Shown in pieces: positions 1 to 33,638 of a stretch of DNA of 33,638 nucleotides. The notes beneath the pieces are model-generated. The model saw only the letters and a list, made by a program, of their open reading frames with translations. It was not told the DNA's origin and did no database searches. The DNA comes from a virus, in the IMG/VR virus record IMGVR_UViG_3300023179_000307, positions 1 to 33,638 of that record, one strand, 5' to 3'. Position numbers and translations under genes: made by a program. Within the stretch, counting starts at the first letter, position 1, and every line of letters starts with the position of its first letter.

Positions 1-135
1 TTCGCGCTGCCGATGGATGTTTGCGCGCAGCATGTCGCTGGGGATGTCGCCAAGGCTCGGGTCCGGGTCCGCGTTGCCGCGCACGGGGATGCGGTCCGTG
101 ATGGAGACGATGACGCCGCCGATGGGTTTGAGCAT
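1..135 (-). CDS. Leftward early gene, 5' part only
   Basis: An open frame runs leftward off the window edge. It starts at an ATG (135-133) preceded by GGGAGG at a good distance, and gives 45 codons beginning MLKPIGGVIVSITDR with no stop before the edge. It lies about 40 nt downstream of a strong leftward promoter (TTGACA/TATAGC), so it is the first gene of the leftward early transcript, the place where lambdoid phages keep recombination, integration or host-takeover genes. I do not recognise the fragment and give it no function. The start is well supported by the ribosome site; only the product is unknown. Confidence 0.72.
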   Translation of the reverse strand, partial: MLKPIGGVIVSITDRIPVRGNADPDPSLGDIPSDMLRANIHRQRE

Positions 136-173
136 GTCGATCCTCCCGCGCCGTCGTGGCGCGATGGGAGGAC

Positions 174-201
174 GCTATACGCTCAAGGCGTACGCTGTCA
201 A
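174..201 (-). promoter_or_regulatory. Leftward early promoter (PL-like)
   Basis: On the minus strand a perfect TTGACA (201-196) is followed after 16 nt by TATAGC (179-174), close to the sigma-70 consensus. It points at the truncated gene starting at 135 and lies just beyond the 3' end of the repressor gene, the position of PL in lambdoid immunity regions. The ACGTACGT palindrome at 210-217 ends exactly 8 nt upstream of the -35 box. Confidence 0.75.
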
Positions 202-205
202 CGCA

Positions 206-228
206 AAAAACGTACGTCCTACGTTTTT
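206..228. promoter_or_regulatory. Left operator, 9-bp inverted repeat
   Basis: AAAAACGTA (206-214) and TACGTTTTT (220-228) are perfect inverted 9-bp arms separated by 5 nt. The core ACGTACGTC (210-218) recurs at 966-974 and, as ACGTATGTC, at 1002-1010, both next to the rightward early promoter. Placed immediately upstream of the leftward promoter, it is the likely left operator for the repressor and/or the Cro-like protein. It overlaps the last codon and stop of the repressor gene. Confidence 0.7.
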
Positions 229-944
229 GGCCTGCGCGCAGCCAGCGGCTGGGGAATCATCTCGAACTTCCCCACGGCCACGCCGATGATCTCGACCGCG
301 TCGGCGCCGGTCATGTCCGGGTAGATCGCTTTCTGGTGGCGGGGGTCCGTGCTGTCGGGTTTCAGCACGCGGCGGCCGACGCTGTCCGTGCCCAGGATCT
401 TCAGCGTCGTCTCATAGAGGCCGCCCTTCTTGGAGACCACCACGACGATCGATCCGTCCACCGGTTCGCTGTCCTGTATACGGACAAAGTAGGCGATGCT
501 GCCTTCCGGGTAGACGCGGTTCATCGACGTGCCGCGCACCTCCAGCGCGAACACTTCGATCCTCTCGTATCCCGGTAACGGCGGCAGGGGAAATACTTGC
601 CGGTCCTCTTTCGGGATCTCATAAGCTTCACGCCACGCGCCCGCTTCCACCACCCCAACAACCTCAACTGCCCGCATCGAAGGTATGCGAGAGATCGGGG
701 AAAAATCAACCGGGGACGCGAGCGCCATGACCTCCTCTCGCGTGATCGGTGGGACGCCTTTTCCGACCAGCGCGACGGCCATCCGCTCCGCGATCTCGGG
801 GTGCAGGCGGGTCCGCTTGAACGTGTCAGGGTCCTCGTAGCGCTGGTAGCTCGACGCCGTCTTCCAGCCGCAAGCGCGCGCCATCGCCGCCATGCTGAGG
901 CCGGCGCGTTCCCGCAGGGCCCTGATCTGATCGGTTATTCCCAT
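219..944 (-). CDS. Prophage repressor, HTH plus S24 autoprotease (CI/LexA type)
   Basis: This 241-aa protein has an N-terminal XRE-type helix-turn-helix (about residues 3-60) and a C-terminal S24 peptidase domain. A cleavage site A101-G102 sits in VEAGAW, the catalytic serine is S140 in RGTSMN, and the lysine is K182 in TTLKIL. That layout is typical of repressors that hold lysogeny and cleave themselves when RecA is activated, so SOS-inducible prophage control is expected. It is divergent from the Cro-like gene and flanked by matching operator sequences. The start is uncertain: ATG at 944 begins right before the helix-turn-helix, but its G-rich upstream stretch is too close to be a normal ribosome site. 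ATG at 962 or 992 would add 6 or 16 residues; 962 could be a leaderless start. Confidence 0.9.
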   Translation of the reverse strand: MGITDQIRALRERAGLSMAAMARACGWKTASSYQRYEDPDTFKRTRLHPEIAERMAVALVGKGVPPITREEVMALASPVDFSPISRIPSMRAVEVVGVVEAGAWREAYEIPKEDRQVFPLPPLPGYERIEVFALEVRGTSMNRVYPEGSIAYFVRIQDSEPVDGSIVVVVSKKGGLYETTLKILGTDSVGRRVLKPDSTDPRHQKAIYPDMTGADAVEIIGVAVGKFEMIPQPLAARRPKT

Positions 945-964
945 GTCCCCCAAGTGATCCATGG

Positions 965-1010
965 GACGTACGTCTACCACATTGACACTCATACGCGAAA
1001 AACGTATGTC
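965..1010. promoter_or_regulatory. Right operator region, two copies of the operator core
   Basis: GACGTACGTC (965-974, a perfect palindrome) and ACGTATGTC (1002-1010) match the left-operator core at 210-218. The first ends 8 nt upstream of the rightward -35 box, the same spacing as at the left promoter; the second overlaps the rightward -10 box. AAAAACGTA (998-1006) repeats one arm of the left operator, and ATACG/CGTAT (991-995, 1003-1007) form a further short dyad. Repressor and Cro binding here would control both divergent transcripts. Confidence 0.65.
982..1010 (+). promoter_or_regulatory. Rightward early promoter (PR-like)
   Basis: TTGACA (982-987), a 17-nt spacer and TATGTC (1005-1010) form a good sigma-70 promoter aimed at the Cro-like gene. 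The -10 box ends only 6 nt before the ATG at 1017, so the transcript should begin at or next to the start codon. Confidence 0.72.
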
Positions 1011-1016
1011 GGGGGT

Positions 1017-1271
1017 ATGAGCAAATCCGTTGCTGAAAGCGTCATCGACCGGTTCGGGGGCATCAGGGCCCTCGCTGAAGCTCTTGGGCATGGCAATGCC
1101 TCCACTGTCCAGGGGTGGAAAGAGCGGGGGCGCATTCCGGTTTCCCATTGGGCCTCGATTGAGGCGCTGGCTGCGAAGCGCGGCTGGCTGGACCTGACGG
1201 TCCTGTGGCTGGGCAAGGCGCACGCTGAGGCCGCCGCAGCGCCGCGCCGCACAGAGCAGGGCGCCGCCTGA
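1017..1271 (+). CDS. Cro-like small DNA-binding regulator
   Basis: This 84-aa protein is the first gene of the rightward early transcript and is divergent from the repressor. Residues 1-60 (MSKSVAESVIDRFGG, then ALAEALGHGNASTVQGWKER) look like the short helix-turn-helix of Cro/YdaS-type regulators, including the 'S.V..W...G.IP..HW..I' pattern that closes such domains. By position it should bind the shared operators and oppose the repressor. The start at 1017 is chosen because the fold begins there and the promoter's -10 box lies 6 nt upstream; this implies a leaderless mRNA, since GGGGG at 1011-1015 is too close to act as a ribosome site. The stop overlaps the next ATG (TGATG). Confidence 0.82.
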   Translation: MSKSVAESVIDRFGGIRALAEALGHGNASTVQGWKERGRIPVSHWASIEALAAKRGWLDLTVLWLGKAHAEAAAAPRRTEQGAA

Positions 1272-1390
1272 TGCGCCCCGCTTACGTATTGGCCGGCCTC
1301 GCCGCCATCGCCGCATCCGTGCTCGTCGCCGGCGCGCTCATCGCGTGGATGCTCGACACCGCGCTCCTGATGCTGACGGGCCAGCCATGA
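1271..1390 (+). CDS. 39-aa single-span membrane peptide
   Basis: The short frame starts at the ATG overlapping the Cro-like stop (TGATG) and ends in an ATGA overlap with the next short gene. Residues 6-33 form one hydrophobic helix rich in Ala, Leu and Val. Tight coupling on both sides and the membrane helix support translation; the function is unknown. The position straight after cro fits a small host-interaction or early accessory peptide, which is inference. Confidence 0.5.
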   Translation: MRPAYVLAGLAAIAASVLVAGALIAWMLDTALLMLTGQP

Positions 1391-1479
1391 CCCGCGACCG
1401 CGACCCCCTCTGGCCCTACGCGCTCGCCGTGCTGATCGGCGCGCTCTTCATCGCGGCGCTCACTGCGGAGTGGCGGTGA
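1387..1479 (+). CDS. 30-aa single-span membrane peptide
   Basis: The frame starts in an ATGA overlap with the preceding peptide and ends in TGATG with the following gene. A charged N-terminus (MTRDRDPLW) precedes one hydrophobic helix (about residues 10-26) and a short WR end. It is the second of two consecutive tiny membrane peptides in this early operon. There is no recognised family; support is the unbroken chain of overlaps and the membrane helix. Confidence 0.45.
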   Translation: MTRDRDPLWPYALAVLIGALFIAALTAEWR

Positions 1480-1709
1480 TGGCGCGCGAACGCGAACCCA
1501 ACAAGATCAAGACCCCCGACGCCATGTGGGCGCGCCTGCAACCGCACTACCGCGCTGCGCTCTCCTGCATGGGCGAGGAGATCGAGATCGGCATTCCGCA
1601 CGCCGACGCGATGCACCTGCAGTCGTGGGCGCTCATCAGACCAACACGCCACGGCTGGCTGCTCACCGCATGGGGCCGCCAGGTGCGCGATCATGGGAGG
1701 ACAGCATGA
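1479..1709 (+). CDS. Hypothetical early protein, 76 aa
   Basis: The ATG at 1479 overlaps the preceding stop (TGATG), which is preferred to an upstream GTG at 1470. The product is soluble with a basic N-terminus (MAREREPNKIK). A central acidic stretch (GEEIEIGIPHADAM) is followed by a W/R-rich C-terminus. Its stop overlaps the start of the GcrA-like gene by 4 nt. I do not recognise the family; co-expression with GcrA is expected from the coupling. Confidence 0.65.
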   Translation: MAREREPNKIKTPDAMWARLQPHYRAALSCMGEEIEIGIPHADAMHLQSWALIRPTRHGWLLTAWGRQVRDHGRTA

Positions 1710-2245
1710 AAACGAGCGTATTGCACTGGACCGACGCCGAGGACGCAGACCTTGCAAAGCTCTGGCATGAGGGCTGGAGCGCATCGCAGATCGCGCGCCG
1801 GCTTCATGTTCTGGGCCACCTTGCGCGGAGCCGCAACGCGATCATCGGGCGCGTGCATCGCATCGGCCTGCCGCCGCGCGCGACGCCGGATCGTCTGGTC
1901 CCGAAGCACAACATGTCTGGGCGAAAGTCCACGTACGCAAAGGGCAAGCAAGCCCTGCAGGCTTACAATCGAAAGCAGGGCTGCAAGGCGATGAGCAAGG
2001 CCGAGCTGGAGCGCGCGCGGGAGAAGAACATCCGCAACGTCGCCCGCTGGGCCGCGCTCGCCACGGCGGAGCCGGACGTGGGCCCGCCCGCGCAGGCGGC
2101 CGACGATCCCTGCCGGTGGCCGTTTGGCGATCCGAAGAAGCCGAGTTTCTATTTCTGCGGCGCGCCGATCGCGCGCGGCGCGTACTGCGCGGCGCACCAT
2201 GCGCGGGCCTACAAGGTCGTGGCCGTGGACGGGCCCGGCCTGTGA
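1706..2245 (+). CDS. gcrA: GcrA-family cell-cycle transcription regulator
   Basis: This 179-aa protein has the GcrA layout. An N-terminal helix-turn-helix (about 1-60) contains WTDAEDADLAKLW, GWSASQIARRL and RNAIIGRVHRIGL. A basic middle leads to the conserved C-terminal block from residue 136 (CRWPFGDPKKP, FYFCG, AYCAAHHARAY), which is cysteine/histidine bearing. In Caulobacter, GcrA works with sigma-70 at promoters holding CcrM-methylated GANTC sites and drives S-phase genes. A phage copy could redirect that programme or activate phage promoters. GGGAGG lies 5 nt upstream of the ATG. It overlaps the preceding gene by 4 nt (ATGA) and the next in GTGA. GcrA is confined to Alphaproteobacteria, which fixes the host class. 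Confidence 0.92.
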   Translation: MKTSVLHWTDAEDADLAKLWHEGWSASQIARRLHVLGHLARSRNAIIGRVHRIGLPPRATPDRLVPKHNMSGRKSTYAKGKQALQAYNRKQGCKAMSKAELERAREKNIRNVARWAALATAEPDVGPPAQAADDPCRWPFGDPKKPSFYFCGAPIARGAYCAAHHARAYKVVAVDGPGL

Positions 2246-2565
2246 CGCGCGACGAGGCCCACCTGATCGTGCGCGCGATGATCGAGCGCCGCCGCGAACG
2301 CTCCACGCTGGAGACGGACGCGGCCGACCAGATGCGCGCGTATGCCTGGGGCGTCGCCAACGCCCAGCGCCGGGCCATGGCCTACGAGATGGCCGATCAA
2401 CACCAACGCAACGCCGAGCGCCTCGCGCGCACGGTGGAGGCGCTCACGCTTTTGATGGAGGACAGTGATGGCGGACGGAATGCAGACAGTGCAGGAGCGG
2501 CCCAAGACCTCGGCGCCGCATGTGTTGCGGGCATGGTTGGGGGTGACTCAATCCCTCAACGCTGA
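2242..2565 (+). CDS. Hypothetical helical protein, 107 aa
   Basis: A GTG start overlaps the GcrA stop (GTGA). The product is charged and mostly helical (for example RAMIERRRERSTLE and LARTVEALTLLMED), with no family I know. The last ~33 codons run inside the start of the ERF gene in another frame, an overlap of 98 nt. That part is Gly/Ala/Ser-rich and less protein-like, as expected of a C-terminus constrained by the overlapping gene. The reading is plausible because of start coupling and composition, but the exact extent deserves caution. Confidence 0.6.
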   Translation: MTRDEAHLIVRAMIERRRERSTLETDAADQMRAYAWGVANAQRRAMAYEMADQHQRNAERLARTVEALTLLMEDSDGGRNADSAGAAQDLGAACVAGMVGGDSIPQR

Positions 2566-3148
2566 GGGCATTGGCAAGAACCGGAAGAACGAAAAGCAGA
2601 ACTTCAAGTTCCGCGGCATCGATGACGTGTTGAACGCGCTGTCGTCTGCACTGGTGGACAATGGCTTGCTGATCAGCCCGAACGTGGTTTCGCGTGAGAT
2701 CAGCGAACGCCGGACAAAGGACGGCGGCGTTCTGTTGAGCGTGGTCGTGGAAGTCGAGTACACGTTCATCAGCGCGATCGATGGGTCCGAGCGCGTCATT
2801 GGCCGCTTTCCGGGCGAGGCCATGGACAGTGGCGACAAGGCCACCAACAAGGCCATGAGCGCCTCGTATAAGTACATGGCGATCGAGACCTTCTGCATCC
2901 CCACCGAAGGGGACAACGACGCCGACGCCACGACGCACCCTCCGGTGATGAGCAAGGTCGAGCGCGTGATGCGCGAGACGCTGCAGGCCACCACCACGCA
3001 GGCGGAACTCGCGGCATGGCGGGACGCGCACAAGGACAACATGCGCCAGATTCCGGCGCCGGCGCTGGGCGAGCTGCGGGCCGAGTACAGCCGCCGACAA
3101 AAGTCGCTGCCGGACATGGACCCGGAGACGGGGGAGATCGATGGCTGA
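2468..3148 (+). CDS. erf: ERF-family single-strand annealing recombinase
   Basis: A 226-aa protein of the ERF superfamily, which anneals complementary single strands during phage recombination and genome circularisation. The family core is visible in two parts. The first is QNFKFRGIDDVLNALSSALVDN (written in parts: QNFKFRG, then IDDVLNAL). The second is the GDKATNKAMSASYKYMAIETF motif, seen as SGDKATNKAM and KYMAIETFCIPTEGDNDAD. The C-terminal ~80 residues are charged and helical and probably bind partners. ATG 2468 is preferred over GTG 2465 because GGAGG (2457-2461) lies 6 nt upstream. It overlaps ninB by 8 nt, and the pairing of an annealing protein with NinB is common in lambdoid phages. 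Confidence 0.93.
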   Translation: MADGMQTVQERPKTSAPHVLRAWLGVTQSLNAEGIGKNRKNEKQNFKFRGIDDVLNALSSALVDNGLLISPNVVSREISERRTKDGGVLLSVVVEVEYTFISAIDGSERVIGRFPGEAMDSGDKATNKAMSASYKYMAIETFCIPTEGDNDADATTHPPVMSKVERVMRETLQATTTQAELAAWRDAHKDNMRQIPAPALGELRAEYSRRQKSLPDMDPETGEIDG

Positions 3149-3542
3149 GCGTCAGCAGCTGTGGATCAGTTCGGAGCTGTCGCGCCAGAAGGCGCGGCGC
3201 TGGGTTGATCGTGTGCCGTTAGGGTGGACGCTGGTTTTCCAGCCGCCCCGGCGCTCGACGCAGCAAAACGCCAAGCTCCATGCGATGCTGAGTGAAGTTT
3301 CCCGGCAGGTGGTCTGGTACGGCGTCAAGCTGAGCGTCGAGGACTGGAAGCGCATCTTTGCGGCCTCGCTGCAGAAAGTTCGCGTTGTGCCGGGCATCGA
3401 TGCGGGCACGTTCGTGCCGGTCGGGCTTCGCACCCGCGAGATGAGCCCGGAAGAAATGAACGACATGATCGAGCTTGTCTTCGCCTTCGGCGCGGAACGG
3501 GGCGTGGTGTTCCGCGCGGCCGAATATGAGAGGGCGGCGTGA
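3141..3542 (+). CDS. ninB: NinB-like recombination protein
   Basis: This 133-aa protein resembles lambda NinB (Orf), a mediator that binds single-stranded DNA and SSB to help load annealing proteins. The family pattern is present: a basic N-terminus, then QQNAKLHAMLSEVSRQV and VEDWKRIFAASL. RVVPGIDAGTFVPVGLRT and the C-terminal EEMNDMIELVFAFGAERGV follow. The length matches the family (about 140 aa). It overlaps the erf stop by 8 nt and the next start in GTGA, so it is translated with its functional partner. Confidence 0.9.
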   Translation: MAERQQLWISSELSRQKARRWVDRVPLGWTLVFQPPRRSTQQNAKLHAMLSEVSRQVVWYGVKLSVEDWKRIFAASLQKVRVVPGIDAGTFVPVGLRTREMSPEEMNDMIELVFAFGAERGVVFRAAEYERAA

Positions 3543-4450
3543 GCGTTGAAGCCATCACCTGGGCGCTCAAGACCGACACCGGGTCCGCCACCTTCAAGGC
3601 GATCCTGCTGGTCCTCGCCAACTACGCCGACATCCACGGGGTGTGCTGGCCGTCCTTCGAGGCGGTCGCCAAGCGCGCGGAATGCTCCGTGTCCACCGTC
3701 CAGCGGGCAGTTTGCACGATGGAGGAAAAGGGCCTCCTGCAGCGCACCCGGCTGCGCCGTCAGGACGGCCAGTGGGGAGCCTACAAAATCCACCTCGCCA
3801 TGCCCGCCGGCGCCGTCGAGGAGATTTGTGACACCCCTGAAGAGGACGATTTCGACCCACCGGTCAATCTGACCGCTGGCGTGAAACACCCACCGGTCAA
3901 TCTGACCACCGGTCAATCTGACCACCGGTCAAATACGACGGAACCACCGGTCAAATTGACCGGACTAGAACCAAACAAACTCTCCTCACTACGTTCGGAG
4001 AGAACCATCAGTGGTGGTGTTGAAGCGCGCGCGGGCGAGGTCCGTGAAACATTCTGGCCTTCCCGGCTGCGGGAGGCGCAGGGCAGGGCCGGGGCGTCGC
4101 TGAACCTCACCGCCGGTGGCGCCCACACGTTCGCCGAACTGCGCCGGCTGTGCGAGCCCGCGACCGGCCATCCCTGCGACTGGGACCTCGACGTGCTGCC
4201 GGCGGTGGACGAGCTCGCCGGGTCGTTCGCCGCCCGCGGCCAGCAGTTCCGGTCGTGGTCCATCGTCCACGACGCCGCCCTCCGCAACCGCGATCGCCGC
4301 CTCGCCGGCCTGCCTGACCCGAAGGAGCTTCCCCGTGACCAGCATCAGCCAGCGCGCCGCGATTCCGGGCGCCCACGATCCAGCATCGACGTCGCCGCCG
4401 ACCTTGCGCGAGAGTTCGCTGCCGCCGAGCGGGCCAAAGGCGTCGGCTGA
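3539..4450 (+). CDS. Winged-helix replication initiator, lambda O-like
   Basis: This 303-aa protein starts at GTG overlapping the ninB stop. Residues 8-75 form a winged helix-turn-helix of the phage replication-initiator type (ILLVLANYADIHGVCWPSFE, then AVAKRAECSVSTVQRAV and EKGLL). As in lambda O, its own gene contains a cluster of iterons (3859-3963), seen in the protein as repeated PPVNLT/PPVKLTG. The C-terminal half (from about 165) is Ala/Arg-rich and presumably contacts the helicase loader. It would bind the iterons and open the adjoining A/T-richer stretch. The final 116 nt overlap the next gene in another frame. Confidence 0.82.
   Translation: MSVEAITWALKTDTGSATFKAILLVLANYADIHGVCWPSFEAVAKRAECSVSTVQRAVCTMEEKGLLQRTRLRRQDGQWGAYKIHLAMPAGAVEEICDTPEEDDFDPPVNLTAGVKHPPVNLTTGQSDHRSNTTEPPVKLTGLEPNKLSSLRSERTISGGVEARAGEVRETFWPSRLREAQGRAGASLNLTAGGAHTFAELRRLCEPATGHPCDWDLDVLPAVDELAGSFAARGQQFRSWSIVHDAALRNRDRRLAGLPDPKELPRDQHQPARRDSGRPRSSIDVAADLAREFAAAERAKGVG
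3859..3963. other. Replication origin with iterons inside the initiator gene
   Basis: Three exact copies of the 16-mer ACCGGTCAATCTGACC lie at 3859-3874, 3892-3907 and 3908-3923. A diverged fourth copy is at 3924-3939 (ACCGGTCAAATACGAC). A fifth, at 3946-3961, forms part of a perfect palindrome CCGGTCAAATTGACCGG (3947-3963). Each full copy is itself a dyad (GGTCA-3 nt-TGACC). Copies 2-4 are directly abutted. The following ~50 nt (3964-4015) is less G+C-rich than the surroundings and could be the unwinding element. The arrangement matches the lambda origin inside gene O. Confidence 0.82.
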
Positions 4451-4970
4451 CTGCGCCGCGCCGTCGCTGCTGACGGCCAAGCTGACCGTCCTCATGGCCA
4501 AGACCGCCCCGCGCCAGCCGATCGACGAGGCGGTGCAGCGGGAAGTCCTCAAGGACTACGTGACCATGCTGATGGAGTTCTCCGGGCGGGTCGCCATCGA
4601 GGCGATTGAGCGGTGGCCGCGCACCGACAACGGGCGCTGGTTTCCGACCTGGAACGAACTGCGCGACCTCTGCCTTGAAGTCGCGCGCAGCCGGCAGACG
4701 CCGCGGCCGCAGCCCACCGAACCCGCCCGCCGGGACACCGCCGACGAGCGCGCCGAGATGCGCCAGCTGATGCTCGCCCTAAAGCTGGCCACGCTGGCTC
4801 ACAACGGCAAGCAGGTGGACACCTCCGTGCTGGATGAGACCGGCATGGCCGAGTTCGTGCGCGTCCGCGGGCTCTACGCCGCCGATCAGGGCCGCCTTGA
4901 AGGCATCGCCAAGGCGAAGGGCTTCCGCAACGTCAACGAACTCATGGCCAACCGGAGGCTGACCCCATGA
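4335..4970 (+). CDS. Hypothetical protein in the lambda P (helicase-loader) position
   Basis: I place the start at GTG 4335 because AAGGAG (4322-4327) lies 7 nt upstream; this overlaps the initiator gene by 116 nt in another frame. A later ATG at 4494 would avoid the overlap but has no ribosome site. The 211-aa product has a low-complexity Pro/Ser/Ala N-terminus and a folded-looking middle: VLKDYVTMLMEFSGRVAIEA, then RWPRTDNGRWFPTWNELRD. A charged helical end follows. Its location directly after an O-like initiator is where a helicase loader would be, but I see no AAA motif or clear homology, so that role is inference only. Confidence 0.75.
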   Translation: MTSISQRAAIPGAHDPASTSPPTLRESSLPPSGPKASADCAAPSLLTAKLTVLMAKTAPRQPIDEAVQREVLKDYVTMLMEFSGRVAIEAIERWPRTDNGRWFPTWNELRDLCLEVARSRQTPRPQPTEPARRDTADERAEMRQLMLALKLATLAHNGKQVDTSVLDETGMAEFVRVRGLYAADQGRLEGIAKAKGFRNVNELMANRRLTP

Positions 4971-5494
4971 ACCGCATCCTTGAACGCGCCCGCCAGCAAG
5001 CCTGGGACCAGCGCGCCGAGTATGGCCGCGACGCCGGCCCTGCGCGGGACCGCTGGTGCGTCCATCGCCTGATGCGCGCCGGCCACCTCGCCCCGGCCCA
5101 GCACGCCGCCGCGGTGCGCCTGTCGCGGCTGCTGGAGCGCGCCGCCGGCCAGACGGCCTCAGGCGGCTCAGGAGAGGCCGTGGACGGCGGGGGCGGCGAC
5201 CCCCATGCCCGGATGTGGGATGCCTCTGTGTGCGCTCGTGAGGCCGAATGCGCGCGGGCTGCGGTGATGACCAACCTTCCCCCCGCCGACCGGGGCCTGC
5301 GGATCCACATCTTCGACCTCGCCATGGAGTTCCCGCACCGGTCCACGCCCGAGGCCATGGCCGAAGCCGGCCTCGCCCATGGCGGCAAGCAACACGCGGC
5401 GTTCATCGCCCACCTGCAGACCGCGCTCGACCTGCTGGCGATCTATTTTGACGCCGTGGACGCCGCCGTCGCGCGGCAGGCAAGAAGCGCTTGA
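4967..5494 (+). CDS. Hypothetical protein in the late-regulator position
   Basis: This 175-aa protein overlaps its predecessor by ATGA. The N-terminal half is Arg/Ala-rich and helical (RDRWCVHRLMRAGHLAPAQH, then RLSRLLERAAG). A Gly-rich linker (about residues 66-76) leads to a C-terminal half with a helix ending LQTALDLLAIYFDAVDA. It is the last gene of the early block before the HNH gene and the structured RNA, the place of antiterminators or late regulators in lambdoid maps. No motif confirms such a role; family unknown. Confidence 0.75.
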   Translation: MNRILERARQQAWDQRAEYGRDAGPARDRWCVHRLMRAGHLAPAQHAAAVRLSRLLERAAGQTASGGSGEAVDGGGGDPHARMWDASVCAREAECARAAVMTNLPPADRGLRIHIFDLAMEFPHRSTPEAMAEAGLAHGGKQHAAFIAHLQTALDLLAIYFDAVDAAVARQARSA

Positions 5495-5537
5495 CGGCGT
5501 ACACAAATCACCCTTTAAGGACGTTAAGGCCTACGTC

Positions 5538-6047
5538 GTGCGCCTAAAACCAACCCACAAAGAGATTCAAGCCGCTTTGGCTTACGACCCTGAAACGGGC
5601 GAATTCCGTTGGCGTGCCGACGGGCGCTCGGCTGGGACAATGGTCCGCAGGAAAGTCCCTGTGGGCAGACGCAGGGTTAGCCGGTATTTGGTGATCTCGA
5701 TCGGCCGACGATCGTGGCCAGCGCATAGGCTGGCGTGGTTCTACATGACAGAGCGTTGGCCAGGGCCGGTGATCGACCACATTAATGGCGATGGTTTGGA
5801 CAACAGGTTTTGCAACCTTCGGGAAGCAACCAAAGCTCAAAATGCTCACAATTCGAAGCATGCGCCCTTAAACAACACTCATGGCTTGAAGGGCGCGTCT
5901 CGCAACAAAAACACGGGCCGTTGGCAGGCCCGTATCAAGGTGAACGGGTTTACTCGTTGCCTAGGAAGTTTCGATACCGCTGAAGAAGCCCACGAGGCTT
6001 ACAAGGCGGCATCGAAGCAGTATTTTGGGGAGTATTCCCCGTACTAG
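5538..6047 (+). CDS. Free-standing HNH homing-type endonuclease with AP2 domain
   Basis: This 169-aa protein combines an HNH nuclease (about residues 62-105) with a C-terminal AP2 DNA-binding domain (about 116-160). The nuclease core reads AHRLAWFYM, then VIDHINGDGLDNRFCNLR with D80-H81, N83 and N89 in the usual places, followed by QNAHN. The AP2 part reads LKGASRNKNTGRW, then CLGSFDTAEEAHEAY. Such proteins are selfish endonucleases that cut an allele lacking the insertion. GTG 5538 is chosen for TTAAGG (5524-5529) 8 nt upstream. Base composition is visibly richer in A+T than neighbouring genes, consistent with recent acquisition. A structured non-coding stretch begins 2 nt after its stop. 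Confidence 0.9.
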   Translation: MRLKPTHKEIQAALAYDPETGEFRWRADGRSAGTMVRRKVPVGRRRVSRYLVISIGRRSWPAHRLAWFYMTERWPGPVIDHINGDGLDNRFCNLREATKAQNAHNSKHAPLNNTHGLKGASRNKNTGRWQARIKVNGFTRCLGSFDTAEEAHEAYKAASKQYFGEYSPY

Positions 6048-6048
6048 T

Positions 6049-6194
6049 TTCCGCCGCCCTGCGTCCCCCACCCTGCAGAGCGCGCCCGATGCAAATCGGG
6101 CGGGCGGCGGAATCCCTTTCGGCGCGGTCCCCCTTCAGTCCTCCCGACACGCGCTGCGGCGGCCACCCGCGCCACCGCTGGGACCGCGCCGAAA
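6049..6194 (+). ncRNA. Strongly structured non-coding element, two long helices
   Basis: Two perfect long inverted repeats sit side by side. Helix 1 pairs 6049-6059 with 6102-6112 (11 bp) and encloses a smaller hairpin, 6084-6090 with 6095-6101, closed by a GCAA tetraloop. Helix 2 pairs 6117-6131 with 6180-6194 (15 bp) and encloses 48 nt carrying CCTCCC (6140-6145), complementary to a Shine-Dalgarno. Only 4 nt separate the helices, and no T-run follows, so this is not a simple terminator. It fills the gap between the HNH stop and the ribosome site GGAG (6201-6204) of the next gene. It could be an sRNA, an RNA antiterminator, a leader controlling the next gene or part of a mobile element; the class is not identified. 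Confidence 0.55.
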
Positions 6195-6210
6195 CCCCAT
6201 GGAGAAACCC

Positions 6211-6582
6211 ATGACGCCAGAAATTCAGGAAGCCGAGGGCGCGCTGAAAGCCGCCCGTGAGCGGGAAGCCAAGGTGCGCGCGGAATCCGCCGAAGCCATC
6301 ACGCTTGCCAACGCCAATATCGACCGCGCCGCAGACGACACGGCCAGGGCCGTCGCCAGGCTGCGCGGGCTCTATGAGGGCCAGTTCTCCGCGCTGGAAG
6401 CCCGCCGCAGGCGCGCGCTCGGCGAGGGGGATCTGAACGAGGCCATCGAGGCGGCGTATCAGCCGCCGCCTGATCCTGAACCCGAGCCGCTGGCTCACCC
6501 GCTCTATGGCGGCCACGCCTACAACAACGGCCACGGCTACCATGTGCCGGGCGAGATCACCGTCGAAAGCAATCCGGCATGA
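6211..6582 (+). CDS. Hypothetical coiled-coil protein, 123 aa
   Basis: ATG 6211 has GGAG 6 nt upstream (6201-6204) and is preferred to ATG 6199. Residues 1-85 are a heptad-like charged helix (EIQEAEGALKAAREREAKVR and similar) with RGLYEGQFSALEARRRRALG. A proline-rich segment (PPPDPEPEP) and a His/Tyr/Gly-rich tail (GGHAYNNGHGYHV) follow. It overlaps the next gene by ATGA. No family is recognised; it opens the block downstream of the structured element and may be translationally controlled by it. Confidence 0.75.
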   Translation: MTPEIQEAEGALKAAREREAKVRAESAEAITLANANIDRAADDTARAVARLRGLYEGQFSALEARRRRALGEGDLNEAIEAAYQPPPDPEPEPLAHPLYGGHAYNNGHGYHVPGEITVESNPA

Positions 6583-6962
6583 CCGGCGCGGTCTCCCTCA
6601 CCGCCCACAAGGGCCAGCGCGACGAGGCCATGGCCCGCGTCCAGCAGCAGGTGGTCGAAACCGCCGTCGCGCAGGTCAAGGCCCACATGACCACCGACAC
6701 GGTGCAGGACGCCCTCATCGAGCGCGCGGTCCGCAAGGCCACGGACGCCGTGATCGCTGAGGAGCGCCGGATCGGCCGCGCCCATGGCTGGCGCGGCGCC
6801 CTGTTCGGGGCCTTCGGCGGGGCCGGGATTGCGCTGTTCGTGATCTGGATCATGCTGGGCGGGCTGACGCAGTCGGCGGCCTTCATGGTCAAGATGGGCG
6901 TCTATGAGCGCCAGCAGGACCAGCTCAACCAGGAGCTGAGCGAGAAGGTGCACGGGCAATGA
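6579..6962 (+). CDS. Single-span membrane protein, 127 aa
   Basis: The N-terminal ~70 residues are a charged amphipathic helix (for example DEAMARVQQQVVETAVAQVK). One membrane span follows at about 73-95 (GALFGAFGGAGIALFVIWIM), then a short helical tail rich in Gln and Glu. It is coupled on both sides by ATGA overlaps. Unknown family. The helix-span-helix shape could suit a holin-like or envelope-anchored accessory protein, but the location before the packaging genes gives no firm clue. Confidence 0.75.
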   Translation: MTGAVSLTAHKGQRDEAMARVQQQVVETAVAQVKAHMTTDTVQDALIERAVRKATDAVIAEERRIGRAHGWRGALFGAFGGAGIALFVIWIMLGGLTQSAAFMVKMGVYERQQDQLNQELSEKVHGQ

Positions 6963-7207
6963 TCAAGCCAAAACTTACCAAGCTCATCAGCATGAGCGAC
7001 GCGGCCAAAATCGCCTATTCTTTGGATTGGTACGACGCCAAAGCGCGCAAGGCTGCAAAGGAAGTGAAGCGCGGGTATGAGGTGCTGGGGCTGTCTATTT
7101 ACGGTGCTATGGAATCCGCTGAGCAGGAATGGATGGAATCCGCTGAGCAGGAATGGCAGGACTTGAAAGCTGGCATGAGCTTCCGCACAGACCCGACGCT
7201 GCAATGA
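6959..7207 (+). CDS. Hypothetical 82-aa protein with duplicated octapeptide
   Basis: A small soluble protein starting in an ATGA overlap. The N-terminal 45 residues are basic and helical (MIKPKLTKLISMSDAAKIAY). Residues 51-66 are two identical copies of MESAEQEW, encoded by a perfect 24-bp tandem repeat (7109-7156). A short tail ends in an ATGA overlap with the next peptide. Unknown function; the duplication looks recent because the DNA copies are identical. Confidence 0.7.
   Translation: MIKPKLTKLISMSDAAKIAYSLDWYDAKARKAAKEVKRGYEVLGLSIYGAMESAEQEWMESAEQEWQDLKAGMSFRTDPTLQ
7109..7156 (+). repeat. Perfect 24-bp tandem duplication
   Basis: Two identical 24-bp units (7109-7132 and 7133-7156) encode MESAEQEW twice, in frame, in the 82-aa gene. 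Each unit carries a GAATC (GANTC) site. No third copy is seen. Confidence 0.95.
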
Positions 7208-7272
7208 TTCTCGCCGCGTTCATCCTGCTCGCCACCGCCGCCGCAGCCACCACGGAGATGATGGAGCTATGA
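7204..7272 (+). CDS. 22-aa hydrophobic peptide (possible)
   Basis: A very short frame linked to both neighbours by ATGA overlaps. It is one hydrophobic helix (MILAAFILLATAAAATTEMM). It may be a real membrane peptide or merely a translational bridge between genes. The unbroken ATGA chain is the only support, so confidence is low. Confidence 0.35.
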   Translation: MILAAFILLATAAAATTEMMEL

Positions 7273-7541
7273 AGCGCGAGAGCGCGCCGGAGGTCCTGAG
7301 CAGGCTTTACGACGTGAAGGAGGCAGCGCTTGCCTTTCGGGTCGACCCTGTCGCGGTCGCCCACGCCGTTCTTGCCGACATTGGCCCGTTGCGCTTGGAG
7401 GGCGATCTGCGCCACAAGGCCGAGCAGTCGAGACAGTACATCATGAAGGCGTGCATGGCCGCTAGGCGGTACGCCGGACGCGAGGCACTTGTCCGCTTGG
7501 ACTGGGTTTTGAAAGCGCCTGAAAAAGGGGAGCGGCAATGA
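7269..7541 (+). CDS. Hypothetical protein, 90 aa
   Basis: A soluble, basic, helical protein (for example EVLSRLYDVKEAALAFRVD and EALVRLDWVLKAPEKGERQ). It starts by ATGA and ends by ATGA, with no recognised domain. It belongs to the small-gene block between the structured element and the terminase. Confidence 0.68.
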   Translation: MKRESAPEVLSRLYDVKEAALAFRVDPVAVAHAVLADIGPLRLEGDLRHKAEQSRQYIMKACMAARRYAGREALVRLDWVLKAPEKGERQ

Positions 7542-7651
7542 GCCTCGATTTCAATTCGATCTTCCAGAAGGTCCTTGACGGCGTGTTCACCGGCGTTGGC
7601 GTCGTGATCGCCGTGGCGCTGGTGCGCAAGTTCCTGCCGGGCGTGATCTGA
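7538..7651 (+). CDS. 37-aa single-span membrane peptide
   Basis: Starts by ATGA overlap and has AAGGGG upstream (7525-7530). After a short polar N-terminus (MSLDFNSIFQKVLDG) residues 15-33 form a hydrophobic helix ending in RKF. The stop overlaps the following ATG (TGATG). The size and shape suit a small phage membrane peptide; the function is unknown. Confidence 0.5.
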   Translation: MSLDFNSIFQKVLDGVFTGVGVVIAVALVRKFLPGVI

Positions 7652-7902
7652 TGCGGTCCTGGGAAGAGGCCATGGCGCAGGCGCCTGACTTTGAGGACAG
7701 AGAACTCTTGGTTACGGCAATCAATGCCGCGCAGCAATCGTACCGGGCCGCGCTGGACGATGCGTTCGGCGACCTCTGGCGCGACATTGCGCAAAGGTCA
7801 GAGCAGAAGTTCCTGAATGCGTTCGCCAAGGAACTGGCGGCGCGCATTTCTAAACTGGAAGTAACTAGAAATGCCGGCCGGACGCCCGAAGGGCACGCCT
7901 AA
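7651..7902 (+). CDS. Hypothetical protein, 83 aa
   Basis: A small, mainly helical, acidic-then-basic protein (MRSWEEAMAQAPDFEDREL, then AFAKELAARISKLEVTRN). Its last ~10 codons overlap the start of the small terminase gene in another frame by 32 nt. No family recognised. Confidence 0.65.
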   Translation: MRSWEEAMAQAPDFEDRELLVTAINAAQQSYRAALDDAFGDLWRDIAQRSEQKFLNAFAKELAARISKLEVTRNAGRTPEGHA

Positions 7903-8167
7903 GACCGGTGGGCGCCAGAAGGGCGTCCCCAACAAGGCCACGGCTGACGTCAAGGCGCTGGCGCAGAAGCACGGCCCGGAAGCTATCGCCGAAGCTGTCC
8001 GCATCATGAAGGAAAGCGAAAGCGATCCGGCGCGCATGGCCGCGATCAACTGCATCCTGGACCGCGCCTATGGCAAGGCCACGCAGATGGTCGCCAACGC
8101 CGATGGCGAGGCGTTCCGCACGGTCACCGAGATCGTCCTGAAGGGCGTACGTGCAACACACGATTGA
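7871..8167 (+). CDS. Probable terminase small subunit
   Basis: A 98-aa protein directly upstream of, and overlapping, the large terminase. It begins with a Gly/Arg/Lys-rich DNA-contacting stretch (MPAGRPKGTPKTGGRQKG, then VPNKATADVKALA). Two helices follow, with ARMAAINCILDRAYGKATQ typical of this phage family. Small subunits recognise the packaging site and regulate the large subunit's ATPase. GGAAG (7859-7863) precedes the ATG. The assignment combines the sequence pattern and gene order; no defining catalytic motif exists for the family. Confidence 0.72.
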   Translation: MPAGRPKGTPKTGGRQKGVPNKATADVKALAQKHGPEAIAEAVRIMKESESDPARMAAINCILDRAYGKATQMVANADGEAFRTVTEIVLKGVRATHD

Positions 8168-9440
8168 GATGCCGGACAAGCTGGTCCCGGTGTTCAACGG
8201 CAGCGCGCGGTATCGCGGTGCCTTCGGTGGCCGGGGCAGCGCCAAGACGCGCACCTTCGCCAAGATGGCTGCGTTGAAGGGCGCGGTGGCCGCCGCCGGC
8301 GGGCAGGACGGGATCATTCTGTGCGCCCGCGCCTACATGAATTCCCTGGACGATAGCTCGCTGGCCGAAGTGAAGGCCGCGATTGCGTCCGACCCATGGC
8401 TGGCGAACGCCTACACGATGACGGAGAAGACCGTCACTACGGTGGACGGGCGGGTGGCGTTCAAGTTCGCGGGCCTGATGCGCAACATCGAGTCCATCAA
8501 GTCCAAGGCCCGCATCCTGCTGTGCTGGGTGGATGAGGCCGAAGAGGTGCCCGAGCAGAGCTGGGTGGCGCTCATCCCCACGGTGCGCGAGTACGGCTCC
8601 GAGATCTGGGTGACGTGGAACCCCAAGCGCCGGGGAGGCCCGACCGACAAGCGCTTTCGCAACGCGCAAGACCCGGACATGAAGATCGTCGAGATGAACT
8701 GGCGCGACAATCCGTGGTTCCCCGCGGTGCTTGAACGCGAGCGCCAGGTAGACCTGCGTGACCGGCCGGACCAGTACGAGCATATCTGGGAAGGCGACTA
8801 CGCGACGGCGGCGACGGGCGCTTATTACGCCGAGCAGCTGCTTGCGGCGCGGCATCAGGGCCGCATCGGCCGCGTGTCGCCGGACCCGATGCTGCCGATC
8901 CTGACGTACCATGACATCGGCGGGGCCGGCGCGAAGGCGGACCTCTATGTGATGTGGGTGGTGCAGCGGGTGGACCGGGAAATCCGGGTGCTTGATCACT
9001 ATGCGAGCCAGGGACAGACGCTGGGCTATCATGCGCAATGGCTGCGTGAGCGCGGCTGGGGTCGGGCGGAGATCATCCTGCCGCATGACGGCATCAACGC
9101 CAACAACCTGACCGGCAAGCGCTATGAGGACCACTGGCGCGATGCGGGCTTTTCGGCGCGCACGATCCCGAACCAGGGCAAAGGCGCCGCCGGGATGCGC
9201 ATTGAGGCGCTGCGGCGGCTCTTCCCGCAGATGTGGTTCAACGAGGCGACGACGGAGCAGGGCCGGCTGATGCTGGGGCTCTATGCGCCGAAATACCATC
9301 CAACCACCGGCGACGATTTGGGGCCTGACCACGATAATTCGCACGATGCGGACGCGCTGGGGCTGATGGCGATCGATTACCAGCCGCCGCGTGTGCTGAG
9401 CGACATGCCGCTCAGGGCGCGGTTCGGCACGATGGCGTGA
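8151..9440 (+). CDS. terL: Terminase large subunit (packaging ATPase-nuclease)
   Basis: This 429-aa protein pumps DNA into the prohead and cuts the concatemer. The ATPase domain has a Walker A, GGRGSAKT (residues 26-33), and a Walker B, ILLCWVDEAEE, with D128-E129. The RNase H-like nuclease domain follows, with acidic positions in YHDIGG, HDGINANN and the C-terminal DHDNSHDADALGL. The length is normal for Terminase_3/PBSX-like subunits. I take the GTG at 8151, because AAGGG lies 5 nt upstream and it overlaps the small-subunit gene; ATG 8169 is the alternative and would lose six residues. Confidence 0.95.
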   Translation: MQHTIEMPDKLVPVFNGSARYRGAFGGRGSAKTRTFAKMAALKGAVAAAGGQDGIILCARAYMNSLDDSSLAEVKAAIASDPWLANAYTMTEKTVTTVDGRVAFKFAGLMRNIESIKSKARILLCWVDEAEEVPEQSWVALIPTVREYGSEIWVTWNPKRRGGPTDKRFRNAQDPDMKIVEMNWRDNPWFPAVLERERQVDLRDRPDQYEHIWEGDYATAATGAYYAEQLLAARHQGRIGRVSPDPMLPILTYHDIGGAGAKADLYVMWVVQRVDREIRVLDHYASQGQTLGYHAQWLRERGWGRAEIILPHDGINANNLTGKRYEDHWRDAGFSARTIPNQGKGAAGMRIEALRRLFPQMWFNEATTEQGRLMLGLYAPKYHPTTGDDLGPDHDNSHDADALGLMAIDYQPPRVLSDMPLRARFGTMA

Positions 9441-9447
9441 GGGGTTC

Positions 9448-9951
9448 ATGTTTCTAGTACGCAGCACGATCACGCGACCGGCGGACGTTACGGCCTATGC
9501 GTCCGGCGATCTGGTCGCCAACAGCACGACGGCGGGCAGCGTCACGCCGTTCACGTTCACGCTGGATGGCTATGCGCAGCCGGTGAAGATCAGCCGCTTC
9601 ATCATGCGATCCAGCAACGACACGGTGACCAACAAGAGCTTTGAGCTGCTGCTGTTCTCGGTGTCCCCGACCGTCACCAATGGCGACAACGGCGCTTTCG
9701 CGGTGACAGCGGCGAACGGCACGAACAATTTCGGCGGCATGTTCGGATCGACGGCGGCCAAGGCCACCGGCGGCGGCGCGATCAACTATTTCTACCCGAT
9801 GGACAGTGCGGCGACCTTCGTGAACGGCTGGCTGGAGCAGCACATGACGCTGCCGTTCTATGGCCTGCTGCGGGTCATGGCGGCGTACACGCCGGCGAGC
9901 GCCGAGACGTTCACCATCGCGGCCGAGTGCATCCCGATCAAGTACGGCTGA
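9448..9951 (+). CDS. Putative virion structural protein, 167 aa
   Basis: A soluble beta-rich protein (strings of Thr, Ser, Val and Phe such as TPFTFTLDGYAQPVKISRFI and KSFELLLFSVSPTVTN). It lies between the terminase and portal genes and its stop overlaps the portal start. The composition and position suggest a head decoration or accessory structural protein, but no family was recognised. Its beta-strand pattern and lack of charge clusters argue against a regulator. Confidence 0.75.
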   Translation: MFLVRSTITRPADVTAYASGDLVANSTTAGSVTPFTFTLDGYAQPVKISRFIMRSSNDTVTNKSFELLLFSVSPTVTNGDNGAFAVTAANGTNNFGGMFGSTAAKATGGGAINYFYPMDSAATFVNGWLEQHMTLPFYGLLRVMAAYTPASAETFTIAAECIPIKYG

Positions 9952-12239
9952 TGGCTTTCGCCTACGATGCAGAACGCTCCCCGGAGGAATTGCAGGTCGA
10001 GCGTGAAGGTGAACTGCTGCGCCTGCTCAAGGCCGAGGAGAATGACGCGCTTGGCTATCGCCAGAGCGAGCTGCAGCAGCAGCAGATCGACGCGCTCAAG
10101 CACCTCTATGGCGAGCCCTATGGCGATGAGGAAGATGGCCGCTCGCGTGTCGTGACGCGGGAGGTCTTCGAGACGATCTCGTGGGCGATCCCGGACCTGA
10201 TGCGGGTCTTCGCCGGCGGCGGCAACACGATCTATTTGGAAGAGACCAGCCAGCAGGACTCAAAGTTCGCCCGCGACGCGGCGGATTACCTCAACTGGAT
10301 CTTCAACGTCGACAATCCGGGCTATGACCTGCTGCATGACTTCGCCTTCGACGGACTGCTGCACCGGCGCGGGTTTCTGGCGTGCTACTGGCGCGACAAG
10401 GAATACGCTGCGCCGCAGACGCTGACGGGCCTGAACATCACGCAGGTGCAGAAGATCGCCGCTGATCCGACGACGGAGATCATCGGCCAGAACTTCGATG
10501 ACGAAAGCGTCGGCGGCATTGCGCTGCGGGTGCGCAAGGTGAAGAAGCCGGCGCGGGCGGAGATCGTGACGGTCGCGCCGGAGGACATGCGCCTCAATGG
10601 CCGGGCGGTGGACTTGGAGTCCTGCCGCTATGTCGGCCGCGTGCTGCGCATGTTGCGGGGCGAGGTGGCGCGCATGTGGCCGGAGAAGGCCCAGGCCGTG
10701 ATGGAGTATTCCGGTACGGCGGTGAGCGGGCCGCAGAACATCCGGCGCGGGTCCGATGTGCGGATGGAGCGCTTCCGGGACAACAGCGACGACTGGCAGG
10801 CGACCGGCAACAACGCCGCGCAGGAACTGCAGGTGCTGGAAGAGTATCTGCGGGTCGATCTCGACGGTGACGGCTATCCGGAGATGATCCGCTCCTACCG
10901 GCTGGGCGACCTGCTGCTGGAAGAGGAAGAGGTCAACGAGAATCCGTTCGGGTCTTGGACCCCGATCCGGATCCCGCACAAGTTCTATGGCCTGTCCATG
11001 GACGACATCACGGCGGACCTGCAGCGCCGATCGACGGTGTTGACGCGGGCGGCGCTGGATGCGGTCTATCAGTCGGTGGTGAACCGCGAGGCATTCGACA
11101 AGAACCGGGTGGAGCTCGACACGCTGCTCGCAACCTATGCCGGCGCGAAGATCGCGGTGAATGGCCCGCCGGGCGATGCGATCATGCCGCTGACGGGCGG
11201 TATCGACACGGCGAACGTCGCCTGGAACGCGCTCAACCAGCTTGCGGTGACGCTGGAGAACCGCACCGGCGTGACGCGCCAGACGCAGGGGCTTGATCCC
11301 GATGCGCTGCTGAAGGGCCCGCACAGCGGCAAGGCTATCGACCTGCTGCAGACGGCGGGCGCGGCGCGCAAGGAAGTGATGGCCCGGAACATGGCGTCGG
11401 GTCTGGAACAGTTTTTCGGCAAGCTCTACCGGCTCCTGTGCCGCAACCAGAACGAACCGCGGGCGGCGAAGATCGGCGGCAAGTGGGCGCAGTTCGATCC
11501 GTCGCAATGGGACGAGAACCTGCGTGTGCATATCCATACGGGCCTTGGCACCGGCAACCGCGACCAGACGCTGATGGGCCTGCAGCTCATCGGGCAGGCC
11601 ATGCAGCAGTTCGTGGAAGAGGCGGGGCCGGACAATCCGTCCGTCACGAGCGAGCATCGCTATCGGTGGTTTGAGGAGATGTGTCGCGCGCTGGGCTATC
11701 GCAGCGCCGAGACCTTCGCTGCGGAACCGCCGCGCCAGCCGGTGATGGGGCCGGACGGTCAACCGCAGATGGACCCGGAGACGGGCGAGCCGGCGACCAA
11801 GCCGTGGTCTCCGGCGCCAAAGCCGGACCCGCAGGCCATGAAGGTGCAGGCGGACATGGCCGCGACGCAGGTGAAGATGCAGATGGAAGCGCAGGTCGCG
11901 CAGGCCAAGCATCAGCTGGACACGCAGCGGGCGGCGGCGGACCTGGAGCTTCAGCAGCAGAAGGACGCCGCCGCGCTGCAACAGCAGCAGCAGAAGGCGG
12001 AACTGGACCTGCAGCTGGCGCGCGAGAAGGCGGCGGCGGACATCGACCTCGCCAACCGCCGCGCGGAAGCCGAGATCGAACTGGCGTGGGCGAAGTTCAA
12101 CGCCGAAATCGAACTGGCGCGCGAGAAGATGCGGATGGAAGGCCAGATCGCCCGCGAGAAGATCAAGGCCGAAGGCGAAAGCGACGGCGAAGACGACACG
12201 ATCAGCACCAACCGCCCCGGCGGCGCGCTGGATGAGTGA
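9951..12239 (+). CDS. Portal protein, P22-like
   Basis: This 762-aa protein should form the dodecameric ring at the packaging vertex. It has features of P22-type portals: an N-terminal helical region, the KFYGLSMDDITADLQRRSTV block and a wing and stem segment. A long C-terminal helical barrel region (about residues 630-745) is Gln/Ala/Glu/Lys-rich, with repeats such as LQQQKDAAALQQQQQKAEL. P22 portal is 725 aa, so the size fits. The start overlaps the preceding stop (TGATG), with little ribosome signal, so translation is probably coupled. The order terminase-portal-scaffold-capsid supports the call. Confidence 0.93.
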   Translation: MAFAYDAERSPEELQVEREGELLRLLKAEENDALGYRQSELQQQQIDALKHLYGEPYGDEEDGRSRVVTREVFETISWAIPDLMRVFAGGGNTIYLEETSQQDSKFARDAADYLNWIFNVDNPGYDLLHDFAFDGLLHRRGFLACYWRDKEYAAPQTLTGLNITQVQKIAADPTTEIIGQNFDDESVGGIALRVRKVKKPARAEIVTVAPEDMRLNGRAVDLESCRYVGRVLRMLRGEVARMWPEKAQAVMEYSGTAVSGPQNIRRGSDVRMERFRDNSDDWQATGNNAAQELQVLEEYLRVDLDGDGYPEMIRSYRLGDLLLEEEEVNENPFGSWTPIRIPHKFYGLSMDDITADLQRRSTVLTRAALDAVYQSVVNREAFDKNRVELDTLLATYAGAKIAVNGPPGDAIMPLTGGIDTANVAWNALNQLAVTLENRTGVTRQTQGLDPDALLKGPHSGKAIDLLQTAGAARKEVMARNMASGLEQFFGKLYRLLCRNQNEPRAAKIGGKWAQFDPSQWDENLRVHIHTGLGTGNRDQTLMGLQLIGQAMQQFVEEAGPDNPSVTSEHRYRWFEEMCRALGYRSAETFAAEPPRQPVMGPDGQPQMDPETGEPATKPWSPAPKPDPQAMKVQADMAATQVKMQMEAQVAQAKHQLDTQRAAADLELQQQKDAAALQQQQQKAELDLQLAREKAAADIDLANRRAEAEIELAWAKFNAEIELAREKMRMEGQIAREKIKAEGESDGEDDTISTNRPGGALDE

Positions 12240-12522
12240 CCGCACCGGGCAGCTTCTGGAAGCGCTGGAGCGCGCGGAAGCGGCGTTGCGCATGTCGGCC
12301 GAGCCGGCATGGAACAGGATCTGGATCGAGCTGGAACAGGAGCTGCTTGGGCGGCTCATGGCTCTTGGGCCGACCGACGATGACGCGCGCTGGCGCGTGT
12401 CGCAGGCCATTGAAGTGGCGCGCCGCGTCCGTGACGCGGTGACGTTCGAAGCGAAGACACGTGACCAGCTTGTCAGAGAGCTGGACCTGATCGAGGGGCG
12501 GATCAAGCCGCCCATAGCGTGA
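12232..12522 (+). CDS. Hypothetical protein between portal and scaffold, 96 aa
   Basis: A small helical protein (QLLEALERAEAALRM, then IWIELEQELLGRLMALG), overlapping the end of the portal gene by 8 nt. No motif recognised. The place next to portal and scaffold suggests a head-assembly accessory role, by position only. Confidence 0.72.
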   Translation: MSDRTGQLLEALERAEAALRMSAEPAWNRIWIELEQELLGRLMALGPTDDDARWRVSQAIEVARRVRDAVTFEAKTRDQLVRELDLIEGRIKPPIA

Positions 12523-12529
12523 GGCTATC

Positions 12530-13561
12530 ATGGCTCTTGAAATGGCGGGTGAAGACCAGTCGGTGATGGCGGCGACCGCCAAGATTCTGGCCCTTGGCCC
12601 GGATGTTCTTGGACTGGAAGCGCCGAAGCGGGAGAACCGCATCGAGCGCGATCCGATCGAGCGCGAACAATCGACCGACATGGATGTGCAGGACGAGGGG
12701 GCCAAGGAGGCCCAGACCCCGGCGCCCGAACAGAAGGAGGCCGCCGCCGATGAGGCCGGCGACTTCCTCGAGATCCCCGGCGAAGGCGAAGAGGTGGAAA
12801 AGGTTCCGCTCGCCGAGGCCGTCGAAGCAGTGAAACAATATCGGGCGATGCGTGGAGACATCGCCGCGGCCGTCAACCGGGCCGAGATCGAGTACAGCCA
12901 GCGGATGGACGCACAGGTGCAGGCGATCGCCACCACCTATGCGGAAGTGGCCAGACAGGCGCAGATCGCACTGGAAGCGATGCCCCGGCCCAGACCTCCG
13001 TCCGACCTGCTGCGCGATCAGCGGTCCGAGTATTACAATCCTGAAGAGTATGTGGCGCAGCTGGAACAGTACCAGGCCCAGCTGCAACAATGGCAAGCCG
13101 TCGAGGCGAACGCGACGGCGGCGCAGCAGCAGGAGCAGAGGGCTCTTGAGGCGGCGGCGCTGATGCGGTCGCAGCGGGAGCATGAGCGCGTGGCGCGGTT
13201 CATTCCGGAATGGGGGAAGGACGAAACCCGCGCACTGGTTCAGGACCGCCTGTACAAGTTCCTTGAGACCGAATACGGCGTCGATGCGGCGCTGCTGGAC
13301 ACGTTGCCGTTCGATCACCGCTTCGTGCGGGCCATGAACGATCTGGCGACGCTGAAGGCGGCGAAAACGCAGGCGCCGGAGGTCCGCAAGGCGGTGCAGG
13401 AGAAGGCGCCCAAGATCACCCGCGGCGGGCAGACGCCCCAGCGGGCCGAGAACGGGCAGTTTGTGTCCGCCGCGCGCCAGCAGCTCAGCCAGTCAGGATC
13501 GGAAACCGACGCCGCGCGTCTCTTCTTGACCGACCCACGGTTCAAAAGCCTGTTCACGTAA
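12530..13561 (+). CDS. Scaffolding protein (probable)
   Basis: A 343-aa, highly charged, mostly helical protein just before the capsid gene, the usual place and composition of a scaffold. Acidic N-terminal two-fifths (EQKEAAADEAGDFLEIPGEG) lead to a long coiled-coil-like middle rich in Gln and Ala (YVAQLEQYQAQLQQWQA). A basic C-terminal part (VRKAVQEKAPKITRGGQTPQ) would contact capsid protein. Scaffolds diverge quickly, so the assignment rests on features and gene order. GAGG precedes the ATG at a fair distance. Confidence 0.82.
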   Translation: MALEMAGEDQSVMAATAKILALGPDVLGLEAPKRENRIERDPIEREQSTDMDVQDEGAKEAQTPAPEQKEAAADEAGDFLEIPGEGEEVEKVPLAEAVEAVKQYRAMRGDIAAAVNRAEIEYSQRMDAQVQAIATTYAEVARQAQIALEAMPRPRPPSDLLRDQRSEYYNPEEYVAQLEQYQAQLQQWQAVEANATAAQQQEQRALEAAALMRSQREHERVARFIPEWGKDETRALVQDRLYKFLETEYGVDAALLDTLPFDHRFVRAMNDLATLKAAKTQAPEVRKAVQEKAPKITRGGQTPQRAENGQFVSAARQQLSQSGSETDAARLFLTDPRFKSLFT

Positions 13562-13573
13562 CAGGCCGCGCAT

Positions 13574-13595
13574 CGCTCTCCAGCCAGAGAGAGCG
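13574..13595 (+). promoter_or_regulatory. Hairpin in the capsid gene leader
   Basis: CGCTCTC (13574-13580) and GAGAGCG (13589-13595) form a perfect 7-bp stem with an 8-nt loop, ending 5 nt before the capsid ATG. The purine-rich ribosome-site region GAGAGAG lies in the right arm and loop. It could limit or time translation, or protect the 5' end of a processed capsid message. Confidence 0.5.
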
Positions 13596-13600
13596 AACCC

Positions 13601-14581
13601 ATGGCAGTCCCAACAGGTACATTCACGACGTTCAGCCAGGTCGGCATCCGCGAGGATCTGACCAACGCAATCTACGACATCTCCCCGATGGAAACGCCCT
13701 TCATGAGCACCATCCAGCGGGGCGCGCCGGCCAAGAACCGGTTCATCGAGTGGCAGACCGACATTCTCGCCACCGCCGCCGTCAACAAGGCGATTGAAGG
13801 CGACGACGCCACGTACAACACCGCGACGGCTACAGTCCGGCCGCGGAACTACACGCAGATCAGCCAGAAGGCGATCAGCGTGTCCGGCACGGCGCAGGCG
13901 GTGACGCTTGCGGGCCGTGAGGAGGAACTGGCCTACCAGATCGCCAAACGGTCGAAGGAAATCAAACGGGACATCGAGGTCCAGCTGACGGGCAACAACG
14001 CTTCGTCTGCGGGCACCGCGTCCACCGCGCGCCGTTGCGCCGGGTTTGAGGCCTGGATCACCACGAACGATTCCCGCGGCACCGGCGGCGCGGACGGCGG
14101 CTACACCGCGGCCGGCACCGTGACGGCGGCGACTGACGCATCCAGCACCAACCAGCGGACGTTCACGGAAGCCCGCCTCAAGGCGGTGATCCTGAACTGC
14201 TGGAACAGCGGGGGCCAACCGAGCATCGTGATGGTCGGCCCGGTCAACAAGCAGAAGGCGAGCGGCTTCGTGGGCATCACCACGAAGTATTCGGACTTCG
14301 GCAATGCCGGGAAGTCCGATGCGCTGACCATCGTCGCCGCGGCGGATATGTATCTGTCCGACTTTGGCAAGCTGCGGATCGTGCCCAACCGCTTCAGCCG
14401 GGAGCGGACGGCAATGGTGATCGACCCGGAATACTGGTCGATGCACTATCTGCGTCCGTTCGCGGTCAACCCGCTGGCGAAGACCGGCGACGCCGACAAG
14501 CGTCAGCTCATCACCGAATACACGCTGTGCTCCCGCAATCAGCGGTCGTCCGGCGTGGTGGCGGACCTGACCACGACGTAA
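13601..14581 (+). CDS. Major capsid protein, SU10-like (DUF5309)
   Basis: This 326-aa protein should form the icosahedral shell with the HK97 fold. It shows the N-terminal family pattern (NAIYDISPMETPFMSTI, then FIEWQTDILA) and the following NYTQISQKAISVSGTAQAV block. The inner region carries EIKRDIEVQLTGNN, and the C-terminal part has FGKLRIVPNRFSRERTAMV and DPEYW. The family includes the major head protein of phage SU10. It sits right after the scaffold and is followed by a terminator, which would raise its dosage relative to downstream genes. Confidence 0.92.
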   Translation: MAVPTGTFTTFSQVGIREDLTNAIYDISPMETPFMSTIQRGAPAKNRFIEWQTDILATAAVNKAIEGDDATYNTATATVRPRNYTQISQKAISVSGTAQAVTLAGREEELAYQIAKRSKEIKRDIEVQLTGNNASSAGTASTARRCAGFEAWITTNDSRGTGGADGGYTAAGTVTAATDASSTNQRTFTEARLKAVILNCWNSGGQPSIVMVGPVNKQKASGFVGITTKYSDFGNAGKSDALTIVAAADMYLSDFGKLRIVPNRFSRERTAMVIDPEYWSMHYLRPFAVNPLAKTGDADKRQLITEYTLCSRNQRSSGVVADLTTT

Positions 14582-14590
14582 ACCTGAACC

Positions 14591-14623
14591 GGGGCGGCTC
14601 ATATCGGGCCGCCCCATTTCATC
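14591..14623 (+). terminator. Rho-independent terminator after the capsid gene
   Basis: GGGGCGGC (14591-14598) pairs with GCCGCCCC (14608-14615), a perfect 8-bp G/C stem with a 9-nt loop, followed by ATTTCATC. The T-tract is modest, so partial read-through into the downstream operon is likely. Confidence 0.7.
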
Positions 14624-14638
14624 ATGGAGAGAACTGCA

Positions 14639-15037
14639 ATGGCGGTTGAAGGCGACACGGACGAGGATCCCACCATCGAGCTGCCGGCGATCCGTCGCCA
14701 GCCGCCGCGCGCGGCCAAGGCGGAGCCGGCGCCGGCGGGCGATCTGGCCAGTGTGCTGGCCGCGGCGCTCGCCTCTGCGCTGGGCGATGCGGGCAAGCCG
14801 AAGCAGCCCGACGTGCGCTATGGCGAAGAGGACCAGAGCGCGGTCGCACTGATCGCCAACCGGCCATTCCAGATCGCGGCGGAAGACCTGCCGTGGAAAG
14901 AGATCGCCGGCACGGCGCACGGCATGGACGGCATGGGCAAGCATGTCGATGTGAACGAGCGCTTTTCCGTGCGCGCGCACAAGGTGGATTACCTGATCGA
15001 AAGCGGCCTTGCGCGCCTTGACCGGGGGCGCGCGTGA
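14639..15037 (+). CDS. Hypothetical protein after the capsid gene, 132 aa
   Basis: ATG 14639 has GGAGA 8 nt upstream and is preferred to ATG 14624, which would sit inside that site. The N-terminal half is a flexible Ala/Pro/Arg region. The C-terminal half (from about 60) looks folded: VRYGEEDQSAVALIANRPF, then KHVDVNERFSVRAHKVDYLI, which ends in a helix. The position suggests a head accessory or joining protein. It is coupled to the next gene by GTGA. Confidence 0.78.
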   Translation: MAVEGDTDEDPTIELPAIRRQPPRAAKAEPAPAGDLASVLAAALASALGDAGKPKQPDVRYGEEDQSAVALIANRPFQIAAEDLPWKEIAGTAHGMDGMGKHVDVNERFSVRAHKVDYLIESGLARLDRGRA

Positions 15038-15381
15038 AGGTGCTGCTGGATGTGAGCCCCTGGGGCATCACCGAGACCATGAGCTATGACCATGCGACCG
15101 GGATCCTGACCATCCAGACGACGCAGAACGTCGCGCCGATCCTTGAGAACAACATCGACGCCCAGAACCAGGGCTTTGACCGCAAGGGCGATATCTGGCC
15201 GATCGCGTCGGTGCCGGAAACGGTGCTCTATGCGTGGATGGGCGAGTATGAGGCCAAGACCGGCCGGGATATCGTCTCGCCCTACAATGACGACGACGAA
15301 TGGAACGCCTTCGTCTATGCCCGGCTGGACGACAGCGACTATCGCAAGCTCCGCACCGGGCTGTTCAGGATCGGCCGCTGA
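15034..15381 (+). CDS. Hypothetical structural-region protein, 115 aa
   Basis: A GTG start lies in a GTGA overlap. Acidic and aromatic-rich, with alternating strand and helix: VLLDVSPWGITETMSYDHA, then PETVLYAWMGEYEAKTGRD. The N-terminal GILTIQTTQN part resembles a small beta domain. No family is known to me. It lies between the capsid accessory gene and the sugar-modification genes; a head or neck role is inferred from position only. Confidence 0.75.
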   Translation: MKVLLDVSPWGITETMSYDHATGILTIQTTQNVAPILENNIDAQNQGFDRKGDIWPIASVPETVLYAWMGEYEAKTGRDIVSPYNDDDEWNAFVYARLDDSDYRKLRTGLFRIGR

Positions 15382-16748
15382 TGCTGACCGAACTGGAACG
15401 CCTGCTGCTGCAGGGACAACGGGCCATCGAGGCCGGCGATGCGGCGCGGGCGCTGATCGCGGCGGACGAGGTGCTGAAGCGTGAACCGGCGCAGGTGGAC
15501 GCCATGTTTCAGGCCGGCAACGCCATGATGCGCGCGGGCAATACGGGTCTCGCGCTGCAATTCTTCAACACCGCGCGGCAGGCGACGGACAAACCGCATG
15601 TCCTCGCCGCGTGCTGGAACAATATCGGGGCGTGCCTGCAGGACTATCGCCCCGATGAGGCGTATCAGGCGCTGCTGCAGGCCCTGAAATATGGCGAGCC
15701 GCGGGAGACCTACGACAACCTCTGCAATGTCGCCTCGCAGATCGGCAGGCACGAGGAGGCGCTGAGCTGGGCGGACAAGTCGGAGAAGGAGGCGCGCAAG
15801 GACGCGAGCTACAACCGGTCGTTCGCGCTCTTCAATCTGGGCCGGTGGACCGAGGCGTGGGCCTGTTTCGACCGTTCCATCCCGCAGCGGGACGGGGCGG
15901 CGCGCAGTTTCGGCTTCCCGCGCTGGGACGGGAAGGGCGGTCGCCCGATCGTTCATGGCGAGCAGGGCATCGGTGACGAAATCCTGTGGGCGTCGCTGTT
16001 GCCGGCGGACTTCAACGGGATCATCGAGTGCGAACCGCGCAACGAGACCCTGTTCGCGCGTTCGTTCCCGCAGGCCAGGGTCTATGGCACGCGGCGTGAG
16101 CAGTACATCGAGTGGGTCGATGCTGAACAGCCGACCCATGAGATCGAGATGGGCGGGCTTGGGCGGCTGTTTGCGCCGGAGCCGTTCCGGCGCGGCGCCT
16201 TCCTGCGTGCGGACGGGCCCCGCGTCGACGCCATGTCGCAATGGCTGCGGCAGATGGGCGAAGAGGTTCGCGTCGGCATTGCATGGACGGGCGGGTCGTG
16301 GAGCACCGGACGGGCGCGCCGGTCCGTGCCGTTTCAGGAGATCAAGCGGCTGTTCGACGTGCCGGGCGTCACGTTCGTGAACCTTGAATATGAGAACCGC
16401 CGCGAAGAGCTGGCGGGCTTTCCGGGCGTGCTGGATCCGCGCTGGGCGACGAAGAAGGGCGCCGACATGGACGATCTGGCGGCGCTGGTTGCGTCGCTGC
16501 ATCTGGTGATCGCGCCGACCACGAGCGTGGTCGATCTGGCGGGTGCGCTGGGCGTGGAATGCTGGGCCATGGTCGATGAGCACCCGCAGTGGCGATATTC
16601 GCCGGTCGCTGGGCCGGACGCCATGTGGTTCTATGAGAGCGTGCGGTGTTTTCGCCAGCAGGCGCGGGACAAGGGCGGCTGGCACCGCGTGGTGGGCATG
16701 GTCAAGCGCGCGCTTCTGGATCGTCTTGAGGCGAGGCAGGCGGCATGA
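15381..16748 (+). CDS. TPR protein fused to a GT9/GT41-like glycosyltransferase domain
   Basis: This 455-aa protein has tetratricopeptide-type helices in residues 1-175 (AIEAGDAARALIAADEVLKR; AGNTGLALQFFNTARQATD; GRHEEALSWADKSEKEA). A GT-B-like transferase part follows, marked by IVHGEQGIGDEILWASLLP near its start. APTTSVVDLAGALGVECWAM near the end resembles the nucleotide-sugar side of heptosyltransferase/OGT-type enzymes. TPRs usually present the protein acceptor, so glycosylation of a phage or host protein is possible; a glycan acceptor cannot be excluded. It is coupled to the upstream gene (TGATG) and to the acyltransferase downstream (ATGA). Confidence 0.82.
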   Translation: MLTELERLLLQGQRAIEAGDAARALIAADEVLKREPAQVDAMFQAGNAMMRAGNTGLALQFFNTARQATDKPHVLAACWNNIGACLQDYRPDEAYQALLQALKYGEPRETYDNLCNVASQIGRHEEALSWADKSEKEARKDASYNRSFALFNLGRWTEAWACFDRSIPQRDGAARSFGFPRWDGKGGRPIVHGEQGIGDEILWASLLPADFNGIIECEPRNETLFARSFPQARVYGTRREQYIEWVDAEQPTHEIEMGGLGRLFAPEPFRRGAFLRADGPRVDAMSQWLRQMGEEVRVGIAWTGGSWSTGRARRSVPFQEIKRLFDVPGVTFVNLEYENRREELAGFPGVLDPRWATKKGADMDDLAALVASLHLVIAPTTSVVDLAGALGVECWAMVDEHPQWRYSPVAGPDAMWFYESVRCFRQQARDKGGWHRVVGMVKRALLDRLEARQAA

Positions 16749-17287
16749 TCCACGAGACCGCGTTCATCCATCCGCTGGCGCATGTTCAGGGGGCGACGGT
16801 CGGCGCGCGCACAAGGATTTGGCAGTTCGCCAGCGTGATCCGGGGCGCGGTGCTGGGCGCGGACTGCACCGTGGCGTCCGGGGCGTGTTTTGACGGATCG
16901 CGGGCGGGCGACCGCACGATCCTGTCGCACAATCTGGCGGCCGGTCCCGGCTTCTGGCTGGGCGATGACGTGTTCATCGGGCCGAACTGCACGCTCTGCA
17001 ATGATGCGTGGCCGCGGTCCGTGAAGGACGGCTTTGACCCGTCCCGCTTCGACGGCAAGCATTGGGCCATCGTGATTGAGCACGGCGTGACGGTGGGGGC
17101 GGGCTCCACCATCCTGCCCGGCATTGTGCTGGGCGAGGGGTGCATGATCGCGGCAGGGTCGGTGGTCGCGAAGGACGTTCCCGAGGGCGCGCTGTGGAAG
17201 GACAATCGCATCAGCATGATCCCGGATGAGGCGCGGATGCTTGCGCGCCGGATGCGCTTTGCGGGCGAACGGAGCCCGACGCGGTGA
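16745..17287 (+). CDS. Hexapeptide-repeat sugar acyltransferase (WbpD/WlbB-like)
   Basis: This 180-aa left-handed beta-helix enzyme shows repeating hexapeptides: HPLAHVQGATVGARTRIW, then VIRGAVLGADCTV and VTVGAGSTILPGIVLGEG, with CMIAAGSVVAKDVPEGALW at the end. IGPNCTLCNDAWPRS resembles the active-site loop of WbpD/WlbB N-acetyltransferases, which acetylate a 3-amino-3-deoxy UDP-sugar for O-antigen. It probably acylates an amino-sugar used by the flanking transferases. It is linked by ATGA and GTGA to both neighbours. Confidence 0.88.
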   Translation: MIHETAFIHPLAHVQGATVGARTRIWQFASVIRGAVLGADCTVASGACFDGSRAGDRTILSHNLAAGPGFWLGDDVFIGPNCTLCNDAWPRSVKDGFDPSRFDGKHWAIVIEHGVTVGAGSTILPGIVLGEGCMIAAGSVVAKDVPEGALWKDNRISMIPDEARMLARRMRFAGERSPTR

Positions 17288-17904
17288 TCACCGTCGCAAC
17301 GCTTTTTTGGACGCCGAACGCGCACAGCCACCATTTCTCGACCATGTATAATGAGACGTGGGTTGAGCGGCTTTACCGGGGCTTTCAGCGCAATCTGACG
17401 CGGCCCTTCCGGTTCGTGTGCTTCACGGAGCGGGACCGCACCTTCCACGAACCGATTGCGCAGGAGCGGATCGAGGGCGAGCCTACCTATGCGACGTGCA
17501 TCCAGCCCTATCGGCTGGACGAGCCCATGATCCTGGTGGGGCTGGACACGATCATCACCGGCAATATCGACCATCTTGCGGACTATTGCCTGACGGCGGA
17601 CGTGCTGGCGGTGCCGCGGGACCCGATCTTCACGGACACGGTGTGCAACGGCGTGGCGCTTGTGCCGGGCGGCATGAAGGCGCGGATGTTTGATCGCTGG
17701 CAGGGCGAGAACGATATGGACTGGATCCGCGCCAACCCGCACGCGGTGATCGATGATCTCTGGCCGGGGCAGGTGAATTCCTACCGCTGCCATGTGAAGG
17801 CGCATGGCCTCGGGGACAGCCGGATCGTCTATTTCCATGGCAAGGAGAAAATGGACGATCCGTACTTTGAAACGGTCGGCTGGGTGCGGAGGCACTGGCA
17901 GTGA
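17284..17904 (+). CDS. Short glycosyltransferase-like protein
   Basis: A 206-aa protein with a GT-A-like layout. The N-terminal MITVATLFWTPNAHSHHFS strand and loop resembles a nucleotide-binding start. PFRFVCFTERD follows, and then an LDTIITGNIDHLADY segment with D88 and D96 where a DxD-type metal/sugar site would be. A conserved late CNGVALVPGG loop follows, with YFHGKEK near the end, typical of host-type small transferases. It is shorter than many GT-A enzymes. It overlaps both neighbours (GTGA; ATGAC at the adaptor gene). Confidence 0.75.
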   Translation: MITVATLFWTPNAHSHHFSTMYNETWVERLYRGFQRNLTRPFRFVCFTERDRTFHEPIAQERIEGEPTYATCIQPYRLDEPMILVGLDTIITGNIDHLADYCLTADVLAVPRDPIFTDTVCNGVALVPGGMKARMFDRWQGENDMDWIRANPHAVIDDLWPGQVNSYRCHVKAHGLGDSRIVYFHGKEKMDDPYFETVGWVRRHWQ

Positions 17905-18566
17905 CGCTGTCGACCTTCGGCGACCTCAAGACCGCGGTGGCGGACTGGCTGGAGCGCACGGACCTGACCAGCGCCATCGCCAACGACTTCTTCCCGATCA
18001 CGCAGTCCAAGATGTATCTGGGCGACCGCAGTGCCGGGATGCAGGACATTGAGCCGCTGCGCATCCGGGCCATGGTCTCCACCGGCACGCTGACGCCGGC
18101 CACGGGCGGGACGATCACGATCGCCACCGATGTCAGCGCAAACTGGCTGGAGTTCATTGAGCTGACGCCGACCTACAGCGGCGCGCAGTCGATCGACTAC
18201 ATGGAGCCGTGGTCGTTCCGGAAGCGGGTGGATGCGATCTCCTCAACGGTGGCGCCGCAATGGATCTACACCGTTGAGGGCGGGATCGTGTATCTCGCGC
18301 CGGCGGCGATCAGCACGATCCGGGCGGCGTGGTACGCAAAGTTCACGGCGCTGTCGGGATCGGGCGACACGGACTGGATCATCCTCAATGCGCCGCAAGT
18401 CTATCTCTATGGGTGCCTCGCCGAAGCGTGCGCCTATCTGCAGGACGACCGCCTGCCGCAGTTCCGGGCGATGTTCGCCGGGGCGATCAAGGCGCTCAAC
18501 ATGAACGACCAGATGCAACGCGCTTCGGGTTCAAAGCCGGTGGCGAGACCAAGGACGGTCGCATGA
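17901..18566 (+). CDS. Head-tail adaptor protein, P22 gp4-like
   Basis: This 221-aa protein has the helix-rich N-terminus of gp4-type adaptors (LSTFGDLKTAVADWLER, then SAIANDFFPITQSKMYLG). A central beta part and an Ala-rich helical end (LYGCLAEACAYLQDDRLPQF) complete the pattern. Adaptors dock under the portal and close the head before tail parts bind. Position upstream of a nozzle-type gene agrees. It overlaps the preceding glycosyltransferase by 4 nt. Confidence 0.78.
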   Translation: MTLSTFGDLKTAVADWLERTDLTSAIANDFFPITQSKMYLGDRSAGMQDIEPLRIRAMVSTGTLTPATGGTITIATDVSANWLEFIELTPTYSGAQSIDYMEPWSFRKRVDAISSTVAPQWIYTVEGGIVYLAPAAISTIRAAWYAKFTALSGSGDTDWIILNAPQVYLYGCLAEACAYLQDDRLPQFRAMFAGAIKALNMNDQMQRASGSKPVARPRTVA

Positions 18567-19012
18567 CGACACAGGCCATCTTTGGAGCGATCACGCTGCA
18601 GGACATGCGCGCGAACGCCTCCCTGACGCAGCTCGTGATGCCGCTGATCGCGCGGGCCTGCGCGCACTCCGGCGGGCGGTGGACGCCGGAAGCGGTGGCG
18701 GACGGCCTGATCGACGGCAGTTTGAAACTCTGGGGAACGATGCAGCCGCCCAAGGACCTGCGCGCCGTGGCGATTACGCGCATGGCCCCGTATGAAAGCG
18801 GCGTGCCGGTGATGGAACTGCTGTTGCTGGGCGGGCCGGATCATCGCGGCATGTTCCGCTTTCTGCCGGCGCTGAAGGATCTGGCGCGGCGGTCCGGTGC
18901 GGAACGCATGGTGATTGTCGGCAAGAAGGGATGGGCGGACGACCTACCGGAAGAATGGGTTCAGGTCGCCACCATCTATGAGTGCAGCCTTGAGCGCGCT
19001 GCTCAAGATTGA
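18563..19012 (+). CDS. Putative virion-region protein, acetyltransferase-like fold (first copy)
   Basis: A 149-aa protein beginning in an ATGA overlap. The C-terminal half has a pattern shared with the protein at 20967: LW....., beta strands, LLGGPDHRGMFRFLPALKDL, AR.SGAERMVIVGKKGW and a final strand. In shape this resembles the end of a GNAT fold, seen in phage structural regions, but I see no acetyl-CoA pyrophosphate loop (Q/R-x-x-G-x-G/A), so catalysis is unlikely. Its 3' end overlaps the nozzle gene by 35 nt in another frame. Confidence 0.68.
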   Translation: MTTQAIFGAITLQDMRANASLTQLVMPLIARACAHSGGRWTPEAVADGLIDGSLKLWGTMQPPKDLRAVAITRMAPYESGVPVMELLLLGGPDHRGMFRFLPALKDLARRSGAERMVIVGKKGWADDLPEEWVQVATIYECSLERAAQD

Positions 19013-20474
19013 CCTGCCGCCGGGCCTGTCGCGCCGCGGCACGGTCTATCAGACGCAAGGCCGCTGGTATGATTCCAGCCTTGTGCGCTGGTTCAAGGGC
19101 GCAATGAAGCCGATCGGCGGGTGGGCCGCGCGCATCACGACGCCGGTGACCGGTGCGCCGCGCGCCATGGTGTCGTGGCGGGACAATTCCTCGATCCGCT
19201 ATTACGCGGTGGGCACGCATTCGAAGCTCTATGCGGCGACGTCGTCGCTGACGGCCATGGTGGACATCACGCCGGTCGGGTTCTCCGCCGGCCGCGCTGA
19301 TGCCACAAGCGGTGGCGGCTATGGCGTGGGCGTGTACGGCGCGGGAACCTATGGCACGCCGCGCGTGGACAATGTGAGCGTCCAGGACGCCAGCATGTGG
19401 ACGCTGGATGTCTTCGGCCCGTACCTCGTCGGCGCGATGTCCGACGACGGCAAGCTCTATAAATGGTCGCTGGACATTTCGACGCCGACAAAGGCCGCCG
19501 TCATTTCCGGCGCGCCGACCGGCAACAGCGCCTGCGTGGTGACGCCGGAGTTTTTCCTGATGGCGCTGGGCGCCGGCGGGGATCCCCGCAAGGTGCAATG
19601 GTCGGACCAGGCGGCGGAAACGACGTGGACGCCCTCCAGCACCAACCAGGCGGGGTCCTACACGATCCAGAGTCCGGGGCGGCTCATGTGCGGGAAGAAG
19701 ACCCGCGGCCAGACGCTGATCTTCACGGACACGGACGTGCATGTGGCGCGCTATATCGGCCTGCCGTTCGTCTATTCGATCGAGCGGGTAGGGGAGTCCT
19801 GCGGGATCATTTCCCGCGGCGCGGTGGTGGCGAGCGATACCCGCGCGATCTGGATGAGCCAGGCCGGGTTCTTTGCATGGGACGGCGGCGCGGTGATCCC
19901 GCTGGACTGCGATATCTATGACGCGATCTTTGGGGGCCTGAACTTCACGCAGCGGTCCAAGATCACCGCGATGCTCAATTCGCAGTTCAGCGAGGCGTGG
20001 TTCATGTTTCCGTCCGCGGCGTCGACCGAGAACGACAAGGTCGCGGTCTATAACTACGACGAGAACACATGGGCGTTGCACACCCTGACGCGCCTGTGCG
20101 GCGTCGATCGTGGCGTGTTCAATGCGCCGATCATGTTCAACGCCAGCGGCTACGCCTATGACCACGAAACCGGCTACACCTGGGACAGCACGCCATACGC
20201 CAAAAGCGGGCCGTTCGAGCTGGGCGCGGGCGACCGCATCACGCGGGTGCGGCGGCTCATTTTCGATGAGGCGACCAGCGGCGATGTGCGCGTGTCGCTC
20301 AAGGCCATGAACTGGCCGAACGGAACAGAGACCACCTACGGCCCCTATGCGTCGGGCAATCCGGTCAGCGTGCGCATGTCGGCGCGGCAGGTCTCGCAAT
20401 ATGTCGAGTTCCTGCGGGGCAATTCCCAGTGGGGCGCGCCGCGGGTCGACATTGTCCAGGGGAGCAAGCGCTGA
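18978..20474 (+). CDS. Tail nozzle/stabilisation protein, P22 gp10-like
   Basis: A 498-aa beta-rich protein; ATG 18978 gives the conserved N-terminus LLKIDLPPGLSRRGTVYQTQ, then GRWYDSSLVRWFKGAMKPIGG. This is followed by strand repeats (YKWSLDIS; FLMALGAGGDPRKVQWSD; FTDTDVHVARYIG) typical of the propeller-like hub of short tails. In P22, gp10 sits below the gp4 adaptor and retains DNA in the head. The gene order (adaptor, small protein, nozzle) supports the role. It overlaps the preceding gene by 35 nt. Confidence 0.75.
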   Translation: MSAALSALLKIDLPPGLSRRGTVYQTQGRWYDSSLVRWFKGAMKPIGGWAARITTPVTGAPRAMVSWRDNSSIRYYAVGTHSKLYAATSSLTAMVDITPVGFSAGRADATSGGGYGVGVYGAGTYGTPRVDNVSVQDASMWTLDVFGPYLVGAMSDDGKLYKWSLDISTPTKAAVISGAPTGNSACVVTPEFFLMALGAGGDPRKVQWSDQAAETTWTPSSTNQAGSYTIQSPGRLMCGKKTRGQTLIFTDTDVHVARYIGLPFVYSIERVGESCGIISRGAVVASDTRAIWMSQAGFFAWDGGAVIPLDCDIYDAIFGGLNFTQRSKITAMLNSQFSEAWFMFPSAASTENDKVAVYNYDENTWALHTLTRLCGVDRGVFNAPIMFNASGYAYDHETGYTWDSTPYAKSGPFELGAGDRITRVRRLIFDEATSGDVRVSLKAMNWPNGTETTYGPYASGNPVSVRMSARQVSQYVEFLRGNSQWGAPRVDIVQGSKR

Positions 20475-20866
20475 TGGCGTCCAACACGTTTCGCATCAGC
20501 CAGATGATCGAGCACCTGCGCCGCCTGATGGAGGAGCACGGCGATCTGGAAGTGGTGGCGCCGGTGCGCGCCGCCGACCGCATCTACGCCATCACGTCGC
20601 GCGATGTTGTGGTCGGCTCGACCGGCATCGGACTCGCGGCGACCATCACGCCGACCGAAGACTATCAACGCGCGCCGCAGGGCCCGGACGATCCCTGGAC
20701 CTATGATCTCACGACCGCGCCTGTGGACACGGAGGTCTATGTCTACAAGCGCTATGGCGGGCAGGATCGCGGGTTCGTGGATCAGGCAGGCATCTGGCAT
20801 GTCTATGAAGGCGGCGGCACGGCGTGGCCGATCGCGCCGGGAGGCGTCCTTGCATGGCGAACGTAA
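20474..20866 (+). CDS. Hypothetical tail-region protein, 130 aa
   Basis: Starts in a TGATG overlap. An N-terminal helix (FRISQMIEHLRRLMEEHGDL) is followed by beta strands (EVVAPVRAADRIYAITSRDV). A Tyr/Gly-rich end (YKRYGGQDRGFVDQAGIW) concludes the protein. No recognised family; the location suggests a tail accessory protein. The end overlaps the next start by 13 nt. Confidence 0.72.
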   Translation: MASNTFRISQMIEHLRRLMEEHGDLEVVAPVRAADRIYAITSRDVVVGSTGIGLAATITPTEDYQRAPQGPDDPWTYDLTTAPVDTEVYVYKRYGGQDRGFVDQAGIWHVYEGGGTAWPIAPGGVLAWRT

Positions 20867-21063
20867 AATTTCCCCAGCCGCCGGCGCAATACGACCGGGG
20901 CGCGATGGCGCTGCTGGTGGCGGCGCTGGAAACGGCGGATCGCGCCAATGTGAAGAAGGACGAGGAATGGAATCCGAGACGACTGGTGCTCAAGGACACG
21001 GTGACCGGCACGCGCTACGTGCTGACGGTGGCGTCCGGGGCGCTGGTGCTGACGGCGGTCTGA
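20854..21063 (+). CDS. Hypothetical small protein, 69 aa
   Basis: ATG 20854 has GGGAGG about 9 nt upstream. A short helix (GAMALLVAALETADRANVKK) is followed by three likely strands (RRLVLKDTVTGTRYVLTVA). No family known. It overlaps the next gene in another frame by 97 nt if that gene starts at 20967. Confidence 0.62.
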   Translation: MANVKFPQPPAQYDRGAMALLVAALETADRANVKKDEEWNPRRLVLKDTVTGTRYVLTVASGALVLTAV

Positions 21064-21416
21064 CCTATGCGCAGGTGGCGGACTGGTTCGCGGACGCGCT
21101 GGGTGACGATCCCGTGTGGACCGTTCGTGACCTGTTCGAGATGGTCCGCCGGGGCGAAGGCACGATCTGGCCCAACGAGCGCTCCGCGCTGTTCCTCAAG
21201 TTCAATGACTATCCGAACGGCGAGAAGGTGATCGAGGTGGGCCCGGCCGGCGGCGACCTTGAGGAAATCCTTGCCAGCGTGCCGCGGATCGAGGCGTGGG
21301 CGCGCGCCAACGGGCGCACGCAGGCGATCGTCTATGCGGGGCGGGAAGGCTGGCGGCGCGCGTTGGCGCCGCAAGGGTATGAGATGTTCCAGATTGCGTT
21401 GCGAAAGGTGCTCTGA
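20967..21416 (+). CDS. Putative virion-region protein, acetyltransferase-like fold (second copy)
   Basis: 149 aa from ATG 20967. The reliable part begins about 21063 (LTYAQVADWFADALG) and shares its layout with the protein at 18563: W-containing start, beta strands, GGDLEEILASVPRIEAWARA, QAIVYAGREGW and GYEMFQIALRKVL. The two genes flank the nozzle and may come from a duplication. Start choice is uncertain: 20967 overlaps the previous gene by 97 nt, though it gives exactly the same length as the first copy; GTG 21075 is a later option without a ribosome site. Confidence 0.65.
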   Translation: MESETTGAQGHGDRHALRADGGVRGAGADGGLTYAQVADWFADALGDDPVWTVRDLFEMVRRGEGTIWPNERSALFLKFNDYPNGEKVIEVGPAGGDLEEILASVPRIEAWARANGRTQAIVYAGREGWRRALAPQGYEMFQIALRKVL

Positions 21417-22276
21417 TGGGCTCCGGCGGGAAGAACAAGCAGACAACCCAGCAAACGACGGTCCAGACGCCGCAGGTGCCGTCCTGGATTTCGCAGCCCT
21501 ACCAGAACTACGCGCAGTCCGTGAACGACACGTTCGCCAATCTTGGGGATGCGGCCGACTATACGGTAGGGCCGAGCGCCAACCAGTCGGCGGCGTTCAA
21601 CATGATCGGCCAGCCGTCGCAGTTCCAGCCGTCCATCAGCCAGTCGCTGCGGGATACGAGCGCGCTGACAGGCTACACGCCCGACCTGCTGCGCGAGACC
21701 GACCTTGCGCCCTACATGAACCCGTACCAGCGCGACGTGATCGACGCGACGATGAACGACGCGCAGCGGTTCCGGGACAAGCAGCGCACCGCGGGCATGG
21801 CGAGCGCCACGCGGCTCGGCGGCGTGCTGGGCGGCGATCGTTATTATGTGCAGGAAGGAGAGGACGACGCGGCGTCTTCCAACAACCTTGCGCAGATCAT
21901 TGCGCAGCTCCGGTCCTCGGGCTTCAACCAGGCGCAGCAGGGCGCGATGTTCGACATCAATTCCGGCCTGCAGGGCGCGCAGTTCCGGCTGGGCGCAGCC
22001 AGCCAGCTCGGCCAGATGGGCCTTGCGGCGTCCGCCGACGAACGCGCGCGCATCGGCCAGATGGCGGACCTCGGGGCGCAGGAACGCGACATTCAGCTGA
22101 GCAACAACCCGACGCTGGCGCGGTTGCGACTGCTGGCGCTGCAGGGCGGGCTGCTCGGCCAGATCCCGACCCGCACCTTCACCGGCCAGACCTCGAACAC
22201 CAACGGTACGTCGACGAGCAGCTATTCGCCGGGGCTGTTCAACTGGGCCCAGCTGGGCGTTTCACTGTTCAAATAG
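21416..22276 (+). CDS. Putative internal virion protein, Gln/Ala-rich
   Basis: A 286-aa protein starting with a Gly/Gln/Thr-rich tail (MGSGGKNKQTTQQTTVQTPQ). LAPYMNPYQRDVIDATMND then leads into long helices (NNLAQIIAQLRSSGFNQAQQG; LGAASQLGQMGLAASADERA). This PYMNPYQ...I..T pattern is common in podovirus proteins encoded beside ejection proteins. It overlaps the preceding stop (TGATG). It probably travels inside the head or tail; no enzymatic motif seen. Confidence 0.7.
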   Translation: MGSGGKNKQTTQQTTVQTPQVPSWISQPYQNYAQSVNDTFANLGDAADYTVGPSANQSAAFNMIGQPSQFQPSISQSLRDTSALTGYTPDLLRETDLAPYMNPYQRDVIDATMNDAQRFRDKQRTAGMASATRLGGVLGGDRYYVQEGEDDAASSNNLAQIIAQLRSSGFNQAQQGAMFDINSGLQGAQFRLGAASQLGQMGLAASADERARIGQMADLGAQERDIQLSNNPTLARLRLLALQGGLLGQIPTRTFTGQTSNTNGTSTSSYSPGLFNWAQLGVSLFK

Positions 22277-22290
22277 CGAGACACTGAACC

Positions 22291-22956
22291 ATGCCAATCG
22301 GATTGGGAGCCTGGGGTGCAGCGCCGGCGGGGTCGCCCGCGCGCCCGCGTCGCCGCGTCGCGCTGCAGGACCTGCCGGCCGCGGACATTCAGGGCGCGCC
22401 GTACACGGGCGATCTCGCGGCCATGGCGCCGCAGGTCAGCGCGCCGATGACGGCCCCGCGCATGCCGGGCGCGTTCGGGCGCGCCATCGGCGCCGTCAAC
22501 CGCTTCATGACGCCGGATCGCTGGGAGCGGCTGGCGGCGGGCCTTGGCGACCTGTCGGACGGCGGCGACCGGCTGAGTCAGGTGATGGCGTCGCAGCGCG
22601 GGCAGGCGTTCCAGCAGGCGCAGCTGGATCGCCGGAACGCCATTGAGGACGAGGAGCTTGGCTACAAGCGCGACGATCGCGCCGCGCAGGAAGCGCAACG
22701 GCGCGCGCTGCAGGAGGTGCTGGCGGGCCTGCCGGAAGGCGAACGGGTTCTGGCGATGCTCGATCCGGAGGGTTTTGTTCGATCGATGATGAAGACCGAG
22801 GAGAACCCGTACATGGTGGTTGCCCCCGGCGGGTCGCTGATCGACCGGCGTACGGGCAAGCGGGTCTACCAGGCGCCGTTTGCGCCGCGTTCCGGCGCGG
22901 GCGGAGATGGCGCGCTGGAGCCCTGGGACGATGGATATTTTGGAGGCGGTGACTGA
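22291..22956 (+). CDS. Putative internal virion protein, 221 aa
   Basis: The N-terminal 65 residues are Ala/Pro/Arg-rich and probably flexible. The middle is helical (FMTPDRWERLAAGLGDLSDG, then QAQLDRRNAIEDEELGYKRD). The C-terminal part has a small strand motif (YMVVAPGGSLIDRRTGKRVY). Located between two other internal-type proteins; family unknown. TGATG overlap with the next gene. Confidence 0.7.
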   Translation: MPIGLGAWGAAPAGSPARPRRRVALQDLPAADIQGAPYTGDLAAMAPQVSAPMTAPRMPGAFGRAIGAVNRFMTPDRWERLAAGLGDLSDGGDRLSQVMASQRGQAFQQAQLDRRNAIEDEELGYKRDDRAAQEAQRRALQEVLAGLPEGERVLAMLDPEGFVRSMMKTEENPYMVVAPGGSLIDRRTGKRVYQAPFAPRSGAGGDGALEPWDDGYFGGGD

Positions 22957-23645
22957 TGGGCGCTCCAGTTCCCGGACAAATTTATGTTGGGCGGAACGGT
23001 CGGCAGTACCGGTACAATGGCGGCGATCCCCGCGCGCAATCGAGTTATTCGCTGGTCCAGCAGTCCCGGAGCACGACCTACAGCGAACAGGATAGCGCGG
23101 CGAAAGCGGCTGCCGCGGCCGAGGCGAAGAAGGCCCGCGACACGCTTGCGCTGGCAGAGCAGTTCTACACCTTGAACCGGAACACCGGCACCGGGGACTG
23201 GATGAGCGCGGAGGCGACCAATCCAGAAAGCCTGTTCCGCAAGCTGGGCATCGGCATGCCGGGACGTGATCGCTACAGCAACCTGCAGACCATGAACGCC
23301 CTGACCAACAGCATGGTGCAGGCGAACATCCAGCCGGGCACGTCCAGCACGATGAACTCGGATGCGGAGCGCCGCGGTTTGGCGCTGACCTATCCGTCGG
23401 TGCTCAATCCCGGCTCAACCAATGTTCAAATCCTGCAGAACATGCGCCTGAAAGCGCAGTTGGAAGCGGCACGCACCGCGGCGATGGATCGTTACCTGGC
23501 CCAGAAGGGAGACTTAAGCGAATTCGACGCCGCGTGGGCGCCGCAGGAGCAAAGCATCCGTGGCGCTTTCGGGCGTTCCATTCGCCGGCCGGCTTCTGGC
23601 GCTGGCGCGGCCGGCTCCTCACGCAACGTGAGCGTCAATTACTGA
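22956..23645 (+). CDS. Putative internal virion/ejection protein, 229 aa
   Basis: GGAGG (22942-22946) precedes the ATG by 9 nt. After an aromatic N-terminus (QIYVGRNGRQYRYNGGDP) comes an Ala/Lys-rich helix (AAKAAAAAEAKKARDTLALA), then a mixed domain and a helical end with QLEAARTAAMDRYLAQ. Size and composition resemble small ejection proteins of short-tailed phages. The stop overlaps the next ATG. Confidence 0.7.
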   Translation: MGAPVPGQIYVGRNGRQYRYNGGDPRAQSSYSLVQQSRSTTYSEQDSAAKAAAAAEAKKARDTLALAEQFYTLNRNTGTGDWMSAEATNPESLFRKLGIGMPGRDRYSNLQTMNALTNSMVQANIQPGTSSTMNSDAERRGLALTYPSVLNPGSTNVQILQNMRLKAQLEAARTAAMDRYLAQKGDLSEFDAAWAPQEQSIRGAFGRSIRRPASGAGAAGSSRNVSVNY

Positions 23646-25807
23646 TGCCCTATTCGATCACGACCCGTGACGGAATCACGGTCGAGAACATCCCGGACGA
23701 CGTGCCTCCGGATGATCCGTCGCTGAAGGCTCGTGTGGCGCAAGCCAGAAAGCAGAACAGGCCGCGCGGCTACGACCCGGTGCAGGGCAGCAAGGACACG
23801 CTGGCGCACGCTTTCACCGCGGGCCTGTCGGACGCCGCCGGCGGCGCCGGGGCAGGCACGGGCACGGTGCTCAAGGGTCTCCTGTCGGGCAATGTCCGCT
23901 CCCTGCAGGACGCCGGCGCGGCGTTCCAGTCCGGCTATGGCGGCGAGGTCAATCGCGCGCGGTCCTACCGGCGCCAGTTTCAGGCCGAGCAGCCCGTGCT
24001 GGCCGGCGCCGAACAACTGGCGGGGCTGTTCGGGATCCGCGGCGGCAATGTGCCCGGTGCCGCGCGGGCCGCGGCGGCAGCGCCGGTCGCCGAACGTGCC
24101 GCGGCCTATCGCACGGCATTGCGCGCTGCGCCGCCAGTGTCGCCCGTGAAGTCCATTGCGGTCGGCGGCGGTCTGGCGGGCGTTTCCGGCGCGGTCAATG
24201 ACGAGAGCGGCGATCCAGTGGGCGCGGGGCTTGCCAGCGGCGCTCTGGGGCTGGCGCTCGGGACAGGGCTGCTGGGCGCGGGACAGGTGGCGGGCGCGGG
24301 CCTCAATGTGGCGCTGCGCAACAACCTGTCGCCGGAACAGCGCGCCGCGCGCCTGATCCAGCGCGAGATCGGGCGCACGATGTACACCGATCCTAGGACA
24401 AACCGGCCGCGTCCAATGACGTTGCAGGACATGAACGCCAATCAGCGGGCGCTGGGGTCCGGCGCCAATCTGGAAACTGTCGCCGAGCTTGGCGGCAAGC
24501 GCCTGAAGGCCGCCGCGCGCGCCGTCGCCAACGTGCCGGGGGCTGGGCAATCCATTGCGGAAAACGCGCTGGAAGGTCGTGCGTCCAAGATGAGCGACCG
24601 CATCATGACGGAGGTCGGACGGGGCCTTCCGGGCGCGCGGCGCGACATGACCTATGAGGAAGCGCAAGATGTGTTCCGCCAGCAGCGCGCGGGCATCAAT
24701 CGCCAGAACTACGATGCGGCCTATCAGGAGACCGCCGCGCCGGAGACGGTGCAGATGACGATGGTTCCGGCCATGCGCGAGGCGCCGGACGCGGCGATGC
24801 GCAACGCCATGGGCCATCTGGACGAGCACGAATATCGCATCCGCAACGCCATTCGCATCGCGGAGATGGGCGGGCGCAACGTCAATGAAGACGAGATTGG
24901 AAAGCTCACCGGGCAACTGGCGCAGGTTGATCGGGCGCGCGCGGAACTGTCCGCCATCGCTGGCGGCGAAACTCCTGAGAACGTGAGCCCTCTGGCCGCC
25001 GACATGTTCCAGCGCGGTCTGCGGCAGGTCTCGATCAGCGAGCCGGGGGCGCCCTGGGGGCAGGGCACGCGGACCTTCAACCAGTTGTCCGACCAGGTCT
25101 ATCCCGCCCTCGGCAAGGCGCGCAGCGAAGCCCATGTCGGCAAGAGCGGCGAAGAACTGATGGACCTTGGCCGCAACCTGCTCAATGCGACGGACGGCGA
25201 AATCCGGGTCGCCTTGCGCGGGGCGGGCGCCACTGAGCGGGACGCCATGATGCAGGGCGTGCTGTCGGGCATCGAGCACAAGATCAACCAGTCCGACACG
25301 GGCTTCGTCGCGCGCTTTGTGCGCAACAAGAACTGGCAGAACGCGCTGAAAGAAGCGATCGGCGAAAAGCCGGCGGCGCGGATCATGACCCGCATCAAGC
25401 GGGAGGCGCTGATGAACGCATTCCGCAACTATGTCCTGTCGGGTTCGCGCACGACGCCGCTCAAGGAAGACATCCGGGCGCTGACCGAGGGCGAAAGCGA
25501 ACTTGGTTTCATGGCCGATTTCCTGGATTCCGGCGGAGACGTGAAGAACTTCGCCATGAAGCGCGCCGTGGCGTGGTGGCGTCGCCAGTCCGAGAACGGC
25601 GGCATCAATGATCCCGAGGTCAACCGCGCGCTGGCGGAAATGCTCTATGCGCGGGCGACCAGCGGCCCGACCGGCGGACTGGCGAAGATGCAGGACGCTG
25701 TGCGCGCACTGCCGCGCTATGCGCAGGGCGTCACGTCCGCCGGGCCTGACGCGACGCGCTTTGCCGCGCCGGTGGACAATTACAGGCGGGAACGATGGGA
25801 ACGCTAG
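23645..25807 (+). CDS. Large internal virion/ejection protein, 720 aa
   Basis: The N-terminus (MPYSITTRDGITVENIPDDV) is a short conserved strand motif with the 'DVPPDDPSLK..VA..R' pattern. Glycine/alanine-rich stretches (about residues 58-240) include hydrophobic runs able to insert in membranes (GAGLASGALGLALGTGLLGA). Long helices follow (for example DEHEYRIRNAIRIAEMGGRN). In short-tailed phages such proteins leave the head first and build a conduit across the envelope. I see no lytic transglycosylase motif. The ATG overlaps the previous stop; the 3' end overlaps the next gene by 13 nt. Confidence 0.75.
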   Translation: MPYSITTRDGITVENIPDDVPPDDPSLKARVAQARKQNRPRGYDPVQGSKDTLAHAFTAGLSDAAGGAGAGTGTVLKGLLSGNVRSLQDAGAAFQSGYGGEVNRARSYRRQFQAEQPVLAGAEQLAGLFGIRGGNVPGAARAAAAAPVAERAAAYRTALRAAPPVSPVKSIAVGGGLAGVSGAVNDESGDPVGAGLASGALGLALGTGLLGAGQVAGAGLNVALRNNLSPEQRAARLIQREIGRTMYTDPRTNRPRPMTLQDMNANQRALGSGANLETVAELGGKRLKAAARAVANVPGAGQSIAENALEGRASKMSDRIMTEVGRGLPGARRDMTYEEAQDVFRQQRAGINRQNYDAAYQETAAPETVQMTMVPAMREAPDAAMRNAMGHLDEHEYRIRNAIRIAEMGGRNVNEDEIGKLTGQLAQVDRARAELSAIAGGETPENVSPLAADMFQRGLRQVSISEPGAPWGQGTRTFNQLSDQVYPALGKARSEAHVGKSGEELMDLGRNLLNATDGEIRVALRGAGATERDAMMQGVLSGIEHKINQSDTGFVARFVRNKNWQNALKEAIGEKPAARIMTRIKREALMNAFRNYVLSGSRTTPLKEDIRALTEGESELGFMADFLDSGGDVKNFAMKRAVAWWRRQSENGGINDPEVNRALAEMLYARATSGPTGGLAKMQDAVRALPRYAQGVTSAGPDATRFAAPVDNYRRERWER

Positions 25808-27930
25808 CCGACGACTACATCGCCGCGCGCAAGGAAGCGGAGCGGCCGAAGCGACGCCAGCAGACCCGCCGTCCCATCGGTGAATATCTGCAGGACGCAG
25901 AAGCGGCGCGGCAGGCCATTCTCCCGGCCACGGGCGACACGCTGGCGCGCATGGCGCTGGGCGCCGGGCGCGACATCAGCCGCGGGATCTCGACGCTTGT
26001 GACCACGCCGCTGCCGGGCGCCAACCCGCGGCAGCGCTTCCTTGCGGACCAGGGCGCGCAGGCGCGGGCGCGCGAGAATGAGGTCGTGGTGACGGCCCCG
26101 AGGGCGCCGCTATCGCGCCGCGCTGCCGTGGCCGTGCAGGACGCATGGCGTGAGCAGGGCGGGCTGATGGCGCCGGCGCGGATCGCGGCGCAGGGCTTCA
26201 ACGCGGCGAAGGGGTTTGTGAAAAGCGCTGTCGTGGATCCCGCCGTCAATGCGCCGCGGGACTTCATGGAGGGCGGCAGGCTTCTGCGGGAGAACGGCTA
26301 TGAAGCCGCCCGCCCAAGGCTTGCGGCGTCGACGGGCAATGCGGTTCTGACGGCCGGCAACATCGCCACGCTGGGCGAACTGGGCGCGCTGCGCGGGGTT
26401 GCGGGCGCCGCGCGCGCCGGGGCGCGGGAGGCGGTGGAGGCCGCCCCGCAAGCGACGGCGCAGGCCGCGCGCGGGGAAGCGGGGGCGCTCGACATGAGCA
26501 CGGAAGCGCGCAGGGCGGGGCCGATGGGCCGCTCGCCGCGCAGGGACACCCTCAGCCTGCCCCTCGCCGTGGGCGGCGGGCTTCTCGGCGCGTCGCTGAC
26601 GGACGGCGACGCGCGGGCGCAGGGGCGCGGCGTCGGCGACCCGCGCAACAATGTCGACGAACGTCCGATGAGCCGGGAAGAGCTGATGGCCCGCGGGGGC
26701 GGGGGCAACCCATATCCGCCGCCGTCCTATGTCGACGGCTTCCGCGGCCGTGAGCCGCCAAGGCCAGATCCCAACGCAACCCCGATGGAGCAGCTGGCGC
26801 CGGGCGGGCCATACTATCCGGGCGGGGGCAGGGAGGGCGAGCGCAACGACAGCGGTGGCGGCTCGTTCCTTCCGTTCGCCGCGGCCGCGGCCATGGGGCT
26901 GGCCGGCCGCTATGGCGGGCGCGCGCTGGCGGCTGGAGAGGTTGCGGCGGCGGAACGCCTCCTCGCCAAGGCGCCGATCAGGCAGCTTGAACAGGCCAGC
27001 CGCACCGCGCAGGCGGCACGCAACGCACAGGAGACCGTGGCGAACGTCTTTGCCGGCACCGGCGGGGCGCTTGGCGGGCTTGGAGCCGCCGCCATGGATC
27101 CTTCCATCGCCAGCGAAGACCCACTCAGCGCCGGGGTCAAATACGGCCTCGGTGGCGCTGCGGCCGGGCTTGCCGCGGGGCAGGCGTCCCGCATCGCGAG
27201 GCCCGCAACCCAGAGCGTGCTTGGCCCGCGAACCGTAACGGCGGAGCAGCTGATGCCCGGCGGTCGAAACCCTTACAGGATGCGGCCGCCGGAGCTTGAG
27301 TCCCCGGCGGCCGGGCGCGGCGGCACGGCATGGACAAGCGATGTCGTCGCGCCCACGACCTATGGCGCGCCATGGACGAAGGACAAGAACGGCAAGCTGG
27401 TTCAGGTTCCGCAATGGCCGCTGACCACGCCGCCGCCGGTCGCGGGTCCGGTGCAGCGCCTGCCACCGCGCGGGGATCAGGCCTTCATGCTTCCGCGTAC
27501 GGCGGAAGGCCTGCCGTTCAATGCCTGGGACGGCCGCAGCCAGGCGCTGGCGCAGGGGCGCACGGCGATGGGGGCCGATCGTGCGCCGCCACGACTGACC
27601 ACGCCGCCGCGCCTTGCGCCGCCGGTGCGACCGCCGCGGGCGCTGGGCAAGAAGGGCGCCACGCTGGCGCAACGGATCGACGCCGGAAAGCCGACCGCGC
27701 CGCATTTCAAGTCGAAGGAATACACGGCCGCAGAGGTGCGGCAGGCGGCGCAACTGATCGGCGCGGATGTCGGCAAGAACAAGGGCGAGACGGCCGCCAA
27801 TATCGCCGCACGCCTGAAAAAATCTGACGGAAAAGAGCTTGCCCGACGCCTTGCGGGCGCCGGGCTGGCGGGTCTGACGATTGCGGCGCTACCGCGTGAC
27901 GAACAGGGCGAAAGCCGCAATGTTCGCTAG
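25795..27930 (+). CDS. Large Ala/Gly/Pro-rich internal virion protein, 711 aa
   Basis: Begins with a basic helix (DDYIAARKEAERPKRRQQT). It continues through helical and low-complexity segments with several membrane-compatible Gly/Ala stretches (LPLAVGGGLLGASLTDG; FAAAAAMGLAGRYGGRALAA). Pro/Arg-rich linkers (RLTTPPRLAPPVRPPRALGK) follow, and then a compact C-terminal helix domain (SKEYTAAEVRQAAQLIGAD). It is probably a second ejection protein, partner of the preceding one. The stop lies 42 nt inside the convergent minus-strand gene. Poor order in the linkers means domain borders are only approximate. Confidence 0.72.
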   Translation: MGTLADDYIAARKEAERPKRRQQTRRPIGEYLQDAEAARQAILPATGDTLARMALGAGRDISRGISTLVTTPLPGANPRQRFLADQGAQARARENEVVVTAPRAPLSRRAAVAVQDAWREQGGLMAPARIAAQGFNAAKGFVKSAVVDPAVNAPRDFMEGGRLLRENGYEAARPRLAASTGNAVLTAGNIATLGELGALRGVAGAARAGAREAVEAAPQATAQAARGEAGALDMSTEARRAGPMGRSPRRDTLSLPLAVGGGLLGASLTDGDARAQGRGVGDPRNNVDERPMSREELMARGGGGNPYPPPSYVDGFRGREPPRPDPNATPMEQLAPGGPYYPGGGREGERNDSGGGSFLPFAAAAAMGLAGRYGGRALAAGEVAAAERLLAKAPIRQLEQASRTAQAARNAQETVANVFAGTGGALGGLGAAAMDPSIASEDPLSAGVKYGLGGAAAGLAAGQASRIARPATQSVLGPRTVTAEQLMPGGRNPYRMRPPELESPAAGRGGTAWTSDVVAPTTYGAPWTKDKNGKLVQVPQWPLTTPPPVAGPVQRLPPRGDQAFMLPRTAEGLPFNAWDGRSQALAQGRTAMGADRAPPRLTTPPRLAPPVRPPRALGKKGATLAQRIDAGKPTAPHFKSKEYTAAEVRQAAQLIGADVGKNKGETAANIAARLKKSDGKELARRLAGAGLAGLTIAALPRDEQGESRNVR

Positions 27931-28044
27931 AAGCGCAATCGGCACCCAGATCAGGGTCTTCCGTGACAACTGCGTCTTCGGCCGCGGCTCCGTCCAGAAC
28001 CGCTTCGAGAACACGCCGCCGGGGCGTTGGTCGGTGATCTGCAT
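27889..28044 (-). CDS. Small membrane protein, reverse strand (51 aa)
   Basis: ATG at 28044 has GGAGG 8 nt upstream on the minus strand; an upstream start at 28092 lacks one. The product has a polar N-terminus (MQITDQRPGGVFSKRFW) and one span near the C-terminus (LIWVPIALLANIAAFALFV). It is the second gene of a leftward pair and meets the large internal protein tail to tail, overlapping it by 42 nt. Function unknown. Confidence 0.7.
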   Translation of the reverse strand: MQITDQRPGGVFSKRFWTEPRPKTQLSRKTLIWVPIALLANIAAFALFVTR

Positions 28045-28098
28045 GTCCCTGTCCTCCACCGGCAAGGATACGCCCGCGTGGCCGGTTTGCAACGGAAA

Positions 28099-28347
28099 TC
28101 AGTCGTCGCCGAACGCGCGCCGCCGGATCTCAAGCAACCGCATGACGCGTAACTCCCGGTCCAGATTGTCGGCGGCCCAGCCTATCGTGTCGCCGCCTTC
28201 CGGGGGCTCCGGCACGGGCCGCGCGGCTTCCGCGATCATGCGATCAAGCCGCCGGATGGCGAAGTGGCGCCGCACGATGAACACGACCACCGAGCCGATC
28301 TGCCAGAGGAGCCAGAGCCCGCCGATCAGGATGAGAATGTCCACCAT
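28099..28347 (-). CDS. Membrane protein with cytoplasmic tail, reverse strand (82 aa)
   Basis: GGAGG lies 6 nt upstream of the ATG on the minus strand. Residues 3-25 form one span (DILILIGGLWLLWQIGSVVV). A basic helix (RRHFAIRRLDRMIAEAARP) and a soluble tail (NLDRELRVMRLLEIRRRA) follow. With the next leftward gene, 54 nt downstream, it forms a two-gene unit set against an otherwise rightward late operon. Such insertions are often lysogenic-conversion or exclusion genes (morons), which is inference. No promoter was resolved for it. Confidence 0.72.
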   Translation of the reverse strand: MVDILILIGGLWLLWQIGSVVVFIVRRHFAIRRLDRMIAEAARPVPEPPEGGDTIGWAADNLDRELRVMRLLEIRRRAFGDD

Positions 28348-28361
28348 CGCCCGCCTCCATC

Positions 28362-28388
28362 AGGCCGCCTCCGGGCGGCCTTTTTCTT
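28362..28388 (+). terminator. Strong rho-independent terminator
   Basis: AGGCCGCC (28362-28369), a 4-nt loop and GGCGGCCT (28374-28381) form a perfect 8-bp stem, followed by TTTTCTTT. On the plus strand it would stop the head-tail transcript before the fibre genes. On the minus strand the same hairpin precedes the 82-aa membrane gene. Confidence 0.88.
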
Positions 28389-28436
28389 TGCCGGTCACGC
28401 CGGCCGGCATCAACCCGTTTGTCTTTGGGGCCGTGA

Positions 28437-29471
28437 ATGGCTGACGCCAGCACCACACTCTACCTCCTGATCAAGCCTGAAGTCGGGGCGAGCGCCGATA
28501 CATGGGGGTCCAAGCTCAATGTCGACATGGACGCGCTGGACAAGCTCCTTGGCGCGATCAACACCGGCGGTTCCGGCGCGGCCTATACCCTGACCAGCGG
28601 GCAGTCGCTGACGGCCTACGCCTCGGGGCAGAGCTTTCTCGTGAAGGCAAGCTTCACCTGCAACGCGGCGGCGACGCTGAACGTGGACGGCCTCGGAGCC
28701 AAGAACATCACCAAGCGCGGCACGGTGGCGACCGTGTCCGGCGATATCGTCAGCGGCAACATCTACCGCATGACCTATGACGGGACGCAGTTCCAGGCAG
28801 AGGGCTTTGTTCCGGGCAACTTCCTGCTGCCCGCGAACAACCTCTCAGACCTCGCCAGCGCGGCGACGGCGCGCACGAACCTGGGCCTCACGTCCGCGGC
28901 GACGACGGCGATCGGCACGAGCGGGGCGACGCTCCCGCTCAACAACGCGGCAAACACCTTCAGCGCGACGAACATCTTCAGCGCGCGCCAGCGCTTCAGC
29001 GCCAGCATTGCATTGGATCTCTACAACTCCAGCGGCTCTGCGGACGGCAAGGGCTGGGACTTCTCGTATTCGTCGGACAACCTGATCTTCGGCATCGTGA
29101 ACGACGCCTACGGCAGCCGGTTCAACATCTTCGAGGTCGTGCGTAGCGGCTTCAGCGCAACAAGCTTCAAGTTCACGACGCCGGTGCAGGCGCCCATTTC
29201 CATCTCCGCGGAAACCACGGGCGCGCTGACCAGCGCGTCGCGCAACATGCAGGTGCATTGCTCCGGCAACATCACATTGCCCGCGTCGGGCATGACGGAC
29301 GGCGACATCATCCTGATCGACCCGCGCGGGACGGCCCGCACGATCACCCGCCCGGCGGCGCACACCATGTACGTCGCGGACGTGGATTCCGCGACGGCGA
29401 CCACCACGGCCCGCAGCCTTGTGCTGGCGAAGTTCAACGGGTCCTCGACCTGGTGTCTCTCGGGAATCTGA
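28437..29471 (+). CDS. Tail fibre protein (probable)
   Basis: A 344-aa beta-rich protein beginning with a tail-attachment-like segment (STTLYLLIKPEVGASADTWG, then KLNVDMDALDKLLGAI) found at the N-terminus of many phage fibres. Repetitive strands follow, with LSDLASAATARTNLGLTSAA, the classic 'NLSDLASAATARTNLGL' fibre motif. A C-terminal IDPRGTARTITRPAAHTMYV part completes it. It should help choose the host receptor. It starts about 50 nt after the terminator; the upstream GGGG is a weak ribosome site. Confidence 0.87.
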   Translation: MADASTTLYLLIKPEVGASADTWGSKLNVDMDALDKLLGAINTGGSGAAYTLTSGQSLTAYASGQSFLVKASFTCNAAATLNVDGLGAKNITKRGTVATVSGDIVSGNIYRMTYDGTQFQAEGFVPGNFLLPANNLSDLASAATARTNLGLTSAATTAIGTSGATLPLNNAANTFSATNIFSARQRFSASIALDLYNSSGSADGKGWDFSYSSDNLIFGIVNDAYGSRFNIFEVVRSGFSATSFKFTTPVQAPISISAETTGALTSASRNMQVHCSGNITLPASGMTDGDIILIDPRGTARTITRPAAHTMYVADVDSATATTTARSLVLAKFNGSSTWCLSGI

Positions 29472-29472
29472 C

Positions 29473-29826
29473 ATGAGCTTTCTTGCTGCGGTCGCCGGCG
29501 CCATGAAGCGTTCCGCCGGTATTGCGCTCAGCGCGCTGTTCAGTTCGATCACCGATGCGTCGGGCGGCGGTCCGACCGCCGGCAATACCGTCACCCTCAC
29601 CATGGCGAGCGGCAAGACGGTCACGGTCACGCACAGCCTTGGCGGAACCCTGCGCTACAAGAAGAACGCCGGGGCGTTCACGTCCTGCCCGAGCGGGACG
29701 ACCATCGCCGTCGTCAACAGCGACACGCTGCAGTTCGACTACGCCAGCGGCGGCGGCGAGGCCGGCACGGTGACGCTCTCCGTGTCCGGCGCATCCTTCG
29801 CCTCCTTCCTCTGCACAGGGACCTGA
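29473..29826 (+). CDS. Putative fibre-associated beta protein, 117 aa
   Basis: Begins 1 nt after the fibre gene stop. A short N-terminal helix (MSFLAAVAGAMKRSAG) is followed by a beta domain rich in Thr, Ser and Gly (GNTVTLTMASGKTVTVTHSL; VTLSVSGASFASFL), Ig- or fibre-like. It probably decorates or extends the fibre. No catalytic motif visible. Confidence 0.72.
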   Translation: MSFLAAVAGAMKRSAGIALSALFSSITDASGGGPTAGNTVTLTMASGKTVTVTHSLGGTLRYKKNAGAFTSCPSGTTIAVVNSDTLQFDYASGGGEAGTVTLSVSGASFASFLCTGT

Positions 29827-29829
29827 TCC

Positions 29830-30429
29830 ATGACCGATCTTCGCCAAGCCAACGCCGACGCGCTGGGGCACCTCGTTTCCATGCGCAACATCCTTGCGGA
29901 AAAAGGCCCGGAGTTCATCGCGCACGCCGCCGCTCTCGACGACCTGCACCGCGACAAGGAAATGGCGGAAGACGCCGTGCTGTCGTTCCGCGCGATTTTC
30001 AACCGCATCAACGCCGCCGTCATGCGGCTCGACCCCGAAGCGCAACCCGTCCCGCTGGAGCCCCCGGCGCCGCCCACGCCGCCCGTGGACGCCTATGCCG
30101 GCGTCATGGTGCAGGGGGATCCCGTGGAGGCGCTGCGCACACACCGGCTGGGGCAGGTGGCCGCCAAGGCCCGCGCGCTGGCGACGGCGCGCTTCACGTT
30201 TGCTGAAGCCGCCCGCCTGCAGCAGTTGCAGTCGCAGGCGCAGGCCGCGCAGGCCAACGCCGCGCCGCCGCTGACAGATGCGGAACTCCTTGAGCGCGCC
30301 GCGCTGGAAGCCGATGCGCGCTGGGCCGTCACGGTCCGCGACTATGCCGACACGCTCATCGATTCCCTGCTGGTCTCCAACCAGCAGACGCTGGAAGCCT
30401 TCGACCCCGACACAGGATGGCCGGAATGA
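29830..30429 (+). CDS. Hypothetical helical protein, possible fibre chaperone (199 aa)
   Basis: Mostly helical with a Pro-rich linker near residues 75-95 (PVPLEPPAPPTPPV). The N-terminal helices read QANADALGHLVSMRN and DDLHRDKEMAEDAVLSFRAI. The C-terminal part (VRDYADTLIDSLLVSNQQ, then LEAFDPDTGW) is compact. Position after fibre genes fits a fibre assembly protein or structural accessory, by context only. Its stop overlaps the spanin start (ATGA). Confidence 0.7.
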   Translation: MTDLRQANADALGHLVSMRNILAEKGPEFIAHAAALDDLHRDKEMAEDAVLSFRAIFNRINAAVMRLDPEAQPVPLEPPAPPTPPVDAYAGVMVQGDPVEALRTHRLGQVAAKARALATARFTFAEAARLQQLQSQAQAAQANAAPPLTDAELLERAALEADARWAVTVRDYADTLIDSLLVSNQQTLEAFDPDTGWPE

Positions 30430-31466
30430 GCGACGATCCCTTCAAGCAGCCGGACATCACGGACTATGCCGGCGCGCCGTCGCTCGGCGAGCAGATGGAG
30501 ACCGGCGAGATCGCCAACTTCTGGGATGGCGTGGAAGCCAAGGTCGTGGCTGCCTTCGCCGCGGTGACGCTGGCGCTGTCTGCGCTCTGGCGCGGCGTTC
30601 TGAACCTGCCGCGCACGCTGCGCCGCGCGCATGTGCGGCTGGTGGTGCGCTTCGCCCCGGAAGACGTCACCGACTCCCAGCAGCTTTACGAGCGCACCTT
30701 TGCGGAACTCGGCCCGCCCCGGAACGCCGACCACGAGCACTACCGCCGCACGATCTGCCTGCTGTGCGTGGTCGAACGCACGCCGGAGCAGGATTTGCAG
30801 TTCGCGCAATATCTCCGCGGCATGCGCGAATATGGCGAGGACCCGCTGAAGATCTGGATCGAGCGCGCATGGGCGCGCAAGCGCGCGCCGCCGACCATGC
30901 CGCAGCCGCAGGTGCAGGGCCTTCTGGCCGCGCCGATCCCAGGCCTTGGCATGCTGTCGCAGGTGCTGGCCGCCGCGCTCGTGCTGTCGCTCGGCTGGGG
31001 CCTCTGGCGCAACCACGTCGCCGAACACGCGCAAGGCAAGCTGGACGACGTGAAGGAAGAACTCGCGGGCGCGACCGTCGCCAACGAGGCGCTGGCGGCG
31101 CGCATGAGCCAAGCCGAACAGGCCATGCAGAAGTCCAACGCCGTGTTGGCGGACTACGAACAACGGATTGCCGACGCGGCGAAGCTGGATGCGGCCCGCG
31201 CGGCTAGGCAGGCGGCGATCCGCCGTCGTTCACAGGAGAGGACACATGAAGTTGCTGAAGGCGACACTGCTCGGCGCCCTGATGACGACTGGCTGCGCGA
31301 GCTTGCCGGGCCCGCATCGAGTAACGACCCTCCCGTGCCCGCCGGCGCCCACCCCGCCGCCCCCGCCGGTCTATTCGACGGCGTGTCTGGAAATGCCGGA
31401 GGAGATGCCGCAGCCCATGATCTTCCGGGCGCAGGACGGATCGATCGACCGGCTCCGGACCGCTGA
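30426..31466 (+). CDS. Inner-membrane spanin with long cytoplasmic domain (Rz-like)
   Basis: A 346-aa protein. Its middle has the i-spanin pattern: one span (about residues 174-195, MLSQVLAAALVLSLGWGLW) followed by a periplasmic coiled coil (HAQGKLDDVKEELAGATVAN onward) ending near DDDWLRELAGPASS. Fused in front is a ~170-residue N-terminal part with a further hydrophobic segment (40-58) and a charged domain with VRLVVRFAPEDVTDSQQLYE. Ordinary Rz proteins (about 150 aa) lack this part. The 3' end overlaps an o-spanin gene in another frame by 221 nt, as in Rz/Rz1 pairs. Together they should fuse inner and outer membranes at the end of lysis. Confidence 0.78.
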   Translation: MSDDPFKQPDITDYAGAPSLGEQMETGEIANFWDGVEAKVVAAFAAVTLALSALWRGVLNLPRTLRRAHVRLVVRFAPEDVTDSQQLYERTFAELGPPRNADHEHYRRTICLLCVVERTPEQDLQFAQYLRGMREYGEDPLKIWIERAWARKRAPPTMPQPQVQGLLAAPIPGLGMLSQVLAAALVLSLGWGLWRNHVAEHAQGKLDDVKEELAGATVANEALAARMSQAEQAMQKSNAVLADYEQRIADAAKLDAARAARQAAIRRRSQERTHEVAEGDTARRPDDDWLRELAGPASSNDPPVPAGAHPAAPAGLFDGVSGNAGGDAAAHDLPGAGRIDRPAPDR

Positions 31467-31563
31467 GGGCTACGTCATCGGGTTAAAAGCCTGGGGCGGC
31501 ATCGTCATGGAGCAGCATCGCGCGTGCGTGCAGTCGCACCTGGCAGACGAACCGAAAGGCTGA
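31246..31563 (+). CDS. Outer-membrane lipoprotein spanin (Rz1-like)
   Basis: A 105-aa protein with an N-terminal lipoprotein signal (MKLLKATLLGALMTTGC), acylated at C17. A proline-rich stretch typical of Rz1 (PCPPAPTPPPPPVY) follows, and then a short folded end. AGGAG lies just upstream of the ATG. Its first 221 nt overlap the i-spanin gene out of frame, the defining layout of Rz/Rz1 pairs. It would sit in the inner leaflet of the outer membrane and bind the i-spanin coiled coil. Confidence 0.85.
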   Translation: MKLLKATLLGALMTTGCASLPGPHRVTTLPCPPAPTPPPPPVYSTACLEMPEEMPQPMIFRAQDGSIDRLRTAEGYVIGLKAWGGIVMEQHRACVQSHLADEPKG

Positions 31564-31566
31564 TGG

Positions 31567-31947
31567 ATGGAACCGGGGCAACAGGGGCAGCAACCATACC
31601 ACGTGCCCGCGCCATTCGTGACGCATGCGGAGATGGCGCCCGTGCACGCGCGCATCGGCGGCCTTGAGCGCGGCCAGCAGGCCGTGCTGGAAGCATACGG
31701 CCACATGCGCGGCGAACTTCTCGGGCGTTTCGACCGGCTTGAAAGCGCGCTGACCGCGGAACGCCAGACCGACGCGAAACGCGCGGCGCAACAGCCCGAC
31801 ACGCAGGGGCTCAACCTCTCCGTGCGCGAAGCCTTCATCGCGGTGTTCGCCATCATGGCCGGGACCGCGCTGTTGACCAAGATGGCCGTCGATTCGGTAG
31901 AGCGCCCGATTGAGAACGTCCGAAAGGCCATGGACGTGCTGCCGTGA
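31567..31947 (+). CDS. Probable holin-like membrane protein (XhlA-type layout)
   Basis: A 126-aa protein: a polar Gln/Pro-rich start (MEPGQQGQQPYHVPAP), a charged coiled coil (LGRFDRLESALTAERQTDAK), then one C-terminal span at about 88-108 (AFIAVFAIMAGTALLTKM). A short polar tail completes it. AAAGG precedes the start. The coiled coil followed by a single terminal span recalls XhlA-type lysis proteins. Position next to the spanins supports a lysis role, but holin function is inferred. Confidence 0.7.
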   Translation: MEPGQQGQQPYHVPAPFVTHAEMAPVHARIGGLERGQQAVLEAYGHMRGELLGRFDRLESALTAERQTDAKRAAQQPDTQGLNLSVREAFIAVFAIMAGTALLTKMAVDSVERPIENVRKAMDVLP

Positions 31948-32048
31948 AATCCGGTCGCGGCTGGCTGGTGCTGGTCGTCGGCTTCCTTGCGTTCGCCGGG
32001 CTCTACGCGCTGGCGAGCCCTTTTCTCTCACTCTGGAACCAGCCATGA
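31944..32048 (+). CDS. 34-aa single-span membrane peptide
   Basis: GTG start in a GTGA overlap and stop in an ATGA overlap with the next gene. A basic start (MKSGRGW) is followed by one hydrophobic helix (WLVLVVGFLAFAGLYALA). It could be a small holin or antiholin component given its place, but the evidence is only coupling and hydrophobicity. Confidence 0.5.
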   Translation: MKSGRGWLVLVVGFLAFAGLYALASPFLSLWNQP

Positions 32049-33535
32049 ACGCCAAGGACTTCTTCGACGAGCTGGCGCGCCGCACACAGCGCGCGCCAAA
32101 GGAGCCGGACCCGCCGCATGTGACGGTTCCTGCATCACTTGTCCGCAGCGCGAAGCTGGCGTCCTGGATTGCGTTCTTCGCCCTCGTGTACTTCCTGTTT
32201 TTGTACACCCTCGACATCGCCCGCGACCGGGCCGCCGACCTGCACTTGACCAAGGCCGGCGCATGGACCGGTGATATCCAGTTCTGGTTTCCCTACGTGG
32301 CGGGGTTCGCCGCGGTCGCGGTGGGCATCCCCTATGTCGCCAAGATCGCCATCCCGGTGTTCATGAGCCTCACATGGCGGGAGAACTTGTGGCCGAAGCT
32401 CTGGGCGCTCGTCATCGCCATGGCGGTCTCGCTCGTCGTCATTGCGGGCACGTTTGCGGTGCAGGGCGACGCGCTCATGGAGCGGGACCGGGTCGGCGTG
32501 GTGGCCGAAGAGGCCCGCGCCGCCGGGGTCACGGCGCTGCGGTCACAGCTGGCGGCGGTGGAGGCGGACCTGGACGAGATGACCAACGCCGCGGCCGGCA
32601 ACCGCCTGACGGCGCAGGCCGCGCGGGCGGGCGTGGAAGGCTGGAAGGTCGCCATTGCGGAGGCCGAGAAATCTAACGCGCCGCTGATGCCGCAACGGCG
32701 GGCGGCCATGGGGTCCGCCGTCGCCGCCGACGATCTGCGCCGCCAGCGCCGGGAGCTGATCGCCAAGATCGCCGCGGCGCCCACGGCGGCGTCCGTCGCC
32801 AACCGGGTGGAGACCAAGGCGACGGGCTGGATCGGCGCGACGATGAACTGGCTGGAGGGGGTGCGCGCGATCCTCTTGTCCCTCGTCATGGACATCGTCT
32901 GCCTGCTGATGCCGTGGATTGCGCAACGCCTCGAACAGGCACGCGCCCGCCAGCTTGCCGGCATTGCGGACAGCATCGTGCGGCCGCAGAGCGCGGCGTG
33001 GGCGGATGAGAGCCACATGGTCCGCGACATGCGCGAGGAGCCCAAACTCAAGGCCGCGCCCATGGACGCCGGCTACCAGGGCGACCTGATCCATGACGAG
33101 CAGGGCAACGAGCTCGCGTGGGTGGAGGGCTACGTCAACAAGCGCGGCAAGTGGATCCCGGGACACTACCGCAAGACCGGCAAGAAGGCCGAGATCACGG
33201 TCAAGGACGAACCCGGCGTGGTGTTGGAAAGCGACAGCCGCGCCGCGCGAAGCGCGGTAGTGTCTGCGGATGAAGATCGTGAAGCACCCCAAAACTCCGG
33301 AAGCTCAAGCGCGGCAGTACGCGCGGGATTTGGAGGAAGCGATACGCTCGATCGATCCGAGCAAGACACCCTTTCCGAACCCGCCACCGAAGACGACTGG
33401 GCCGCGCTCCTCGGCGACCCGATCCCGGCAGAAGAGCTGAAAGGCGCCGAAGTCTATGACGCGCCCGTGGGCCCGCAGCGCGGCGTTGCGCTGGGCAAGC
33501 GCGGCGATCAGGGCGTCATGCAGGCGGCGGAGTAG
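32045..33535 (+). CDS. Four-helix membrane protein with coiled-coil loop, unknown function
   Basis: A 496-aa protein with likely membrane spans at about 36-58 (SWIAFFALVYFLFLYTLDIA), 80-108 (FWFPYVAGFAAVAVGIPYV), 116-139 (LWALVIAMAVSLVVIAGTF) and 285-312 (AILLSLVMDIVCLLMPWI). Between spans 3 and 4 lies a long charged coiled coil (residues 150-275), and after span 4 a soluble C-terminal region with KRGKWIPGHYRKTGKK. The layout is unlike endolysins or known phage holins. Position at the end of the lysis cluster could mean lysis timing or exclusion of other phages; both are guesses. No endolysin was found in the window. Confidence 0.78.
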   Translation: MNAKDFFDELARRTQRAPKEPDPPHVTVPASLVRSAKLASWIAFFALVYFLFLYTLDIARDRAADLHLTKAGAWTGDIQFWFPYVAGFAAVAVGIPYVAKIAIPVFMSLTWRENLWPKLWALVIAMAVSLVVIAGTFAVQGDALMERDRVGVVAEEARAAGVTALRSQLAAVEADLDEMTNAAAGNRLTAQAARAGVEGWKVAIAEAEKSNAPLMPQRRAAMGSAVAADDLRRQRRELIAKIAAAPTAASVANRVETKATGWIGATMNWLEGVRAILLSLVMDIVCLLMPWIAQRLEQARARQLAGIADSIVRPQSAAWADESHMVRDMREEPKLKAAPMDAGYQGDLIHDEQGNELAWVEGYVNKRGKWIPGHYRKTGKKAEITVKDEPGVVLESDSRAARSAVVSADEDREAPQNSGSSSAAVRAGFGGSDTLDRSEQDTLSEPATEDDWAALLGDPIPAEELKGAEVYDAPVGPQRGVALGKRGDQGVMQAAE

Positions 33536-33638
33536 GCTCCACCCCCGGCGCGACCGCAAATCAGTTGCTGGAGGTTTTTGACGGATCACGTCGCCGACAC
33601 GTTGCAAGCCGGCTGATTTGCCGCTATATGTCGATTGC
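33536..33638. promoter_or_regulatory. Non-coding end region: long-spaced inverted repeat and possible promoter
   Basis: GCAAATCAG (33556-33564) and CTGATTTGC (33613-33621) are perfect inverted 9-mers, 48 nt apart. TTGCAA (33602-33607), a 17-nt gap and TATATG (33625-33630) could form a rightward promoter leading out of the window. No gene was found here, and no tRNA or att core was recognised. Confidence 0.4.

Follow-up and report, generated by a model that had tools for sequence, protein, structure and literature searches.

The 33,638-base IMG/VR virus record IMGVR_UViG_3300023179_000307 (G+C 66.7%), hereafter the window, carries two adjacent helices before its late operon, and the first of these is probably a genuine leader hairpin, conserved and acting in cis, at the head of a late operon of the Q type. 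Its pairing is kept in relatives while its letters change, which argues for a real leader element, and the locus as a whole reads, by analogy, as the Q-like late control region of a temperate phage. A loosely defined 'structured RNA' thus becomes a defined leader element with a likely place in how an uncharacterised lineage of phages controls its late genes. The initial annotation had reported an unexplained structured RNA ahead of the late operon; that description is borne out, and its coordinates for both helices, the GCAA cap, CCTCCC and GGAG were all correct on re-check.

Helix 1 pairs TTCCGCCGCCC (6049-6059) with GGGCGGCGGAA (6102-6112) over 11 bp around a 42-nt loop, and helix 2 pairs TTTCGGCGCGGTCCC (6117-6131) with GGGACCGCGCCGAAA (6180-6194) over 15 bp around a 48-nt loop (Table 1). 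An exhaustive scan of the whole window for inverted repeats with perfect arms of at least 10 bp and loops of 3-70 nt returned helix 2 as the longest and helix 1 as tied second, both among the three longest. The two-helix stretch folds at -91.2 kcal/mol, compared with -67.4 ± 4.1 kcal/mol for shuffled sequence (z -5.9; 0 of 200 shuffles as low), and the two hairpins folded separately give z-scores of -4.1 and -4.7. There is no T-run at the two-helix element. Rfam has no match in the window at the gathering threshold and, near the element at E up to 5, only two sub-threshold junk matches. The GGAG at 6201-6204 lies 6 nt before the ATG at 6211.

Table 1 Features of the late control locus and landmarks of the window.
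Feature	Position	Strand	Remarks
O-like replication gene	at 3539		Window landmark
Regulator-like gene in the Q position, 175 aa	4967..5494	+	Homologues immediately precede this leader in L022, L054, L055 and L067
Possible remnant or remodelled late promoter, TTGACG-17 nt-TTTAAG	5491..5519	+	TTGACG overlaps stop codon; below promoter-scan threshold
HNH/AP2 endonuclease gene	5538..6047	+	Pfam HNH_3 4.6e-12; AP2 below cut-off; phrog_99 1.1e-60
Helix 1, probable conserved leader hairpin	6049..6112	+	Relatives' model ranks this stretch best in the window; 7 of 11 pairs doubly changed
Loop motif GTCCCCCACC	6063..6072	+	Syntenic loops: identical in L022; one C fewer in L054; GTTCCCCA in L055 and L067
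GCAA-capped 7-bp hairpin inside helix 1	6084..6101 (arms 6084-6090/6095-6101)	+	None in relatives
Helix 2, with CCTCCC at 6140-6145	6117..6194	+	Additional in this phage; no counterpart in four relatives
Small CATGG-AGAAAC-CCATG hairpin around GGAG, translation start of gene 6211	6196..6215	+	Similar CCATGG-SD-CCATGG in relatives
Gene 6211, first gene after the leader, 123 aa	6211..6582	+	No relatives found
Membrane-protein-like gene	6579..6962	+	Homologous to first late gene of four relatives
Terminase	at 8151		Window landmark; hairpin locus ~2 kb upstream
Portal	at 9927		Window landmark

Four IMG/VR contigs served as relatives: L022, found via a terminase search and the sole locus among those with a homologue of the regulator-like gene at 4967-5494; L054 and L055, found with an alignment of the two regulator-like proteins of the window and L022; and L067, found by a portal search that otherwise added just one short contig. 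All four share one order, namely the regulator-like gene, TTGACR over its stop codon, a terminator-like hairpin, a long helix and the first late gene. The -10 hexamer is CATGAT (CATCTT in L067), and a conserved GGGAYCAGTTT lies between the -35 and -10 hexamers. In three of the four relatives, a correspondingly placed TTGACR-17/18-CATGAT passes the consensus scan, with 0 to 0.1 such sites expected; TTGACG-17-CATCTT of L067 fails that scan. The terminator-like hairpin has ~10-11 bp followed by a short T-run (TTTT), and this hairpin with its approximately four T suggests a terminator, L055 alone among the four passing the strict T criterion of the terminator scan. Downstream of it stands the long helix, enclosing a GUYCCCCA loop, and then a CCATGG-SD-CCATGG arrangement before the small membrane-protein-like gene, which alignment and hmmsearch identify as the homologue of window 6579-6962. 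Pattern matches in L050, L051 and L052 were set aside as chance, with no matching gene context in the sequence examined. Upstream of the regulator gene, at 907-1102, L022 also has ACTGTCGTT/AACGACAG repeats clustered with inverted repeats, which together have an operator- or origin-like look.

Helix 1 is likely homologous to the long helices of these relatives, given a covariance model match and a motif scan together with identical position. The model, R1, was built from L022, L054 and L055 only, with the window left out. Applied to the full window with every filter disabled, it scores 6048-6113 highest, with an E value of 0.0004 on the - strand; on the + strand this stretch comes next at E 0.045, level with a chance match at 19423-19494. 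Both strands match because the arms are nearly self-symmetric, beginning TTCCGC and ending GCGGAA. Plain sequence similarity of helix 1 to L022 is modest (8 of 1,000 shuffles as good), and the same shuffle test found no significant similarity to L054, L055 or L067. Soon after its regulator gene, L022 has a perfect 11-bp helix whose loop holds GCGTCCCCCACCC, 13 letters identical to the helix 1 loop. In 1.5 Mb of strand, the C-rich motif, picked after seeing the five leaders, occurs inside an inverted repeat of at least 9 bp in those five leaders and in three other matches.

Covariation carries most of the argument for a conserved structure. Across 11 aligned pairs in five phages, a small sample in which three are close to each other, all 55 of 55 cells are paired and 7 of the 11 pairs have changed on both sides; 0 of 500 shuffles match this result, apart from a single instance on one of the measures, and the sliding controls fall far short. 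The arms were aligned by hand, because plain MAFFT misplaced the L067 stem, and two bulges (one in L054, one in L067) were removed; an alignment that included a shortened copy of the window hairpin was discarded. Much of the signal is due to L067, in which TTGGCCCTCCC stands in place of TTCCGCYGGCS. The flanks of this stem (gene, promoter/terminator block and RBS) share 0.80-0.97 identity with their counterparts in L054 and L055, and the regulators of L067 and L055 are 97% identical across the stretch available for comparison. Relative to L054, identity is 0.90 in the gene, 0.87 in promoter plus terminator and 0.91 in the RBS, against 0.50 in the 5' stem. A stem rewritten between conserved flanks points to a structure whose stem letters do not matter. 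Each helix is more stable than its shuffled versions (z from -2.9 to -6.0). When the relatives were folded in sliding windows, however, the element did not stand out, and stability by itself is therefore no diagnostic. The initial annotation had named a lack of compensatory changes in homologues as evidence against its element: such changes were found for helix 1, and helix 2 is not in the relatives at all.

Additions particular to this phage surround the shared hairpin. Helix 2, and hence its CCUCCC loop, has no counterpart in the four relatives and was not picked up by the R1 model in the window, and the GCAA-capped inner hairpin is absent from all four. The HNH gene is absent at the corresponding place in L022, L054, L055 and L067. 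It starts shortly after TTGACGGCG (5491-5499) and ends beside helix 1, and a comparison of 5495-6047 with the relatives leaves only TTGACGGCG alike, letter for letter with L055. Because the gene occupies the place of the relatives' promoter and terminator, it is, on this comparison, a lineage-specific intruder and not a partner of the hairpin. The suggestion of a mobile-element RNA linked to the endonuclease fails on the same comparison, as the relatives retain the hairpin with no HNH gene there. No site passes the promoter scan of window 4900-8200, and no terminator-like site was found on the + strand of that interval, including after helix 2; TTGACG-17-TTTAAG at the regulator stop codon is a weak and speculative late-promoter candidate. 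With no recognisable late promoter in the window, transcription of the element is something we infer. The HNH gene is lodged in the regulatory gap that separates the late regulator from the late operon, which leaves one to ask by what means the phage now switches its virion genes on.

The regulator-like protein has no Pfam family, no PHROG family and no PDB sequence match. Its predicted model (pLDDT 64) best resembles sigma factor regions 3-4, with a Z of 5.3 that is weak and within chance for helical proteins; Foldseek with the first model gave nothing significant, and a second model was poor (pLDDT 50). Single-sequence scans for relatives of 4967-5494 and of gene 6211 found none, those of 4967-5494 emerging only once the terminase had led to L022, nor did a scan of the genome collection with the regulator; among 385 genomes of one class, the single regulator match contained three internal stop codons and was taken as noise. 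Position and the weak fold match suggest a Q-like nature, and the protein probably acts in the manner of phage Q or of GafZ from Caulobacter, enabling polymerase to read past a terminator. With its homologues in L022, L054, L055 and L067, it forms a candidate new family of late regulators that none of the searched libraries contains.

Described late control systems provide partial parallels. 21Q has a sigma-region-4-like helix-turn-helix (HTH) and binds between -35 and -10, where the QBE is located between the two hexamers (PMC6606751). The relatives resemble lambdoid Q late leaders (PR' and tR' in 21Q) in having a regulator-like gene directly upstream of the putative late promoter, a terminator-like hairpin between promoter and late genes, and a conserved sequence between -35 and -10, the place of the QBE in 21Q (PMC6606751). 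GafZ of Caulobacter crescentus, an alphaproteobacterium, comes from a GTA cluster; the available part of its description gives a predicted sigma-like HTH, a site between -35 and -10 and bypass of terminators before virion genes (PMC11150451), features like those proposed for the regulator, the two proteins being likened by description and not by homology. The same part of that account places the GafZ terminator after the first gene and describes no leader hairpin of the helix 1 kind (PMC11150451). For the regulator here, neither Pfam nor PHROGs reveals any sequence relationship to Q, and the promoter/terminator block is gone in the window. To our knowledge, Q leaders have not been described as carrying a long helix behind the terminator.

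If the relatives' layout is taken as ancestral, the regulator gene would be followed by a late promoter at its stop codon, a terminator-like hairpin ~15-50 nt into the late transcript, the long helix and then the RBS of the first late gene. A Q-like regulator would let polymerase through the terminator, and the helix, which in the relatives stands behind the terminator-like hairpin, would be present in read-through transcripts alone. The simplest role for helix 1 is most likely protection, processing or insulation of the late mRNA 5' end, with the helix shielding or processing that end of a long message and keeping the leader folded away from the RBS; a role in downstream antitermination or in translation is possible. 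Stem pairing would matter and stem sequence would not, and the C-rich GUYCCCCA loop, which is kept, is perhaps a contact point. In this phage, the HNH gene would have replaced the promoter/terminator block, and helix 2 is an extra hairpin. A bolder version is tentative and rather unlikely: the late-leader RNAs of these phages would form a class of their own, in which a hairpin found only in antiterminated transcripts has a stem selected for pairing yet rewritable wholesale and a C-rich loop that is kept, and acts together with a novel family of Q-like regulators, for instance to signal processivity or mRNA fate.

Other readings of the hairpin carry less probability than a conserved leader element. 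It might be the RNA of an antitermination complex of the put or nut kind, the nascent hairpin binding polymerase or a phage factor so that terminators further down the late operon are ignored. We regard this as improbable, even though the hairpin lies beside a Q-position gene and the late promoter, keeps both pairing and loop motif, and recalls put RNA, which acts as hairpins in the nascent transcript (PMC9378689). HK022 putRNA is, like the element in the window, a structured RNA near a phage operon start, and the two adjacent hairpins of the window bear a superficial likeness to it; putRNA differs in being ~70 nt with two stem-loops, in belonging to early operons and in preceding the terminators that it suppresses (PMC9378689). 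The relatives have one long hairpin and not the two conserved adjacent stem-loops of put, and this hairpin follows the promoter-adjacent terminator-like hairpin, on which it therefore cannot act. The L067 stem is also wholly different despite the 97% identical regulator. On these grounds, the initial proposal of a put-type antiterminator for the late promoter was not upheld: the relatives' helix is downstream of the promoter-proximal hairpin, single, and changeable in stem sequence.

A translation switch, in which ribosome entry at the first late gene is governed jointly by the leader hairpin and the small hairpin at the start codon and the C-rich loop binds a protein or RNA, seems similarly unlikely. 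The hairpin does lie immediately before the Shine-Dalgarno sequence, the CCATGG-SD-CCATGG layout is conserved and the loop motif is kept, but predicted folds show no pairing of helix 1 or its loop with the SD, and the minimum-energy folds of L054 and L067 lack the same start hairpin. Sequestration of GGAG by the helices, as first suggested, also found no support, since predicted folds pair the SD with neither helix 1 nor helix 2 and, in the window, a small hairpin of its own encloses it. Still less probable is that the inverted repeat works as DNA, as a site bound by a regulator dimer, a packaging protein or some other protein that recognises DNA. Covarying inverted arms cannot by themselves separate DNA from RNA, the R1 model matches both strands and the locus is ~2 kb upstream of terminase; however, the arms are ~40-60 nt apart, and those of L067 are entirely different though the L067 and L055 regulators share 97% identity, unlike a sequence-specific site.

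Cuckoo-type sRNAs of alphaproteobacteria have CCUCC-loop hairpins. That both helices form an anti-SD small RNA of this type is highly improbable: CCTCCC at 6140-6145 is in a hairpin loop, where the predicted fold exposes it within a small sub-hairpin, but it occurs in helix 2 only, which is missing from four of four relatives; the shared helix 1 motif, GUYCCCCA, has CCCCCA in the window and not CCUCC; there is no second CCUCC loop, and no terminator follows helix 2; CCUCCC is not conserved; and Rfam up to E 5 gives only the two junk matches. The initial anti-SD reading thus lacks comparative support.

The genes behind the leader differ among these phages. Gene 6211 has no counterpart in the four relatives, whose late genes start directly with the 6579-6962 homologue. 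A small gene lies directly after the membrane-protein gene in L054 (~7086-7290) and L067 (~975-1180) and is absent there in L055, which, on this comparison, is a recent insertion or loss. In the window, the gene at 6959-7207 contains an imperfect tandem repeat at 7110-7160, with GGAATCCGCTGAGCAGGAATGG twice in succession.
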